This document shows positions 1 to 64,000 of a stretch of DNA of 64,000 bases, piece after piece. This DNA comes from Salinispira pacifica (lineage in GTDB: Bacteria; Spirochaetota; Spirochaetia; DSM-27196; Salinispiraceae). The DNA lies in assembly GCF_000507245.1 (NCBI RefSeq), contig NC_023035.1, forward strand, positions 2,461,570 to 2,525,569, in the 5' to 3' direction. Under the pieces are notes generated by a model that worked only from the letters and a program-made list of their open reading frames with translations, ran no database searches and was not told the DNA's origin. A program made the translations under genes and the position numbers. Numbering within the stretch: the first letter of the stretch is position 1; every line of letters begins with the position of its first letter.

Positions 1-477
1 AACCGGATAATACCGTTACAGGCAATTTTTCAGTATGTTTCATAATGCCGCATATTAGTGGTACTTTGTTCCACTGTCAATACTTTGTTGCTTTTTAGGG
101 CTTTAGTAACATAAATGGCGACTTAGGACCTTCTGAAAATCCAAACCCAATGCAGATACATGAATTGCGGCTTGATTTTTCTCACAGGTATGTGGTTTTT
201 ACAGGAAGGAGCTAAAAACCCTTGCACCGGCCTCCGTGGTGGGAGCGAAAATGTGCCTGGATGAAGCCATGGATCGACGGATTACAGGCAGGATTGTGAG
301 TATCTCCCAGTCTTGTCTTCATCCCATGTTGGGTAAAAGCTGCCATGCTTATCGCATTTTGGCATGAAGATTTCGGCGGCGAATGTAAAAGACGATTTTA
401 TCTTTTCTGCGGTTCAATCTTTCAACATATCGGGAAAAATTCGAGCCGACACTTCATTAATGATCTACTATATTCAT
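1..477. other. 477-bp stretch with no recognisable gene
   Basis: I see no convincing coding frame or RNA gene here. The short open frames lack plausible starts and family-like sequence. TACTTTGTT occurs twice, near 62 and 82, but forms no larger array. A -10-like TATATT lies at 469-474, only 3 nt before the ATG at 478. That is too close for a standard promoter serving that start, so the promoter of the first gene is not assigned. A decayed 3' end of an upstream gene cannot be excluded. Confidence 0.5.
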
Positions 478-1287
478 ATGGATATAAGAGATATTCGGAA
501 AACGAGCATCCCGCTCTGCATGACTGCGTTCATCATGACCTGCTGTACTGCTCTTCTCTTCGGCTGCGCATCCAATGGTCCGGCCCACGATACAGACAGT
601 CTGATATCGGGCTTGGATATCCCCGGCAGTTTCATAAAAAGCGGCTATTCCAGTGAAGCCGATCTGAATTTCCTGGCAACATTTCCGCCGGAAAGCGGCA
701 GGACTCCGGGCCTTGTTGTATTTCTCCACAGCATGGAAGAGCGGGGCAATAGCTTGCACAGGGTATATGACAACCCGGCAGGTGAAGGCCCGGGTCTGGC
801 AAAAATCGCCCTGGAGGATCAGGACTTCCCGTTCATCACACTTTCCCCCCTTTGCCCCCGGGGAACCTACTGGACCTTTCTTCACCGCAGGCTGGGCACA
901 TTGATTCGGGAATTTATTGAAGAAGAATCTATCGATGGGGATCGGGTCTACCTTACCGGCGTCAGCATGGGTGGAATGGGCACCTGGTCCATGGCCATGG
1001 CCCAACCTGATCTGTTTGCCGGGATTGTACCGATTTCCGCCGCCGTGTACTCCCCTCCGATTCGCCCCCGCTACCGCCGCATTGCGGAAATTCCGGCCCT
1101 GGTGGTGCACGACCTGAAAGATCCTTCCATACCCTATGATAAGGCCCGGAAAACTGTCCAGCGATTTCAAAAAGCGGGGGGTACTGCAGAGTTTGTTCGC
1201 TATGATTCCGGCGAGCATTATATCCACACCAATGTTTACCGCAGCGATATGTTTATTGCCTGGCTGATGGGGGTGGGGACTGAGTAG
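478..1287 (+). CDS. Secreted lipoprotein esterase/hydrolase (alpha/beta-hydrolase fold)
   Basis: The protein (269 aa) is a predicted lipoprotein. From the ATG at 478 it has a short basic start, a hydrophobic segment and the lipobox LFGC, so it should be lipid-anchored outside the cytoplasmic membrane. The mature part has alpha/beta-hydrolase features: a nucleophile elbow GVSMGGMG, an acid-containing HDLKDPSIPY segment, and GEHYIH near the C-terminus supplying the histidine. The arrangement resembles esterases of the PHB-depolymerase and prolyl-oligopeptidase type that act on acylated carbohydrates or polyesters. The substrate is not determinable. The frame stays open upstream to 364, but only the 478 start places the signal at the N-terminus. 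No clear Shine-Dalgarno sequence is visible. It appears monocistronic. Confidence 0.75.
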   Translation: MDIRDIRKTSIPLCMTAFIMTCCTALLFGCASNGPAHDTDSLISGLDIPGSFIKSGYSSEADLNFLATFPPESGRTPGLVVFLHSMEERGNSLHRVYDNPAGEGPGLAKIALEDQDFPFITLSPLCPRGTYWTFLHRRLGTLIREFIEEESIDGDRVYLTGVSMGGMGTWSMAMAQPDLFAGIVPISAAVYSPPIRPRYRRIAEIPALVVHDLKDPSIPYDKARKTVQRFQKAGGTAEFVRYDSGEHYIHTNVYRSDMFIAWLMGVGTE

Positions 1288-1407
1288 ACGGCGGCCGTGT
1301 ACATGCGTGCGGACCTTCCTCCCCGCAGGCTTTTTCCCTGCACTTCACTTTTGTACGCTCAGGTCTTACCTTTAGATTTCAGCTAATAATATGCATAGGA
1401 GTATCTC

Positions 1408-2244
1408 ATGAACATTGAACTGAACAGCGGACATTCTATTCCTGCCCTTGGACTGGGCACCTTCCGGGCCAAGGATCAGGAAGTGTACAAAGCCGTCCTG
1501 CACGCCATTGAAGCAGGGTATCGCCATATCGATACCGCTGTTGCCTACGGAAATGAGGAAGAGGTTGGCAAGGCCATTGCCGAGAGCCCGGTTCCCCGGG
1601 AGGAATTGTTCGTTACCACCAAAGTCTGGAACACCGCACACAGCAAGAAAGATGCAGCTGAAATGATCAATGAGTCCCTGAAGAAGCTGGGGCTGGAGTA
1701 TATTGATTTGGTTCTGGTGCACTGGCCCTGGACCTATGAGCGAAATGCGGCGGTGTATGAGGCCATGGAAGACGCCGTGGATGCCGGCACGGTCCGATCC
1801 ATCGGTATTTCCAACTTCAATATCCACCACATTGAGAGCCTGCTGAAGACCGCCCGGATCACCCCTGCGGTGAACCAGATGGAATGCCATGTGCATCTGC
1901 AGAACACCCGCCTGCAGGAGTACCTGGACGACAAAGGCATCCGGCTGGAGGCATATGCGCCGTTCAAAAGCCATGATATCGGAGATATTCTGGATGATGA
2001 GACGCTGAAAAAGATCGGAGATGCCCACGGAAAGACCGTACCCCAGGTGTCGCTTCGCTGGATGCTGCAGCGGGGGATTATTGTGATCCCCAAGTCGGTG
2101 CATGCGCAGCGCATCGATGAGAACTTTGACGTTTTCGATTTTGAACTCTCGGATGAGCAGATGCATGAAATTCGTAAGCTCAAGCGCGCCGATCGCGCAT
2201 TCCCCGAACCTGACAACGTGGACTTCGGTTTCGTGAACCTCTAA
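1408..2244 (+). CDS. Aldo/keto reductase (2,5-diketogluconate reductase type)
   Basis: A cytoplasmic NAD(P)H-dependent aldo/keto reductase of 278 aa, the normal length for the family. The catalytic tetrad is complete: Asp42 and Tyr47 in HIDTAVAYGNE, Lys72 in TTKVWN and His105 in LVHWP. The nucleotide-binding end includes IPKSVHAQRIDENFDVFDF. The overall pattern (GLGTFRA start, GISNFNIHHIESLL) is that of the AKR5-like branch that reduces keto sugars, methylglyoxal and other small carbonyls. The true substrate is unknown. The start is supported by TAGGAG about 7 nt upstream. It stands alone between unrelated genes. Confidence 0.9.
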   Translation: MNIELNSGHSIPALGLGTFRAKDQEVYKAVLHAIEAGYRHIDTAVAYGNEEEVGKAIAESPVPREELFVTTKVWNTAHSKKDAAEMINESLKKLGLEYIDLVLVHWPWTYERNAAVYEAMEDAVDAGTVRSIGISNFNIHHIESLLKTARITPAVNQMECHVHLQNTRLQEYLDDKGIRLEAYAPFKSHDIGDILDDETLKKIGDAHGKTVPQVSLRWMLQRGIIVIPKSVHAQRIDENFDVFDFELSDEQMHEIRKLKRADRAFPEPDNVDFGFVNL

Positions 2245-2475
2245 CCCATTTCAGCCCGGGATGTCCGCCTGCGATCCAGCATGGAATTGGGCCGGGGCAC
2301 CCCCGGGTTTCACCGGCTGTGCCGGCCGGGGTGAGTCAGCGATCCGCTGCCGACAACCCGGGATAATCCATTGCCACACCCGCCAGAATTTCAGCCACCG
2401 CAGCCACAACTTCCGGCCGGACATTTTTCTGCTGTCAACAAAATTTTCCCGTATGCCCGGAAGCTGCCCAGGGAA

Positions 2476-5262
2476 TCAGCCTGTAAAATCCGGAGAGAAG
2501 CCCCGGCGCAGCATATTTTCGCTCACCGCCACAGGATGCACGAAGTTCAGAAGGTACTGGGAACCTCCGGCCTTTGTGCCCTGCCCCGAAAGCTTGAAGC
2601 CGCCGAAGGGCTGGCGGCCCACAAGTGCTCCGGTGATGGATCGGTTTATATAGATATTTCCCGCTTCAAGATGTTCCCGTACAAGATCTATATGCCCCCG
2701 GTTTCGGCTGACGATTCCTCCGGTGAGACCGAAATCAACCGCATTGGCCATTTCAATTCCCTGCCGGATGGATTCGGTTTTCATGACCGCCAGAACCGGT
2801 CCGAACACTTCCTCCTGTGCCAGCCGATGTTCAGGACGGATATCGGCAAATATGGCCAGATTGTCCTTCACCAGCATTTCCCGGCCTTCCTCCCTTCCTA
2901 TTGCGATATAATCGGCGATCTTCCGTTCAGCCTCGGGGCTCACCGCCGGCCCGAGAAAGGTTCCCGGATCTACGGCATCTCCCATGATCAAGGAATCTGC
3001 CGCGGCAGTGAGACGGTTCAGGAATTCATTGTACAGCGATTCATGCACGATGGCCCGGGAAGCGGCGGAACATTTCTGTCCCTGAAAGCCGAATGCCGAG
3101 TAGAGGACGGCCTCAACGGCCACATCAAGATCCGCATCGCTGTCAATAATAATTCCGTTTTTCCCGCCCATCTCGGTGACCGATGAGCGAACATAGGCAC
3201 TTCCCTGCTGCTGCCGGGAGAGGGTCTCGATAATTCCCAGACCCACTTCCTTTGAACCGGTGAATGCAATGCAGTTGATCCGGGGATGGGAAACCAGGGC
3301 CGCCCCCACCACCTCCCCCTCGCCGGGGAAGAAATGGAGTATTTCAGCGGGAACCCCTGCTTCCATGAAAATCTCATACATCAACCTGCCGGTGACTGCG
3401 CTTTCCTCTGCGGGTTTGTACAGCACACCGTTTCCCGTTACCAGGGCGGCACTGGTCATGCCGGTGCTGATGGCCAGGGGAAAATTCCATGGAGCGATTA
3501 CCCCCGCAATTCCCCGGGGCCGGTAGCTCAAAGAGTTCCGTTCACCGGCAATATTCGACAGGGAACGGGGGGAAAAGAGCTTTTCCGATTCAGCGGCATA
3601 ATAATTAAGAAAATCGATGGCTTCACAGACATCATTATATGCCTGGTCCCACTGCTTCCCCACTTCCAGCACCTGTACGGCGGCGAGTTCATATATCCTC
3701 CGGGACATGATGCCGGCGCTGCGGCGCAGAATCTCCGCCCTGCGGGGAGCATTGGAGGCAGCCTTCCATGCAGCTGCGGCGTTTTGTATTGCATTCACGG
3801 CCTCATTCAGACGTGTGCTGATTTCGTTTGTGCTGATATTGCTGATGCGCTTTTTCACGCCGGTGATTACCGTTGGGGCGGTATCCAGGGCATGAGAAAA
3901 CGATCTGCGTACCGCCTCCAGACTGAAATCCCCGGGGGGATGATTGGAAAAATGCTCCCCGTCCGCCCGGGACGGAGCAGGGGAAGAGGTTACGGTGGGT
4001 GAAGCAAAAATATCTTCCCGAGATGCGGCCTGAATGAACTGCAGGCGAACCATTCCGTCCCGGGCGGTATTTTCAACCAGGCGGCGTACCAGATACGCCA
4101 TTCCCGGGACCATGGGGCCGTAGGGGGCATAGAGCCGTACGGTCTGACCCAGGGCTGTCAGAGCCTCTGCCATTCCCGACGCCATGCCGTTGAGCATCTG
4201 AATCTCATACTCATGGGAGGAAAGACCGGCTTCTTCCGCCAGGCGGCGGGTTTCCGCCGCGGTACGCATATTGTGGGTGGCCGCAGCCACCCGGATCAGG
4301 TCGGAGTTCTCAAAGAGGAGGGCAAGGTTTTCCTCATATGCGGCGTCAGTCATATATTTTTCTTCAAACACCGGTGACGGCCAGCCGTTCTCCTGGGCGA
4401 AAATCCGTTCATACTCATAATAGGCACCCTTCACCAGCCGGACGGTGAACCGGTAATTTCCCCGCCGGGCGAAGGCCGTAAGATCCCTGAGATCTGCGCC
4501 GGTTTCCTTCAAATAGGATTGGACGGCGATCCCCAGCTGATGGTATGAGCTTTCCGATACCAAGCGCTTGAAGGCGGAAAGAGTGATATTTTTGTACACC
4601 CTCTGTTCCATATCAACATGAAGAAACCCATCCGCATCCTTCACCGCCGTGAGGATCCGCTTAAGCCGGGAGACTAGCACATCCACGCTCCGCTCATAGT
4701 TCAACGGTCCGATTTGCGAGTAGAGACTTGTGGGTTTTACGGTTATGTGCACCGGCAGCCCAGCGCCGCTGAGAACTTCCACGGCTTCCAGCTGTTTGGC
4801 CAGGTAGATCTCCGCCTCTTCCTCACTGAGGGTGGCTTCTCCCAAGGTATCCAGGGTGTAGAGGAAGCCCCGTTCGGCCATGGAAGAAACCGCGGCAAGG
4901 GCCTGAGTCAGGTCCCGTCCGCAAACAAATGAGGCGAACAAATCCTCCAGCAATTCCGACAGACCGGAGCCGTCAAGCTCCATAAACCAGGGCGGAGCAT
5001 ATGTAGCGGCAAAATAGTCGTCCCGGTACTCCTCAACCTGGCGCTCCCCGTTGAGCACAGGATACACGTCTATAAGATACAGCAGCGCCGCCATAAACTG
5101 ATGATCTGCGGCGGCATGAAGCAGCACTCTTCCGCCGGGAGTCCCCGAGTCAAACAGGGGATCCTTCCGAGACATGGTCTGTGTATACAACTGCTCCCTG
5201 AAATTCACCGGTTTCGCCACAAATCCTCCAATGCACGGTCCATCCAACACGCTCAGCGCCAA
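2476..5262 (-). CDS. putA: Bifunctional proline dehydrogenase / glutamate-semialdehyde dehydrogenase (PutA type)
   Basis: This 928-aa enzyme oxidises proline to glutamate in two steps. The N-terminal half is the FAD-dependent proline dehydrogenase barrel, with VRLVKGAYY, AATHN, QMLNGMA and RLYAPYG followed by YLVRRLVENTA. The C-terminal half is an aldehyde dehydrogenase, with GVIAPWNFPLAI, FTGSKEVGLG, TEMGGKNG and the catalytic Cys in GQKCSAASR. No ribbon-helix-helix DNA-binding domain precedes the catalytic part, so it should not act as its own repressor. Start choice is uncertain. The longest frame begins at a TTG, and the first in-frame ATG (near 5175) lies inside a helix that looks like part of the fold, so a TTG or GTG start upstream of it is likely. 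It appears monocistronic. Confidence 0.9.
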   Translation of the reverse strand: MALSVLDGPCIGGFVAKPVNFREQLYTQTMSRKDPLFDSGTPGGRVLLHAAADHQFMAALLYLIDVYPVLNGERQVEEYRDDYFAATYAPPWFMELDGSGLSELLEDLFASFVCGRDLTQALAAVSSMAERGFLYTLDTLGEATLSEEEAEIYLAKQLEAVEVLSGAGLPVHITVKPTSLYSQIGPLNYERSVDVLVSRLKRILTAVKDADGFLHVDMEQRVYKNITLSAFKRLVSESSYHQLGIAVQSYLKETGADLRDLTAFARRGNYRFTVRLVKGAYYEYERIFAQENGWPSPVFEEKYMTDAAYEENLALLFENSDLIRVAAATHNMRTAAETRRLAEEAGLSSHEYEIQMLNGMASGMAEALTALGQTVRLYAPYGPMVPGMAYLVRRLVENTARDGMVRLQFIQAASREDIFASPTVTSSPAPSRADGEHFSNHPPGDFSLEAVRRSFSHALDTAPTVITGVKKRISNISTNEISTRLNEAVNAIQNAAAAWKAASNAPRRAEILRRSAGIMSRRIYELAAVQVLEVGKQWDQAYNDVCEAIDFLNYYAAESEKLFSPRSLSNIAGERNSLSYRPRGIAGVIAPWNFPLAISTGMTSAALVTGNGVLYKPAEESAVTGRLMYEIFMEAGVPAEILHFFPGEGEVVGAALVSHPRINCIAFTGSKEVGLGIIETLSRQQQGSAYVRSSVTEMGGKNGIIIDSDADLDVAVEAVLYSAFGFQGQKCSAASRAIVHESLYNEFLNRLTAAADSLIMGDAVDPGTFLGPAVSPEAERKIADYIAIGREEGREMLVKDNLAIFADIRPEHRLAQEEVFGPVLAVMKTESIRQGIEMANAVDFGLTGGIVSRNRGHIDLVREHLEAGNIYINRSITGALVGRQPFGGFKLSGQGTKAGGSQYLLNFVHPVAVSENMLRRGFSPDFTG

Positions 5263-5440
5263 CCGTACCGGAGTTCAGTCCGGAATGAAAAAACCGGCCG
5301 GTCATGCGCTTCTGACACTCATAAAATCATATCGTTGCTTGGGGAATTTTGCGAGTTTTTTCTTGAGTCCTTTACTAATATTCACACATTCCGCCGGGAA
5401 CACAGCTATTTCCACCCTGTTCCCCGGGAGAATTCACTCT

Positions 5441-6649
5441 TCAGAAGCGGTCTGTGATAAAAATCGGGTTCCGTCCGGAGAAAAATTGTTCCATTCCGGG
5501 GAGGTCGGATTCATCGGTCAGTCCGGTGAGCACCGCCTGTTCCAGAGAGATTCCCCCGAACAGCAGGGAGCTGAAGACGGAGAGATCTATTTCAGGCAGA
5601 CCTTCCGGAGGGCTGGCGGAGGGAGTGAACTCCGGCTTTCCGCCGCTGATGCGGTAGATTCCGCTGTTTTCTTCTATGGCAGGATCTGTGAGGTAAAAGC
5701 CCGCATCGGGAAGCGTCCGGTTCTCTCCTTCCTTAGAGGCGGCGAACTGCGCCACGGCGGCGGAGAAAACCTTGGGGATATTCACCGGGCGGGCCATCCA
5801 TTCGTTCACGCAGGAAATCTCGGGCCGGGGTTCACTGAGAAAATGCCGTACCTGAAACGACCCGGGCAGGTTCAACTCGATTTTGCTGATTTGGGACCGG
5901 TGCCGGGCCAGAAACTCAAAGATTGCCGCCAATCCCTGTGCATGCCGCCAGACCGCCTTGTGCACGTACAGGCCCGGGTTTTGATAGTCATCGTCCTGGC
6001 TGAAGCGCAGCCATGCGGCGGGTTCGCCCGAGGTATCACGTATCACATAGTAATAATGATTAAAACGCCGGGCGCTTTCCCGTTCCTCCTGGAAACTCCG
6101 GTAGGGCCAGTAAATGGAAGCATCAAACTGCTGAATCCACAGATTATGAAGCTCGCATATTTTATTGAACTCGGTTTCCTTCCATTCCATGGGCGCGAAG
6201 CTGAATCCGGTCCGGATTCTTCTTATATCTTCCGGGGCAAAGCGGTACTGTTTATAGTCCCCCAGGCTTCCGTAGCCGAATTTTCCGTAAAAGCGGTAGG
6301 AAAAAGGATACAAATAGGATATTCCCACCCCCTCCCGGTAATCCCGTCTGAGAACCTCATTCAGAATTTCCCGGATACGCCCCGAGTTCCTGTCGGCGGG
6401 GTCGGAAGCCACTGCAGAAATTCCGCCGGAACTCCAGTCCTCTCCGAAATACCGGGTGGTAAAGCGGATATCCGCCATCCCGCTTCGGGCATTTCCCTCA
6501 TCATCAAAAAAGGCAAGACCGTAAGATCCGTTTCCCGGAAGGGGAAAAATATGGTCAGTCCATCCGATGCTGTCGGTAAAACAATACCTGCACAGCCTCT
6601 GGTATGCCGAAATCTGCTTTTCGGAGTTGATATTTGACATGGTACTCAT
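5441..6649 (-). CDS. GNAT N-acetyltransferase, Eis-like
   Basis: A 402-aa protein resembling the Eis family: tandem GNAT folds followed by a sterol-carrier-like C-terminal domain. Visible family signatures are SAVASDPADRNSGRIREIL, which matches the acetyl-CoA binding region, and a following GISYLYPFSYRFYGKFGYG segment typical of Eis-like proteins. Such enzymes acetylate amines, including aminoglycosides in some species; the substrate here is unknown. I chose the ATG at 6649 because GAAGGGG lies just upstream. The frame remains open to 6775, but that extension translates a low-complexity tandem repeat. The gene converges with nothing and follows the promoter region of the next operon divergently. 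Confidence 0.8.
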   Translation of the reverse strand: MSTMSNINSEKQISAYQRLCRYCFTDSIGWTDHIFPLPGNGSYGLAFFDDEGNARSGMADIRFTTRYFGEDWSSGGISAVASDPADRNSGRIREILNEVLRRDYREGVGISYLYPFSYRFYGKFGYGSLGDYKQYRFAPEDIRRIRTGFSFAPMEWKETEFNKICELHNLWIQQFDASIYWPYRSFQEERESARRFNHYYYVIRDTSGEPAAWLRFSQDDDYQNPGLYVHKAVWRHAQGLAAIFEFLARHRSQISKIELNLPGSFQVRHFLSEPRPEISCVNEWMARPVNIPKVFSAAVAQFAASKEGENRTLPDAGFYLTDPAIEENSGIYRISGGKPEFTPSASPPEGLPEIDLSVFSSLLFGGISLEQAVLTGLTDESDLPGMEQFFSGRNPIFITDRF

Positions 6650-6667
6650 ACGATCCCCTTCTTCTAG

Positions 6668-6715
6668 TATTCTGGTATTCTGGTATTCTGTTGTTCTGGT
6701 ATTCTTTTGTTCTGA
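6668..6715. repeat. Degenerate tandem octanucleotide repeat in the acetyltransferase leader
   Basis: TATTCTGG occurs at 6668-6675 and 6676-6683, followed by TATTCTG and then by related TTGTTCTGG and TATTCT units. On the minus strand the array lies about 20-65 nt before the chosen ATG at 6649. The 8-nt unit is not a multiple of three, so a copy-number change would shift any reading frame begun upstream. Confidence 0.7.
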
Positions 6716-6932
6716 TACTTCATACAGACGGTAAGCATCCCCGTTTCGAATCAATAGGTTGATGCAACTTATCAACCATCAAGTTGTCCCAGTATACATT
6801 CAAATTCTCCTTCTGAGAACCGGAATTTTCCGGTGTGAGGCAAAACCGCCCCGGTGCATGGCCGCCGGCTCATTCTATCATCAGAGCCAGCCCAGTCGGC
6901 TCATCAATTTACAATTTCGCCGGAACCATCCA

Positions 6933-6961
6933 TTGACTTATGTGCATATGCACGCTAAAAT
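6933..6961 (+). promoter_or_regulatory. Sigma70-like promoter of the NifX/MinD operon
   Basis: TTGACT at 6933-6938 and TAAAAT at 6956-6961 are separated by exactly 17 nt. Transcription would start near 6968, giving a leader of about 90 nt before the ATG at 7060. The spacer contains a 12-bp perfect palindrome (6942-6953), so a bound repressor would cover the promoter. The stretch 6650-7059 holds only this promoter, its two operators and the octanucleotide repeat. Confidence 0.7.
6942..6953. promoter_or_regulatory. Operator 1: GTGCATATGCAC palindrome in the promoter spacer
   Basis: A perfect 12-bp palindrome lying between the -35 and -10 boxes. The same 12 bases recur at 6977-6988. The centres are 35 bp apart, close to three or three and a half helical turns. 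The identical pair inside and just after one promoter strongly suggests sites for a dimeric regulator. The UPF0251 DNA-binding protein encoded at the end of the operon is a candidate by position only. Confidence 0.7.
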
Positions 6962-6974
6962 ACAGATACATTAG

Positions 6975-6990
6975 GCGTGCATATGCACGC
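6975..6990. promoter_or_regulatory. Operator 2: GCGTGCATATGCACGC palindrome downstream of the promoter
   Basis: A perfect 16-bp palindrome containing the same 12-bp core as operator 1. It lies about 9-20 nt after the predicted transcription start, so binding here could block elongation or pair with operator 1. Confidence 0.7.
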
Positions 6991-7059
6991 TTCACTGGAC
7001 CCGGGGAATCTTTAAGACTCACCGGGGCATACGCTGATTGTCCAGTTCAGGAGGATTGT

Positions 7060-7305
7060 ATGAACGGAAACAGAAGAGGTCCGGAAAACGCAGGACCGGG
7101 AACCGGCAGAGGACTTGGGCTGTGCTCAGGCTACGAACAGCCCGGTTGTATGAATGAGGAAAAGGAACGGCTAGGTTTGGGACGAAGGGCCGGATACGGC
7201 CGGAGCAGAGGAGGACCCTCGGGGATGGGCCGGAAGTTCGAAAACCGGAGAGGCCGGCGCTTTGATCGGCGCGGCTCCCGCTTCCATGACTGGAGGCGTA
7301 CATGA
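7060..7305 (+). CDS. DUF5320-type small Gly/Arg-rich protein
   Basis: An 81-aa basic peptide, first gene of the operon. The N-terminal GPGTGRGLGLC motif is the hallmark of the DUF5320 family. Members are usually found beside NifX-like and MinD/Mrp-like iron-sulfur proteins, as here. The rest is rich in Gly, Arg and Lys, without membrane segments, and is probably flexible. Function is unknown; the context suggests iron-sulfur or metallocofactor handling. The start at 7060 has a strong CAGGAGG upstream. Its stop overlaps the next start by 4 nt (ATGA). Confidence 0.75.
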   Translation: MNGNRRGPENAGPGTGRGLGLCSGYEQPGCMNEEKERLGLGRRAGYGRSRGGPSGMGRKFENRRGRRFDRRGSRFHDWRRT

Positions 7306-7637
7306 TTCTTGGATTCTGCCTCAGCTCGGAAAATCCGGACGCCCCGCTGGATACTCGATTCGGCAGAGCGGCGTATTTTACTTTTATTGATTCGGATACC
7401 TCCCGGACGCTCTCAATCATGGAGAACCCGGGCAAGCATGCCGCCGGATCCGCGGGTATGGCTGCGGTGCAGATCTTCGCCGATCATCGGGCCGATGTGA
7501 TTATCGGGCCACGGCTTGGTCCCAAGGCGGAAGATGCGGCACGGGCGCTGGGATTAACCGTATACAGTCAGGGGGATTCCCGGAATGTGAGCGATGCACT
7601 CCAGCGCTTTCACAGCGGCAGCCTGGTATCAAGCTGA
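7302..7637 (+). CDS. NifX/NifB-like dinitrogenase cofactor-domain protein
   Basis: A 111-aa protein matching the small Nitro_FeMo-Co fold, with the N-terminal GFCLSSENPDAPLDTRFGRA pattern, a central IMENPGKHAAGSAG and ADVIIGPRLGPKA. These proteins bind metal-cluster precursors in nitrogenase maturation. Stand-alone forms in organisms without nitrogenase occur next to MinD-type ferredoxin ATPases and have no established role. No nif structural genes are in this window. It overlaps the preceding gene by 4 nt and shares TGATG with the following gene, so the genes are translationally coupled. Confidence 0.85.
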   Translation: MILGFCLSSENPDAPLDTRFGRAAYFTFIDSDTSRTLSIMENPGKHAAGSAGMAAVQIFADHRADVIIGPRLGPKAEDAARALGLTVYSQGDSRNVSDALQRFHSGSLVSS

Positions 7638-8494
7638 TGACGGTGGCGGTATTAAGCGGCAAAGGAGGGGCGGGGAAAACAACTTTTTCGGTTAACTGGG
7701 CACGGCTTCTGGGCGATGCATGGCTGCTGGACTGCGATGTGGAAGAGCCCAACTGTCATCTCTTCCTGCAGCCGGAGAACCAGTTCACCCGAACTGTGAC
7801 GCGAAGCGTACCGGTTCTCGACGCCCAAGCCTGCATTGGATGCGGAGCATGCGCCTCCTTCTGCGCATTCAATGCATTATTGATTTCAGGCGGGAATGTG
7901 GTTGTCATGGAAGATCTCTGCCATTCCTGCGGAGGCTGTGAAATTGTATGTCCCGCACATGCCATATCCTACCGGGAACATCCCATGGGAAGCATCACCG
8001 GGGGCAGTGCGGATAATCTGCAGCTTCTGTACGGAACACTGGCAATCGGGGAACATTCAGGGGTGCATATCATCAACACCATGCGGAAAGAATCTGCAGA
8101 ATCCGGGCTGGTGATTATCGATGCACCTCCGGGAACATCATGTTCAACCGTAGCAGCCATAAAAGGGGCCGATTACTGTGTGGTGGTTACCGAGCCCACC
8201 CCGTTCGGACTCAGCGATTTACGGATGGTGGAGGAGATGCTCAGGGAAATGGGGATGCCCTACGGTGTTGTAATCAACCGTGCCGACCTTGGAAACACAG
8301 AAGTGGAAGAACACTGCAACAATCAAAACACCGCAATTTTGGGCAGAATTCCCTTCGATTGGGAAATTGCAGGAGTAAACGGCAGGGGAGGAATCTTTGT
8401 GGATGAGCTCCACCGGCACCGGGAAAATATGCAGAAGATCAGTGAAGCGGTCTTCTTAACCATTCTTGAGGAGAACAGACATGGGACAACATAG
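7637..8494 (+). CDS. MinD-superfamily ATPase with inserted two-cluster ferredoxin domain (first copy)
   Basis: A cytoplasmic P-loop ATPase of 285 aa. The deviant Walker A motif GKGGAGKTT is at residues 8-16. After it, two [4Fe-4S] ferredoxin motifs are inserted (CIGCGACASFC and CHSCGGCEIVC), followed by the second half of the ATPase fold with VIIDAPPGTSC. This MinD/Mrp-ferredoxin architecture is known from anaerobes, typically as adjacent gene pairs next to NifX-like proteins, as seen here. It is likely a cluster carrier or an electron-linked ATPase; the exact role is unknown. It is coupled to the NifX-like gene upstream. The second copy begins inside its 3' end. Confidence 0.88.
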   Translation: MTVAVLSGKGGAGKTTFSVNWARLLGDAWLLDCDVEEPNCHLFLQPENQFTRTVTRSVPVLDAQACIGCGACASFCAFNALLISGGNVVVMEDLCHSCGGCEIVCPAHAISYREHPMGSITGGSADNLQLLYGTLAIGEHSGVHIINTMRKESAESGLVIIDAPPGTSCSTVAAIKGADYCVVVTEPTPFGLSDLRMVEEMLREMGMPYGVVINRADLGNTEVEEHCNNQNTAILGRIPFDWEIAGVNGRGGIFVDELHRHRENMQKISEAVFLTILEENRHGTT

Positions 8495-9362
8495 GCTGCG
8501 GGAGATTACCATCCTTTCCGGAAAAGGAGGAGCGGGGAAAACATCCCTCAGCGCATCCCTTCTTCCATGGCTGGATTCGCCCGTCCTGGCGGACTGCGAT
8601 GTGGATGCACCTGATTTTGATATTCTTCTTTCACCGGAGCTTGAGGAAAGCCGGGATTTTCAGGGAGCGCAGAAAGCCCGCATTGACCCTGAGCACTGCA
8701 GCCAATGCGGAGTGTGCATGCAGCATTGCCGATTTGATGCCATTGATCATATTCAGGGAGTCCATTACGTAGATCCGCACAGCTGTGAAGGCTGCGGGGT
8801 CTGTGCATTTGTGTGTCCTCACAACGCAGTGGATCTGAAACCGGCTGTGGTGGGGACGGTGAACCGTTCCAAAACCCCCTACGGTACCCTGATTCACGGT
8901 AAGCTGATTCCCGGAGAGGAAGCTTCAGGCAAACTGGTGAGCGAGGTGAGAAAATCCGCCCGTGAGCTTGCCGTCGCACAAAACGCCGGACTGATTATCG
9001 TGGACGGTCCCCCGGGAATCGGCTGTCCTGCCATCTCCTCAATCACCGGCACCGATCACGTGGTGCTGGTTACCGAGCCCTCCCCTTCGGGTTTTCACGA
9101 CCTGAAGCGCCTGGCGGAAGTGGTGAGCCGCTTCGCCCTGCCCATGACCCTGGTAATTAACAAATGGGATCTGGATGCTCCCCTCGCAGAACAGATCCAA
9201 CGGTTTGCGGAAGAACAAAACATTCCGGTTTCCATGAAAATCCCCTTTCACAGAGGCATTGTGGATTCTATACTGCAGAGACACATTCCATCCCTGGGAA
9301 TGAAAGAAGAATACGAAGAATGGGGCATGGAACAATTGATCCATGCACTGAAGGAAGGCTGA
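8481..9362 (+). CDS. MinD-superfamily ATPase with inserted two-cluster ferredoxin domain (second copy)
   Basis: A 293-aa paralogue of the preceding gene with the same domain order: Walker A GKGGAGKTS, ferredoxin motifs CSQCGVCMQHC and CEGCGVCAFVC, then VDGPPGIGCPA. The ATG at 8481 is chosen because GAGGAG lies 6-11 nt upstream. An ATG at 8466 would lack one. The start lies 14 nt inside the upstream gene. The two copies probably work as a heterodimer, which is inferred from their constant pairing in this gene arrangement. Confidence 0.88.
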   Translation: MGQHRLREITILSGKGGAGKTSLSASLLPWLDSPVLADCDVDAPDFDILLSPELEESRDFQGAQKARIDPEHCSQCGVCMQHCRFDAIDHIQGVHYVDPHSCEGCGVCAFVCPHNAVDLKPAVVGTVNRSKTPYGTLIHGKLIPGEEASGKLVSEVRKSARELAVAQNAGLIIVDGPPGIGCPAISSITGTDHVVLVTEPSPSGFHDLKRLAEVVSRFALPMTLVINKWDLDAPLAEQIQRFAEEQNIPVSMKIPFHRGIVDSILQRHIPSLGMKEEYEEWGMEQLIHALKEG

Positions 9363-9659
9363 GTGCCGGGAAGAAGAAAGCGGAGGAACTGCCGCTCCCT
9401 TGAAGGGGGGAGGAATTTTAAGCCGTCGGGGGTTCCATCCTACTCGCTGGAACGAATATCACTTGATCTTGACGAGTTTGAAGCAGTCAGGCTCTGCGAC
9501 CACGAAGGGAAAAGTCAGATTGAAGCAGCCCGGATCATGGAAATTTCCCGGGGAACTGTTCAGCGCCTTCTGGAAAGCGGACGCTGGAAGATTACCGAAA
9601 TTCTTCTCCATAACCATGAGCTTGTCATACCGGAATCTCCCGGCGATGATGCGCAGTAA
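9363..9659 (+). CDS. UPF0251 (DUF134) DNA-binding protein
   Basis: A 98-aa protein starting with GTG immediately after the upstream stop codon. It has a basic N-terminus (PGRRKRRNC) and an FxAVRLCD region, and the helix-turn-helix SQIEAARIMEISRGTVQRLL is characteristic of UPF0251. Members accompany NifX/MinD-ferredoxin operons and are presumed transcription factors. As the only DNA-binding protein in the operon it is the best candidate ligand for the two GTGCATATGCAC operators upstream (inference). Confidence 0.85.
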   Translation: MPGRRKRRNCRSLEGGRNFKPSGVPSYSLERISLDLDEFEAVRLCDHEGKSQIEAARIMEISRGTVQRLLESGRWKITEILLHNHELVIPESPGDDAQ

Positions 9660-9754
9660 TATACGCCCCGGACTTGAACCCGGGCAGAGATGGCTCCCTG
9701 CATTCGCGTTTTCCCGGCAGTCGTTGCCGATGCAGTTGTTCTGAGCATTCTCAA

Positions 9755-9783
9755 TTGACTCCCTGGCATGTTTTGATGATATT
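9755..9783 (+). promoter_or_regulatory. Promoter giving a leaderless DUF2256 transcript
   Basis: TTGACT at 9755-9760, a 17-nt spacer and GATATT at 9778-9783. The ATG at 9790 begins after exactly 6 nt, where transcription should start. No Shine-Dalgarno sequence precedes the ATG. Confidence 0.55.
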
Positions 9784-9789
9784 TACCGC

Positions 9790-9939
9790 ATGCGGATCAG
9801 TGAACAGCAGAAGATCTGCCCGGTATGCGGTCGGCCTTTTTCAAACAGAAAGAGATGGGATTCAAGAGGGCAGTGGGAACAGATCAAATATTGCAGCGAT
9901 TCATGTCGAAGAAAACGAAAACACATAAAACAACAGTGA
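9790..9939 (+). CDS. DUF2256 zinc-ribbon peptide
   Basis: A 49-aa gene, too short for routine prediction. The sequence has CPVCGRPF at residues 10-17, a conserved Trp/Arg-rich centre (RKRW) and YCSDSCRR at 34-41, giving four cysteines in two pairs. This is the pattern of DUF2256, a short zinc-binding family often found with flavin- or photolyase-related genes. Molecular function is unknown. The stop TGA overlaps the ATG of the next gene (TGATG). A promoter sits so close that the mRNA is probably leaderless. Confidence 0.85.
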
Positions 9940-10346
9940 TGCAGGACATTTTACGACTCAGCCGCGGGCAGGCAACTGTTTCCCGCCGGGGTTCCAGAGC
10001 TGTTCCCCACCGCCTGAATAAGAGCGAAATGCGGGAGTTTGAAAGGGCCGCAGAACGGGGCTATGCCGAATTCCCCTACCCCAGGCAGGCTCTGTTAAAT
10101 ACCTTCACTGAATTTCAGCATGCCCGGGAAAACACTGCCATTATTCACGAAAAGCAGAACCATGGCGATTACCTCCACTGGAATCCCCTGGTTACCGGTG
10201 ATGATAGCCCCGAGCCCCGGCTTCCCGCCGAGCTCCAGCCCTACCCTGCCCGGGTCACCATTCAGGGCTGGAAATTCGGCCCTATAGACAGGCAGACAGC
10301 ACGCTTACTCAGGGAGATACTATGCACATCAACCGGGAAGAAATAG
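9939..10346 (+). CDS. Conserved-looking hypothetical protein between DUF2256 and flavin reductase genes
   Basis: I do not recognise this 135-aa protein. It is soluble, with a basic N-terminal third (RGQATVSRRGSRAV), a central FPYPRQALLNTFTEFQHAR segment and a C-terminal WKFGPIDRQTARLLREIL helix. The start at 9939 overlaps the DUF2256 stop. The end overlaps the flavin reductase start by 25 nt, which argues that it is real and co-expressed. The reading frame stays open upstream to 9825, but that part is the out-of-frame DUF2256 gene. Confidence 0.65.
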   Translation: MQDILRLSRGQATVSRRGSRAVPHRLNKSEMREFERAAERGYAEFPYPRQALLNTFTEFQHARENTAIIHEKQNHGDYLHWNPLVTGDDSPEPRLPAELQPYPARVTIQGWKFGPIDRQTARLLREILCTSTGKK

Positions 10347-10957
10347 ATGGACTGGACCGGATATTCCGGCTGAATTTGATAAACTCGGTTACCGGAATCA
10401 AGCCGGCCAACCTGGTGGGTACACGCTCCCTGGATGGGCGTGAGAATCTGGCCATCATCAGTTCGGTGGTGCACATCGGCAGCAATCCGCCGCTTATCGG
10501 ATTCTTTGTCCGGCCCAGTCAACAGACCAGACGTCACAGCTATATCAACCTCCGGGAGACCGGAGTCTACAGCATCAACCATCTCCCCTCCACCATGTCC
10601 CGGCAGGGACACTGGACTTCTGCAAAATTCGGCAGGGAGGAGTCGGAGTTCGCATATTGCGGTTTTACTCCGGAGTATATTGAGGGATTCCCAGCCCCCC
10701 TGGTTCAGGAATCCCGTATCAAAATCGCCCTGGAATTCCGCCAGGCAATTCCCGTCAGCCTGAACGACACAACACTGGTGATCGGCGAGGTGATACACCT
10801 GCTTGCGGACGATGAACTGATCGGCTCGCAGGGGGCTTTGGATCTGGAACAAAGCGGGTCCGCCGGGATCTCCGGAGTGAGCGGATATTATGTACTGAAC
10901 AAAACCGCAGAATATCCCTACGCCCGCCGTGAGGAACTCCCGGATACCTGGAAGTAA
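10322..10957 (+). CDS. Flavin reductase-like domain protein (FMN-binding)
   Basis: A 211-aa protein of the flavin reductase/flavoredoxin family, a split-barrel fold binding FMN or FAD. It contains NLINSVTGIKPANLVGT, a serine-rich AIISSVVHIGSNPPLIGFFV strand pair and YSINHLPS, all typical of these proteins. Family members reduce flavin with NAD(P)H or accept electrons as flavoredoxins. The translational overlap with the upstream hypothetical gene and DUF2256 suggests one functional unit, perhaps involved in a flavin-dependent repair or photoreception process. That link is an inference from family habits only. Confidence 0.8.
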   Translation: MHINREEIDGLDRIFRLNLINSVTGIKPANLVGTRSLDGRENLAIISSVVHIGSNPPLIGFFVRPSQQTRRHSYINLRETGVYSINHLPSTMSRQGHWTSAKFGREESEFAYCGFTPEYIEGFPAPLVQESRIKIALEFRQAIPVSLNDTTLVIGEVIHLLADDELIGSQGALDLEQSGSAGISGVSGYYVLNKTAEYPYARREELPDTWK

Positions 10958-11003
10958 AGAAGGCGTTTTCCGGAAGAATGCCGCCGTATTTTCCTCAGCT
11001 CAA

Positions 11004-11031
11004 TTGATTTATCCGTTCCCTGCGATATAGT
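11004..11031 (+). promoter_or_regulatory. Candidate promoter of the repeat-lipoprotein operon
   Basis: TTGATT at 11004-11009 and TATAGT at 11026-11031 with a 16-nt spacer. The predicted leader is about 75 nt, ending in a GAGGCGG ribosome-binding site before 11114. Confidence 0.45.
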
Positions 11032-11113
11032 AGTTCTAGGGATAAAAGACGTAACGGATGGGTGCTCTAATTGATATCACCAGCCGTACAGCCTATACTT
11101 AATCCTGAGGCGG

Positions 11114-11797
11114 ATGAATATGATCAAAAGAATCATCATACTCTCCCTCGTATCAGTTCTCCTGATTACATCGTGCAGCATCTTCGGTCTTAAAACTATT
11201 TCATGGGAATTCGACGAGGAACAGTTCCTTCAGTTTTCCACCAATAAAAAGATCCTTCAGGGTCGTCTGGTATACAGCCCCGATCCGGATGCGGGAAGCG
11301 ACAGCTTCAGCACATATACCATCAGCGCAAAGAAAATGAGCGGCGATATTTCCGCCGGGTTCGGCATGTATTTTGATGATCAGGGTGAAGAGAACTTTTA
11401 CCTCTTTCTAATCAGCATGGACGGAGCATATGCCTTTCTGAAATACGGCGACGGGATCCCGGAAGAGATTATTCCCTGGACCCACAGCACTGCAGTGAAC
11501 ACCGGTGCAGGTGAAGCCAATGAATTGAGGGTCCAGCGGCCGACGGCATCGGCATTTGAGTTCTATATAAATGACGTTCAGGTGAACACCATCAGTGATG
11601 AAAGCTACAGCGGCGGTTCAAGAGGCTTCGCCCTTGTTGTGGGAGAAGGGGAAGATTTCCCGGATACCCCGGCGGATGTCCGATTCAGCTCCCCCACTCT
11701 CACAGCCCCCAGCGTAATCAATATCTCAACCCCGGTTCAGCCCCTGCAGTTATCATCCCCGGTAGACCGGGCCAGGGAGTATGACAATGAAGATTAA
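11114..11797 (+). CDS. Lipoprotein with a concanavalin-like sugar-binding-type domain
   Basis: A 227-aa predicted lipoprotein. A basic start is followed by a hydrophobic segment and the lipobox ITSC (Cys21), so it should be anchored in a membrane outside the cytoplasm. The mature part, with GFGMYFDDQGEENFYLFLIS followed by an ELRVQRP and FEFYINDVQV stretch, resembles the jelly-roll domains found in keto-disaccharide hydrolase-like and LamG-like proteins. This is a fold-level resemblance; no catalytic function is claimed. It overlaps the next gene, so a joint surface role is likely. Confidence 0.65.
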   Translation: MNMIKRIIILSLVSVLLITSCSIFGLKTISWEFDEEQFLQFSTNKKILQGRLVYSPDPDAGSDSFSTYTISAKKMSGDISAGFGMYFDDQGEENFYLFLISMDGAYAFLKYGDGIPEEIIPWTHSTAVNTGAGEANELRVQRPTASAFEFYINDVQVNTISDESYSGGSRGFALVVGEGEDFPDTPADVRFSSPTLTAPSVINISTPVQPLQLSSPVDRAREYDNED

Positions 11798-13247
11798 TTA
11801 CCCCAAGGATTTTCAGAATAAAATTGAAGAGTTAAAGCACCAGTCTTCACTGCTGATGCACAGCATGGAGGACGGAAGTTTTTACCGCCTCAGTATCGCC
11901 CGGCGAAGAGAGCAGATCAACCGGGTAAAGGGGCTCTACAACGGACTGCTGGGACACATGAAAATGCCGGAGCTCAAAGGCATGCTCCTGGCCACCGCCC
12001 TGCTTCTTTCGTCAACGGGCTGTGATCTCATAAACCTCAACCACGGCCAGTCCCCTGACAGGGTTTCAAACAACAATCCCCCGGATGTTCCCACACTCGC
12101 CCACAGATCCCAGATCACATCAAGCATATTTTCTTTTGATGCATCAGCAGCCACAGATCCAGACGGTGATGCCCTTGAGTTCAGCTGGAATTTCACCGGT
12201 CAGAACAGCGGAGCCACCTACAATTCTTCAACCGCAGCAGGCAGCGTGGACCTCAGCGAAAACGACATTTTCGATGTCACCCTCACTGTGAAGGATGAAA
12301 ACGGTGCAGCAAACATTCAGTCGGCACAGTTCCGGCATCTGGCACCGGCTTTTACCGGAAGCGACGGTGCCGCTACATTCGGCGATCTGGCCGCCATCTC
12401 CACAGAACCCACGTTTACCTTTACAGATATCGACAATGACGGGGATCTGGACATGTTTTCCATCGAATCAACAAACTACAGCAGTATTTCCGGTAATGAT
12501 TTCTATTTTCATCAGAATACCGGAACTGCAGCAGCCCCGAATTTCGCCGCTCCCATACTTGCAAACAGCGCTCCGTACAATATCACCACCGCAAATCCCA
12601 TGGTGAACACTGCGGGACTTACCTTCGCAGACATGGACGGCGATGGCGATGTGGATATGCTTCACAGCGAAGATGCCACCGTCTTACTCACCACCAACGG
12701 CGGAACCGCCGACGCCCCAGATTTCTTTCCGGGAAGAAGCTCATTGACCAACTTTACTCCCAGTGCCGGGACTGAAAAAAGCGTAGCTGCGGCAGATCTG
12801 GACAATGACGGTGACCAGGATCTGCTCCTGGGGCTGGATACCGGATATTTGCAGCTGCATATCAACCAGGGTACTCCCGAAGTCCATGACTTTGGTAACG
12901 TGACTCCTGGGAATATGCTGGACTCCAGTATGGCCACCATCGATCTGGGTACCGGTGTTGTCGTTCAGCTTGCCGACCTTGACCGGGACGGAGACTTTGA
13001 TATTTTTGCCGGCAATAATGCAGGAACCCTGTACTTCCTTGAAAATACCGGCGACCCTTCCAATCCGGTGTTCGCCCCTCCGGTGAGTAACGGTTTCGGT
13101 TTAACCCAGGCCTACTCCGGTCCGATAATACCTGCAACCGCCGATATTGACGGCGATGGCGACCGGGATCTAATTTCAGTTACTTACCGGAATTATTCAC
13201 CCTATTACGATGCCTACATACAATTCTTCGAAAACACCGAGTTCTGA
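11787..13247 (+). CDS. DxDGDxD-repeat (FG-GAP/VCBS-like) lipoprotein with a cytosolic N-terminal extension
   Basis: A 486-aa protein with an unusual start. About 60 polar residues rich in Lys, Arg and Glu (IEELKHQSSLLMHSMEDGS then RRREQINRVKGLYNGLLGH) precede a hydrophobic segment ending in the lipobox STGC. The exported part has a PKD-like domain, with TDPDGDALEFSWNF and VTLTVKDENGA. It then has five acidic repeats of DxDxDGDxD type (DIDNDGDLD, DMDGDGDVD, DLDNDGDQD, DLDRDGDFD, DIDGDGDRD), expected to bind calcium in a beta-propeller. AGGGAG upstream of 11787 favours this ATG over 11781. An ATG at 11958 would give a normal lipoprotein signal. It overlaps both neighbours. Confidence 0.7.
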   Translation: MKINYPKDFQNKIEELKHQSSLLMHSMEDGSFYRLSIARRREQINRVKGLYNGLLGHMKMPELKGMLLATALLLSSTGCDLINLNHGQSPDRVSNNNPPDVPTLAHRSQITSSIFSFDASAATDPDGDALEFSWNFTGQNSGATYNSSTAAGSVDLSENDIFDVTLTVKDENGAANIQSAQFRHLAPAFTGSDGAATFGDLAAISTEPTFTFTDIDNDGDLDMFSIESTNYSSISGNDFYFHQNTGTAAAPNFAAPILANSAPYNITTANPMVNTAGLTFADMDGDGDVDMLHSEDATVLLTTNGGTADAPDFFPGRSSLTNFTPSAGTEKSVAAADLDNDGDQDLLLGLDTGYLQLHINQGTPEVHDFGNVTPGNMLDSSMATIDLGTGVVVQLADLDRDGDFDIFAGNNAGTLYFLENTGDPSNPVFAPPVSNGFGLTQAYSGPIIPATADIDGDGDRDLISVTYRNYSPYYDAYIQFFENTEF

Positions 13248-14314
13248 TGGCGTATACAACACAGCCTCCCGCTCCATTCACCTGCAGCTACTCGCCCAAT
13301 ATTCCGGAGTTTTTCAATCAGGCCGGCTGCACCCTGGTTATTTCCACATATCAGGCGGGGAAGGTAATTTTCCTCTCCGCACTGAACGATGAGCGGTTGG
13401 TTCAGCTCCCCAGGAATTTTACCGGGGCCATGGCACTGGGACTGAAGGACAATCATCTTGCGGTCTCCGAGGGCGGCAGGGTGGTGGTGCTGAAGAGTGA
13501 TCAGGGTCTTGCGGCGGGGTACCCGCGTCAGCCCGGAGTGTACGAGACTCTTTTTGTGCCCCGTAATATCTATTTCACCGGACAAATCAACCTTCATGCC
13601 CTGGAATGGGGGGAAGACGGGCTGTACGGCATGAACACCCAGTTTTCCTGCATCTGCACCATCGATGACGAGTACTCGTTCACACCCTTTTGGACGCCTC
13701 CTAATATCTCCAGACTCGTTCCCGAGGACCGTTGTCATCTCAACGGCATGGCCATGGAAAACGGCCGCCCGGCCTTTGCCACCGCCTTCAATACCGGCGA
13801 TTCAAAACGCTCCTGGAAGGAGGGCCTGCCCGGCGGGGGCGTCCTGTTTCATGTTGATTCAGGGGAAGTGCTGCTTGAAGATCTTCAGATGCCCCACACA
13901 CCCAGACTGTGGGACGGAAAGCTCTATATGCTGCTATCGGCCACCGGCGAACTGATCTGTGCAGACCCGGAGACCCGCAGCTACGATGTGGTGAGAAAAA
14001 TCGGAGGCTTTGTACGGGGAATGGCAAAATTCGGGGATTTTGTGTTCATAGCCTACTCGCGGCTGCGGCAGAACTCTTCGGTATTCGCCCGGCTGGATAT
14101 CGACCGGGAGCACAGCCGTGCGGGAGTGGATATTATCCACCTGCCCACCGCTGCCAAGGTGGGCGAAATCCGCTATGAAAGTTCGGTGGATGAAATTTTC
14201 GACCTGCTGATAATCCCGGACACCCGAAGGGCCGGCATTATCAACGGCGACAGCGAACTGGCCAACAAGTATGTACTCACTGACAGCACCAGTTACTGGG
14301 TTGAAACCAAATAA
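13247..14314 (+). CDS. TIGR03032-family conserved hypothetical protein (beta-propeller-like)
   Basis: A 355-aa protein recognisable as TIGR03032 by its N-terminal VISTYQAGKVIFLSA, the central VPRNIYFTGQINLHALEWG, and CHLNGMAMENGRPAFATAFN followed by WKEGLPGGGVLFHVDSGEV. No signal peptide or membrane segment is visible. The biochemical role is unknown. Its repeated short beta-strand pattern suggests a propeller. It is translationally coupled (TGATG) to the repeat lipoprotein upstream. I recall such genes often lying near calcium-repeat surface proteins, so a role in their modification or export is possible. Confidence 0.75.
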   Translation: MAYTTQPPAPFTCSYSPNIPEFFNQAGCTLVISTYQAGKVIFLSALNDERLVQLPRNFTGAMALGLKDNHLAVSEGGRVVVLKSDQGLAAGYPRQPGVYETLFVPRNIYFTGQINLHALEWGEDGLYGMNTQFSCICTIDDEYSFTPFWTPPNISRLVPEDRCHLNGMAMENGRPAFATAFNTGDSKRSWKEGLPGGGVLFHVDSGEVLLEDLQMPHTPRLWDGKLYMLLSATGELICADPETRSYDVVRKIGGFVRGMAKFGDFVFIAYSRLRQNSSVFARLDIDREHSRAGVDIIHLPTAAKVGEIRYESSVDEIFDLLIIPDTRRAGIINGDSELANKYVLTDSTSYWVETK

Positions 14315-14326
14315 CGCATCCTTTGC

Positions 14327-14776
14327 TCAGGCGTTTTCAGCAGCAGCCTTCACATCCTGCAGATCCTTCCGGAATGCAGCTGAGGTGTCTTTCCGGATTT
14401 TGCCGCCAAGCAGTGCACTCATCAGTTTGGACATGAAATTCACCGGTGTGGCTGTGAATTCGATGCCAAGATCGCTGTGCTCCTTGTGGGCATGAATTGT
14501 CCAGCGGGACACATACACGGTGCCGTTGCTTTCCGCTCTGGTATTGATATACAGCGGCTTTTTTGCATCGGTAATCCACATAACTTCTTCTGCGGTTTTA
14601 CCGTTGAATTTTCGCGTTTCTTTCCATTTCAGGCCCACACCGTCTTGAGAACCCTGTTCCAATACTTCTATACCTTCCACAGCAGAGATCACCTCATGCT
14701 TTTTTTCTATGTGTGAAATGATTTCCCAGACTTTTTCCGCTTGTGCTTGTATGCGCACACTAACTGATAACTGCAT
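14327..14776 (-). CDS. SRPBCC/polyketide cyclase-like lipid-binding domain protein
   Basis: A 149-aa protein with a START/Bet v1-like pattern: an N-terminal strand (QLSVSVRIQAQAEKVWEIIS), a helix, then WKETRKFNGKTAEEVMWI and a long C-terminal amphipathic helix. SRPBCC proteins have a deep hydrophobic cavity and bind or convert lipids, polyketides or other ligands. The ligand here is unknown. The ATG at 14776 is preferred because AAGGAGG lies 4 nt upstream; another ATG overlaps at 14780 in a different frame. It converges on the TIGR03032 gene with 12 bp between them. Confidence 0.7.
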   Translation of the reverse strand: MQLSVSVRIQAQAEKVWEIISHIEKKHEVISAVEGIEVLEQGSQDGVGLKWKETRKFNGKTAEEVMWITDAKKPLYINTRAESNGTVYVSRWTIHAHKEHSDLGIEFTATPVNFMSKLMSALLGGKIRKDTSAAFRKDLQDVKAAAENA

Positions 14777-14955
14777 GCATCCTCCTTCAGGATCTGCCGG
14801 TCCGCAAATTCGATCTGTCTTCAACGAACCTGTGAGAGTATAGGGTATAACGAATCTTTGTACTTCCGTCTGCCCACCATAATTATGATATTTTTGCAGT
14901 CCCGGGTCAAAAACTCCGGGGTTCAGCCCTCTCTAACGCCTTCGAACCGCGATTC

Positions 14956-14984
14956 TTGCATTCCCGGTTCGGGTTTTCTATGCT
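14956..14984 (+). promoter_or_regulatory. Promoter giving a near-leaderless AidB-like transcript
   Basis: TTGCAT at 14956-14961, 17-nt spacer, TATGCT at 14979-14984, then 7 nt to the ATG at 14992. It supports 14992 rather than the in-frame ATG at 14980, which lies inside the -10 box. No Shine-Dalgarno sequence is present. Confidence 0.5.
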
Positions 14985-14991
14985 GATACAT

Positions 14992-16758
14992 ATGAGTAAA
15001 GCTTCCTCCACGTCATCAAAATCTGAAAAAACGGATACCACCTCAGCCCCCGCCGGCGAGACTCACAGGGTATTTAATCAACCCGGTCCCCTGGATCCCT
15101 ACAATGCATACCGTGCGGACACTCCACTTCAGGAGTGGGTGCAGCGCTTCTCAGCCCGGTGGTTTGAGGGAGAACTTCATGACTACGGGGCCAGAGTCGG
15201 CGGCGATCTGGTGCAGGCCGGTTTTCATGCAAACAGCAATCCGCCGGTGTTTCACTCCCATGACAGGTTCGGGCACAGAATCGATGAGGTAAGGTATCAT
15301 GATTCATACCATGAGCTGATGAAGACGGCGATCGAAGCCATGCATCCCGCTCTGCCCTGGGCAAAGCCCCAACCGGGGTCCCATGTGGCCCGGGCCGCTC
15401 TGGCCTACCTTCACACCCAGGCCGATCCAGGTTCCGGCTGCCCCTTGACCATGACCTTCGCCTCGGTGCCCGCATTAAAACATCAGCCGGATATCGCGTC
15501 CCTCTGGCTCCCGAAAATCACTGCCCCTCATTACAACCCGGATAACATCCCCTATTTCGAAAAGAGCGGGGTAACCATCGGTATGGCCATGACGGAAAAA
15601 CAGGGGGGAAGCGACGTTCAGGCCAACACCACCACCGCCCGTCCCCTGGGGGGTGAAGGAGGCGGAAAGGAGTACGCCGTTACCGGTCATAAGTGGTTCT
15701 GCAGCGCTCCCATGTGCGATGCCTTCATGGTGCTGGCTCACACCCCGGCATCCCGGGAATCCGGGAGCGCCGGTTCAGGTCGGGGCACTCTCTCCTGTTT
15801 TCTCATGCCCCGCTGGAAGCCAGACGGAAGCAAAAACTCAATGTTTTTCCAGCGAATCAAGAACAAGATGGGGAATGTCTCCAATGCTTCCGGCGAAGTG
15901 GAATTCCGGGACGCCTTTGCCTGGATGATCGGCGAACCGGGACGGGGGGTGCCCACCATCATCCAGATGGTATCCATGACCCGCTTCGACTGCATGATCG
16001 GTTCTGCGGCCATTATGCGGCAGGCCCTCTCCCAGGCGTTTCATCATACCGCAGGTCGGAACGCCTTCGGCAGAAATCTCCACCAACAGCCTCTCATGCG
16101 GAACGTACTGGCGGATCTTGCAGTTGAAAGCGAAGCGGCGCTGGCCGTCACCATGCGCTGCGCCCACAGCCTGGACCTGCAGCAGTCGGGAGAGATGTCC
16201 CCCCGGGAGAAAAAGTACGCCCGGCTGGCCACAGCCCTGGGCAAGTACTGGATCTGTAAACGCAGCGCCGGCTTCACGGCGGAATGCATGGAGAGCATCG
16301 GCGGCGTCGGCGTGGTTGAAGATAACATGCTTCCCCGTCTCTACCGGGAAAGTCCGGTCAATGCCATATGGGAGGGCAGCGGCAACATACAGTGTCTGGA
16401 TGTACTCAGGGCGATCGACCGTGATCCTGAAGTACTTGCCGTATTTCTCGGAGAACTGAAACATCCGATAGGGTATTCGGCAGGTTTTGACAGCTTTCTC
16501 AGAGAACTTGAAGAGGAGTTTTCAACTGCGGCAAATACAAAGAGGGAGACGCTGGAACTGAAAGCCCGGTATTTGACGGAGAAACTGGTTCTGGCCTGGC
16601 AGGCTTCCACCCTGATCCAGTACGGAGATCCACATGTGGCCGAAGCCTTTGTTGAGTCCCGGATTCACCGGACGCCCATGCAGCAATACGGAACCCTGCC
16701 TGGGCATATTGAGCTCCAGCCCATCCTGGACAGGGTGCTGAACCGTGATCAGCCTTAA
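14992..16758 (+). CDS. Acyl-CoA dehydrogenase family protein, AidB-like
   Basis: A 588-aa FAD-dependent acyl-CoA dehydrogenase homologue, longer than typical beta-oxidation enzymes (about 380 aa) and matching the AidB branch. It begins with the AidB-like HRVFNQPGPLDPYNAY and has the middle-domain MAMTEKQGGSDVQANTT. The C-terminal domain carries the AFHHTAGRNAFGRNLHQQPL pattern, then CMESIGGVGVVEDN and AIWEGSGNIQCLDVLRA. AidB is induced during the adaptive response to alkylating agents and binds DNA and FAD; whether this homologue does so is not evident. No alkylation-repair gene is adjacent. Confidence 0.85.
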   Translation: MSKASSTSSKSEKTDTTSAPAGETHRVFNQPGPLDPYNAYRADTPLQEWVQRFSARWFEGELHDYGARVGGDLVQAGFHANSNPPVFHSHDRFGHRIDEVRYHDSYHELMKTAIEAMHPALPWAKPQPGSHVARAALAYLHTQADPGSGCPLTMTFASVPALKHQPDIASLWLPKITAPHYNPDNIPYFEKSGVTIGMAMTEKQGGSDVQANTTTARPLGGEGGGKEYAVTGHKWFCSAPMCDAFMVLAHTPASRESGSAGSGRGTLSCFLMPRWKPDGSKNSMFFQRIKNKMGNVSNASGEVEFRDAFAWMIGEPGRGVPTIIQMVSMTRFDCMIGSAAIMRQALSQAFHHTAGRNAFGRNLHQQPLMRNVLADLAVESEAALAVTMRCAHSLDLQQSGEMSPREKKYARLATALGKYWICKRSAGFTAECMESIGGVGVVEDNMLPRLYRESPVNAIWEGSGNIQCLDVLRAIDRDPEVLAVFLGELKHPIGYSAGFDSFLRELEEEFSTAANTKRETLELKARYLTEKLVLAWQASTLIQYGDPHVAEAFVESRIHRTPMQQYGTLPGHIELQPILDRVLNRDQP

Positions 16759-16784
16759 AGCGGCGGGAAAGGATCCGGAAATAC

Positions 16785-16808
16785 CCGGCAGGGTATTGTG
16801 TCTGCCGG
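16785..16808. terminator. Hairpin between convergent genes (candidate bidirectional terminator)
   Basis: A perfect 7-bp GC-rich stem, CCGGCAG paired with CTGCCGG around a 10-nt loop. It lies between the converging AidB-like and PilZ genes. There is no strong T-run on either side, so an intrinsic terminator is only probable. Confidence 0.45.
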
Positions 16809-16831
16809 CGCAGCAGAAGCTTCGGCGGCGC

Positions 16832-17191
16832 TCAGCGTTTCAGTTCAAGCTCCACCACCAGATCTTCATCATCCCTGATAAATTTTCCCAGGACCTTTCT
16901 GCTGGCTTCGTCAACTTCCGCCAGACTCAAGCCCCATACACGGCCGTCTTTGGACGTTTCGCTCCAGACTGTTTCGCCCCGGATTTCCAGAAGGCTTTCG
17001 GATAAATGGGGCTTGCACACGAACAGATCGAAGTGGCCGTTAAGCCGGGGATCCGCCTCCCGGTTGATATTCATCATCAAGCCGTTCAGCGAGATATTCA
17101 GCAGTTCGCCGATCTGCTCCCGGTTTTCACCTTCACGCTGGAATATGGGCCAGGAGATATTGCTCCTGGTATGCTTTCTCCGGTTTTCCAT
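16832..17191 (-). CDS. PilZ-domain protein (c-di-GMP receptor candidate)
   Basis: A 119-aa single-domain PilZ protein. The c-di-GMP binding motifs are visible: RRKHTR near the N-terminus (RxxxR) and NISLNGL (related to D/NxSxxG) about 25 residues later. Such proteins sense cyclic di-GMP and alter motility, exopolysaccharide or secretion. Two diguanylate cyclases are encoded elsewhere in the window (29391-30434 and 51681-53231), so the signal is made in this cell. The effector target is unknown. Confidence 0.85.
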   Translation of the reverse strand: MENRRKHTRSNISWPIFQREGENREQIGELLNISLNGLMMNINREADPRLNGHFDLFVCKPHLSESLLEIRGETVWSETSKDGRVWGLSLAEVDEASRKVLGKFIRDDEDLVVELELKR

Positions 17192-17198
17192 ATATCAA

Positions 17199-17227
17199 AC
17201 TATAGGACCTTCACCGCCGAAGCGCAA
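17199..17227 (-). promoter_or_regulatory. Promoter giving a leaderless PilZ transcript
   Basis: On the minus strand TTGCGC (17227-17222), a 17-nt spacer and TATAGT (17204-17199), then 7 nt to the ATG at 17191. No Shine-Dalgarno sequence lies between. Confidence 0.55.
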
Positions 17228-17262
17228 ACTCCGGCGGTGAACTTGTGTGAAAAAGCCCTGGG

Positions 17263-17628
17263 TCAGCGCCCTTCGTACGTGGCGGAACCGAAGGCCAGAA
17301 CGGGATAAAAAATAAACCCCAGGAATATCAGTCCCAGAGCAAAGCCTGTGCCTTTCCCGAATACCTTGGCGAGATCCACCATCAGCATAATGGAAATTAC
17401 AATATTCACCACCGGTATAAAGAACAGAATAATCCACCAGATGGGACGCTGAACAATTTCAAGCATTACCACGATGTTGTAAATGGGAATAATCACCGCC
17501 CATCCCGGTTTGCCAGCCTTGGTGAAGATTTTCCACCCTGCGACTATATAGAACACGGCAACCGCAAGCATCAGAATAAATCCTGCAATGCCGAATTGAG
17601 CACCCAATTCTGAAGAATAGGGATCCAT
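17263..17628 (-). CDS. Small integral membrane protein, DUF5684-like
   Basis: A 121-aa protein with four predicted membrane segments: residues about 12-30, 43-58, 63-82 and 94-112. The KIFTKAGKPGWAVIIPIYN motif after the first helix, followed by a PIWWIILFFIPVVNIVI helix, matches DUF5684. Function is unknown; in other bacteria it can be fused to or placed near signal peptidase genes. The start is supported by AGAGGAGG upstream. It shares the strand with the PilZ gene but is separated from it by 71 bp containing that gene's own promoter. Confidence 0.75.
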   Translation of the reverse strand: MDPYSSELGAQFGIAGFILMLAVAVFYIVAGWKIFTKAGKPGWAVIIPIYNIVVMLEIVQRPIWWIILFFIPVVNIVISIMLMVDLAKVFGKGTGFALGLIFLGFIFYPVLAFGSATYEGR

Positions 17629-17708
17629 AAAACCTCCTCTATGGAAATAATGTGTCTATATTCTAATATATCTGTAGTAATCCTGCCCGGAATTTACCAA
17701 ATTTTTAC

Positions 17709-17737
17709 TTGTATATACAACTAAGTGTTTGTACATT
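17709..17737 (+). promoter_or_regulatory. Candidate promoter overlapping a 12-bp palindrome
   Basis: TTGTAT at 17709-17714 and TACATT at 17732-17737 are spaced by 17 nt. The -35 box is the first half of the perfect palindrome TTGTATATACAA (17709-17720), a possible operator. The predicted leader to 17833 is about 90 nt and ends with an AGGAG site. Confidence 0.45.
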
Positions 17738-17832
17738 TTACATACTGTTCGCCGGTACCGGGATTATTTGTCCGGACGCCAATACCCGGAACAGGTAACC
17801 GGAGACTACCCCCCGGAACAGAGGAGCTGACC

Positions 17833-19209
17833 ATGAAAAATTACGATGTAATCATTATCGGAACCGGCCAGGCCACGGGCACCATTCTTCCCGGGCTTCT
17901 TGAAGAAGGACTGTCCATCGCCACCATTGAATCGGATCGGGTGGGCGGAAGCTGCGTGAACTGGGGCTGCACCCCGACCAAAACCCTGATCGCCAGTTCC
18001 CGTGCCGCTCATATGATCAGCAGAGGCGAAGAGTTCGGCATATCCCCCGGAGAAAGGACCACAAATTTTTCCCGTGTGATGGAACGGGTGAACGGTATCC
18101 GAATGCCCGCAACCAGCGGTTTTCAGGAATGGCTGGAAGAGAGCACGGATTTTTATCCCGGGGAGGCCCGGTTCATTGACCCCCACACTGTTGGAGTGAA
18201 CGGTGAACAGATTTCCGGCAGCGAGATTCTCATTCACACCGGCACCCGCGCCCGGATTCCGGACATCCCCGGACTGAAGGATGTACACTGGGTGGACAAC
18301 AAAGGGATTCTTGACCTGAAGACCCTTCCCCGGCACCTCCTTGTTCTGGGAGGGTCGTACATCGGCGTTGAGTTTGCCCAGGCTTTCCGCCGTCTGGGGA
18401 GCAGGGTGACCATTGTGCAGCACGGAGAACGGCTGGTTCCCAAAGAAGATCCGGATATCAGCGGGGAATTGCAGAGCGTACTTGAATCTGAAGGCATACG
18501 CATACTCACCGGCACCGAGGCCCTCTCCGCCGCCCCGGCACAGGATCATGGCCTGGAGCTGAAGGTGCGCAGCCCATCCGGTCAGACTGAAGTTCTCAGC
18601 GCAGATACCCTTCTCATCGCCGTGGGCAGACTGCCCAACAGCGACTCGTTGAACCTGAAGGCTGCGGGTGTCAGCAGCGATGACCGGGGGTATATCAGCG
18701 TCGATGATTCCTGCCGTACCTCCGTGCCCCATATTTTTGCTCTGGGAGATGTAAACGGCAGAGGCGCGTTCACCCATACTTCGGTTCATGACGGACAGGT
18801 GTATCTGTCCCGCCGGGCAGGGGGCGATAAACGCATTGGGGACCGTACGCTGATTTACGCTTTATACAGCGATCCTCCCGTGGCCAGGGTCGGCCTGAAC
18901 GAATCCATGGCCCGGGCCCGGGGAATTTCCTACCGGGTTGCCGGCATGCCCATGAAGAATATCGCCCGGGCAAAGGAACGGGATGAAACGTCGGGCAAAA
19001 TCACCATTCTGGTGGATCCGGGCGACAACAGTATTCTCGGAGCGACGGTGTTCGGCGTGGGAGGGGATGAAATCATTTCCATGCTGGCCCTGGCAGTTCA
19101 GGCAAAGCTCCCCTACTCGGTCCTTCAAAATACGGTATTTCCCCACCCCACGGTGGCGGAACTGATCCCGTTTATGTTCGACAGCTTGAGCGAAGTAATA
19201 TCTCCGTGA
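17833..19209 (+). CDS. FAD-dependent pyridine nucleotide-disulfide oxidoreductase (mercuric reductase/lipoamide dehydrogenase-like)
   Basis: A 458-aa flavoprotein. It has the N-terminal FAD motif IIIGTGQATG, the redox-active disulfide GGSCVNWGCTPTK (Cys41 and Cys46), the NAD(P)-binding LVLGGSYIGVEFAQ, a second FAD-contact region IFALGDVNGRG, and the C-terminal HPTVAE pair that activates the disulfide. The enzyme should pass electrons from NAD(P)H to a disulfide or similar acceptor. It lacks the extra cysteines of true mercuric reductases, so mercury reduction is not implied. There is no 2-oxoacid dehydrogenase operon nearby. The ATG at 17833 follows an AGGAG site; the upstream-open frame has no signal. 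Confidence 0.85.
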   Translation: MKNYDVIIIGTGQATGTILPGLLEEGLSIATIESDRVGGSCVNWGCTPTKTLIASSRAAHMISRGEEFGISPGERTTNFSRVMERVNGIRMPATSGFQEWLEESTDFYPGEARFIDPHTVGVNGEQISGSEILIHTGTRARIPDIPGLKDVHWVDNKGILDLKTLPRHLLVLGGSYIGVEFAQAFRRLGSRVTIVQHGERLVPKEDPDISGELQSVLESEGIRILTGTEALSAAPAQDHGLELKVRSPSGQTEVLSADTLLIAVGRLPNSDSLNLKAAGVSSDDRGYISVDDSCRTSVPHIFALGDVNGRGAFTHTSVHDGQVYLSRRAGGDKRIGDRTLIYALYSDPPVARVGLNESMARARGISYRVAGMPMKNIARAKERDETSGKITILVDPGDNSILGATVFGVGGDEIISMLALAVQAKLPYSVLQNTVFPHPTVAELIPFMFDSLSEVISP

Positions 19210-19289
19210 ACAGCCGGCGGAACGGAAGGCATTATTCAGCATTTTTGCATATTCTCCCCGTCATTCGTTATAGTTAATGTGAGGAGTTA

Positions 19290-19991
19290 ATGATGGAAAC
19301 TGTCAGAAATTCCCTGGCCCTGGTGGCGGGTGGTACCGGATATGTGGGAGAGGGCATTGTAAAAAGCCTTCTTGATAGAGGTGCGCGGGTTGTAGTTCCG
19401 TTCCGGAACGCCGAAAAGGCGGACAGGCTCCGAGCGGCGGTTTCACCGCCCCTTCTGGACGGCCTGGATTTGCAGCACACGGTAATCACCGACCAGGACT
19501 CCATGGAACATCTCATGAGCTATATTATCGAGACCTATGGCCGCCTCGATATTGCCGTGGCTTCACTGGGCGGATGGTATTACGGCTACAGCCTCCACCG
19601 CATGCCCATGGAAGACTGGCAGGCCCTGCTCACCAATAACCTCAACTCCCATTTCATGTTCATGAAACCGGTAATGGAATATTTCTACAAGGTGAACGGC
19701 GGCGAATACGTCATGATCAACGGCTCGGCCAGCGAAAAACCGGTACCCGAATCGGGCGTTATTTCTGTGCTGGCAGGGGCTCAGAAGATGATGGGCCAGG
19801 TTCTCAGGGAGGAAGCCCACGGGACGGGCATCCAGGTTTCCACCCTCATACCCACCCAGCCGGTGAAAACCCGGGAGAGAATGGTGGATAATATGGAGAG
19901 CTGGTTCAGCGCAGAAGAGCTGGGTCAGTTCATCTGCGACATTGTTGAAGGATCCCGGCCCCGGCAGGATTCGGGAGTGTATTACCTATGA
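19290..19991 (+). CDS. SDR-family protein lacking the catalytic tyrosine
   Basis: A 233-aa Rossmann protein of the short-chain dehydrogenase/reductase family. The dinucleotide-binding motif AGGTGYVGEGI is at the N-terminus, followed by VASLGGWYYG (NAG-like region) and INGSASEKP with the serine. Where SDRs have YxxxK the sequence reads AGAQK, keeping the lysine but with Ala in place of the tyrosine. It may bind NAD(P) without normal oxidoreductase activity, or use another residue. GAGGAG upstream supports the start. It overlaps the YjbQ gene by 4 nt, so they form one operon. Confidence 0.8.
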   Translation: MMETVRNSLALVAGGTGYVGEGIVKSLLDRGARVVVPFRNAEKADRLRAAVSPPLLDGLDLQHTVITDQDSMEHLMSYIIETYGRLDIAVASLGGWYYGYSLHRMPMEDWQALLTNNLNSHFMFMKPVMEYFYKVNGGEYVMINGSASEKPVPESGVISVLAGAQKMMGQVLREEAHGTGIQVSTLIPTQPVKTRERMVDNMESWFSAEELGQFICDIVEGSRPRQDSGVYYL

Positions 19992-20422
19992 TTCTCAGAC
20001 AGGAAGAAATTCAGCTGGCACCCCACCCAAGAGGATGCCATCTGGTTACCCGGGATATCCTCCAGAGACTTGAATGGATGAGCGAATTCTCACAAGGACT
20101 GCTGCATCTGCATATCGCACACACATCCGCATCTCTGGTGATCAACGAAAACGCAGATCCGGAGGTTCGGGTGGATCTGGAATCCATCCTGAACCATCTG
20201 GTTCCCGGAGACCTTCCATTTCTCACCCACACCTATGAGGGTGCGGACGATATGCCCGCCCATGCCAAGGCCGCCCTTCTGGGTTCCTCGGTGGAGATCC
20301 CCCTGAACGGAGGCCGCCCCCTGCTGGGAACCTGGCAGGGCATTTACCTCTGCGAACACCGCAACCGGGGCGGCAGACGGAAAATCATTGCCACCGCATG
20401 GGGCGAACCCCGGGTCCGTTAG
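19988..20422 (+). CDS. YjbQ/UPF0047 family protein (secondary thiamine-phosphate synthase-like)
   Basis: A 144-aa protein closely matching YjbQ in length and motifs: LHLHIAHTSASLVINENAD, then VRVDLESILNHLVP, the HTYEGADDMPAHAKAALLGSS segment, and a C-terminal GTWQGIYLCEHRNRGGRR. The family has been reported to have weak thiamine-phosphate synthase activity, but its physiological role remains unsettled. The conserved histidines suggest metal binding. It is translationally coupled to the SDR-like protein upstream. Confidence 0.9.
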   Translation: MILRQEEIQLAPHPRGCHLVTRDILQRLEWMSEFSQGLLHLHIAHTSASLVINENADPEVRVDLESILNHLVPGDLPFLTHTYEGADDMPAHAKAALLGSSVEIPLNGGRPLLGTWQGIYLCEHRNRGGRRKIIATAWGEPRVR

Positions 20423-20461
20423 CAGCTCCATACAACCAAATACCTCTGCTTCCAGGCCGGC

Positions 20462-21733
20462 TTACTCCCCCTGCTCTTCAGCGGCGGACAAAAGCTGATC
20501 GCTGAAGAACGCTCCGGTCTCCATGCGCAGTCTCCGGGCAAAATCAAAAGGGTCCACTTCTCCAAGCATCCCCAGCCAGCGGACAACCGGAGCATACATA
20601 TACAGTGCGGTGAACTGCTGATGTGTTGTTCCGGCAATCTCCTGCAGCCCCACCTCTGTGCCATCCTGGGCCTGGACAAAGGGAACCAGATAGCCGTCGT
20701 TTATACCTCCGTTCCAGTCCTCGCTGCGGTAAAACAGTGCCGGTATATCCAATTTCGTCCGGGTCAGAGCAAATCCTTCATCGGCGCTGTAGCCGTCCCG
20801 CTCCAGAGCGCCGGATGCAACGGGTTCAACCCATGCATCGTAGGCCATCAGGGCGTCCGGCCGGGGGTCGCTCAAGGCAAAATGCACCATGGCTCCTCCG
20901 CCGGTGGAATGACCGATAAGCCCCGTACGTTCGATATCCATGCGGTTGCGGAACATGGAAAGCCGTTGGGGCCCTGCATGGGGCATGCCGCTGTTTACCA
21001 GAGTAAGCTGATCCAGAAGAAAGGCATTGTCCCGGCTGAATGTTTTCACCAGGCGGTTGGCCTCAAGAATAAAGCTGTCCCGCTGATTCCGGTCCGGCAG
21101 TACATCATCCGAAGAGCGCACTATGCGGCCGTCTTCAAAGAGAACCCCTGCACTGCCGTAGCTGTGCTCGGTTGCGGCCACCAGGAACCCCCGGCTGGCA
21201 AGCTCTTCTGCAATGTCTGCATGGAGCCCCCGGTATCCCTCCCAGCCGTGGGAAATAAGGATCACCGGCATTGGCCCCGCATCCTCTGCGGGGGTGAGCC
21301 CGGAAAAGCTGTTGGATTTCATGAATCGGGTATGGTCCCAGATGAAGGGCGGGAAGCCGTGGGTGTTCACAATGGCCCGGGTGTGCCGGGGGCCGTCGAT
21401 CATCCAGTCTTCGGGTTTGGGACGCCCGTCGGGCTGTTCGGCGGGATACCAGAGCTGGACGCGGATTTTCCGATGCTGCCGATCTGCTGAATAGGCTTCC
21501 ATTCTGCTTTCATCCACCAGATCATAGGCAATCGTTCCCACCGGATACGCTCCCGAGGGTTCAGGCAGATTTCGCACAGGCATTGCAACGCCCCAGAGAA
21601 ACAGGACGCCCACGGCTATCAGGGAAGCGGCGGCGATGACCGCTGTCATTACGATTTTTTTCACACTCAATTTCTTCACATTCTGACTCTTCACGTATAA
21701 TTCCTTCGAAAGCTGTATATTCCTGTGTTCCAC
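20462..21733 (-). CDS. Membrane-anchored alpha/beta hydrolase, PAF-acetylhydrolase-like
   Basis: A 423-aa protein with one N-terminal membrane segment at about residues 28-50, then an exported hydrolase domain. The family pattern includes VQLWYPAE, the nucleophile elbow GHSTGGGAMVHF, the acid in LMAYDAWVEPV and the histidine in AGTTHQQF. This fits the platelet-activating-factor acetylhydrolase type II family, which cleaves short or oxidised acyl chains from lipids and esters. The substrate is unknown. The longest frame starts with GTG at 21733 without a clear ribosome-binding site; a start closer to the membrane segment is possible. Confidence 0.8.
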   Translation of the reverse strand: MEHRNIQLSKELYVKSQNVKKLSVKKIVMTAVIAAASLIAVGVLFLWGVAMPVRNLPEPSGAYPVGTIAYDLVDESRMEAYSADRQHRKIRVQLWYPAEQPDGRPKPEDWMIDGPRHTRAIVNTHGFPPFIWDHTRFMKSNSFSGLTPAEDAGPMPVILISHGWEGYRGLHADIAEELASRGFLVAATEHSYGSAGVLFEDGRIVRSSDDVLPDRNQRDSFILEANRLVKTFSRDNAFLLDQLTLVNSGMPHAGPQRLSMFRNRMDIERTGLIGHSTGGGAMVHFALSDPRPDALMAYDAWVEPVASGALERDGYSADEGFALTRTKLDIPALFYRSEDWNGGINDGYLVPFVQAQDGTEVGLQEIAGTTHQQFTALYMYAPVVRWLGMLGEVDPFDFARRLRMETGAFFSDQLLSAAEEQGE

Positions 21734-21837
21734 GTTATTCGCTGTCGTTTCCGTGTGTGTATTCTATGTGAGATATTTCTGTTATGAAATACCATATCAC
21801 CGGGAGAGCTGACCGGACAGGTAATTCGGTTTCCCGG

Positions 21838-22446
21838 CTATTTCTGAAGCATATTCAGGGTTCGCACAAAACTGATAAACGCTCCAATGATGGTGAGAGC
21901 GGCCATAAGATACGCAAGAAGCTGAAAGCTTCCGGGAAACAGCATCATCAACGTGAAAAACACAATGGTTTCAAACCCTTCGATCAATCCCCGGGGCATA
22001 ATCATGGATGTGCTGCCCCGGTTTTGATCTCTGTTACGCAGTTTTTCAAGGAGTGCGGAACCGGACATCCACACTGCCGCATTCAGATAAAAACTTCCCA
22101 GGAGAACCGCGGCTGCCAGAAATCCTTCGGGAGTATCCAGCTGCAGAGCCAGTGCGATGGGAATTCCGCTGTATATGAGAAAATCCGCAATAATATCAAT
22201 GAATCCGCCGGCATCGCTCTGCTTGCCATACCTTCTTGCAACCAGTCCGTCCAGCCCGTCCAGAATTCGGTTTGCTGCCCAGAATGCCAGTGCGCTGACG
22301 GGGTGTCCCGCGACAAGGAAGTACAACGCGGCCAGTCCGGCGGCCAGGGAAAATATGGTGATGCTGATGGGATGAACGTGTCGGAACGGAGCTGTTCCCA
22401 GGGACAGTATGCGGTCTTTCACTTCCCGAAGTTCCCTGTCAAACAT
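21838..22446 (-). CDS. CDP-alcohol phosphatidyltransferase family membrane protein
   Basis: A 202-aa integral membrane enzyme. The signature D-x2-DG-x2-AR-x8-G-x3-D-x3-D is complete (DGLDGLVARRYG followed by GGFIDIIAD). The protein should transfer a phosphatidyl group from a CDP-lipid to an alcohol, or attach another CDP-alcohol; the acceptor is not identifiable. About five hydrophobic helices are visible. The ATG at 22446 is chosen because GGGAGG lies upstream. It overlaps the end of the fatty acid hydroxylase gene by 8 nt, so the two are co-transcribed and may both act in membrane lipid synthesis. Confidence 0.85.
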   Translation of the reverse strand: MFDRELREVKDRILSLGTAPFRHVHPISITIFSLAAGLAALYFLVAGHPVSALAFWAANRILDGLDGLVARRYGKQSDAGGFIDIIADFLIYSGIPIALALQLDTPEGFLAAAVLLGSFYLNAAVWMSGSALLEKLRNRDQNRGSTSMIMPRGLIEGFETIVFFTLMMLFPGSFQLLAYLMAALTIIGAFISFVRTLNMLQK

Positions 22447-23299
22447 TGCTGCCGTCCTCCCGGGAAACATGATCCGGCCGGGTAAAATTGCCATCCCCTT
22501 CCTCGGTTCGGGGATATTTGAGAAAAGGCTCAATGACCATCCGGTCGATGCGGTTGACCCGGGATGTCAGAAGCCCGGGCATCCCGACTTTCATCCACCG
22601 CTGGCCGTCCCGGGGCCTGTGGGTGTAGGTGGAAAATATCCGGTCCCATACCGATAGAAAAAATCCGTAATTACTGTTCCGTTCATCGGCATGAAGGGAA
22701 TGATGGGTGCGGTGCATCTGGGGAGTAATAATCACTTTTCTCAACTGCTTTTCAAACCCCGGCGATATTCGGAAATTCCCGTGGCTGAACATGGAGGCTG
22801 CGTTGAGTATCACCTCAAAGAGAAACACTCCAAACGCCGGGATTCCCAGGGCAATTACCAGAAACGATTTATACAGAGCGCTGAGCAGAATCTCCACCGG
22901 ATGCATGCGAAAACCTGTGGTGAAGTCAATATGGGTATCGCTGTGATGCATTCTATGAAACGGTCTGAGAAATTTGACCCGATGAAACAGGACATGCTGA
23001 AGATAGATCCAGGCGTCCAGAATCAGAACCGAGATAACCACCTTCACCCAGAACGGCATGAAACCAAGAGACACAAACCCCCATGACCGGCCTTCAATGA
23101 AAAGTGCCGCACTGTATGGAAGCAGAGGTCCAATGAGTCTGAGCAGCAGATTGCCCATAAGAATAATCAGCAAATTCCCCGGCCAGCGCTGCTTTCTGCC
23201 GTCAACAGCTTCCCGGTCCGGGAGGGCCAGCTCCAGAAGAGCCAGGGCTGCAAACATACTTGTAAATACAACAAATCTCAGTAATACTTGACCATCCAT
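22439..23299 (-). CDS. Fatty acid hydroxylase / sterol desaturase family protein
   Basis: A 286-aa membrane di-iron enzyme. The histidine clusters are HVLFH, HRMHHSDTH and a later MHRTHHSLH, the pattern of the sterol desaturase/fatty acid hydroxylase superfamily. These enzymes use oxygen to hydroxylate or desaturate lipids. Four to five hydrophobic helices surround the motifs. It is the first gene of an operon with the CDP-alcohol phosphatidyltransferase. An oxygen-dependent enzyme suggests the organism meets oxygen at least sometimes. No Shine-Dalgarno sequence is visible; the promoter lies just upstream. Confidence 0.85.
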   Translation of the reverse strand: MDGQVLLRFVVFTSMFAALALLELALPDREAVDGRKQRWPGNLLIILMGNLLLRLIGPLLPYSAALFIEGRSWGFVSLGFMPFWVKVVISVLILDAWIYLQHVLFHRVKFLRPFHRMHHSDTHIDFTTGFRMHPVEILLSALYKSFLVIALGIPAFGVFLFEVILNAASMFSHGNFRISPGFEKQLRKVIITPQMHRTHHSLHADERNSNYGFFLSVWDRIFSTYTHRPRDGQRWMKVGMPGLLTSRVNRIDRMVIEPFLKYPRTEEGDGNFTRPDHVSREDGSNV

Positions 23300-23305
23300 C
23301 TGTGC

Positions 23306-23334
23306 AATATAATATTAAGCAGCGGCCGCACCAA
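23306..23334 (-). promoter_or_regulatory. Promoter giving a leaderless fatty acid hydroxylase transcript
   Basis: On the minus strand TTGGTG (23334-23329), 17-nt spacer and TATATT (23311-23306), then exactly 6 nt to the ATG at 23299. No Shine-Dalgarno sequence intervenes. Confidence 0.55.
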
Positions 23335-23345
23335 GCAGAAGGTAT

Positions 23346-24449
23346 ATGAATACAGAAAAAAACGTGTATATACAACTGAATAACCTGAGAAAGTCATACG
23401 CTTCTGCGGACGTGATCAGGGGATTGAACCTGGGTATTTTTCAGGGGGAGTTCATTTCGGTGGTTGGGCCTTCCGGTGTGGGCAAAACCACCCTCCTGCG
23501 TATTCTGGCAGGCCTGGAAACCTCCGATTCGGGAGAGATCAGCCTCATGCCCGATTCCGGTTATTGGGACCCTATCCTCATGGTGTTCCAGGATTTCATG
23601 TTATTCCCCCATCTCACAGTTGCGGAAAATATTGCCTACGGTCTTCGATCCCCGGAGTTCGCCCGCCGGCTGCTATCCGCTCCCGTCTCATCCCGGGAAA
23701 ACAGCTCTCAGAACGGTGCTTCTCGGAAGTACGGAACACGCCGCCCCCTCTCCAGGAAGGAGAAATCCGCCAGAATACAGGAAATGGTTACCGGGTATAT
23801 TCAGGAATTCGGTCTGCAGGGCCTGGAAAACTCCTATCCCTCCCGAATCTCCGCAGGGGAAAAGCAACGGACAGCCCTGGCGCGAACCATGATCCTCCAG
23901 CCGAAACTGCTGCTTCTGGATGAGCCTTTTGCAAACCTTGATCAGAACCGGAAAATGAACACCGCCCTCTTTATCAGAAACATGCAGAAAAAACATCAGG
24001 TAACCACTCTGGCGGTAACCCATGACCTGCAGGAAGCGTTTGCCATGAGCGATCGCATCGGGGTAATGCTGGACGGCGATCTTGCCCAGGTCAGCGACGT
24101 GGAAACCCTCTACTCCCGCCCCGCCTCCCGGGAAGTCGGGGAATTTCTCGGCCCCCTGAATATCCTGCCGCCCCGCATCTGGAATGAGTGCAGGTTCACT
24201 GAAGATCTGCCGACCCCCGGGGAACAAAACGCCCGGCTGCTCATCCGCTCGGAATCCATCAGCGCGGGGTCTGATGCTTCGGGCAAAGCGGTTATTACAT
24301 CCAGAAGATTCCAGGGCACCCTTATTCATCTGGAGGCAGAAATTCTTGGCACTAAGCTGCAAATTTACAGTCTTCAATCCCGTCTGAAACCCGGTGACAG
24401 AGTATCATTAACCATACATGACTATGTGATCCACAAGGAGAAATCATGA
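23346..24449 (+). CDS. ABC importer ATP-binding protein (YnjD/PotA-like)
   Basis: A 367-aa ATPase of an importer, first gene of a four-gene operon. Walker A is GPSGVGKTT, the Q-loop is VFQDFMLFPHLTV, Walker B is LLLLDEPF and the switch histidine lies in AVTHDLQEAF. The signature motif reads ISAGEKQR rather than LSGGQ, a mild departure. A C-terminal TOBE-like region follows. An insert between the Q-loop and the signature (about residues 95-140) is Ser/Arg-rich. AGAAGG precedes the ATG. Its stop overlaps the next start by 4 nt. Confidence 0.88.
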   Translation: MNTEKNVYIQLNNLRKSYASADVIRGLNLGIFQGEFISVVGPSGVGKTTLLRILAGLETSDSGEISLMPDSGYWDPILMVFQDFMLFPHLTVAENIAYGLRSPEFARRLLSAPVSSRENSSQNGASRKYGTRRPLSRKEKSARIQEMVTGYIQEFGLQGLENSYPSRISAGEKQRTALARTMILQPKLLLLDEPFANLDQNRKMNTALFIRNMQKKHQVTTLAVTHDLQEAFAMSDRIGVMLDGDLAQVSDVETLYSRPASREVGEFLGPLNILPPRIWNECRFTEDLPTPGEQNARLLIRSESISAGSDASGKAVITSRRFQGTLIHLEAEILGTKLQIYSLQSRLKPGDRVSLTIHDYVIHKEKS

Positions 24450-25747
24450 AACGTTTTCGTTCACATCAATCCTCAACCCGCCGGTCCGCCGCCGGACTGC
24501 CCGCTGCAGTGTTAATTATTCTGGTGAGCCTGATAATACTGATAGCCGGCGGCTGTGCAGATTCAACGGAACCGGAAGGCAGAGAACCGTCCGACGCCCC
24601 CGGATCGGCACTGCTTGAAAACGAGTTTGAGGATCTGCTGCAGGAAGCCCGGGACAGCACGGTGCGTTTCTATATGTGGGGCGGCTCTCCCCAGGTGAAC
24701 GCATGGGTTGACGGTGAGCTGTCCGAATATCTCATGGATACCTACGGCATTACCCTTGAACGGGTTCCCATGGATGCGGGTGTCTTTGTAAACCGTCTTT
24801 TAAGTGAAAAGGAGGCAGGCCGGGAAGAGGGCATTATGGATTTGCTCTGGATAAACGGAGAGAACTTCCGCAATGCCCGTGAGGGAGATATTCTGTTCGG
24901 GCCCTTCACCCATTCAATTCCCAATCACCGGGATCTGGTGGACCCGTCCACAACCGTTTCCGATGCGGGGTTCCCGGTGGACGGCTACGAAGCGCCCTAC
25001 GGGAAGGCTCAGTTTGTGATGGAGTACGACTCTGCGCAGATATCCGATCCGCCGGACAGCTACGCCGAACTTCTGGAATGGGCACGGGAAAACCCCGGCC
25101 TGCTCACATACCCCCAGCCGCCGGACTTTACCGGGTCTGCCTTCATCCGCCAGGCGTTCTATGAACTTACCGGAGGATATGAACAGTATCAGGAGGGCTT
25201 TGATGCCGATCTTTTCCAGGAAAAGGTTCCTGCGCTATGGGATTACCTGAATGCTCTGGAGCCCTATCTCTGGCGGGAGGGAGAAACCTATCCTGCTGAC
25301 CTGGCCAGTCTGGACGGGCTCTTTGAACGGGGGGAAGTTGCGTTCAACATGACCTTCACCCAGACCGGAGCGGCGGGAAAAATTGCCCAGGGCCGGTATC
25401 CGGAAACGGTGCGCACATTTGTGTTTGAAAATGCAAGCCTTGCCAACACCCATTACATCGCCATCCCCTTTAATGCCCCCAACAAGGCGGGAGCCATGGC
25501 GGCAATCAACGGGATCCTCTCTCCGGAAATGCAGCTGTCCAAAAACGACCCGGAGAACTGGGGAGATTTTACGGTTCTTGATACCTCCCGGCTGAGCGAA
25601 GAGATGCGACGCAGGTTCGCAGCCCTTGATCTGGGTGAAGCTACCCTGGATCTGGATGTGCTGAGCAGCAATGCAGTGCCGGAAATTGCCTCAGATTATA
25701 TTGAGGCCCTTGAACAGGGTTGGAAGGAACATGTTCTTAACGAATAA
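24446..25747 (+). CDS. ABC importer substrate-binding lipoprotein (YnjB-like)
   Basis: A 433-aa binding protein. The N-terminal hydrophobic stretch ends at a lipobox AGGC near residue 37, so it is a lipoprotein. The mature part begins with VRFYMWGGSPQVNAWVDG and includes LLWINGENFRNA and PYGKAQFVMEYD, which I associate with YnjB-type binding proteins. The ligand is unknown; in Escherichia coli ynjBCD is also uncharacterised. Gene order and overlaps place it with the ATPase and two permeases of one transporter. Confidence 0.85.
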   Translation: MKRFRSHQSSTRRSAAGLPAAVLIILVSLIILIAGGCADSTEPEGREPSDAPGSALLENEFEDLLQEARDSTVRFYMWGGSPQVNAWVDGELSEYLMDTYGITLERVPMDAGVFVNRLLSEKEAGREEGIMDLLWINGENFRNAREGDILFGPFTHSIPNHRDLVDPSTTVSDAGFPVDGYEAPYGKAQFVMEYDSAQISDPPDSYAELLEWARENPGLLTYPQPPDFTGSAFIRQAFYELTGGYEQYQEGFDADLFQEKVPALWDYLNALEPYLWREGETYPADLASLDGLFERGEVAFNMTFTQTGAAGKIAQGRYPETVRTFVFENASLANTHYIAIPFNAPNKAGAMAAINGILSPEMQLSKNDPENWGDFTVLDTSRLSEEMRRRFAALDLGEATLDLDVLSSNAVPEIASDYIEALEQGWKEHVLNE

Positions 25748-26612
25748 GGGCTCCCGGACAAACCGTTCCCGGCGCCCCGGCCTGTGGGGTCTGTTGCCGG
25801 GCCTGGCGGCGGCTTTTCTGGTGGTGGCCGCAGGGGGGATCTACAGCACATCTGGCTTACTGAGCCTGGATTCCGGAGAGCTGAGTACTCTCCTGCCCGA
25901 TTCCCGGGAATATCTGCACAGTCTGGCGTTCAGTCTGGGTATCGCCGGCATCTCCACAGGAATCAGCCTGTTTCTTGCAGTCCCCCTGGCGGTCTGGATC
26001 TGGAGGCAGAACAACTTTACTCTCAGGGATTTGTATACCATCCCTCTGATCCTGCCCCATATTGTGGCCGCTTTTTTTGTAATAGCGTTTTTTTCCCAGA
26101 GCGGTATGATTTCATCCCTTGTACAGAAACTGGGGCTGATTCAGCGCCCGTCGGATTTTCCGGTTCTGGTATTTGATGCTTCCGGACGGGGCATAATTCT
26201 GGCATATGTGTACAAGGAAACATCATTTGTGACCCTGATGATTCTCGCTTCCCTGAAGAAGCTTCCGCCGGGGCTGATGGAAAACGCCCGGATGTTCCGG
26301 TCACCCCCGCTGCAGCGTTTCAGAAGCATCATCCTCCCCCACATCGGCGGGAGTCTCTGGTATTCGGGGATCATCATCTTCCTCTACAGCTTCGGCGCAT
26401 ACGATATTCCCTACCTGCTGGGCTCAAGCAGCAATCCCATGCTTTCCATTGAAGCCTACCGCCTCTTTTTCACCGGAAGTCTCTCCCAGCGACCGGCGGC
26501 AATCCTGCTTCTCAGCTTCGCCTGGCTTATATCGCTGGTGTTTCTCGGACTCTTTATTGTCAGCAGGGTGGTGTTCAGTCCCCGTCAGGAGGAACAGTCA
26601 TGGCAGGAATGA
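25731..26612 (+). CDS. ABC importer permease (first; YnjC N-terminal half-like)
   Basis: A 293-aa inner-membrane permease with about six hydrophobic helices. The EAA loop that contacts the ATPase is recognisable near ENARMFRSPPLQRFRSIILP. The ATG at 25731, with GAAGGA upstream, lies 17 nt inside the binding-protein gene; the longer upstream frame is a shadow of that gene. In E. coli YnjC is a single fused permease of double length, whereas here two separate genes cover the two halves. Confidence 0.85.
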   Translation: MFLTNKGSRTNRSRRPGLWGLLPGLAAAFLVVAAGGIYSTSGLLSLDSGELSTLLPDSREYLHSLAFSLGIAGISTGISLFLAVPLAVWIWRQNNFTLRDLYTIPLILPHIVAAFFVIAFFSQSGMISSLVQKLGLIQRPSDFPVLVFDASGRGIILAYVYKETSFVTLMILASLKKLPPGLMENARMFRSPPLQRFRSIILPHIGGSLWYSGIIIFLYSFGAYDIPYLLGSSSNPMLSIEAYRLFFTGSLSQRPAAILLLSFAWLISLVFLGLFIVSRVVFSPRQEEQSWQE

Positions 26613-27433
26613 AGCGGTCGGGAAAATCTTCGCCGGGAAGAGCCCCGGCCCTGTTTCGGATCATTTACGTCCTGTTTTTTCTCCTTCCCCTTTTTTATCT
26701 GCTGGTACGCAGCTTTGCGGGAGTATGGAGCTTTCCTTCCCTGCTTCCGGACAGCTGGAGCGTGCGGGCCTGGAGGTATTTCGGTGAATACTCTGCGGAA
26801 ATATTTTCCGCCCTTGGTTCTTCGGTTCTCTACAGCTTCACCGCAGCCCTTCTGAGCCTGGCCATTGCACTTTTTCCTGCCCGGGTCCTTGCGAGAAGAA
26901 AATTCAGGGGCCGGATTATTGTTGAATCCCTGATGCTGGCGCCCCTGGTGATTCCCGCCCTGGTATTCACCCTGGGTATATACCCCTATCTTTTGAGAAG
27001 CGGTACGGCGGACAGTTTCGCCGCGGTTGCAGGCGTCCTGGCAATTATCAACTATCCCTACATGCTGCGAAGTCTCACCTCGGGGTTCGAATCCTACGGT
27101 CCCGGCCTGGATACCGCTGCACGGATGCTGGGGGCGGGCATGCTTCGCCGGCTGCGGGATATTCACCTTCCCCAGCTGTTACCGGCCATTCTCGCCGGAG
27201 CGACGGTGGTTTTCCTGGCCTCATTCACCGAATACTTTGTGGTGTTCCTGGTGGGAGGCGGACGGGTGCCCTCCTTTGCGGGCTATCTGCTCCCCCTGCT
27301 GAGATCATCGGAGTGGAGCATCAGTTCGCTGATGACCCTGATGTTTCTCGCCATTCCCCTGGCACTCTATGCAGTTCTCAGTACGCTGATTGACGGGTAC
27401 TACCGCAAGCGGGGAATTTCCCGGGATAGGTGA
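26600..27433 (+). CDS. ABC importer permease (second; YnjC C-terminal half-like)
   Basis: A 277-aa permease with six predicted helices and an EAA loop DTAARMLGAGMLRRLRDIHLP. It overlaps the first permease by 13 nt and closes the importer operon. The two permeases are expected to form a heterodimer with two copies of the ATPase at 23346-24449. Confidence 0.85.
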   Translation: MAGMKRSGKSSPGRAPALFRIIYVLFFLLPLFYLLVRSFAGVWSFPSLLPDSWSVRAWRYFGEYSAEIFSALGSSVLYSFTAALLSLAIALFPARVLARRKFRGRIIVESLMLAPLVIPALVFTLGIYPYLLRSGTADSFAAVAGVLAIINYPYMLRSLTSGFESYGPGLDTAARMLGAGMLRRLRDIHLPQLLPAILAGATVVFLASFTEYFVVFLVGGGRVPSFAGYLLPLLRSSEWSISSLMTLMFLAIPLALYAVLSTLIDGYYRKRGISRDR

Positions 27434-27511
27434 CTGCCGCCCCGCCGCTGAAGCTCTCCCGGCCTGAGTCCCTTCCCTCCCGGGGAAATATTCGCTACAC
27501 TGGGGGAGTTC

Positions 27512-29373
27512 ATGTCATCAGAGACCCCGGAAACAGCAACATCCCTCAGCAGTCAACACAGCCCTCCCGACTCAGGTGAACTCCACGAGGCATTGAAGCA
27601 CCACTTCGGGTACGAGAAGTTCAAGCCTCTGCAGGAGGAAGTGATCCGGCACAGCATGTCCGGAAAGGATGCGGTGCTCCTTCTGCCCACCGGCGGCGGG
27701 AAATCAGTGTGCTACCAGCTTCCGGCGGTGATCACTGGAGGGCTCACGCTGGTGGTGTCACCCCTCATTTCCCTGATGCAGGATCAGGTTCAGTCTCTCC
27801 GGCAGAACGGGATTACCGCAGCATTTCTTAACAGCAGCATGACCGGCGCCGAAGAACAGGAAGTATACCGCTCCATGGAAGGCGGCGAGCTGCGGCTGCT
27901 GTACGCCGCTCCCGAGCGGGTGCTGAGAGAAGATTTCCTCACCGCCCTTACATCCGCCGGCCTGGACCGCATAGCCATCGATGAAGCCCACTGCGTCTCC
28001 AGCTGGGGCATAGTTTCCGCCCGGTGTACCGCCGCCTGAGCGAACTGAAACGGCGCTTCCCGGGAGTGCCGGTAATTGCCCTCACCGCAACCGCAGACCG
28101 CAGCGTACGCAGCGACATTGCCGCGCTGCTGGGACTGGACAATCCCGAGCTTTTCCTGGGTTCCTTCGACCGGCCCAATATCCGCCTGAGCGTCCTGCCG
28201 GGAAAGGAACGCTTTGAACAGATCCTCCATATGGTTCTGCGCTACCGGGATGAAAGCGGAATCGTGTACTGCAGCAGCCGGAAAGCCTGTGAACAGCTGG
28301 AAAAGAAACTCCGTGCCAAGGGAGTTTCCGCCAGGGCATATCATGCGGGGCTGGATGCCGAAACCCGCAGAACCATTCAAAGCGATTTTATCCGGGATGA
28401 AATCCAGGTGATCACTGCAACCATTGCCTTCGGCATGGGCATCGATAAGCCGGATGTGCGCTTTGTCATCCACTACAATATGCCGGGAAATCTCGAAAGC
28501 TACTACCAGGAAATCGGACGGGCCGGCCGGGACGCTGAGGATGCGGAAGCCGTACTGTTTTACAGCTACCGGGACATACAGCAGCAGCTGAACTTCATAG
28601 CCCGGATAGAACATGATGACTACCGGAACATTCAGGAAGCGAAGCTCAAGAGGATGCAGGAATACGCGGAAAGCCATGTATGCCGAAGACGGGTCCTTCT
28701 CTCATATTTCAATGAAATCCCAGAACATGACTGCGGCAACTGCGATGTCTGCAGCAATCCCCCGGAATATATTGACGGTACGATTATCGCCCAGAAAGCC
28801 CTTTCGGCGGTAAAACGCTGCCGGGAGGCAATCAGTGCAGGTACGCTGGTGGATATTCTTCGGGGAAATATGAGCCGGGAAGTTGAGAACCGGGGACTGA
28901 ACCGCATACCCACCTTCGGGGTGGGCCGGGATGTTTCCCCTGCTGCCTGGCAGCAGTACATTCAGCAGCTCATCCATCTGGGCGCTCTGGAGCCGGATTA
29001 CCGGGACCGATTCACCCTGAAAATTCCGGAACAGGGCAGCCGCATTCTCTTTAAAAACCAGAAAGTAAAACTTGTCAGCATGGATACCATCAGCAGGCGG
29101 CGGGAGCAGCAGGAAAATCTCCGGCTTCACTCAGATACGGAACAGGATGTGAACCCGGCGCTTCTGGAAGCATTGAAAAAGCTGAGACGCCGTCTGGCGG
29201 AAGAGAGCGGTGTTCCGCCCTACATCGTGTTTTCCGATGCCAGTCTCAAGGATATGGCCGCCCGAAAACCCCTGAATGAACTGGCATTCCGGATGGTGAA
29301 AGGGGTTGGAGATCACAAAGCGGAATTATACTCCGGAATTTTTATTCAGTGCATCAGGGAGTACGGAGATTAG
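27512..29373 (+). pseudogene. recQ: recQ, ATP-dependent DNA helicase, interrupted by one frameshift
   Basis: Two adjacent frames together encode a normal RecQ of about 620 aa. The first frame (27512-28039) has the Q motif region FGYEKFKPLQEEVI, Walker A LLPTGGGKSVCY and the DEAH box IAIDEAHCVSSWG. The second frame resumes at 28009 with HSFRPVYRRLSEL and carries LTATADR, helicase motifs IV-VI, the zinc-binding cysteines (CRRR, CGNCDVC), the RQC domain and a C-terminal HRDC domain. Adding one G to the GGGG run at 28005-28008 restores the conserved SWGHxFRPxY motif. This is either a sequencing error or a real inactivating mutation; no other damage is visible. Confidence 0.9.
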
Positions 29374-29390
29374 CCCGAAGAATCGTTCTC

Positions 29391-30434
29391 TCAATTGTCC
29401 GGATCGTTTTTCCCGGTATGCGCATTGATGTTCCGTTTTTTGAAATAGAGCATCTCATCGGCAATGGCCAGCACCTCTTCCACACTTCTGTTTCTGCTTT
29501 CTGCTATCCCCCAGCTCACCGAGAGTCCCTGCTCCCGGTAACCTGCGCAATACGTATCCAGCTCCTTCTGCATCCGCTTCATCTGATGTTCGGCATCTTC
29601 TAGCTCCGTAGAGGGAAATATCAGTATAAATTCATCCCCCCCGTAGCGGACAGCCAGATCGTAATTCCGAATGGAGCTGACAAGAATTCCCGCAATATCC
29701 TTCAGCACCCGGTCCCCTTCCAGATGCCCCAGACTGTCGTTCACCCGTTTGAAATGATTAATATCTATAAATACCAGGGAGAATACCGTCTTGTTCCGGA
29801 GACTCCGGTTATGTTCCTTCTCGATGTACTCGTTGAAAAAGCGTTTATTGTAAAGCCCCGTAAGGCTGTCCCGGACGCTCACCTCATACATCTTTTCATT
29901 GAAACTGCGGTAGCGGTTCATTGTGTAGATGATGGTGATAAGTATAATGGATCCGGCCACCACGAAATTCATGCTCAGATCTTTCAGCCGGTATGCGGGA
30001 TCGCTGTAGATATCAAATTTCATGGGATTATACATTTCGTAGAGGAATAATGCGGGAATGAGGATCAGCATAATAATGGGAAAAGCATACTCCCACTGAT
30101 TTCTCACAACCACTGCGGAAATGAACATCCCCGTCAGGGCGATATACGGCATGGCGCTGAACGAACCGGGGGATGTGAGATAGCCTAGGGGCAGCCAGAT
30201 AAGGGAAAGAAATACCAGAAAACTGATCCGGCTGAGACCATAGCCTCCGGAATTTGCTGAAAGCAGATACCAGAGCGCACAAAGGAGAAATACTGCTGCC
30301 CCGGTGAACACGTTCACCGGAGGCCGGACGTTGATCAGATTGATCAGACCGAAAAGCAATCCGGAGACGCCGGTGACCAGCAGATAAAACCTGAAGAGGG
30401 TATAACGGATATCCCCTCCGGGGGTACTTCTCAC
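29391..30434 (-). CDS. Diguanylate cyclase with six-helix membrane sensor
   Basis: A 347-aa protein. The N-terminal 190 residues hold about six membrane helices; a GGDEF domain follows. The catalytic motif RYGGDEF is intact, the domain start DSLTGLYNKRFF is typical, and the product-inhibition site RxxD is present as RNYD five residues before GGDEF. It should make c-di-GMP from GTP at the membrane. The start is GTG at 30434, 15 nt after the chemoreceptor stop, so it is probably the second gene of that operon. It converges on recQ with 17 bp between. Confidence 0.88.
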   Translation of the reverse strand: MRSTPGGDIRYTLFRFYLLVTGVSGLLFGLINLINVRPPVNVFTGAAVFLLCALWYLLSANSGGYGLSRISFLVFLSLIWLPLGYLTSPGSFSAMPYIALTGMFISAVVVRNQWEYAFPIIMLILIPALFLYEMYNPMKFDIYSDPAYRLKDLSMNFVVAGSIILITIIYTMNRYRSFNEKMYEVSVRDSLTGLYNKRFFNEYIEKEHNRSLRNKTVFSLVFIDINHFKRVNDSLGHLEGDRVLKDIAGILVSSIRNYDLAVRYGGDEFILIFPSTELEDAEHQMKRMQKELDTYCAGYREQGLSVSWGIAESRNRSVEEVLAIADEMLYFKKRNINAHTGKNDPDN

Positions 30435-30449
30435 TCTATACCCGGGGCA

Positions 30450-32075
30450 TTACTCCGATTTTTCAATCTCCCTTTCCTTTTCCAGCTGATCGTTCAGGGT
30501 GCGGGACTGGCTGTTGAGCATGTTTGCCATGGCCAGAATCCGGGTTGCCGATTCCACAATAATCCCGGTTTGATTTTTGATCATCCGGGCGTCTTCTTTC
30601 AGATCTTCAGCCAGGCGGTTTCCGGTATCGATATTCTCTGAAATAATATCATTATCCTGGGTTACCCGGGTAACACCGTCAAGCACATTAGTGGTGAGGC
30701 CGCTGAGATTTTCGGTTGCGGATAAGATCTCGGTGCTTCCGGAGTTCAGCTCCTGGGTACTGCCGTAAATCTCATCCATGGCCGTACTCACCAGCCCCAC
30801 TTCTTCACGGATATCCGAGAATGTTGCACCGGTCTCTTGCACCTGAGTGCTGGTTTCCTGGATGGAAGATATCAGCTCCTTGAGGGTGTCGGAAATATTT
30901 TTCGTGTTTACCGAGGAGTTTTCCGCAAGTTTGCGGATTTCATCTGCCACCACCGCAAATCCCCTGCCCGCATCTCCTGCATGTGCGGCTTCGATTGCGG
31001 CATTCATGGCCAGCAGGTTGGTCTGGCTTGCTATTCCGCTGATCAGTCCGGTCATCTCCTTGATTCCGTCAATATGTTCCACAACCTTGTTAAAACTTTC
31101 CTCGGTCTTCTGTATTCGCGCCGCCCCCCGTTCTGAGGTGTGAATAAGTTCGTTCACCCGTTCCCGTCTCCGTTCAATAACCGAGGTCACACTGGAGATA
31201 GATGCCACCATCTGTTCGATTGCAGCGGAGGATTCGGTGACATTGCTGCTCTGCTCCTGGGCCCGCTCGGAAAGTACGCTCATGCTGGTGTCGATCTTCT
31301 GCAGCGCTTCAATAATGTTTGCAAAGGCTGAATTCAGATCGTCGATTCCTCCGTTGATCTCCCCGACCTGCCGGTTGATTTTCGCCGAAGCTGCTTCAGT
31401 GCCTTCCGCCTCTTCTTTCAGCCCCAAGGTATCATTCAGCTGACTGCTCACAGACTGCATAATCGAGTTCAAATTTTTGCGGTTTTTTTCACTTTCCTCA
31501 ATCCGTTCCTTCGCTTCGGCGGTGACCAGATCAAAGGTATGCTTCAGCTGATACAGCGTGAACACGCCGATCAGGTACACAAAGCCGGCAATATCAATTT
31601 GATTAATAAACGGGAAATCCACCTCCGCCGCACGGCCGGAAATGAGGATGTACAGGATGTAGCCCCAGAACGTAACAAAAGAGAATATGAGATACAGACG
31701 GAATATCTTCATCTTCCGGATCATAAATGCGGTGAGAACAAGTGCCGCAAGATGCAGCAGGCCGTATTGGGCAAGGGTCAGAGCATTGGTATACCCCTGA
31801 AGCAGCTGATTTGCTATCACCATTAAAGCGGCGGAAAGACAAAACAGTCTGGTGGAGAGATCGTACCTGCCCCTGAGCAGGAGAATAAAGGTGATAATCA
31901 CAAATATCAGCAGGAGAAAAAGAATCAGACTCTGTACGGGAAACCCGGAAATCAGCTGAACAAGGGACATGGCGAGAAATAACACCGCCATGAGGATCTG
32001 GAGCACCGCGGTGACCGGTGCTTTCACCTTAATCTCGTAATCGGCGTCTGCATATATTTGTGAAAGTGGTTTCAT
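30450..32075 (-). CDS. Methyl-accepting chemotaxis protein with multi-helix membrane sensor
   Basis: A 541-aa chemoreceptor. The first about 180 residues form six hydrophobic helices with short loops, so there is no large periplasmic ligand domain and sensing probably happens in or near the membrane. The cytoplasmic coiled-coil hairpin tip is canonical: [20 protein letters not shown] then ADEIRKLAE. No HAMP domain is evident. The start at 32075 is preferred over 32078 because GGAGGA then sits about 3 nt upstream. The diguanylate cyclase follows in the same direction. Confidence 0.88.
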
Positions 32076-32188
32076 CATTCCTCCATTAAAATATTCGAAT
32101 TTTCCTATTTACCCGAACAACACACTAATTCTAATCTCTGGAGGTTCGGGCCACAAGATAAATCCGGTAAAAGCAATATAGAATTGCG

Positions 32189-32208
32189 TTCCGGCACCCT
32201 TGCCGGAA
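32189..32208. other. Perfect hairpin in a divergent intergenic region
   Basis: TTCCGGCA and TGCCGGAA form a perfect 8-bp stem with a 4-nt loop between the divergent chemoreceptor and CoA-binding genes. It overlaps the candidate -35 box at 32200-32205, so it may be an operator rather than a terminator. Confidence 0.4.
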
Positions 32209-32228
32209 GAAACCAATCTATATATTTT
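32200..32228 (+). promoter_or_regulatory. Candidate near-leaderless promoter of the CoA-binding gene
   Basis: TTGCCG at 32200-32205, 17-nt spacer and TATTTT at 32223-32228, then 8 nt to the ATG at 32237. The area is AT-rich, so the -10 assignment is less certain than in the other cases. No Shine-Dalgarno sequence is seen. Confidence 0.35.
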
Positions 32229-32236
32229 ATTGATAT

Positions 32237-32596
32237 ATGAAAACAGCAGTATTAGGCGCAAGCCAAAAACCTGAGCGTTTCTCCAACAAAGCGGTGAAAC
32301 GACTGAAAATGCATGGACATGAGGTCATCCCCGTACATCCTCTCCACCATGAAATTGAGGGCCTTCCGGTGGTTCACAGTCTGGAAGAGCTCCCCGGGGA
32401 TATTCACACATTAAGCGTGTACGTCGGCCCCCGGCACATTGGCGGCGAGATTGACGGAATTGTGAAACTGAAACCCCAACGGGTGATCATGAACCCCGGA
32501 ACCGAGTCCCGTGAACTGAAGGAAGCTCTGGATGCCCATGAAATTCCCTGGATTGAAGCCTGCACTCTGGTAATGCTGGACGCCGGAGATTTTTAA
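32237..32596 (+). CDS. CoA-binding domain protein (YccU-like)
   Basis: A 119-aa single Rossmann domain of the CoA_binding_2 family. The N-terminal AVLGASQKPERFSNKAV, the VIPVHP strand, and NPGTESRELKEALDAHEIPWIEACTLVML (read in parts) follow the YccU pattern. The family binds CoA in succinyl-CoA-synthetase-like folds; stand-alone members have no defined function. It is monocistronic, with a hairpin overlapping its stop codon. Confidence 0.85.
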   Translation: MKTAVLGASQKPERFSNKAVKRLKMHGHEVIPVHPLHHEIEGLPVVHSLEELPGDIHTLSVYVGPRHIGGEIDGIVKLKPQRVIMNPGTESRELKEALDAHEIPWIEACTLVMLDAGDF

Positions 32597-32611
32597 CGCC
32601 CGGGGGGCGTT
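32595..32611 (+). terminator. Hairpin terminator after the CoA-binding gene
   Basis: AACGCCC and GGGCGTT form a perfect 7-bp stem with a GGG loop; the stop codon TAA is part of the stem. The following TATT gives a short, weak U-tract on the plus strand. Confidence 0.5.
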
Positions 32612-32690
32612 TATTCCGCTCCCTCCGCCTCTTCCCGGGCATCATTCTGCCCGCCGGCCCTGGCTATTCCGCAGTTTTTTCTCCGGCCGC

Positions 32691-33794
32691 TTACTCCGGC
32701 CGCTTACTCCGGGCTCTCCGTTTCGGCTTCCCCCCCAGCCAGCCCTTTCTCCTGAACAGGATCAGCATGGTTGAGGCTGCCAGGACCATTCCCCCCAACA
32801 CCGCAGGATACGCCCAGGGAACAGATAGCTCGGGCATGTGGAGAAAATTCATACCGTACACTCCGGCGATGAAGCTCAGGGGAATAAAAATTGTGGAGAT
32901 GATGGTCAGAACCTTGATGATTTCGTTCAATTCATATCCCTTGAGGGCGGTGTACATTCCCAACTGATGTTTTAACAGCTCCCGGTATCCGTCCACTCCG
33001 TCGTTCACCAGCCTGATATGGTCCTGAAGATCCGAATAAAATGGAAGCAGATCCGCCTCCAACGGCTGCTGATCCGATTTTTTCAGCTGCTCCAGCATCT
33101 CCATCACCGGACGTACATAGCGGCGAACCATGGTGATCTGCCGGGTATATTCCCTGATTGCCGAAATCGGTGCATCATCGGTGCCCGAGAACATATCGTC
33201 CTCCATGGCATCGATTTCCCCGCCCAGTTTTTCCACGGTAAGCATGTAATTATCCACAAGACTGTCCATAAGGGCAAACTGAAGATATGCCGTACCGGAG
33301 CTGCGAACCCTTCCCCTACCGCTTCTCAGCCGGTTGCGAACCGCCTCAAATACGTCCCCGGGAATTTCCTGGAAACTCAGCAGCACCCTGTGCAGGAGGA
33401 TGAAGTTCACCTGTTCAGAAACCATTTCGCCCCCCGCCTGACGAAGCATTCGCATAATTGTGAACGCATACTTTTCGTGGGCCTCGTATTTGGGCGGATG
33501 GTTGGTGTTGGTAATATCTTCAACTGTAAGAGAATGAAGAGAGAACTCTTTTCCCAGTAATGCAATGGAAGCTTCATCCTCAAGACCGGTAATATTCACC
33601 CAGTGATACTCTCCCCCGTCCAGACCTGATGAAAGCCCGTGAAGGTCATCCACCTCCTGCTCATGGATGCTATCCCCGGTCCAGCTTATGAGCCATACCC
33701 GACAAGGCCGGCTGCTCCCCCCCAAGTGTTCTATTTCTGTTGTACCCGGACTGGTGTTGAACCGGGATGTGTGGGTTTGAATAAATCGCGCCAT
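32691..33794 (-). CDS. corA: CorA-type magnesium/divalent cation channel
   Basis: A 367-aa CorA protein. The N-terminal cytoplasmic domain has EDITNTNHPPKYEAHEKYAF and the long helices; two C-terminal membrane segments follow, with the selectivity motif YGMNF after SFIAGV. The tail is highly basic. CorA pentamers conduct Mg2+ or Co2+/Ni2+. The ATG at 33794 follows an AGGAG site; the frame stays open a further 144 codons upstream but that part lies across the divergent intergenic region and the neighbouring gene. No Mg-riboswitch is recognisable. The 3' end contains a 13-bp direct repeat (CTCCGGCCGCTTA twice). Confidence 0.9.
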   Translation of the reverse strand: MARFIQTHTSRFNTSPGTTEIEHLGGSSRPCRVWLISWTGDSIHEQEVDDLHGLSSGLDGGEYHWVNITGLEDEASIALLGKEFSLHSLTVEDITNTNHPPKYEAHEKYAFTIMRMLRQAGGEMVSEQVNFILLHRVLLSFQEIPGDVFEAVRNRLRSGRGRVRSSGTAYLQFALMDSLVDNYMLTVEKLGGEIDAMEDDMFSGTDDAPISAIREYTRQITMVRRYVRPVMEMLEQLKKSDQQPLEADLLPFYSDLQDHIRLVNDGVDGYRELLKHQLGMYTALKGYELNEIIKVLTIISTIFIPLSFIAGVYGMNFLHMPELSVPWAYPAVLGGMVLAASTMLILFRRKGWLGGKPKRRARSKRPE

Positions 33795-33923
33795 GGACAC
33801 TCCTGGCCCATAGTATATAGAATATCCACTTCCACTGTCGAATACCCTGTTTCCACTTCCCGAAGTCAGGGGGTTCGGCGGGTCACATACTCCACGAAAA
33901 TCACGTACCACAAGGAAGGACCT

Positions 33924-35855
33924 GTGAACACAATCATTGAAATGCTGGAATGGTCTGCCCGCCGTTACGGGGACCGAAGTTATTTGAAAATCAAGGGTGA
34001 GAACCGATGGAATGAAACATCGTTCCGACAGGCGGATGATCTGAGTTCCGCCGCAGCCGGCTGGTTTCTGCGGCGGGGAACCCCCCGAGGCGAACGCTGC
34101 ATCATCCTTTCTGAGGGAAGCAGCCAATGGGTGCTGGGAGAACTGGCGGTGCTGAAAGCGGGACTTGTCTCGGTTCCTCTGTCCATTCAGCTTCTCAGCG
34201 AAGAGATTGCCTATCGGCAAAACCATTCCCGGGCAGCCTATTTCATGGTGAGCGCCAACCTGCTTCCCAAACTCCTTCAGAGCCTGGAGTCCTTCTCAGC
34301 CTCCCCCTTTATTATTCTCCTGGATGAGCCCGGACAGGACCAGATTGAAAAACTGAACTCCCTGGGAATGACCGAAGGCGAACACTATATCCGGTGGAAA
34401 GAAATTCTCACACAGGGCAGGGAAATTGTATCCGGCAAACCGGAGCTCCTGAAAAACTCTCTTGCCGAAATTTCACCCGACGATACCGCAACCATCAGTT
34501 ACACCTCGGGAACCACCGGCACCCCCAAAGGGATAATGCTCACCCACCGCAACTATGTTGCCAACTCGACGGCGGCGGCGGATGACTTCCAGCTTCCTGA
34601 AGGAAGTGCGGAAACCCTGGTTATTCTGCCCCTGGATCATTCCTTCGCCCACACAGTGGTAATCTACGCCGGAATATACAAAGGGATCACACTCTGGTTC
34701 GTGGACGCCCGGGGCGGTTCATCCCGGATGGTAAGAAACATCCCGGTAAACCTTCTGGAGGCTCAGCCCAGTTTCCTGCTGACCGTACCGGCACTCAGCG
34801 GCAATTTCATGAAAAAAATTCAACAGGGGGTGCGTGAAAAAGGCGGCCTCGTATCCCGGCTGTTCGATGCGGGGATTGAGGCCGGTATTGCCATGATCGG
34901 TGACGGATACCGCCGGCCGTCTCTTGGAGTCCGGCTCCGCCACGCGCTCCCCTTTTTCCTGGCCCGCACATTGATATTTCCCGCAGTGGTGAAACAGGTA
35001 TTCGGTTCACGTATCGGCTTCTGCGTGGGCGGAGGCGCCATCCTGGAAGTGAAGCAGCAGGAGTTTTTCGCCGCCCTGGGCGTACCGGTGTTTCAGGGCT
35101 ACGGTCTCACCGAAGCCACACCGGTAATCTGCACCAACACCCCCGCCCGGCACAAGTTCGGCTCGTCGGGCTCGGTGCTCCACAACGTGGACTGCAAAAT
35201 CATCCGGGAAGACGGCTCCGCGGCGGAAACCGGGGAAACCGGCGAACTGGTCATAACCGCTCCCAGCGTAATGAAGGGATATTACCGCAATGAAGAGGCC
35301 AGTCGGGAGGCACTGCACAACGGAAGTCTGCATACCGGTGACCGTGGATATTTCGATGAGGACGGTTTTCTCTACGTGGTGGGCCGGCAGAAGGCCCTGC
35401 TGATCAACCCCTCGGGAGAGAAATATCCTCCCGAAGAGATAGAAGAAGCGGTCATCAACACCGGCGATCTGTTCGATCAGGTGATGGCTTACTGCGACCA
35501 TCAGCCGGCCACAACCGTTCTGCTCACCCTGAACCGGGAAGCCTGCGCTCATGCATTTCAACAGGAAGGCATCGAAAATGCGGATGACGCGTTGGAATAT
35601 CTGAATAAAGAGTTTTCCAGCTGCAGGGATCCTGAGGTCGCCGGGAAGAAAATTCCACTCATGTGGACTCCAAAGGTTTTTGAAATTCTGGAAGAGCCCT
35701 TCAGTACGGAAAACGGTCTGTTGAACTCCACCATGAAGATTGTCCGTCATAAGGTGGCCACGGCCTATGAGGAGCGGATCAGACAGATCTATGAGGACAA
35801 CTCGGTATTTAATTCCCGAAACCGTGAGACCATTACCAACCTGTTTTTCAAATAG
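33924..35855 (+). CDS. Long-chain acyl-CoA synthetase / AMP-binding enzyme
   Basis: A 643-aa adenylate-forming enzyme. The AMP-binding P-loop is SYTSGTTGTPKGIMLTH, the linker motif is GYGLTEATPVI, and HTGDRGYFDEDGFLYVVGR followed by QKALLINPSGEKYPPEEIE closes the site, as in the FadD15-type long-chain acyl-CoA synthetases. It activates fatty acids with ATP and CoA for lipid synthesis or turnover. The GTG at 33924 is preferred because AGGAAGGA lies just before it; the open frame upstream covers the corA promoter region. Transcribed divergently from corA. Confidence 0.9.
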   Translation: MNTIIEMLEWSARRYGDRSYLKIKGENRWNETSFRQADDLSSAAAGWFLRRGTPRGERCIILSEGSSQWVLGELAVLKAGLVSVPLSIQLLSEEIAYRQNHSRAAYFMVSANLLPKLLQSLESFSASPFIILLDEPGQDQIEKLNSLGMTEGEHYIRWKEILTQGREIVSGKPELLKNSLAEISPDDTATISYTSGTTGTPKGIMLTHRNYVANSTAAADDFQLPEGSAETLVILPLDHSFAHTVVIYAGIYKGITLWFVDARGGSSRMVRNIPVNLLEAQPSFLLTVPALSGNFMKKIQQGVREKGGLVSRLFDAGIEAGIAMIGDGYRRPSLGVRLRHALPFFLARTLIFPAVVKQVFGSRIGFCVGGGAILEVKQQEFFAALGVPVFQGYGLTEATPVICTNTPARHKFGSSGSVLHNVDCKIIREDGSAAETGETGELVITAPSVMKGYYRNEEASREALHNGSLHTGDRGYFDEDGFLYVVGRQKALLINPSGEKYPPEEIEEAVINTGDLFDQVMAYCDHQPATTVLLTLNREACAHAFQQEGIENADDALEYLNKEFSSCRDPEVAGKKIPLMWTPKVFEILEEPFSTENGLLNSTMKIVRHKVATAYEERIRQIYEDNSVFNSRNRETITNLFFK

Positions 35856-35900
35856 ATATTTTCCAATTTGATATTTCCGATTGATATTTCCAATTGATAC
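35855..35900. repeat. Short 13-bp tandem repeat downstream of the acyl-CoA synthetase
   Basis: TTGATATTTCCGA (35868-35880) is followed by TTGATATTTCCAA (35881-35893) and a partial TTGATAC; an imperfect copy precedes them. About three and a half units in AT-rich intergenic DNA. Confidence 0.65.
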
Positions 35901-35927
35901 TACCAGAACAAGACCGCAGCCCCCCCA

Positions 35928-35947
35928 GCTTCCCTTCCCCGGGAAGC
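35928..35947. terminator. GC-rich hairpin between convergent genes
   Basis: GCTTCCC and GGGAAGC form a perfect 7-bp stem with a 6-nt loop in the interval between the acyl-CoA synthetase and the convergent hypothetical gene. No T-run follows. Confidence 0.4.
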
Positions 35948-36042
35948 CGGGGGCCGGTGCGCCGGGATCCGGGACTTAGCGGCGGTATCGGCGGAGTTCC
36001 ACTGCCCTTCGGGGATGCCGTTCCATCAATTCAGGGGAATTG

Positions 36043-36411
36043 TCACTTCATGGAATGAAGCGCCTGCAGCACTTGCGGCCCCATTTCATCCCGCTGGAAC
36101 ACCAGAATCAGGTCAAGAGCTGTGTCCTGGCCGTTGGTGGAATACAGGGCGGTAAGCTCGTGCTGGCTGCCGGTCCAGTCGACATGGGTGATGTTGAACA
36201 ACCGTACCGGACGATCCTTGCGAACCCCGTCGATTTGCTGTTCAAGAAGAGGGAACACAATCTCCCGGTTTTTCAATGCCATCACATCATTGGAGAAAAG
36301 AATGGGGATGTTGTAGCCCAACGGCGAACCCATTTCGGTAAATTCACCCCCGGCTTCAAAGACTTGAGCCCATTCCCAATTTGTTTTCGGCTGATCACCC
36401 GGTGTCACCAT
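36043..36411 (-). CDS. Hypothetical protein of 122 residues
   Basis: I do not recognise this soluble protein. It begins PGDQPKTNWEWAQVFEAGG and has a central PILFSNDVMALKNREIVFP and a later LFNITHVDWTGSQHELTALY stretch, ending in a short helix. The presence of GGGAGG 9 nt before the ATG and a well-formed amino-acid composition support it as real. It stands alone between a convergent acyl-CoA synthetase gene and a region with an inverted repeat. Confidence 0.55.
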   Translation of the reverse strand: MVTPGDQPKTNWEWAQVFEAGGEFTEMGSPLGYNIPILFSNDVMALKNREIVFPLLEQQIDGVRKDRPVRLFNITHVDWTGSQHELTALYSTNGQDTALDLILVFQRDEMGPQVLQALHSMK

Positions 36412-36445
36412 TGCAGCTTGCCTCCCTGACTCTGGAGATTCGTAA

Positions 36446-36584
36446 GTGCACCAAAGCTTGTGAAACGGATTTTTTGGAACAATACAACCCCGGATGTGGG
36501 GGCGGATGTTGGAAGCCCCCCATTGGTGGTGCTGTCCTATTACACGCTATGCGAAGCAGCGCTTTTTCACAAGCTTCCGTGCAC
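36446..36584. repeat. 139-bp element bounded by 20-bp inverted repeats (MITE-like)
   Basis: The segment begins with a 20-bp end at 36446-36465 and finishes with its inverted copy at 36565-36584, matching at 18 of 20 positions (core TTTCACAAGCTT). No protein fits inside. No clear target duplication flanks it. It could be a non-autonomous transposable element or a large regulatory stem. The remainder of the gene-free stretch 36412-36740 holds only the ribosome-binding site AGGAGAAG of lemA and AT-rich DNA; I could not assign a lemA promoter. Confidence 0.5.
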
Positions 36585-36740
36585 TGTGTATAATATACGG
36601 CCTAATCATCCATATGACATGGGAATTCGGAATTTTCATTGAATCAGCACACAATCTTGAATAAATTCGCCACCTGTCTGTATTGTATATACTGACATTC
36701 AGTATCAATCATTGATATTCCCTAGGAGAAGTACGAAAAG

Positions 36741-37337
36741 ATGAAACGAAAAATTATGCGTGCGACCATATTTGCGGTGGCGGCCGCGGCCATTCTCACC
36801 CTCAGCAGCTGCGGATACAACCGCCTGCAGGCCCTGGAAGAACAGGTATTCAGGAGTTTCGGTGATCTGGAAGCCCAGCTGCAGCGGCGCTACGACCTCA
36901 TTCCCAATCTGGTGGAAACGGTGAAAGGCTATGCCGACCGGGAGCAGGAAACCCTGGTTGCGGTAACCGAGGCGCGGTCCAGAGTTGGATCCATCCAGGC
37001 CGGACCGGATATTGTAGATGATCCGGAAAAGCTCGCCCAATTCCAGGAAGCCCAGGGCGAACTCAGCTCCGCACTTTCACGGCTCCTGGTGGTCACAGAG
37101 AACTATCCTGAACTGAAAGCCGACCAGGGCTTTCTGGATCTGCAGAACCAGCTTGAGGGTACGGAGAACCGGATTGCGGTTGCCCGTCAGCGGTACAACG
37201 AAGCAGTGCAGAGCTTTAACACATCCATCAGGCGCTTTCCCGAGTCCCTGACGAATAACCTGATGCTCAATCTGGAGCGGAAAGAATACTTTCAGGCATC
37301 CAGCGGCGCAGATGAAGCTCCCAGCGTGGATTTTTAG
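36741..37337 (+). CDS. lemA: LemA family lipoprotein
   Basis: A 198-aa protein with an N-terminal signal and lipobox SSC (about residue 24), followed by the LemA helical bundle: [21 protein letters not shown], then [18 protein letters not shown] and [15 protein letters not shown]. LemA proteins are envelope proteins of unclear function, commonly encoded with TPM-domain proteins, exactly as here. AGGAGAAG precedes the ATG. First gene of a four-gene operon. Confidence 0.9.
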
Positions 37338-37373
37338 GAATTTTCGAACAGCCAATCCCCTGAGGAGGATTAG

Positions 37374-38177
37374 ATGGACACTCCAAATATCAACAAAACC
37401 CGACGAAAGGGAGCGGCTCTCCTGCTGTTTCTCTTGATTCCGGCTATTATTGCAGCCCAGAATTATCCCAGGCTTAGCGGAAGAGTTGTGGATCAGGCCG
37501 GGATGATCAGCCGCAGCAGTGAAAACCGGATTGAAGAGCAATTAATGGATCTTGAGCGCAGCGATTCCACCCAGATTGTGGTGGTAACGGTGAATTCACT
37601 GGACGGCATGGATATCGAAAGCTACAGCATCGGACTTGCCGAGGAATGGGAGATCGGAACCGGGGAACAGGACAACGGGGCCATCCTTCTGGTTTCCAAA
37701 GCCGAGAGGGAAATCCGGATTGAGGTTGGCTACGGTCTGGAAGGCAGCCTCACCGACCTGATCTCCGGCAGAATCATCCGGAATATCATCACTCCCGCAT
37801 TCAAGAACGGAAATTACGATGAAGGAATCGAGCTGGCGGTGGGCGCCATGGTTTCCACGGTGAAAGGCGAGTACACCGGAAGCGGCAAGCTCCCGGGTGA
37901 GGATCAGGCTGCGGCCTCAGGGGACAGCACCCTCTCATTCCTGTTTCCCCTCATTATGTTCATGTTCTTTTCCGGCTTTTTCAATATCTTCCGGGGGGGA
38001 CACCGCCGGCGAAGCGGAAATTTCTGGCTGTGGGCCCTGCTGGGTATGAGTGCCGGCCGGCATCACCGCGGATACCACGGCGGTTTCGGCGGAGGATCAT
38101 TCGGCGGCGGCAGTCCCGGAGGATTTTCCGGCGGCGGCGGCGGATTCGGCGGCGGCGGTGCCTCAGGCGGCTGGTAG
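37374..38177 (+). CDS. TPM-domain membrane protein (YgcG-like)
   Basis: A 267-aa protein. A signal segment (residues about 12-25) is followed by a TPM/TLP18.3-type domain: VVDQAGMISRSSENRIEEQL, then TQIVVVTVNSLDG and EIRIEVGYGLEGSLTDLISG. A second hydrophobic segment lies near residue 185-205, and the C-terminus is almost pure Gly/Ser/Phe (GGGSFGGG repeats). TPM proteins are linked to envelope or protein quality control; the exact role is unknown. GAGGAGG supports the start. It sits 36 bp after lemA. Confidence 0.88.
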   Translation: MDTPNINKTRRKGAALLLFLLIPAIIAAQNYPRLSGRVVDQAGMISRSSENRIEEQLMDLERSDSTQIVVVTVNSLDGMDIESYSIGLAEEWEIGTGEQDNGAILLVSKAEREIRIEVGYGLEGSLTDLISGRIIRNIITPAFKNGNYDEGIELAVGAMVSTVKGEYTGSGKLPGEDQAAASGDSTLSFLFPLIMFMFFSGFFNIFRGGHRRRSGNFWLWALLGMSAGRHHRGYHGGFGGGSFGGGSPGGFSGGGGGFGGGGASGGW

Positions 38178-38264
38178 GCCGCTCCTTTTCGGTACAGTGA
38201 AACGAATTATGTTCCGTTTCCGCCGGATTTCCAAGCCTGTCAATTTTACAAGGAGACCAAATAT

Positions 38265-38924
38265 ATGTCCCAACGCAAAGCATTAATATCAGAAAGTGAT
38301 CAGACCCGCATCAAAGCGGCAGTTGCACGGGCGGAAGGCAAAACCGCCGGTGAGGTGATGCCGGTAATCGCGCGGCGCAGTTCGGTGTATCCAGCTCCCG
38401 AATGGAGGGGAGCTGCGGTGGGCGCAGTCCTTGGGGCAGTGCTCATGGCCCTCCTCTGGGCACCCTCCCGTGCATGGGCCGACGGCGGGGTTGTGGAATA
38501 TCTTCTGCCGGTTGCGGTCAGTCTGATATCGGGGATATCAGCATACTTTCTGGTGAATATTATCCCTCCCCTGGAACGGCTTCTCACCACCAGACTGGAA
38601 ATAAACAGCGCCATCACCGATGCGGTGTTCCGGGAGTTTATGGTAAACAATCTCAGCGAAACCCGGGATAGAAGCGGTGTTCTCATTTATGTATCCCTGT
38701 TTGAGCGGAGAGTGCAAATACTGGCAGACAGCGGGATCAATCAGAAGGTTGAGCCGTCGGCATGGAAGGAATTTGCCGATGCCATTGCCGCCGGAATCCG
38801 GGAAGGAAAAATGAGTGACGCTCTTTGCGCAGCAATCGACGATATGGGAGATCTTCTTGCCGATTATTTTCCGGTGAAAGATGATGATACCAACGAACTG
38901 GGTGACCTGGTAATCAGGGATTGA
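38265..38924 (+). CDS. Second TPM-domain membrane protein
   Basis: A 219-aa protein with an N-terminal SESDQTRIKAAVARAEGKT helix, two hydrophobic segments at about 46-66 and 75-97, and a TPM-like C-terminal domain with RSGVLIYVSLFERRVQILAD and GINQKVEPSAWKEFADAI. It is probably a partner of the upstream TPM and LemA proteins, a common trio. AAGGAG lies upstream of the ATG. The next gene may start on its stop codon (TGATGG). Confidence 0.85.
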   Translation: MSQRKALISESDQTRIKAAVARAEGKTAGEVMPVIARRSSVYPAPEWRGAAVGAVLGAVLMALLWAPSRAWADGGVVEYLLPVAVSLISGISAYFLVNIIPPLERLLTTRLEINSAITDAVFREFMVNNLSETRDRSGVLIYVSLFERRVQILADSGINQKVEPSAWKEFADAIAAGIREGKMSDALCAAIDDMGDLLADYFPVKDDDTNELGDLVIRD

Positions 38925-38938
38925 TGGAGAAGAATACC

Positions 38939-39928
38939 ATGCTGTCCGCCCGCATCCTGGAAGCAGGATCATTGATGCACCGCCCCTATGTTCGCAGGCT
39001 GATACAGCTCTGCCGGGGGATGATCCTGCTGCTGATACTTTGGACAGCCGGGGCTCCTGTTTTCAGCCAGGATTCATCCCCCCCGACTACGGCTGAAAAC
39101 ACTCCCCCACCCGTCCATGGAGATACCGATGTGCAGAACTCCATCCCAATACCTGCCCCATCACCTGTCACAATAATGGAAGAACAGCTTCTGGCCGCAG
39201 GGTATGCCGTGTTCCGTGACGAGAGCATTCCCCGGGCGGTCACCGCCCTCAACCGCAGCCGGGAGGCTTTGGATGAGCTGGCAGGAAGAGTGACGAAAGA
39301 CCATCCGGTGGTCAGCTACTATGAAAGCCGCATCATGCTGAACCGGGGCTTTGTCCTGATGAGCAGCGGAGACAACAGGGAAGCCCAGTCATTTCTGGAA
39401 ACAAGCATCCGGCTGAGTGAAGATGCTCTGGAACAGATCGAAGAGGATCTGCGATCCATGAGCCTGGAAAACTGGGAGCATGAGCTGAGCATTCCCGCTC
39501 TTCCCGCGGGGAGGGAGATTCACTCAGACCTCTGGAGGGTGCTCAGCGACAGCTATATGTACCTGTTCAACTTCAAAGGTACGCTGTACCAGATGAGTAA
39601 CGGAGCAAAACTGAGGGATTATCCCCGGAAGGCGCTGGAGCTGAACCCCGGCAATCTCCGTGCGCTTCTTTCCCGGGGACTGTTTTTTATTAATGCCCCG
39701 GCCATCGGCGGGGGGAATAACGGAAGAGGCATTGATCTGCTTAAGCAGCTTGCATCATCCGGGAACGAACTGCTTGCGTTTCAGGCCTATGCGTGGATCG
39801 GTTCGGCTCAGCTTGAAAACGGAAATGGACAGGAAGCGGAAGAGGCATTCCATGCCGCCCAGCGCATCTTTCCTGGCACCGCCTGGGTAGCCGGCCTTCG
39901 ACGAGGTGAACGCTCCCAGGGCAGGTAA
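38939..39928 (+). CDS. Secreted TPR-like protein of the LemA/TPM operon
   Basis: A 329-aa protein with a cleavable signal (hydrophobic run LILLWT-like region ending AGAPVFSQD), a Pro/Thr-rich linker, then helical repeats: AVTALNRSREALDELAG, NRGFVLMSSGDNREAQSFLE, ALELNPGNLRALLSRGLFF, and a C-terminal AWIGSAQLENGNGQEAEEAF. This is a divergent tetratricopeptide pattern for protein-protein contact, outside the cytoplasm. ATGs at 38924 and 38939 are both possible; GGAGAAG favours the second. Confidence 0.7.
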   Translation: MLSARILEAGSLMHRPYVRRLIQLCRGMILLLILWTAGAPVFSQDSSPPTTAENTPPPVHGDTDVQNSIPIPAPSPVTIMEEQLLAAGYAVFRDESIPRAVTALNRSREALDELAGRVTKDHPVVSYYESRIMLNRGFVLMSSGDNREAQSFLETSIRLSEDALEQIEEDLRSMSLENWEHELSIPALPAGREIHSDLWRVLSDSYMYLFNFKGTLYQMSNGAKLRDYPRKALELNPGNLRALLSRGLFFINAPAIGGGNNGRGIDLLKQLASSGNELLAFQAYAWIGSAQLENGNGQEAEEAFHAAQRIFPGTAWVAGLRRGERSQGR

Positions 39929-40026
39929 ATGTCTGAAAAAGAACATCCGGTCACACAATAGCGGCAGCAGAATTCCCTGAGAAGAATATGCGGAACAGAT
40001 GGATCCATCGATAAAGCGGGACTGGA

Positions 40027-40626
40027 TCAGTTGTCGGATTTTTTTGATTCAGGGGGAAGCTGGCCGCTGCTGCGCATCTCCTTCACCACATCAAACATGT
40101 TGGGAACGGGGTTGGAAAAACTTTCTTCCTTCCGCCGGGGCTGACTGGGCGTACGTATACGGTGAATAATCATTTCATCATCTTCGGAAATGCGCACATC
40201 ACGGTATCTCCTGCTGGCGGGACCTTCCGCAGCCTGAAGCCCCCGAATGCTCAGCAGCGTATCGAACACTTCTTCCAGATCCCGGGCGGCTTCACACACC
40301 GTATAACGGTAGTAGGCATCACCGCTGAGCAGCTTCTCTTTCATATCCCGGTTCCGGATATCCTCACCGTCGGCCTCCAGCCGAAGTTCATTGCGGAGAC
40401 CTCCGTACCAGGCCTGTCCCATCTTCAGGAGCCGGGGGCTTCTGGAATTCTCAAGCCAGTAGATTTCCCAAATCCCGGGAAGAGAGGGCACGGTCGCATT
40501 GATGCGGTGTCTGTCCACCGGAAGAAGGGGAGTCCAGTCGATGCGGTAATACGCTATGTCCCGGTATATCTGCTTTCCCACAACGGGGTGTTTACCCCCG
40601 GGGCTGATTTCCCTGCTGTACGGCAT
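40027..40626 (-). CDS. Hypothetical protein downstream of the MinD-like ATPase
   Basis: A 199-aa soluble protein that I cannot place in a family. It opens with MPYSREISPGGKHPVVGKQI, has WTPLLPVDRHRINATVP and a GIWEIYWLENSRSPRLL strand region, and ends in a charged, likely disordered tail rich in Ser, Lys and Pro. It begins 7 bp after the MinD-like gene on the same strand, so it is probably co-expressed. The GIWEIYW..RLLKMGQAWYGGLRNELR segment is reminiscent of small domains seen with ParA-like proteins, which is weak evidence. Confidence 0.6.
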   Translation of the reverse strand: MPYSREISPGGKHPVVGKQIYRDIAYYRIDWTPLLPVDRHRINATVPSLPGIWEIYWLENSRSPRLLKMGQAWYGGLRNELRLEADGEDIRNRDMKEKLLSGDAYYRYTVCEAARDLEEVFDTLLSIRGLQAAEGPASRRYRDVRISEDDEMIIHRIRTPSQPRRKEESFSNPVPNMFDVVKEMRSSGQLPPESKKSDN

Positions 40627-40633
40627 GGTCTGC

Positions 40634-41773
40634 TCATCGATCCCGCATGGTAAGCATGCGGACGGTGTTTTTCAGCTCATGTATCTGCTTCTTCTGCTGA
40701 CTGAGAATCTGTATGAATTCTTCGGCATCGGTCTGGTCCTGACGCTCATGCCGGGTAAGCTGTTCATGAAGTTCAGCCAGGTCCTCTGCAGATTCAATTT
40801 TCATCAGCTCAAAGGAGTCTGAATACATTTCCGTTGCCAGCGCCAGGGTGGGAAACTCCGGAGACTGGACGATCTTCTGTGCAATGCGGTCAATTTCCAC
40901 GGCGAACAGACTGTCAGGAAGGGAATGGGTTAATGGAGCGCTGCTTCTGTGGGATGCCGCCAGCCCCTCATCGTGTATCAGCATTCCCAGGGTTGAGAGT
41001 TTTACATCCAGGTTGTTGGAAGTGAGATCCCGCAGGCTTTCGGCGATGTTCAAATCATCACCGTCTCTGACCAGATTTAATACTATAGAGGGCTGAAGCA
41101 GATTCACATAGCGCCGGGCTTTGGCGGTGAAAGCAGGATCAAGTTCCTGCATGCCCCCAAGCACATTCGCCACTGTTACAGGGTTTCCCGGCCTGCGCTC
41201 CTTGATGGACTTCCGCAAATACCGCTCCACTTCGCTCTGGCCGGCAAATGCCCGCATAAGAAATCGGAATACCGTATTCTTCAGAAAACTGTAGCTGTTC
41301 AGCACCGCCCCCACATGGGGAGAAGTGATCACAATCCCTGAGTTTGATAAGAGAAAAAAATCAACCACATTGTTGGAAGCACCGGATCCAAGATCCAGCA
41401 GAATATAATCAGCCTCAAGTTTTTCAATGTGCCGGATAAGACTCTGCTTCTGGCTGAATACGATATTGGGTGTACCGGCAACCAGAACATCACCGGGAAT
41501 AAAACGGAGATTGGGGTACGGTGTGGGAGCGATGAGATTGGTGAACCCCACACTTTTATCCGAAAGAAAATTCCCCACCCCCGAATGGCGGTTCTTCAAT
41601 CCCAGGGTGGAATGAAGGTTGGAGCCGCCCAGGTCCAGGTCGATAAGAATGGTGTCGTATCCTAATTGACCGAGACGCACACCCAGATTGGCGCACACTT
41701 CAGTCTTTCCCACACCGCCCTTACCGCCGGCTATCGGGATAATTTTCGCTGCTCTTCGTTGTGTTATGACCAT
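40634..41773 (-). CDS. MinD/ParA-family ATPase
   Basis: A 379-aa P-loop ATPase. The deviant Walker A motif GGKGGVGKTEV contains the signature lysine (Lys18) of the MinD/ParA class, and switch regions LIDLDLGGSNLHST and YILLDLGSGASNNVVDF follow. The C-terminal 100 residues form a helix-rich tail, including LAELHEQLTRHERQD and QKKQIHELKNTVRML, likely a coiled coil. Such ATPases position structures at the membrane or on filaments: septum, flagella or chemoreceptor arrays. It is divergent from the LysM-like membrane protein that begins the CfpA cluster, so a role in placing that structure is an attractive guess. It lacks flagellar neighbours, so FlhG is not assigned. Confidence 0.82.
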   Translation of the reverse strand: MVITQRRAAKIIPIAGGKGGVGKTEVCANLGVRLGQLGYDTILIDLDLGGSNLHSTLGLKNRHSGVGNFLSDKSVGFTNLIAPTPYPNLRFIPGDVLVAGTPNIVFSQKQSLIRHIEKLEADYILLDLGSGASNNVVDFFLLSNSGIVITSPHVGAVLNSYSFLKNTVFRFLMRAFAGQSEVERYLRKSIKERRPGNPVTVANVLGGMQELDPAFTAKARRYVNLLQPSIVLNLVRDGDDLNIAESLRDLTSNNLDVKLSTLGMLIHDEGLAASHRSSAPLTHSLPDSLFAVEIDRIAQKIVQSPEFPTLALATEMYSDSFELMKIESAEDLAELHEQLTRHERQDQTDAEEFIQILSQQKKQIHELKNTVRMLTMRDR

Positions 41774-41831
41774 ATTTCCCGCCTGTGAGTACCACAATAC
41801 TCGAATTTTGTAAAAAATGCCAGCTTTGTTG

Positions 41832-41860
41832 CTGACAGATTGTTAACTACGTCCTATAGT
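41832..41860 (+). promoter_or_regulatory. Promoter giving a leaderless transcript for the CfpA-cluster membrane protein
   Basis: CTGACA at 41832-41837, 17-nt spacer and TATAGT at 41855-41860, then 5 nt to the ATG at 41866. No Shine-Dalgarno sequence is present. Confidence 0.55.
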
Positions 41861-41865
41861 TATTA

Positions 41866-44373
41866 ATGGTGGAAAATCAAGAAGAACTCAACATCAGTGG
41901 AAACCGCGTATATCATATTGACAGGGAATGTTATGTGCTGTACCTGGGAAAGGCTGACAGAAAGTACCGGCCTTTTCTTCGCATCGGCACCAGCCCGTAT
42001 CTTCCTTCAGATATACGCCGACATATCAGCTCGGTACTTCTCACCGACAGACTCACCGGTGATTATTTTATCGAAGGGGACTGCCTTGAAAAACCGGTGA
42101 GTCACCACATGCATTATGTGGGCTCCCACGATCTCGTGGATGCGGTGAAGCATTTCATCCGGAATGAGAAGATAGCCGAACATCCTCTCAAACCCGGCGA
42201 CAAGGTGGAAACCGGCGAAGGCAGCCGGGTGGTTTTTTATGACAGCGGCAATGTCAGGATCATGCTGGACGGCCACCGTCTGTTTGATCTGCTGGAGCTG
42301 GAACGGAGCCACAACCATCAGGTTCATGTGATGAATCGGCTTCAGAAGTTCACCGCAGATCAGGGCTACAGTTCCAGGGATTTCACCGGACGGGGATTTA
42401 TCATTCTGAACGACGGAAGTCCCGCAGCGTTCCGGGACGGAATATTGGAGAGTCTCTACGTTCATCCGGACAGCACCTTCGCCCTGGCCGAAACTCTCAT
42501 TCCACCGAAACTTCTTCACTCGTTCGGGGGAAGCTGCGATCGAAACAGCCTTCTGGGTATCTGTAAGTGGCAGAAGCTGAATTCCCAACCCCTGTATTTC
42601 CGACATAAGCGGGAAAACGACGGTATGGAAGAGGACTTTATCACCTTCATGAAACAGGCCGGAGCAGAAGTTAAGCATGCGGCTGATAATGCCGGTCCTG
42701 AAGATGAAGTTCTTCAGCTTCTGCTGAAAACCGGTAACCGGGATATACGCTCTCTTTCACTTCCCGAGCAGCTGAAAGGCTCCCAGTTCCAGGTATCCGG
42801 CCAAAGCCTCCCACTCCCCGGAGAGGAGGCCTGGGCATTCGGAATTCCTGCACCGCTGCTCAAGGCGGTGCCCTATGAATTTACTGATCGGAACTCTTCT
42901 CAAACCGCCGGAGCTGATTCAGAAAACCTGACCCGATCCGCCGGGGAACTGGAAAAGATTATGGGAGCACCAGGCCGGGACGCACTTGCCCGGATTCTGG
43001 AGTCCGATCCTTCCAAGAGACGGAAAACCATGGAATCGGAACTCAGCCCACAGAAACTTGATGATCCGGCCCGGATCTCCCTGGCTTTCAGGCTCTGGAA
43101 TGAGCTTCAAAATAATGAAAGCCGGGATTCCCACGGCTCAGACCTGCAGTTCCTCCATGATCAACTGGTTACATTGCACTCATCGGTTCCTCTCCCGGTT
43201 CGGGGGCTCGTTTCGCCGACTGAATCAGGCTGGAAGATATTTTTTGTCCCGGCTAGCAACGGTAACCGCAGAACCCTGAAAAGCATTCCGGAAATTCGGG
43301 CCAAGGTGAAAGAACTTCGTGAAAGCCTGAGCGACCGTGGGGGATTCGACAAAGAACGGGTACGATTGAGCCAAACCCTTGCGGCTCTGCTAAAAACCCG
43401 TGAAGTGCAGCAGGTGGGCGCACCCAAACCCAATGAAAAACCTTCGGACCAGCCGTCGGAAAGCCCCCTCTCCGCCGAAGATGTACCGGAGAATGCAGCT
43501 GCCAAGGACACACGGGAAGCTGATGAGGGAAATGCCCTGACATCTGCCAGCCCCGAAACCAGCAAAACAGCCGACGAGCTCACCCGGGCCGCCGTCCAGG
43601 AAGGCCAGGCACCGGGTGTATCCGGCACCAATCCTCCGCCGGGTTTGTTCGGTAAGAGCGAAGCTGCGCCCTCTTCAGGCAGCAAGACGGAAAAACCGTC
43701 CGGAGGTCGGCGGATTCTGGGCTTTCTGGGAATTGCCGCAGCCCTGGCCGTTGTGGTGTGGCTTCTTTTCCTTCTCTTTCAAAATGGAGGCGGACCCACA
43801 ATAGCCGACAGCCCATCAGGAGATCAGACAGGAGATCAGAGCTCAACCCCGCAGACTGAGCAGACGGCAACACAACCCGATGCAGAACAAAGTGCCGGGG
43901 ATTCTGACGCCGCCCCGGAAGATCCAAGTGAAGGTACCCAGAGCAACGGTTCCACAGGCGATGCCTCGGCTGAAGGAACAGCGCAGGATAGCAGCGAAGC
44001 TGGAGAAAACGCCGACGGGAACGAAACTTCTACCGAGAGCAGTGATCAACCGGCGGATATCAATAACCGAACATCCCCCTGGACCATCGAAGAGGTGCTC
44101 CGGGTTACCAATCTCATAGCATACAGCAACGGGTTTGCTTTATTGGGAGAACCTGCAGAGCTTGGAAGAAACCCCGACTGGATATTTCCCGGCAATAATC
44201 TGGAGCTTCCCGACGGAACCCCCCACAACGTAGAAGACGGAGAGATGCTCTGGAGCATCGCAGATTCCTTTATTACCAGAATTTTCCGTGATTCTGGAAA
44301 AAGTCTTGCAGAATTCCGTGAATTCCTTGATGATGTAACCTATAATAGTACTGGAGATTTCAAAAACTTCTGA
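41866..44373 (+). CDS. Large single-span membrane protein with C-terminal LysM-like domain
   Basis: An 835-aa protein without a recognised N-terminal family. Residues 1 to about 600 are soluble and presumably cytoplasmic. One membrane helix (about 617-640, [20 protein letters not shown]) follows a Lys/Gly/Arg-rich patch, which fits an N-in orientation. Next is a roughly 95-residue acidic linker rich in Ser, Thr, Gln, Asp and Glu. The last 100 residues ([20 protein letters not shown] to [20 protein letters not shown]) look LysM-like, which would bind peptidoglycan in the periplasm. Its position directly before cfpA suggests a link between the cytoplasmic filament and the cell wall (inference). 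Confidence 0.7.
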
Positions 44374-44473
44374 AGTCGGTCACATCGCGGTTACGGATAT
44401 TTCCCTGCCGCGGCGGATAAAACCAATAAGGGTGGTTCAAACACCCGAGATGACATCTGTAAAGGAGTATTTT

Positions 44474-46456
44474 ATGTCAGATCTTACCCACAGCCCGAAT
44501 ATATTCCACCCGTCAAAACCATCGGCGGTCGGATCCCGGAACAGTCTGGCTCAGGAAGGACGTGACCAGCGCAAGGAGTATGAAAACCTTGTAAATGAGG
44601 AAACCGAGAAAATCCTCAACACGATTCAGTCGAAACTGCCGGATGAGGTGCTCGAGAAGCTCGATATCACCGGGGGACTGAAAGAGAAGCTGTACAACTA
44701 TTTCAACCAGAACTATCAGAATATGTTCAACCGGTATATCACCACCACTGAAGACGAAATGGTGAAGAAAATCCGGAACTTTGTGGACAAGGAAGAGAAT
44801 AAAGCCCTTGCCCGCTACACTCCCAAAGAAATTGCATCCATGCTGGATGAGATTGCCGGTGCAGATAAATTCAACACCGGTGAAATCGAAAAGTCCATCG
44901 TTAATATGTACGGCCACCTCCAGGGACATATCCAGCGGGGTATGAATGATCTTGAAAATGACACTAACTCACTTCTGCGTCAGAAGACCGATGTGGGTGC
45001 ATTCATCCGGGGTGAAAATGCATATGCAGTTGTTAAAGCAGCGTTCAAAGACAGCGTACACAAACCGAAAACGGTAAGTGATGTGAAGCTTTCTGTGAAC
45101 ATTCTGGACTCCGAACTGATCAGCCCCATTTTTCAGTATCAGGCTACCGTTGAATATCTGATCAAAGACCAGATCGGAAGAACCATCACCACTCTCATCG
45201 ACCAGGAAATCGAGCGCTTCCAGGATCAGCTGATAGATGAAGGAAAAGAGGAGCTCAGCGACTCAGAAATCATCTTTGAAAAAATGAAGCGGGTTCCCGA
45301 TTTCACCGACGACGATGCGGACGATGAAACCAGTAAGCGCTATACCTTCCTTGCGAAATCCCTCATGGACAAAATTGAAGGTCTCCGGGCGGAAATCGAC
45401 CCCAAGGAATTTGATGCAATAAATATCCGTGAAAACCTGAAAAAGATCATAGATATGGAAAACATCAGAAACCGGGGTTTCAATACTGTGGTAAACTCCC
45501 TCACTTCAATTCTGGATACCAGTAAAATGGGATACCAGTTTATGGAAAACCTGAAAAATGCCCGTGAACTGATTGTCCGGGAATATGAAGACACCGACGC
45601 AGAACATCTGCCGGATGAGCGCTACCAGATCCGACTGAAATATTATGATGCCGACCAGCTTCACAAGGAACAGGCAGCGTATGATGCTCAGCTTGAATCA
45701 TACCGGAAAGAAATCCAGCGCCTCTATGATGTGGTTGAGCAGACTTACCTGGACAAGCGCTCACGATTCGGCGGAGCAAAGGATTATGAAGACCTGGCCC
45801 GACGCCTTGAACGCAAGATCGGGAAACGCAAAGAAGCGGTTACATTCGAAGAATCCGGTGACCACATCGTTCAGGAACTCCGACAGATCTGGAATGAGAT
45901 CACCGAAATCAAGGCGGATCTTACCGATGTTGAGCGCTTGAATCAGACATATCTCCACGAAAAGTCTCTGTTCAAGAAAATGCTCAGCCATATTTCCAAG
46001 AAGATCGAAACTCTCTACGGTTTTCAGAATCCAAGGGACCGGGTGATTCTGGACGGCAGAGTAACCTTCCTGCGCCGTCAGTTTGAAAGCTTTGATTACA
46101 AGATCAATCCCTACCATATTCAGCCGGGACTGATCCTGGATGTTGATATTACCAGCATCAAACGGAAGAAATACACCCTGAACAGCATGGCCAACGTGCT
46201 GAATGAATTCCTCCATGGAGTATCCAAAGGATTCCAGGACGCAGCATTTGCAGCATTCAAGCGCCGGCGTTCAACTGTACGGGATGACATTGGCATGAGT
46301 TTTTCCAGTGAGTATGACAAGGTGACTGAAGAAGCGCCGGAAAGCGTTCCTGCACCTTCCTCCGGAGGAGCATCATCCAATAAGACTGTAAAAGGACAGG
46401 CGGACGTATCTCCCGGTAAGGGCGATATCTCAGGCGATGACTTACAGGAACTCTAA
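44474..46456 (+). CDS. cfpA: Cytoplasmic filament protein A (CfpA)
   Basis: A 660-aa helical, highly charged protein that I recognise from memory as CfpA, the subunit of the ribbon-like cytoplasmic filaments that run beneath the periplasmic flagella in Treponema; CfpA there is about 678 aa. Diagnostic stretches are [20 protein letters not shown], the [15 protein letters not shown] segment, [19 protein letters not shown], and [20 protein letters not shown]. Almost the whole chain is predicted coiled coil or helix; the C-terminal 50 residues are Ser/Gly-rich and disordered. Loss of the filament in Treponema affects cell division and chromosome structure. AAAGGAG precedes the ATG at 44474. Confidence 0.82.
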
Positions 46457-46461
46457 TCATT

Positions 46462-47390
46462 ATGGTTGGTAACTTCGATTTATTTTCCCGCAAAGCAGGT
46501 TTCAATACTGCTTTGCGGCATTTCAAATTTACCACCGCACTGGTGAAATCCATCAGTGGCGGTGCCAATATTGCCGACCTGCTCAATAACGCTGAGCAGG
46601 AAGGCAGTATCACCCGGCAGCAGATGCCTCCGATTATCAGCGCTCTTCTAGTGGATAAATTCGAATATCATTTTGCATCCCGCAATATTACCCGGATGAT
46701 AGAAAGCGCCGAGGATATTATTGCCGCTCTCGCAGAATGGACAGATCTGCAAATCACTGTGGTGTATCATCATCCAGAGGTGGGAGCATTTATTATCAAC
46801 CCCAGGGAGAAGAATTCCTGGGATCCGGTACTCCCCATATTAAAAGATGAATTGATAACAGTATATATTCAGTCCTTGAGCGGCTCTCTCAGCGATAAAC
46901 AACTCAACCAGGCATTGCAGGATGTACACGGAGTACTTGCAGGATTCGATGCCCCCGAACGTCCGGAGTACCGGGCCAAGGCCTCGGCTGCAAAACGCGC
47001 TGCACCTAAACCTGCAGCCACCCAACCTGCCCCGCCCGGGGAAAACCACGGGACGGTGCATACAGGATCACCCCCCGTTATTCGGTGGTGGTCACCAATG
47101 AATTATTCCATAACGGAAATGTTGAGGCGTGGAAACGAATTGTCGCAAGCTACCGCTCCACCTACCCGGAGCTGGATGTTCTTATTTATTATGATAATGA
47201 ACGGATCAAGGACATCAATTCGCTATTTAAATGGGGAAAAGTTAAGCATGGCACTCCGATCATGATTTCAGTGGCCGGCAGCACCATCAAGGATGTTTCC
47301 AAACTTCAGCGGTATCTGTTTGAGGGGGCCAGCCCCCGCTTTGAATCCTTTCTGAAAGGAAGCATTGACCAGCCTCTGGAACTGTTCTGA
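46462..47390 (+). pseudogene. CfpA-neighbour protein, interrupted by one frameshift
   Basis: Two frames together encode about 309 aa. The first runs from 46462 and includes NFDLFSRKAGFNTALRHFKF, ISALLVDKFEYHFASRN and QLNQALQDVHGVLAGFD, then a Pro/Ala-rich linker. After about 47041 it turns into unrelated residues. The next frame continues with GAYRITPRYSVVVTNELFHN, then VEAWKRIVASYRSTYPELDV and PIMISVAGSTIKDVSKLQ to the TGA at 47388. One extra G in the GGGG run at 47038-47041 joins them. Function is unknown. It lies between cfpA and the PPDK-like gene; I recall a protein of unknown function in the same place in Treponema pallidum. Confidence 0.8.
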
Positions 47391-47423
47391 GGTCCCTGAC
47401 ATCAGACAACAGGAGATAGTATA

Positions 47424-50042
47424 ATGAGTATGTTTATTTCCTTCGGCAGCGGAAAGCATGCCGAAGCATTAAAAAACAGTGAAATTCTCGGCAGCAGGGG
47501 TATCAGGGCAGCTTCCCTTGCCCAGCTTGATATGCCCATTTGCCCGGGGTTTATCATACCCCATGAGCATCTTGCCCATTTCATTAACAACCCCCGGGGT
47601 GTTGTGCCCGAACTGAAGGAATTTATTTCCGATATCGGCAAGACCATGGGCAAAAGTTTCGGCGGCGGTAAGAACCCCCTTCTTCTGAAAGCAGTGGAAA
47701 GTCCCATGCTGAATGTCCAAAGCTCCCTTCCATCAATTCACCATATCGGGCTGATCGATGACAACGTTGAGATGGTTGCAGAAATGAGCGGTGAGAAATT
47801 TGCATTCAATGAATATGCGTATCTTATTTCAAGCATCATCAGACTTTCCATTGCAGCCAGTGATGATGAAACCGAGATTGAAGCCCTGGAAGCCTATCTC
47901 GGTAAGTTAAAAAAGGCAAAAAGCAAGTCTACAATTCTGAAAACCATCGACGAATTCCGGGAAATTCTTCCGGCAGAGATATACAGCGATCCTCTGTTTC
48001 AGCTTCAGTATGTTGTTCAGCAATTCGACGAAGCACTGAAAAAAAGCCCCACTTCAGAAGACTCTGCGGTGATGATACAGGCAATGGTTTACGGAAATTT
48101 CGATAAGGATTCTGCGGCGGGATATTTTTACACCCATCATATCGTGACCGGAGAAAACGAACTTCAGGGCGAGTATTTCCCTGCAGCCTACGATGAGTCG
48201 GCGCCAAACGGGAAATCCCTGGACAATCTTGGTAAAAAACACCTGAAATCCCTGCAGGATATCGCAGTAAAACTCGAGAATCACTTTTTGGAACTCAGGT
48301 GGATTCGTTTCGCAATTGAAGCGGATGTGCTGTGGCTGGTAGATCAGTCATCAGCTCCAAATAAATCCGCCCAGGCGGAGATAAAGACTCTTTTGGACCT
48401 CCGGGACAGAGACATTGTTGATAACGACTATCTGATTGAAAAGGTAAAGCCCGGTAGACTTTCGGAAATACTCCACCCTACCCTGGATCCCAAATCAGTA
48501 TCCAAACTGAAAACACAGGAAGGAGGCATTGCCGGAGCTGTGGGTGCGGCTATCGGCAGAGTATTTTTCAATGCAGAGAATCTGATTACCGCATACCGTC
48601 AAGCCCAGCAGGCAGGTGAAGATACGAATATGATCCTCGCCATGCCCTCAACCTTCGCCGGAGACGTCAAAGCGATAGAGGTTGCCCAGGGCGTCCTTTC
48701 CTCGGAAGGCGGATACGCCTCCCACGCGCCTGTGGTCGCACGAAGTCTTGGAAAGGTGGCATTGGTACGGCCCGATGCCGTATTCAGGAAAAAATCTGTG
48801 CAGATCGGCGGAGAAGAGGTGAAAGAGGGTGATTATATCACCATGAATGTTCCCTATTATGAAGATCCGGTGCTGTACATCGGACAGGGGAGCCTCACCA
48901 AACCGGTGCTGGAGCATAGCGGCCTGCTGGATTTTCTCGACGTAATACAAACCCGTATCGAAAATATCGACGTACATGCAAACGCTGATCAGCCCAGAGA
49001 TGCCCAGCTTGCGCAGAAATTCAAAGCCCGGGGTATCGGACTGTGCCGAACCGAACACATGTTTTTTGATGAATCCAGAATTGACCGGTTTCGATATATG
49101 ATCCTTGCCCAGGACAGCGTAAAGCGCCAGGAATTTCTCGACGACCTGGCGAAGGATCAAACCGAGGACTTTTATGAGCTGCTGAAAATTATGGATGGCC
49201 ATCCGGTAACCATACGACTGCTGGATGCACCCCTCCATGAGTTCCTTCCCGCAGATGAAAAGGGCATGAAGGACTTCGCTGCGAAAGCCAAGGCCGACGG
49301 AACCGGATTGACAGCAACTGCAATCAAGGAGCGCAGCCAGCTCCTGCGGGAGTTTAATCCCATGCTGGGTCATCGGGGAATCAGGGTTGCAGTATCATAT
49401 CCTGAAATTTACCGCATGCAGACCCGTGCAATATTTGAAGCTTCATACCGTCTCCTTGAAGAGGGAAAGAACCCCAGACCCGAAATTATGATTCCTCTTG
49501 TTATGAACCCCAATGAACTGAAGGTGGTACGGAACGGAAAGAAAATTGAAGGCAAGCATATTCTCGGAATCAGGGATATTGAAGAACAGGTAAGCAGAGG
49601 CTTCAAAAAGGGCCCTCTGGATTACCGGGTGGGCACTATGATCGAGCTTCCTGCGGCCGCGCTGAATGCCTCGGCTATTGCACGTTATGCCGACTTTTTC
49701 TCTTTCGGCACCAACGACCTGACCCAGACTACCTACGGGATATCCCGGGATGATTTTAATACCTTTTTCTCGGACTACACCGAACTTGACCTGCTTCCCA
49801 ATAATCCGTTCAAGGTTCTCCAGCCTCAGGTGAAGGAACTGGTTACCACCGCCACCCTGCGGGGAAGAATGGTTCGTCCGGATCTCAAGCTGGGACTCTG
49901 CGGGGAACACGGTGCTGAACCCCAGAATATCGATTTCATTGCAGAGGCGGGACTGAATTATGTCTCCGTGTCTCCCTACGGTATACCCATTGCCAAGCTG
50001 GCAATCGCCCAGATGAACCTGAAAGCCAGGAAACAAAGCTGA
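47424..50042 (+). CDS. Pyruvate phosphate dikinase-like protein with a degenerate ATP-binding half
   Basis: An 872-aa protein of full PPDK length. The PEP/pyruvate barrel is intact: GLCRTEHMFF, TIRLLDAPLHEF, GHRGIR, FSFGTNDLTQTTYG and GLCGEHG with the catalytic cysteine. The phosphohistidine domain keeps GGYASHAPVVAR with His434. The N-terminal ATP-grasp half is eroded. GGKG is GSRG, the SVRSGARASMPGMMD region is unrecognisable, FTRNP reads YTHHI, the QGEDVVAG motif is absent, and the LQTR element reads LVDQS. It probably cannot use ATP and Pi normally and may be repurposed or regulatory. It follows cfpA and its neighbour in one operon, with CAGGAGA before the ATG. Confidence 0.85.
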   Translation: MSMFISFGSGKHAEALKNSEILGSRGIRAASLAQLDMPICPGFIIPHEHLAHFINNPRGVVPELKEFISDIGKTMGKSFGGGKNPLLLKAVESPMLNVQSSLPSIHHIGLIDDNVEMVAEMSGEKFAFNEYAYLISSIIRLSIAASDDETEIEALEAYLGKLKKAKSKSTILKTIDEFREILPAEIYSDPLFQLQYVVQQFDEALKKSPTSEDSAVMIQAMVYGNFDKDSAAGYFYTHHIVTGENELQGEYFPAAYDESAPNGKSLDNLGKKHLKSLQDIAVKLENHFLELRWIRFAIEADVLWLVDQSSAPNKSAQAEIKTLLDLRDRDIVDNDYLIEKVKPGRLSEILHPTLDPKSVSKLKTQEGGIAGAVGAAIGRVFFNAENLITAYRQAQQAGEDTNMILAMPSTFAGDVKAIEVAQGVLSSEGGYASHAPVVARSLGKVALVRPDAVFRKKSVQIGGEEVKEGDYITMNVPYYEDPVLYIGQGSLTKPVLEHSGLLDFLDVIQTRIENIDVHANADQPRDAQLAQKFKARGIGLCRTEHMFFDESRIDRFRYMILAQDSVKRQEFLDDLAKDQTEDFYELLKIMDGHPVTIRLLDAPLHEFLPADEKGMKDFAAKAKADGTGLTATAIKERSQLLREFNPMLGHRGIRVAVSYPEIYRMQTRAIFEASYRLLEEGKNPRPEIMIPLVMNPNELKVVRNGKKIEGKHILGIRDIEEQVSRGFKKGPLDYRVGTMIELPAAALNASAIARYADFFSFGTNDLTQTTYGISRDDFNTFFSDYTELDLLPNNPFKVLQPQVKELVTTATLRGRMVRPDLKLGLCGEHGAEPQNIDFIAEAGLNYVSVSPYGIPIAKLAIAQMNLKARKQS

Positions 50043-50051
50043 GTGACATAG

Positions 50052-50082
50052 GATCAGAGCATGCGTTCATCATGCTCTGATC
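50052..50082. terminator. Long perfect hairpin at the end of the CfpA operon
   Basis: GATCAGAGCATG and its exact inverse CATGCTCTGATC form a 12-bp stem around a 7-nt loop, right after the PPDK-like gene and before a convergent gene. No T-run follows, so termination may be bidirectional or the hairpin may protect the 3' end. Imperfect GAATGAG repeats follow at 50101-50148. Confidence 0.55.
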
Positions 50083-50163
50083 TGAAAATGAGACCGGTCA
50101 GAATGAGATAGAACAGAATGAGACAGGTCAGAGTAAAACAGGAATGAGTGGAAGGTAACGGAG

Positions 50164-50982
50164 CTAAAATTGTTCCTCTAAAAACTCACAGAGTGCGGAA
50201 AACGCCTTTAACAGGTAGAGCTTGATCAGGGTATCTGCCACAAAGATGCTCCGTGGGTAGCCGCTGAGCAGCAGCATAAAGCTCTGCTCGGCCTGATGCC
50301 GGGATCCAGGGGTGATGAGACCGTTTTTCTGCTCCAGCTCGAGGATTCCCTTTCGTATGGCATTGTCCATGGACAGGCTTCCATTGCGGTACAGTGTCTG
50401 GGATTTTGCCTCGTCCCGGGTCAGCGTCTCCGGCTGACGGGGCTTGATCAGCATATTTTCATAGAAGGCTGCTGCGAAATCATGAATCGCATTGACCTGG
50501 CTGTGCTGGAGCGAAGAGCCGGGCCACTCCATGGTTAGATGCAGATCTTCCACGGTGTTCGCAAGCCTTCGCAGAAGTGCACGGAACCGGTGGCGCATGG
50601 TGCCCTCCTGGCGAAGGTGCACGTTGTTCATTCCTCCGGAATAATAGTCATGGATGTGATTAAGGAGCTGATCATAGAGATTTCCGATGCGGGCCTGCAT
50701 GGTGATGCTGTATCCCGAGTCCGGTTCGTCCGCGACATTCCTTGATTCAGAATGATCACCCTGAGGCTCAGCTTCATCGGCTCTGATACTGCTGATATAA
50801 CTGCTCACCGCATCATAGGCTTCGGTGAGACGGACGGTCATAGTATGGGACCATTCGCTGCGGTGGGTGTTTCTGTCCGGATGGTATTCCTTCAGCAGTC
50901 TGCGGTATCTGGCGTTTGCCTCCGCCTGGGATGCAGTCTCACTGAGATTCAGGAATTTGAAGGCAGAACTCACATTCATCAT
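50164..50982 (-). CDS. J-domain (DnaJ-like) protein
   Basis: A 272-aa protein. The first about 65 residues are a J domain: SAFKFLNLSETASQAEANAR, then YRRLLKEYHPDRNTHRSEW with the HPD tripeptide that activates Hsp70, then LTEAYDAVSSYI. The remaining 200 residues are helical and unlike the Gly-rich and zinc regions of DnaJ, so this is a class III co-chaperone with a specialised client-binding part. It faces the CfpA operon tail-to-tail; a filament-assembly role is only a guess. The promoter sits just upstream and the mRNA is probably leaderless. Confidence 0.85.
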   Translation of the reverse strand: MMNVSSAFKFLNLSETASQAEANARYRRLLKEYHPDRNTHRSEWSHTMTVRLTEAYDAVSSYISSIRADEAEPQGDHSESRNVADEPDSGYSITMQARIGNLYDQLLNHIHDYYSGGMNNVHLRQEGTMRHRFRALLRRLANTVEDLHLTMEWPGSSLQHSQVNAIHDFAAAFYENMLIKPRQPETLTRDEAKSQTLYRNGSLSMDNAIRKGILELEQKNGLITPGSRHQAEQSFMLLLSGYPRSIFVADTLIKLYLLKAFSALCEFLEEQF

Positions 50983-50989
50983 ATTTTAT

Positions 50990-51018
50990 ATAATAAAGTA
51001 CGGTGAAAGATATTACAA
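50990..51018 (-). promoter_or_regulatory. Promoter giving a leaderless J-domain transcript
   Basis: On the minus strand TTGTAA (51018-51013), 17-nt spacer and TATTAT (50995-50990), then 7 nt to the ATG at 50982. The region is AT-rich, so alternative -10 registers exist. There is no Shine-Dalgarno sequence. Confidence 0.45.
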
Positions 51019-51083
51019 TATAGAAAGAACGGCATGGAGGGCCTGGTTCTCCTCGCCGCAGATACAGATCAACGGAGGACAAC

Positions 51084-51641
51084 ATGGACAAACTTCTTGA
51101 AACATTTAAAGCATATTCTGCCGGCAGACTGCCCGATCAATTCGGCTATATTATGAGTGTTTTCTATGATGATAACTCAACATATACGAAGTACGAACTG
51201 GTCTCATTCGGGAATGTAAAAGATATTTATCAGAATGAAGACGGTCTGGTTTTTCAGGCAGAGGGCCGAAAACTCTATGTGCTGGTGGAGCCCGCAGGTT
51301 TCCCCAACAGCCACATTGAACCGGCTCATCGTAGCGATGCCCATAAAATACCCTACAGAACAAAGGAACTGATTCAGTACACCACCAACCGCCGTGACAG
51401 GGTATACATCGGAGAAGAACCGGTGATCACATACAGCTCTTTCACCGTACTGAAGCCTGTTGGACAAAACGTCTCATATGTATTTTTTCCTGAAGATAAC
51501 GTGCGTGAAACGATTCTGGAATTTTTCCGGATATCCATGTGGAAACAGGCCCGTGTTCCTCAGAGCGATGCAAGAAAACTTCTCACCCCCATCGGCGAGG
51601 TTTTCGATAAACTGCGAATCACCGGCGGCGGATTTCATTGA
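51084..51641 (+). CDS. Hypothetical protein of 185 residues
   Basis: A soluble protein that I do not recognise. It has an N-terminal helix (LLETFKAYSAGRLPDQFGYI), then strand-rich segments YTKYELVSFGNVKDIYQNE, KLYVLVEPAGFPN and PVITYSSFTVLKPVG, and a C-terminal helix with MWKQARVPQSDARKLL. GGAGG upstream supports the start. It is divergent from the J-domain gene and near the CfpA cluster, but nothing direct ties it to that system. Confidence 0.7.
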   Translation: MDKLLETFKAYSAGRLPDQFGYIMSVFYDDNSTYTKYELVSFGNVKDIYQNEDGLVFQAEGRKLYVLVEPAGFPNSHIEPAHRSDAHKIPYRTKELIQYTTNRRDRVYIGEEPVITYSSFTVLKPVGQNVSYVFFPEDNVRETILEFFRISMWKQARVPQSDARKLLTPIGEVFDKLRITGGGFH

Positions 51642-51669
51642 TTTGATACAGGATCCTTGAATAAACTTG

Positions 51670-51693
51670 CTCCCGGGGAATTATTCCCGGGAG
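51670..51693. terminator. Perfect hairpin between convergent genes
   Basis: CTCCCGGG and CCCGGGAG pair over 8 bp around an 8-nt AT-rich loop that contains the stop codon of the diguanylate cyclase gene. It is a likely bidirectional terminator, though without a long T-run. Confidence 0.55.
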
Positions 51694-53231
51694 ATTTCCA
51701 CCCGGTCACGGCCGTTCTCCTTGGCCCGGTACAAGGCTCTGTCAGCTTTCTTAAAGTAGTAAAACAGGTCTGTACTGGAAAGTTCATTCTCCCCGTAGAT
51801 ACCCACACTGGCACTGGCTTCTATGCTGTTCCCGCCGGTTCTGATTATCAGATCGGTAACCAGTTTCCGCAGTTTCTCTCCCACAACCAGGGCATCCTCA
51901 GGACGGGTCTGCATGAGCCAGATTCCCAGTTCTTCACCGCCATAGCGTCCGATAATATCAATATCTCTCAATACGCTTTTCAACCGCTGAGAAAGCTCTC
52001 TCAGAACCAGGTCACCGGCCTGATGCCCGTACGTATCATTAATGGATTTGAAGTGATCCAGATCCAGAACCAGCAGACTCCCGGAATGACTGAAGCGCAC
52101 CCCCTGTTTCAGAGCCATTTCCACATTATTCTCCCATCGTCTCCGGGTCAATAATCCTGTAAGGCCGTCAAAGCTGGCTTCCTGTTCAAGAACCGACATG
52201 GCATTCTTTGCCTGGGTAATATCGTAAAGGGCTCGAAGAAGTCCTCTCACCCGCCCTTTGTGATCTTTAAAGATCAGACTGGTATAGGAATAGGTATTCC
52301 CGTTGAAACTCAGCTCCTTTCCCAGCTGTGTCTGTTCTGTTGTGATTTTCACCTCTCCATCATTCAGCCCGTCCAGCAAATCATACCAGGTCCTGTTGAG
52401 AGCCTGTTTGCGTGTTGTTCTGAATGCTTTCAAGGCGGCGGCATTCAGGTCAATAAGATGGTTTTCAGTGTTAAAGATAAATACCGGATTTTCCGTGGTC
52501 TTGTAGAAATTCAGCCTTGCATAGGACAAATCGCTGATTAGTCTGTCACTGATAATACCCGCTGCGAAAAACGGGCTGGCCAGACCTAAAAGAGCAGGAA
52601 CCATGTCATAGCTTGACTGGTATATGCCTGAGAGACTGAGAATAAATCCGCCGGCTGGAATGGAAATTCCAAAAAGCATCAGCAGCATGTCCTTGCGCTT
52701 ATTCCGGATGCGCAGAGAACCTTCAGCATATACAATCAGACTGAAGATTATTGCCGCAACTGCCTGAATGTTCTGCAGATACCACAGAGGTCCCGGAGTA
52801 ATTGAGTTTACCATCAAAAAGGGATCGCTCATCCGAAAGCTGCGGTTAAGATAATAGAGGTTAGTGGAAGGGTAAAACCAGTTGGCGAACATGGAAGCAA
52901 GACCCGGAATCAGAAACAGGTAAACCCAGGATGGAAACGGCTGGTTTTCCCGGTAGAATCTGGTATGGGCTGACAGAAGTACCAAAAACAGCGGGATAAA
53001 TGGAACTCCAGCGAACTCGAAGCGGGTCCAGAATATGAGCGAGTCCAGATTTGTCTGAATCAGGGCTTGAGAGTATCCGAATGCATACATAAATGTACAA
53101 GCAGTGAGTGCAAAATAGATACGCGCCCGGAAATTCTGCCGCATACGCCTTCCTGTCCAGATGAGCATGGCAAAGGTCACAAAACCTGCAAGCAAAGAAG
53201 AGATCCTGACAAGGTCATGCTGTATGAGCAT
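51681..53231 (-). CDS. Diguanylate cyclase with 7TM-type sensor and PAS domain
   Basis: A 516-aa membrane protein. The N-terminal about 230 residues contain seven hydrophobic helices of the histidine-kinase 7TM sensor type, including IYFALTACTFMYAFGYS and FTRFEFAGVPFIPLFLVLL-like stretches. A PAS-like segment (NPVFIFNTENHLIDLNAAAL) follows, then a GGDEF domain with DGLTGLLTRRRWE, the inhibition site RDID and the active motif GRYGGEEL. It should make c-di-GMP in response to a membrane or small-molecule signal. The motif ends in Leu instead of Phe, which is tolerated in some active enzymes. No clear ribosome-binding site fixes the start. Confidence 0.85.
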   Translation of the reverse strand: MLIQHDLVRISSLLAGFVTFAMLIWTGRRMRQNFRARIYFALTACTFMYAFGYSQALIQTNLDSLIFWTRFEFAGVPFIPLFLVLLSAHTRFYRENQPFPSWVYLFLIPGLASMFANWFYPSTNLYYLNRSFRMSDPFLMVNSITPGPLWYLQNIQAVAAIIFSLIVYAEGSLRIRNKRKDMLLMLFGISIPAGGFILSLSGIYQSSYDMVPALLGLASPFFAAGIISDRLISDLSYARLNFYKTTENPVFIFNTENHLIDLNAAALKAFRTTRKQALNRTWYDLLDGLNDGEVKITTEQTQLGKELSFNGNTYSYTSLIFKDHKGRVRGLLRALYDITQAKNAMSVLEQEASFDGLTGLLTRRRWENNVEMALKQGVRFSHSGSLLVLDLDHFKSINDTYGHQAGDLVLRELSQRLKSVLRDIDIIGRYGGEELGIWLMQTRPEDALVVGEKLRKLVTDLIIRTGGNSIEASASVGIYGENELSSTDLFYYFKKADRALYRAKENGRDRVEISRE

Positions 53232-53347
53232 ATGCTGTATCCGGGATGACTCCGGCCTCCATACTTACTATCATATGCAATCTGAATCTATAGTTCAACT
53301 TTCAGGTTTCATACAGGCAGGTGGAGCAGGTGTATCCGGAACAGCAT

Positions 53348-54385
53348 TCAGGCCGAAATACGGCGCACAAGCTCAGGTGTAATGGTAACCTCTCTTTGGT
53401 CCAGTTCGCCACTGCCGGTTTTCAGACAGGCGTCAAGTTCATCCACAACGAGACGGGTCTTTGCGGCTATAAACTGTTTCATGGTTGTCAGCCCCATGAC
53501 CGAGGCCATTCTTATGTCGTCAAACCCCATAATTGCCAGAGTATCCGGGACTGTGATCCCTTCATCTCTGCAAAACTGCAGGCCTCCGATGGCCATGGTG
53601 TCGCTGGTGAAAAACACCGCATCCGGCAGTTCTCCCCGGCTGAGTTCCGCCATTGCTTTTCGTCCGCCTGCTATGCTCAAATCTGAAGCGATACGTTGTG
53701 ATTCTGGAATTTCCACCCCGTTTTCCATGAGATAATTGGTGAACCCTGTGACCCGGTCACCTTTTCTGTCAGACCCAAAGGCGTCCCAGCTCACAAGGCC
53801 AAATCTCCGGTGTCCCCGGGACCATAAATACTGTGCCGCATCGTAACCGCCAAGATAATCATTATTGAGTACAGAAAACACGGAACGGTTTCTCCGATGC
53901 ACACAGGCTACCGGAACCCCCCGTTTTTTGAGAATTTCCATTGCACGATCTTCTATTTCACAGGACAGCACCACAACCGCATCCACCGCATCCAGCCAGG
54001 CTGAATCTTTTTCCAGGAAATGCAAAAGGCTTAACTCGCCGTCGGTATGTATCAACAGAGGATAATGATTAATTGCCAGCAGGTTTTCCTGCAGGGATAT
54101 TTGAAGATCAAAATAGAAATCACTGTCGTTCACTGGAGACACCAGAGCAACAACCGGTGAGGTGCCGTTGCATCCATGTTCGACTGAACCGGAACCTGTT
54201 TCACCGCTGCCCGGGTGAAGCTTGGATGCTCCGGCTTTGGGCAGAAACCCCAGTTCCCGAATTGCCGCTTCAACGCTTTCTCGTGTCTGCCGGTGAACCA
54301 TATCCGGGTTGTTGATTACCCTGCTCACCGTACTGATACTCACACCCGCAGAGCGGGCTACATCCTGCAGTTTCACTTTTGCCAT
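53348..54385 (-). CDS. LacI-family transcriptional regulator
   Basis: A 345-aa repressor-type protein. The N-terminal helix-turn-helix KLQDVARSAGVSISTVSRVI and the hinge helix NPDMVHRQTRESVEAAI are canonical. The remainder is a periplasmic-binding-protein-like ligand domain ending in TTMKQFIAAKTRLVVDELD. It is divergent from a GH4 glycosidase gene and probably controls it in response to a sugar or sugar acid. A perfect palindrome lies between the two genes. The promoter is immediately before the ATG, so the mRNA is probably leaderless and autoregulation is possible. Confidence 0.92.
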   Translation of the reverse strand: MAKVKLQDVARSAGVSISTVSRVINNPDMVHRQTRESVEAAIRELGFLPKAGASKLHPGSGETGSGSVEHGCNGTSPVVALVSPVNDSDFYFDLQISLQENLLAINHYPLLIHTDGELSLLHFLEKDSAWLDAVDAVVVLSCEIEDRAMEILKKRGVPVACVHRRNRSVFSVLNNDYLGGYDAAQYLWSRGHRRFGLVSWDAFGSDRKGDRVTGFTNYLMENGVEIPESQRIASDLSIAGGRKAMAELSRGELPDAVFFTSDTMAIGGLQFCRDEGITVPDTLAIMGFDDIRMASVMGLTTMKQFIAAKTRLVVDELDACLKTGSGELDQREVTITPELVRRISA

Positions 54386-54390
54386 GGCTC

Positions 54391-54420
54391 ATACTATGCA
54401 GCATTCCGTATCATTGTCAA
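54391..54420 (-). promoter_or_regulatory. Promoter of the LacI-family gene (leaderless)
   Basis: On the minus strand a consensus TTGACA (54420-54415), 18-nt spacer and TAGTAT (54396-54391), then 5 nt to the ATG at 54385. No Shine-Dalgarno sequence is present. Confidence 0.55.
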
Positions 54421-54430
54421 AGCATATACG

Positions 54431-54442
54431 GCAAATATTTGC
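54431..54442. promoter_or_regulatory. Candidate operator: GCAAATATTTGC palindrome
   Basis: A perfect 12-bp palindrome between the divergent LacI-family and GH4 genes, about 11 bp beyond the regulator's -35 box. It lacks the central CG of many LacI-family operators, so assignment to this regulator is tentative. Confidence 0.4.
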
Positions 54443-54490
54443 AGTTTTTTTCAATTTTTCTATTTTATTTCATTTTTTTTTCACTTTTTC

Positions 54491-54517
54491 TTGCACAAGT
54501 TGTCATTTTGCTATAGA
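54491..54517 (+). promoter_or_regulatory. Candidate promoter of the GH4 glycosidase gene (extended -10)
   Basis: TTGCAC at 54491-54496 and TATAGA at 54512-54517. The spacing is 15 nt, short, but TGC directly before the -10 box makes an extended -10 element. The leader to 54565 is about 40 nt and ends with AGGAG. Confidence 0.45.
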
Positions 54518-54564
54518 ACAGAATCAGACCCACGGGAAAAACCCGATGCATGTTAGGAGCAGAT

Positions 54565-55932
54565 ATGTCAAAAAAAATTGTATTAGTCGGCGCTGGAAGT
54601 GCGCAATTCGGTCTTGGGACACTGGGTGACATTTTCACCAGCACTATTCTCAAGGGATCTGAACTGTGCCTCATGGATATAGACGCAGGGAGTCTTCAGC
54701 TTGTATATGAAGAAGCCAGAGATTTTGTTGCCCGTAACAACCTGGATTTCAGCATTACCTCAACCACAGATAGACAGGAAGCATTGAAGGATGCAGATTA
54801 CATCATCATCTCAATTGAGGTGGGCGACCGCTTTAAACTTTGGGAGGAAGACTGGCGAATTCCCCAGCAGTACGGAATAACTCAAATCTACGGTGAAAAC
54901 GGGGGCCCGGGAGGGGTTTTTCATTCTCTACGGATCATACCGCCCATTCTTGACATTTGCGGAGAGGCAATGGATCTGGTTCCCCACGCAGAAATATTCT
55001 GCTACTCAAATCCCATGACCGCCATTACCACAGCCGTACACCGTGCATATCCTGGTATCAAATTCACCGGGCTCTGTCATGAAATAGCCAGTCTTGAACG
55101 GTATCTCCCAGCCATGCTGGATCGCCCGTTTGACTCAATGGAGTTGACAGCCGGCGGCCTGAATCATTTCAGTTGTCTGCTTGAAGCCAGGGATCGGGAA
55201 ACCGGTGAGGATCTGTATCCTGAAATTATGGAAAAAGCCTACAGCTTCTTCAACCGTGAGCCCGGCTACAGCGACATATGGCATCACTACAGGAAGACCG
55301 GAGAAATCATCCATACCGAAGGTTCAACGGCCCGGGCACAACTGGGAATTGAGGACAGTGCCGTTGAGTGGGCAGACAGAAAGCTGTTCCGGTTTATTAT
55401 GGATACTTACGGACTTCTCCCCATCACGGTGGACAGCCATTTCGGGGAATACCTTTCCTGGGCATGGCAGCTTGCGGACCACCGGGGTATCGTGGACTTC
55501 TTCGATATGTACAAAGTGGCACTGAGCAGTGAACAGCGACCAGAAATTCAACTGAAACGTCATGAACGGGTTGTGGACATTATTGAAGGAATGATCCAGG
55601 ACAGCGGCTATACCGAATCCGCAGTAAATGTAATAAACAATGGACTCATCCCGGACCTTCCGGACTGGATTGCGGTTGAGGTTCCAGCCACAATTAGCGC
55701 GGCCGGGGTTGAGGGAAAGCCTCTGACGAATGTTCCCAAAGGGTTTCTTGCACTGCTGAGAAATTATTCCGGAGTGTATGACCTGACAGCAGAAGCGGTA
55801 CTGCAGAAAAGCAAGGATCTCACGGTTCAGGCTCTCCTTGCCAATCCGGTGGTAAACCAGGCACTGCCTCTGAAAGACCTGACGGAACGAATGATTTCCC
55901 AGCAGGATAGATGGCTCGGGTATCTGAAATAA
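54565..55932 (+). CDS. Glycoside hydrolase family 4 enzyme
   Basis: A 455-aa GH4 protein. The NAD-binding motif VLVGAGSAQFG is at the N-terminus. The metal and substrate site is visible as EIFCYSNPMTAITTAV (Asn-Pro of the family) and GLCHEIASLE, with Cys and His ligands. NGGPGGVFHSLR and GGLNHFSCL also fit. GH4 enzymes use NAD+ and a divalent metal to cleave alpha- or beta-glycosides by an elimination mechanism; the sugar (glucoside, galactoside or galacturonide) cannot be told from the sequence. The ATG at 54565 follows TTAGGAG. Regulated probably by the divergent LacI protein. Confidence 0.88.
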   Translation: MSKKIVLVGAGSAQFGLGTLGDIFTSTILKGSELCLMDIDAGSLQLVYEEARDFVARNNLDFSITSTTDRQEALKDADYIIISIEVGDRFKLWEEDWRIPQQYGITQIYGENGGPGGVFHSLRIIPPILDICGEAMDLVPHAEIFCYSNPMTAITTAVHRAYPGIKFTGLCHEIASLERYLPAMLDRPFDSMELTAGGLNHFSCLLEARDRETGEDLYPEIMEKAYSFFNREPGYSDIWHHYRKTGEIIHTEGSTARAQLGIEDSAVEWADRKLFRFIMDTYGLLPITVDSHFGEYLSWAWQLADHRGIVDFFDMYKVALSSEQRPEIQLKRHERVVDIIEGMIQDSGYTESAVNVINNGLIPDLPDWIAVEVPATISAAGVEGKPLTNVPKGFLALLRNYSGVYDLTAEAVLQKSKDLTVQALLANPVVNQALPLKDLTERMISQQDRWLGYLK

Positions 55933-56011
55933 TCATTCCGCTTTGAAATGCCAAGCCTCACATAAAGGGCATGCAAATCAGAGCATGCACAACAGGCCTA
56001 GGACGACAGGC

Positions 56012-56041
56012 TTGGACAAGAGGGCATGGACGGGGTACAAT
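56012..56041 (+). promoter_or_regulatory. Promoter giving a leaderless DUF212 transcript
   Basis: TTGGAC at 56012-56017, 18-nt spacer and TACAAT at 56036-56041, then exactly 6 nt to the ATG at 56048. No Shine-Dalgarno sequence lies between, and this fixes the start within a longer open frame. Confidence 0.55.
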
Positions 56042-56047
56042 ACCGCC

Positions 56048-56485
56048 ATGCCCATTGCATTTTTTACAGCAGTCAGCGTACAGCTGGTGTGCCAGCTGAC
56101 AAAATTCATCGCATACTCAATCCGTGATAAAAAGTTCACCCCCTCCTACCTGGCAACCGCAGGGGGGATGCCCAGTGCTCACAGTGCATTCGTGAGTTCG
56201 CTTACCACCTATGTTGCCCTGGCTGAAGGCACCTCCGGTCCCTGGTTTTCTGTAAGCCTCGTCTTCGCCCTCATCGTAATGTACGATGCGTTCCGCCTGA
56301 GAGGCTATGTTCAGCGGCATGCCGAAAGCATCAACATAATCAGGGAAGAACTCTCTTCTCAGCTGAAAGATAAAATCCCCCGGCATTCCGAAATGGTAGG
56401 ACACAGCCTCATGGAAGTTGCCAGCGGCGGGATTCTGGGAGCCGGCTGGGCCTGGCTGATTTGGCACCTGCTTCCAGGCGTTTAA
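56048..56485 (+). CDS. Divergent PAP2-like membrane protein (DUF212/YuiD)
   Basis: A 145-aa membrane protein with about four helices. The family signature GGMPSAHSAFVSSL is clear, as is FVSLVFALIVMYDAFRLRGY-like sequence in the middle (VFALIVMYDAFRLRG) and HSEMVGHSLMEVASGGILG near the end. DUF212 proteins resemble acid phosphatase/vanadium peroxidase (PAP2) proteins, but the catalytic set is reduced; function is unknown, possibly lipid phosphate related. The start at 56048 is supported by its adjacent promoter. Confidence 0.85.
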   Translation: MPIAFFTAVSVQLVCQLTKFIAYSIRDKKFTPSYLATAGGMPSAHSAFVSSLTTYVALAEGTSGPWFSVSLVFALIVMYDAFRLRGYVQRHAESINIIREELSSQLKDKIPRHSEMVGHSLMEVASGGILGAGWAWLIWHLLPGV

Positions 56486-56505
56486 ACCGGTAATGGCATC
56501 CCTTC

Positions 56506-56534
56506 TTGAATGATTTCACTTCATTGGGTATTTT
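56506..56534 (+). promoter_or_regulatory. Promoter giving a leaderless pyrophosphatase transcript
   Basis: TTGAAT at 56506-56511, 17-nt spacer and TATTTT at 56529-56534, then exactly 6 nt to the ATG at 56541. The 6 nt GAGGCA contain at most a weak ribosome-binding site. Confidence 0.5.
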
Positions 56535-56540
56535 GAGGCA

Positions 56541-58175
56541 ATGAAAACAATCTATGTCAGCGGCCACAAAAATCCCGATATGGACTGCACGGTGGCGAGC
56601 CATGCATATGCCTACCTGAAAAATCAGATCGATCCGGACAACACCTACATACCAATTCGCTGCGGCGCATTAAACGATCAGACCAAGGCTGCTTTTAAGA
56701 AAGCCGATTGTCCCAGCCCGGCATTGTACAGGGAGCTGATTCCCACCGTCGGTGATATAGCTCGTAAAGATTATATTTCTCTGCCATCAAACGCTCCAAT
56801 TCTCGATGCCCTGGAGCTGCTGTATACCCGGAACATCAGCTTTATTCCGGTATTCAATTTTGACGGGTTTGACGGCACCGTTTCCATCAACGAGGTATCC
56901 GCATATCTTGTGAGGCAAAGCAGCACCGGCCGCCCAGTCTACAGCTTCTCATCAGAAAATATTCCCGAGGTTCTTCCCGGTCAGTTTATTGTCAGAGGCA
57001 CAGGGGCAACATTCGATGCACCAATTATGACGGGCGCTATGCCCTTCGACATCTATCTAAAACGGATGAAAAGGCTGGAGCAGAAACCCATTCTTGTGGT
57101 GGGAAACAGAAGAAAAATTCTTGAACATGCAGTGAATAATCAGCTTCCGGCAATCATCATCACCGGAGTGGAGGATTCTGCGGAACTGGATACCGATTTT
57201 TCTTCATTTCAGGGCAGCGTGTATCTATCCGGCACCGACAGTGCCGAAAGCATCCGCCTTTTGCGCCTGAGTGTACCTGTACATACCATCGTAAACCGCA
57301 ACCAGCCCAGGGTGGGAAAAGATGAATCATTTGAGGATGTTAAACGCCAGCTCATGTCCTCCGAGTTTCGAGGGCTGCCGGTGTTTGACGATGAAGAATT
57401 CTACGGTATTGTCACCCGTCGGCGCTTCATCGAGAAACCTGTGAAGGATCTCATCCTTGTGGATCATAATGAGATACATCAGTCTGTACCCGGAGCCAAG
57501 GAAGCGAATATTGTAGAAATTATCGATCATCACCGATTCGGTGCAGAGAAAACCAACACGCCGATCTACATCGCCTCCAAACCGGTGGGCTCCTCTTCAA
57601 CCATCGTGTATCAGCATTTCAGAATGAACTTTGAGGATATCCCCCGGCATATTGCCATTCTGCTTCAGTCCGGGATTATTTCCGATACGGTCTACCTGAA
57701 ATCTCCAACAACCACGGAGGAGGATGTTCGGGCACTAAAAGAACTGTCAATCCTATCCGGCCTGGACAGCGAAACCTACGCCACGGAAATGTTCAGCCAG
57801 TTGAAAGCTCTGAAAGAACGGAATCCGAAAGACGTAGTGCTTGGGGATTTCAAAACCTATCATCAGTTTAATAAAGATGTGGGAATAGGACAGGTTGAGG
57901 TTATGAATCTGGAGGAAGCGTCAGAGATGATCTCCAATTTTCATGAAGCTTTGAAAGCAGTAAGCCGGGATAAGCAGCTTGACTGGACCATGCTCCTGAT
58001 TACCGATGTGATGAAAGAGCACAGCGTACTGGTCAGCAGCGGATATACTCCAGCTGAAAAAAAACTTATTTACAGTTCAATGGATGAACACAGCTTCGAT
58101 CTGCCGCACATCCTCTCCCGGAAGAAACAACTCCTTCCGGAGGTTCTGAGGGTTTTGGAAGAAATCAGCTCCTGA
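56541..58175 (+). CDS. Manganese-dependent inorganic pyrophosphatase with CBS and DRTGG domains
   Basis: A 544-aa family II pyrophosphatase, longer than the basic form (about 310 aa) because of an inserted regulatory region. The N-terminal DHH part has YVSGHKNPDMDCTVASHAYA; the metal site continues with LVDHNEIHQSV and EIIDHHRFG. Between them lie two CBS domains flanking a DRTGG domain (residues about 70-300), which bind adenine nucleotides and adjust activity in related CBS-PPases. The enzyme hydrolyses PPi to drive biosynthesis. The C-terminal DHHA2 domain closes the protein. It converges on the GH13 gene with only one base between stop codons. Confidence 0.92.
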   Translation: MKTIYVSGHKNPDMDCTVASHAYAYLKNQIDPDNTYIPIRCGALNDQTKAAFKKADCPSPALYRELIPTVGDIARKDYISLPSNAPILDALELLYTRNISFIPVFNFDGFDGTVSINEVSAYLVRQSSTGRPVYSFSSENIPEVLPGQFIVRGTGATFDAPIMTGAMPFDIYLKRMKRLEQKPILVVGNRRKILEHAVNNQLPAIIITGVEDSAELDTDFSSFQGSVYLSGTDSAESIRLLRLSVPVHTIVNRNQPRVGKDESFEDVKRQLMSSEFRGLPVFDDEEFYGIVTRRRFIEKPVKDLILVDHNEIHQSVPGAKEANIVEIIDHHRFGAEKTNTPIYIASKPVGSSSTIVYQHFRMNFEDIPRHIAILLQSGIISDTVYLKSPTTTEEDVRALKELSILSGLDSETYATEMFSQLKALKERNPKDVVLGDFKTYHQFNKDVGIGQVEVMNLEEASEMISNFHEALKAVSRDKQLDWTMLLITDVMKEHSVLVSSGYTPAEKKLIYSSMDEHSFDLPHILSRKKQLLPEVLRVLEEISS

Positions 58176-58176
58176 C

Positions 58177-59925
58177 TCAACCCCTTACATAGAGCCGTGT
58201 TTCCCAGGGTCCCAGGATGACGGTGCTGCCCAGCTGCTCACCGGCAAATTCACCGGCTCCAGTCACGGCAACGCTGTCGACTTCCCGCTCCCCGGATACT
58301 GGACGGCCAGCTGCATCCTGATCAAGGAGCAGTTGGCTGTTGGAATTACTGTAGATAAGACGGTAATTCCTGCCAACACCGGCAGGTCGTTTCCACAGAG
58401 CGCTGTGATCAGCCGGGTTTGAAATCAGAATGAGCGCATCGGGTCCGACAGAGAGCCCGAACTCCCTTTTTTCCTTTCGTGCCACACTTCTTTTCCAGGC
58501 AAGCACCCTATCCTTTCCGGAAGGTAAAAACTTAAGATCTCCCCTGGAAAGAACCGTCCAGTTTTTTCTCAAATGGATTAGAAACCGGTAATGTTCAAAA
58601 ATACTTCCCGCCCTTCCCTTCTGGGATGATGCGTTAATCTGGCTGTAATTCGGATTGACCTTCATCCAGGGGATTCCGGTTGTGAACCCTGCATTCTTTG
58701 CCGAGTTCCATTGAAAGGGGGTCCTGGCATTGTCCCTGGTACTTCGCCTGAACTCATCAAAAGCCTGATCCTCACTGCGCCCATCTTTCAGCGCACGATA
58801 ATAGCGATTTTTCGCAGCTTCACAATCGTAGTCACGCAATTTTGAGAAGGAAACATTGGTCATCCCGATTTCCTCCCCCTGATAGATAAACGGGGTTCCC
58901 CAGAGAGACATAAGCAGTGCAGCGAAGGTGGTTGCAGATTCACGATGGTACAATGCGTCATTCCCTACAATAGAAAGGTGACGGGGGAAATCATGATTGG
59001 ATAAAAAATTGGTATTCCAACCGTCCTTCCTCAGATGCCGGTAAATTGGGCGAAAAACCTCCGGCAGGTTTCTAATATCATTCTTCAGCTTCCACAGATG
59101 ATCAAACAGAAAAATCATATCCAGTTCTTTCCGTTTTTTATCCACATAGTGCCTGCTGGTTCTCGGGGTTGTTCCGCCGGTCTCGCCGACGGTGAAAACC
59201 GCACCATTTTGCAGGGCTTTTTCCCGGAATTCACGAAGATATTCATGGGTTCGCCGGGTATTCTTGAAGTTCCTGTGTTCCAGTTCGTTTTTAGGCTCAG
59301 GAGCGTCGGGAAGCCCCTCCGGCTTTCCGATATGATGTATGGCATCCAGGCGAAACGCATCAATCCCCCGCTGAATCCAGAATTCAGCTATATCATGAAA
59401 TTCCCTGCGTACCTCAGGATTTTCCCAATTAAGATCAGGCTGCTGAGGATAAAAAAGATGCAAATAATACTGCCTGCGGTCGGGATCCCAGGTCCAGGCC
59501 GAATCACTGAAGTAACTGTCCCAGTTGTTGGGGGAATCTGTCCAATAATAATATTCGGGCTTATCCTTGAACCAGGGATGCTCGATGGAGCTGTGATTCA
59601 TAACCAGATCCATCATAATGAGCATGCCCCGTTCATGAGCCTTCTCAATGAGCCGGTCGAGATCCTTGAGTGTACCGAATTCCTTCATCACATTCCGGTA
59701 ATCCGAAACATCGTAACCATTATCTCTGTTCGGAGAGCTGCAGAACGGACTGAGCCAAAGTACATCAACGCCCAGCGTTTCCAGGTAATCCAGCTTCTGG
59801 ATAATTCCGGGAATGTCGCCAATACCGTCTCCATTGCTGTCTTTGAAGCTTCTGGTATATATCTGATAGATGACATAATCTTTGAAATTTCTCTGTTTGT
59901 TAACGTTCGTGGCTATACGAGGCAT
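58177..59925 (-). CDS. Glycoside hydrolase family 13 alpha-glucosidase (oligo-1,6-glucosidase type)
   Basis: A 582-aa GH13 enzyme, normal in length for the oligo-1,6-glucosidase/trehalose-phosphate hydrolase group. The active site is complete: DLVMNHSS, AFRLDAIHHI with the nucleophile Asp, VGETGG with the acid/base Glu and SNHDFPR with the third carboxylate. The N-terminal YQIYTRSFKDSNGDGIGDIP is typical. No signal peptide is visible, so it acts on imported oligosaccharides. AGGAT lies before the ATG at 59925. An insertion sequence begins only 70 bp upstream and may have separated the gene from its original promoter. Confidence 0.9.
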   Translation of the reverse strand: MPRIATNVNKQRNFKDYVIYQIYTRSFKDSNGDGIGDIPGIIQKLDYLETLGVDVLWLSPFCSSPNRDNGYDVSDYRNVMKEFGTLKDLDRLIEKAHERGMLIMMDLVMNHSSIEHPWFKDKPEYYYWTDSPNNWDSYFSDSAWTWDPDRRQYYLHLFYPQQPDLNWENPEVRREFHDIAEFWIQRGIDAFRLDAIHHIGKPEGLPDAPEPKNELEHRNFKNTRRTHEYLREFREKALQNGAVFTVGETGGTTPRTSRHYVDKKRKELDMIFLFDHLWKLKNDIRNLPEVFRPIYRHLRKDGWNTNFLSNHDFPRHLSIVGNDALYHRESATTFAALLMSLWGTPFIYQGEEIGMTNVSFSKLRDYDCEAAKNRYYRALKDGRSEDQAFDEFRRSTRDNARTPFQWNSAKNAGFTTGIPWMKVNPNYSQINASSQKGRAGSIFEHYRFLIHLRKNWTVLSRGDLKFLPSGKDRVLAWKRSVARKEKREFGLSVGPDALILISNPADHSALWKRPAGVGRNYRLIYSNSNSQLLLDQDAAGRPVSGEREVDSVAVTGAGEFAGEQLGSTVILGPWETRLYVRG

Positions 59926-59995
59926 GTGTTTTGATCCTAGTGCAATGGTTGATTCTGCCTTATACCAAACCTACCGCTTTCTGTACAGCATAAAA

Positions 59996-61338
59996 AACGC
60001 CCCAAACAATGTGGAAGTCAATCAAAATGCTGAATTCTCCGGTTAGCTAGGAAACACCACCTAACCGGAGGACTCAATGAATCCACTTCTTCCCCATTGC
60101 CCCAATCCCAGCTGCATCTACTTTGATGAAAGCGAGCTGATCCCCAACTGGTATTACATCCATGGCCGCTACTGCAGCAAAATCAATTATGGTATGCCCC
60201 GTTTCCGCTGCCGGGAATGCGGAAAAACCTTCGGTCACACCACCTTCTCCATCGATTACTACGTGAAAAAGCGGGTCGATTACAGCCGGCTCATGGCCGG
60301 ACTGTGCAGCGGTTCCGGTCTCTGGGATATTACCCGTTTCACCGGCCATTCGGTGGATGTAATTCTCAACCGATTCGAGCGCCTGGCCCGGGCCGCCATC
60401 GCCGTACACTCGGATATCATGGCGGATCTGAATTTCGGCGAAAATCTGGTCATGGACGGCTTTGAATCGTTTTCAGTTTCCCAGTTCTACCCCAATAATA
60501 TCAACATTGTGGCCGGAAGCAAGTCAGAATTTCTATATTCTCTTGGATATTCAGGGTTACGTCGAAAAGGAGCCAAGACGGAAAAGCAGAAACTCCGCCA
60601 GATTGAGCTGGAGAAAACGGCAAAAGCCCACCCGGAGGAGACAAAATGGAGCGTACAACACATTCTTGAGCATCTTTTTACCTGCCTGAAACAGAAATTG
60701 GGAGAAAAAGACTGGAACAGGACCCTCTTTACCGACAAGCATCGGGATTATCCCCGGGCGATGGAAGAGATTGAGGGGTTTGCCGGCAAGATCCTCCATG
60801 TGGCAATTTCCTCAAAGTTGACAAGAAATCATGCCAACCCGCTGTTCCCGGTGAATTATGCCGACCGGCAGTTTCGAAAAGATCTTTCGGATCATGTGAG
60901 AGAAACGGTGAAGTTCGCCCACTGCCCCAGTGCCATGATGAGCAGGATGACCGTGTACCAGCTGTTTCACAACTGTCTGGTGTCCAGGCGGTTGAAGGCA
61001 TACCGCAGAATGGATGACTCGACACATGCCGAGGCGGCCGGCTTGGAACCTGACAGGCTGTCACAGATTCTTGTGAGCAGAATGTCCAGCCGGCCGTTTT
61101 TGAGCAAGCTGAATATCGACAGCGAAATGGAGAAAACCTGGAGGATGGGCTGGAAGATTCCCGGAGGGAAGCTTGGCAGATATGTTCCAAAGTTTATTGC
61201 AGCATGAGTTTATGGCAACATGAGATGGCCTCGGCGAGTTGGGCCTGACTGGTTCAGGGAAACGGGCTGCCTGGGTATGAGACAGAGAATACGCAGGGAT
61301 TTCGGCTCTGGGGCTGTTTCCACATTGTTTGGGGCGTT
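59996..61338. mobile_element. Insertion sequence, 1343 bp, with 21-bp perfect terminal inverted repeats
   Basis: The left end at 59996-60016 and the right end at 61318-61338 are perfect 21-bp inverted copies (core CGCCCCAAACAATGTGG). They enclose one full-length transposase gene with its own ribosome-binding site. No obvious target-site duplication is seen next to the ends, where runs of A and T flank the element. The copy looks intact and potentially active. Family assignment is uncertain; the transposase is IS1- or IS1595-like. Confidence 0.9.
60077..61207 (+). CDS. Transposase with N-terminal zinc ribbon, IS1/IS1595-like
   Basis: A 376-aa transposase. The N-terminus is a zinc-binding domain: CPNPSC and, after a basic stretch, FRCRECGKTFGH. 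A putative DDE catalytic core follows: NLVMDGFESF (first Asp), LFTDKHRDYPRAM (second Asp) and a late region VNYADRQFRKDLSDHVRETV before MSRMTVYQLFHN, whose Glu is a likely third carboxylate. The RETVKF segment resembles the end of IS1 transposases. GGAGG lies 5-8 nt before the ATG. It occupies nearly the whole element. Confidence 0.85.
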   Translation: MNPLLPHCPNPSCIYFDESELIPNWYYIHGRYCSKINYGMPRFRCRECGKTFGHTTFSIDYYVKKRVDYSRLMAGLCSGSGLWDITRFTGHSVDVILNRFERLARAAIAVHSDIMADLNFGENLVMDGFESFSVSQFYPNNINIVAGSKSEFLYSLGYSGLRRKGAKTEKQKLRQIELEKTAKAHPEETKWSVQHILEHLFTCLKQKLGEKDWNRTLFTDKHRDYPRAMEEIEGFAGKILHVAISSKLTRNHANPLFPVNYADRQFRKDLSDHVRETVKFAHCPSAMMSRMTVYQLFHNCLVSRRLKAYRRMDDSTHAEAAGLEPDRLSQILVSRMSSRPFLSKLNIDSEMEKTWRMGWKIPGGKLGRYVPKFIAA

Positions 61339-61344
61339 CTTTTT

Positions 61345-61641
61345 TTAACAAATCCTGACATTCAGCAAAAAATGTCGTAAGTGCTGAATAACCCCCGGAA
61401 TAGCGGCAAAATCACCGTCGTCACACATCTTTTGAAGCAGTTGCCCCTGTTTGCTCACTTCATCAAATCCGTAGGTTCCACCTTCGCCTTTCAGCCGATG
61501 GGCAATCTCACGGATTTGAACATAGTCTGAATTCTCGAAGAGTTGTTCCAGCCGGTCCAGATTGCTCAGAGTTTCTGTTCTGTATGTTTCCGCAAACGGC
61601 CGGATAATCGGATCCACGGTTACTTCAATTTGTTTGCTCAT
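61345..61641 (-). CDS. HPt (histidine phosphotransfer) domain protein
   Basis: A 98-aa stand-alone HPt protein, four helices in length. The phosphorylation site is EIAHRLKGEGGTYGFDEV, with His in the conserved AHxLKG motif. It relays phosphoryl groups between a hybrid kinase and a response regulator, neither encoded here. The ATG at 61641 is preferred because AGGAA lies upstream and the longer open frame runs through the promoter. The insertion sequence ends 7 bp after the stop codon, so the original C-terminus could have been altered by the insertion. Confidence 0.85.
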   Translation of the reverse strand: MSKQIEVTVDPIIRPFAETYRTETLSNLDRLEQLFENSDYVQIREIAHRLKGEGGTYGFDEVSKQGQLLQKMCDDGDFAAIPGVIQHLRHFLLNVRIC

Positions 61642-61671
61642 TTTAGTATTCCTGGGCTGCATTCTTGTTTC

Positions 61672-61701
61672 ATTATATCTGTTTTTCTGTTGATATTTCA
61701 A
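61672..61701 (-). promoter_or_regulatory. Promoter of the HPt gene
   Basis: On the minus strand TTGAAA (61701-61696), 18-nt spacer and a consensus TATAAT (61677-61672). The predicted leader is about 24 nt and carries the AGGAA site, so this transcript is not leaderless. Confidence 0.6.
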
Positions 61702-61856
61702 ATGTAACACAGTACACCAAATCCGGAAAAACTGTATCTTCCGGGTGAAATATCCGGGCATGTTGGGCCATATTCTTGTAACACTCTGTATACAGTTTTT
61801 TTCAGACACAGCTGCCGAAAAGTTTTCTTCAAGCTTCGGGGTACTGCAGAAGTTTA

Positions 61857-61885
61857 TTGAATAAACCGTGATTTTTTATTATACA
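61857..61885 (+). promoter_or_regulatory. Promoter giving a leaderless PRPP synthetase transcript
   Basis: TTGAAT at 61857-61862, 17-nt spacer and TATACA at 61880-61885, then exactly 6 nt to the ATG at 61892. No Shine-Dalgarno sequence is present. It fixes the start within a slightly longer open frame. Confidence 0.6.
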
Positions 61886-61891
61886 GTTGTC

Positions 61892-63076
61892 ATGAATGAA
61901 AGCCAGCCTATTATCGTCGGAAACCTTGCAGACAATCCATTTGTAGCAGACATTGCCCAGCATATGAATCAGTCCATGCATTACTCGGATCTGGTTTCGT
62001 TAAAAAGCTTTTTAAACAATGAGTTTTGTCCCAGATTTATTGTGGATGAAGAGAGCTGGCAGGATGTTGGAAATAAGCTTGAGGGGCGAACGGTCCTCAT
62101 CGTTTCCACCACCCAGAGCATGCACCCCCGGGATGAGCTGGCCATGCGGAATTTCCTCATTGCACGGGCTGCCAAGGATAATGGAGCTCACCGCGTTATT
62201 TTACTTGAACCCGACCTGTTTTACAGCGCTCAGGATCGGGGTCCGCGGAAAGAGCATGGTTTTGTGGATTTTCAGCGAAGCGAGAAGGATTATAAAAAAT
62301 TTGATGGTCAGCCCTTCTCTTCCAGATTATATGCCGATCTTCTGAAGGAATCGGGAGTGGATGAGGTCATTACTGTACATAACCATTCCAACTCTGTGAA
62401 GCGGCTTTTCATGGAACGGTTTTCCGGGCATTTTCACAACATGCAGCCCAGTGATGTATACGCCAATTACATCCAGGAATCTGATATCGTAAATCGGGAA
62501 AAGCTGATCCTCTGCGCCCCCGATAAGGGAGCTTTTCCCTTTGTGAAGGAGGTTCACTCCCATTTTCAGGATAGCAGTGTGCCCATGATTGTTCTGGAGA
62601 AGGAACGGCTGGGTGAACGGAAGATCAGAATGGATGTGAATCCTGAATCGGATCTTACTTTCAAAGATGTGAAGGGCAAACAGGTGGTGGTAATCGACGA
62701 TATGGTGCGCACCGGGAGCACGATTATTGAAGCATGCAGCCGTTTGAAAGAAGCGGGTGCGGAGCGGGTCGTGTTTATGGTTACTCATTTTTATTCATCT
62801 CAGGAAGGCCGTATCAAATTGAATCACAAGGCCATAGATGAAATCGTCACCACCAGCACCATTCCCCAGATACTGAATCGGGATATGCAGGGAAGGCTGA
62901 GGCATAAAATGGTAGTGTTGCGTATCGCAAGATGGATATCAAATTATATTCATCAGCAGATGGAGCCTGAGAGCGAATCCCTCACCCGCCCCTACTACAC
63001 CGAGGATATGTCCAGCAAAAATCCACGCTGGAAGGATCCTTTAGGGCCTTTGTTTAACGGGAAGGCCGGCGAATAA
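61892..63076 (+). CDS. prs: Ribose-phosphate pyrophosphokinase (PRPP synthetase), long form
   Basis: A 394-aa enzyme making PRPP from ribose 5-phosphate and ATP for nucleotide, histidine and tryptophan synthesis. The C-terminal half has VVVIDDMVRTGSTIIEACSR, the PRPP-binding loop. The N-terminal half has TQSMHPRDELAMRNFLIARA, which matches the flexible-loop region of PRPP synthetases. It is longer than the usual about 315 aa, with extra sequence around residues 100-130 and at the C-terminus, as in a subgroup of divergent enzymes. HisI, a user of the PRPP-derived pathway, lies next to it convergently with a 23-bp overlap of 3' ends. Confidence 0.87.
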   Translation: MNESQPIIVGNLADNPFVADIAQHMNQSMHYSDLVSLKSFLNNEFCPRFIVDEESWQDVGNKLEGRTVLIVSTTQSMHPRDELAMRNFLIARAAKDNGAHRVILLEPDLFYSAQDRGPRKEHGFVDFQRSEKDYKKFDGQPFSSRLYADLLKESGVDEVITVHNHSNSVKRLFMERFSGHFHNMQPSDVYANYIQESDIVNREKLILCAPDKGAFPFVKEVHSHFQDSSVPMIVLEKERLGERKIRMDVNPESDLTFKDVKGKQVVVIDDMVRTGSTIIEACSRLKEAGAERVVFMVTHFYSSQEGRIKLNHKAIDEIVTTSTIPQILNRDMQGRLRHKMVVLRIARWISNYIHQQMEPESESLTRPYYTEDMSSKNPRWKDPLGPLFNGKAGE

Positions 63077-63632
63077 ACTCCAGTTTCACGGCAGGCCGGT
63101 CTTCCAGGGATTTTCTATTTTCTCCGGGGCGCAGATCCCGGGTCTCCATACCGCCTTTTTCAGTGTTGTCGGAGCGGCCGGTGTTATCTATGTTATCTGT
63201 GTTGTCGGCGTCGCTGAGGCGGCGGTAAAAACACGAATATCGGTGTTTTCCGCTTTGGGGATCCCGGGTATGGCATGCGCCGTCTCCGTCAGGTTCCACA
63301 AGATAGATCAGAGCGTCCTGATCGCAATCTGTACGGATTTCCCCAACCTTCATGATGTTTCCCGATTCTTCACCCTTGGTCCACAGTTTCTTTCTTGATG
63401 TGCTGTAGAATGTAGCCAGACCGGTTGATATGGTTTTCTCCAGAGCCTCGGGGGTGACGTAACCGAGCATCAGCACTTCCCTGCTGCCGGCATCCTGTAC
63501 AATGCAGGGCAGAAGACCTCCCCGCTTGGGAAAATCCGGATGGAATTCCCTGCCTTCTTCCAGATCGGAAGGCTTTGGGTCCGAGGGGGTCGGGCGTGAT
63601 GCTTGGGGTGATTTGAGCTGATCTTCTTTCAT
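63054..63632 (-). CDS. hisI: Phosphoribosyl-AMP cyclohydrolase (HisI) with extended tails
   Basis: A 192-aa protein whose central about 110 residues are a HisI domain: LLPCIVQDAGSREVLMLGYV, then ATFYSTSRKKLWTKGEESGN and RTDCDQDALIYLVEPDGDGA with CH and SCFYRR metal ligands. It opens the purine ring of phosphoribosyl-AMP in histidine synthesis. No HisE domain is fused. Polar tails flank it: about 30 Pro/Ser-rich residues in front and about 55 at the end, including a repeated Asp-Asn-Thr stretch. GGAAGG precedes the ATG at 63632. Its 3' end overlaps prs by 23 bp on the other strand. Confidence 0.87.
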   Translation of the reverse strand: MKEDQLKSPQASRPTPSDPKPSDLEEGREFHPDFPKRGGLLPCIVQDAGSREVLMLGYVTPEALEKTISTGLATFYSTSRKKLWTKGEESGNIMKVGEIRTDCDQDALIYLVEPDGDGACHTRDPQSGKHRYSCFYRRLSDADNTDNIDNTGRSDNTEKGGMETRDLRPGENRKSLEDRPAVKLEFIRRPSR

Positions 63633-63683
63633 ACGGGTTCCTTCCCAGACCGGCATGCGGGCTGTGGTGGTTTCTCTTTGAGC

Positions 63684-64000
63684 CTATTCAATCCCTGCTT
63701 GCTGAAGTGCGTTCAGCTGGGCCTCATAAATCCGGGAGATCCCTTCTTCGGCTGAGTCCAGCAGCGTATTGAGCTGTTCCCGTGAAAAGGAGTCCTGTTC
63801 GCCGGTTCCCTGCACTTCAATAAGAGCCTCATCTCTCATTACAACATTCATATCCACATCCGCATTGCTGTCCAGCTCATAGTCAAGATCGCAGTGAATT
63901 TGCTGATTGACGATTCCCACACTTACTGCGGCCACCTGTCCCTGACGGTACTGAATCGGATCTGTACCGTTTTCACCTGCCAGTTTCTGAAGGGCCATGA
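63684..64000 (-). CDS. rph: Ribonuclease PH, C-terminal part (runs off the window)
   Basis: The visible 104 residues match the end of RNase PH, the phosphorolytic 3' exonuclease that trims tRNA precursors: VAAVSVGIVNQQIHCDLDYE, then DVDMNVVM and IEVQGTGEQDSFSREQLNTLL. The gene enters from beyond position 64000 and its start is not in the window. It lies 51 bp upstream of hisI on the same strand. An ATG at 63998 is internal and is not the real start. Confidence 0.9.
   Translation of the reverse strand, partial: MALQKLAGENGTDPIQYRQGQVAAVSVGIVNQQIHCDLDYELDSNADVDMNVVMRDEALIEVQGTGEQDSFSREQLNTLLDSAEEGISRIYEAQLNALQQAGIE

Follow-up and report, generated by a model that had tools for sequence, protein, structure and literature searches.

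Candidate palindromic operators of DUF134 (UPF0251) proteins, with a twin-site promoter of a NifX/MinD-ferredoxin operon in Salinispira pacifica

In the open-access literature, to which our survey was confined, we found no functional study of the protein family DUF134 (UPF0251, COG1342, PF02001): DUF134 is mentioned there only in lists or predictions, UPF0251 only as a transposon insertion in an adapted strain, and COG1342 only as a predicted halovirus DNA-binding protein. The best-matching NCBIfam DUF134 model is named "hypothetical protein", and the protein described here scores below the cut-off of that model. By sequence, the nearest solved relative of DUF134 is the DNA-binding domain of B. 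subtilis DeoR (7bhy, 8r7y), with the helix SRPTVSR; the DUF134 profile matches 7bhy_A with an E value of 1.5e-6 over 38 residues, which indicates a helix-turn-helix (HTH) homologous to that of SorC/DeoR. According to the available extracts of the 2024 DeoR/CggR paper, which calls its own full-length structure limited in resolution, the DeoR half-operator is TTGAACA, R39 contacts G4 and T14, R34 contacts a T, and a C-terminal sugar-phosphate-binding effector domain is the hallmark of SorC proteins (PMC11229326). In gene content, the operon described below resembles the orp operons of Desulfovibrio vulgaris (orange protein complex; MrpORP), for which the extracts available describe ATPases with two conserved [4Fe-4S] motifs and NifX-like (Di-Nase) domains (PMC6345978) and promoters that depend on sigma-54 and require IHF (PMC3897727).

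The stretch of DNA analysed here (64,000 nt; the window) contains a five-gene run (7060–9659) encoding a DUF5320 protein, a NifX-like protein, two MinD-like ATPases with inserted ferredoxin domains and, last, a DUF134 protein. The promoter elements and genes are as follows.

6933–6938, plus strand: -35 hexamer TTGACT, matching the consensus at 5 of 6 positions
6942–6953, no strand: proposed operator O1, GTGCATATGCAC, within the 17-bp promoter spacer
6956–6961, plus strand: -10 hexamer TAAAAT
6975–6990, no strand: proposed operator O2, GCGTGCATATGCACGC, a 16-bp perfect palindrome over the transcript start
7060–7305, plus strand: DUF5320 gene, glycine/arginine-rich product, first gene of the operon (PF17253, E 1.5e-7)
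7302–7637, plus strand: NifX-like gene (Nitro_FeMo-Co; PF02579, E 6e-15)
7637–8494, plus strand: MinD/NUBPL-type ATPase, copy a, with inserted 4Fe-4S ferredoxin domain (PF10609, PF01656, PF00037)
8481–9362, plus strand: MinD-type ATPase, copy b, with inserted 4Fe-4S ferredoxin domain (PF00037, PF01656)
9363–9659, plus strand: DUF134/UPF0251 gene, the proposed regulator (PF02001, E 7.9e-15)

The promoter TTGACT-17-TAAAAT (6933–6961) is sigma-70-like, matching the consensus at 10 of 12 positions, and carries proposed DUF134 operators, unlike the sigma-54 promoters of the orp operons. The initial annotation had described a perfect palindrome occurring twice here, once between -35 and -10 and once just past the predicted +1, and the sequence agrees in both sites and placement: GTGCATATGCAC lies at 6942–6953 and 6977–6988, with centres 35 bp apart. 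The second copy, which is the core of the 16-bp GCGTGCATATGCACGC, starts about 16 bp past the -10 hexamer, at roughly +9 to +20 from the inferred start site. Whole-genome search (3.78 Mb) found exact GTGCATATGCAC at these two sites only. Under a first-order Markov model, 0.0024 exact copies would be expected in a window and 0.14 in a genome of this size, and the chance that a given copy has another within 100 bp is about 7e-6. Seven one-mismatch copies are present in the genome, which is near chance level; since all seven are inside long reading frames, no second target is evident, i.e. none was found beyond this operon at up to one mismatch outside long reading frames.

The same annotation had placed a UPF0251 gene within the operon. 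That gene is real, its 98-residue product matching the PF02001 profile at residues 14–89 with 55.7 bits (cut-off 27). The recognition helix is S62-R63-G64-T65-V66-Q67-R68; in an alignment of 76 members, taken for structural work from the 108 non-redundant DUF134 sequences available, S62 and R63 are invariant and T65 and R68 nearly so. DUF134 shares a homeodomain-like HTH with DeoR. Unlike SorC/DeoR proteins, the window protein lacks the sugar-phosphate-binding domain of about 250 residues (no such Pfam match), and the partners of DUF134 are NifX-like. The alignment, and a pair of arginines spaced five residues apart in both DeoR and DUF134, suggest that R34 is the counterpart of R63 in the window protein and R39 that of R68; by this analogy the contact of R39 with G4, presumably the G of TTGAACA, would be matched by one between R68 and the G at half-site position 2. 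In the AlphaFold model of the window protein (mean pLDDT 90.9), the best fold matches are to sigma-70 region 4 (ECF SigR, RpoE and SigW), with Z scores of 6 to 7.5 over 50–60 residues; at Z below 8 this likeness is suggestive, and the match to Sigma70_r4_2 is barely above cut-off. Unlike sigma-70 factors, DUF134 has no region 2, only region-4-like matches, and it goes with palindromes whereas region 4 goes with single -35 elements. Downstream of the operon, a reading frame at 9825–10346 has no Pfam match and overlaps a flavin reductase gene (10322–10957).

To see how far the palindrome accompanies DUF134, 128 family members were sampled (the window, 17 relative loci, the best 80 of 533 collection matches, and 29 loci of the window's own phylum); three weak PF02001 loci (L044–L046), which do not match the window DUF134, were left out of the counts. 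Exact GTGCATATGCAC was present at 29 of the 71 sampled loci with an SR[GA]TxQR helix, a subfamily defined here to which the window belongs (helix SRGTVQR, two promoter copies) and in which it is counted, versus none of the 57 other sampled DUF134 loci. Conservation upstream of related DUF134 operons, predicted in the initial annotation for operators of a UPF0251-family regulator, was thus found, and the comparison supports the reading of the palindromes as candidate DUF134 operators. Among palindromic 12-mers at -150 to +30 of the gene, GTGCATATGCAC ranks first with 23 loci, the next one occurring at a single locus. The carriers, named as in the database records and mostly metagenome-assembled genomes (MAGs), include Spirochaetales, Halothermothrix, Halanaerobiales, Izemoplasma, an Acidobacteria MAG, Gemmatimonadota, Calditrichaeota, Zixiibacteriota, Saganbacteria, Aminicenantes and Clostridiales. 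A reverse search for exact TGTGCATATGCACA covered 494 genomes, of which 295 belong to the window's phylum and 199 to that of G346, and gave 12 places, 8 of them at most 1.5 kb from a DUF134 gene, and all 8 genes were of the SR[GA]TxQR type; because these loci overlap the earlier sets (L329, L322 and L331 are genes L103, L183 and L275, and L321 resembles the L085 locus), not all eight are independent. The other four places have no DUF134 gene within the locus; with about five chance matches estimated from genome size, these may be chance.

Those four sites, together with the consideration that the regulator of an operon may be encoded elsewhere, speak for another transcription factor, e.g. a redox or iron regulator of NifX/MinD operons, with DUF134 a mere passenger. 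Same-strand tblastn placed a window-like MinD gene close to only 12 of the 70 same-helix loci; the sites also precede DUF134 genes having no similar MinD neighbour, and at the MinD-ferredoxin loci of six DUF134-free genomes any class motif (at least 12/14) was found in 0 of 11. Both observations indicate that the motif follows DUF134 rather than MinD. At MinD-ferredoxin loci of DUF134-bearing genomes such a motif was present in 10 of 13, though this set contains pairs of overlapping loci and several loci that span the promoter of DUF134 itself. As same-strand tblastn undercounts partners, NifX was recounted by profile search, and 26 of the 28 loci with an exact operator, the window not counted, proved to have a NifX-like gene at most 3 kb away. 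Nine long DUF134 proteins, chosen as fusion-like, all contain DUF134 and Nitro_FeMo-Co domains, and such fusions include the window's helix type (L100, L103 and L093). Two further loci are worth noting. G047 has a single DUF134 gene, located on a different contig from the MinD operon (L341), the promoter of which has TGCACTTATGTTCA in its spacer; control of this operon by DUF134 in trans is possible. In the close relative L075, sites at -5288 and -3689 from DUF134 precede genes for a second NifX-like protein and a small, possibly secreted protein, so a DUF134 regulon can exceed one operon.

The 12-mer usually lies on a promoter of sigma-70 type, and its position there is also recurrent. In 25 of 32 distinct exact sites the -10 hexamer ends 6 or 12 bp before the centre of the palindrome; the commonest operator position in relatives is therefore just after the -10, like that of O2, with one operator at the transcription start in most of them. 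A twin partner 18–50 bp away was found for 6 of 103 primary sites, compared with 0.6 expected from shuffled flanks. Four of the six, from different phyla and helix classes, are spaced similarly (35 bp in the window, L281 and L286; 33 bp in L327) and have the -10 between both sites. Twin sites were considered as a rule of the family and rejected, single sites being predominant. That the repeat arose by chance or mutation and has no function is suggested only by the small size of the sites; given the copy number expected per window and the recurrence of the sites across many phyla at one promoter position, we assign it a negligible probability.

In other DUF134 subfamilies the CATATG core is kept but the palindrome as a whole differs: 1) the SRPTFxR subfamily has TGAACATATGTTCA, with a TGAACAT-type half-site; 2) the SRSTFxR subfamily has TGCACATATGTGCA; 3) the SRQTFGR subfamily has TGAGCATATGCTCA; 4) the SRQ[TS]FG[NL] subfamily has TTAGCATATGCTAA or TTGGCATATGCCAA. 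The first of these parallels DeoR, in that SRPTVSR reads TTGAACA (PMC11229326, in extract) and SRPTFxR goes with TGAACA; DUF134 half-sites abut at the CATATG centre, however, whereas those of DeoR are spaced. Rules for the class motifs were fixed before being applied to 125 held-out DUF134 genes (score out of 14, threshold at least 11/14); 10 genes duplicating training genes and one further duplicate were dropped before counting. Of 66 classifiable held-out genes, 28 had their own class motif as the best at this threshold (24 alone and 4 tied), compared with a mean of 12.9 and a maximum of 20 in 5000 shuffles, which ignore relatedness. By class the successes were QGN 4/4, QGR 7/11, P 15/45, GQR 2/5 and S 0/1. 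Another class gave a better fit for two of the five GQR genes (each with the helix SRATFQR), and 27 of the 45 held-out SRPTFxR genes lacked a motif at 11/14 or above; the many motif-less genes of the P class are a real gap.

Paralogues within single genomes follow the same pattern. In G050, a protein with SRSTFTR goes with TGCACATATGTGCA and one with SRGTVQR goes with TGTGCATATGCACA, and in G358 and G505 the operators of paralogues likewise differ in step with the helices. The source genome itself (G000) encodes three DUF134 proteins; one of these, L038 (helix SRQSFGL), has TTAGCATATGCCAA at the gene start, and it is by helix matching alone that we would choose the window protein, out of the three, as the binder of O1 and O2. 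In the SRQ[TS]FG[NL] group (L038, L039, L041 and L042) the TTAGCATATGCCAA-type operator contains or adjoins the start codon, its ATGCC(A) coding a conserved Met-Pro. In L038 and L039 a -10-like TATAAT is located about 6 bp before this operator, and the transcript is possibly leaderless, with an operator common to promoter and coding sequence. A C-terminal motif, C..C-n-CPxC, likely a zinc or iron-sulfur site, was detected in 42 of 64 proteins of the P class and 8 of 8 of the S class, but is rare in the window's class (3 of 76).

When sites were called without regard to class, CATATG-core palindromes were found upstream of 87 of 244 DUF134 genes, compared with 7.8 expected by a permutation that ignores relatedness; genes without a parsed helix or with too little upstream sequence did not enter this analysis. 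The remaining 157 genes have no such site at -120 to +12. Some of them are inside operons with a distant promoter. Genes of a large clostridial ARTTxQ group (L250–L285 and others) mostly have no CATATG-core palindrome upstream, which implies another target sequence or another role; this group seems to use something other than a CATATG-core operator. An Arg as the last residue of the helix goes with G at half-site position 2 (119 of 138 arms), and an Asn or Leu there goes with T (28 of 28). Using 86 of the 87 sites (one misaligned sequence was dropped) and correcting in part for relatedness, the partial correlation of the operator with four helix residues, given the rest of the protein, was 0.51, a value reached in none of 500 permutations, whereas that with the rest of the protein, given the helix, was -0.03. 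Proteins less than 40% identical outside the helix had 84% operator-arm identity when all four helix residues were shared, and 45% when none was. These data suggest that the residue after SR and the last Arg, Asn or Leu of the helix choose bases of the half-site.

This covariation bears on two of the alternatives. Were the sites bound by some other factor of the MinD operons, one would not expect the operator to change with the recognition helix of DUF134 while being unrelated to the remainder of the protein; taken with the DUF134-free controls, a separate regulator is judged unlikely, and a passenger role for DUF134 quite improbable. Alternatively, the second palindrome might act in RNA, as a hairpin of the 5' leader serving, e.g., stability or start-site control. 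The predicted leader (6968–7062) does fold at -34 kcal/mol (z -3.7), with the palindrome as its first hairpin and a second one 3' of it. Any perfect palindrome folds in this way, though, the first copy is upstream of the start site and not transcribed, and the variation tracks a DNA-binding helix, so this explanation appears very improbable. We consider it highly likely that the window DUF134 protein binds O1 and O2 and regulates its own operon. Site identity, promoter position, association with DUF134, the operators of the subfamilies and helix–base covariation all emerge from comparison of sequences, and from these patterns we infer physical binding, dimer stoichiometry, repression and cooperativity.

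In the mechanism we propose, one DUF134 dimer would occupy each 12–16-bp palindrome, each recognition helix (SRGTVQR, residues 62–68) reading one TGTGCAT-type half-site. Bound at O1 in the -35/-10 spacer and at O2 past the start, the protein would block RNA polymerase, resulting in negative autoregulation of the DUF5320/NifX-like/MinD-ferredoxin/DUF134 operon, and with the sites 35 bp apart two dimers may be bound together. Action as an activator, or as a repressor turning activator, is conceivable since some HTH regulators near the -35 or in the spacer are known to activate and the DUF134 fold is sigma-region-4-like. In most relatives, however, the site directly follows the -10, where a bound protein blocks polymerase, and many of these promoters are near the -35/-10 consensus, so that an activator should be unneeded; we therefore regard activation as rather unlikely and repression as probable. 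In the reading we favour, DUF134 proteins are autorepressors that act as dimers, resemble DeoR and sigma region 4, and are connected, often through fusion, with metal-cluster proteins of the NifX-like kind. The NifX-like protein, with its metal-cluster-type domain, might deliver a signal relieving or strengthening repression according to metal-cluster state. The initial annotation had suggested a regulator perhaps sensing iron-sulfur or redox state. The fusions make a metal-cluster signal plausible, no more, as they do a one-component repressor whose DNA binding depends on a ligand or cluster, and NifX-linked sensing of a metal-cluster or Fe-S signal by DUF134 is speculative, having in our estimate somewhat less than an even chance.

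Autoregulators with a palindrome-binding HTH are well known as a kind; the role of DUF134 and its operator code appear to be new. The family is frequent, being present in 140 of 199 sampled genomes of one clostridial-type phylum and in 62 of 295 of the window's own phylum. It gains from this comparison a likely function, sequence-specific promoter binding, predicted target sequences for several subfamilies, and a testable residue-to-base code. As a general picture we offer, more tentatively still, that DUF134 is a widespread regulator family whose DeoR/sigma-4-type HTH receives a metal-cluster signal from a NifX-like domain, either fused to it or encoded next to it, with a short helix code setting the operator. 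If this picture is true, cells would, via DUF134 and NifX, adjust iron-sulfur or heterometal cofactor assembly to supply. The comparison also suggests an uncharacterised layer of control over NifX/MinD-type metal-cluster genes, the sigma-54 orp operons being the published example of regulation that we found among such genes (PMC3897727, in extract).
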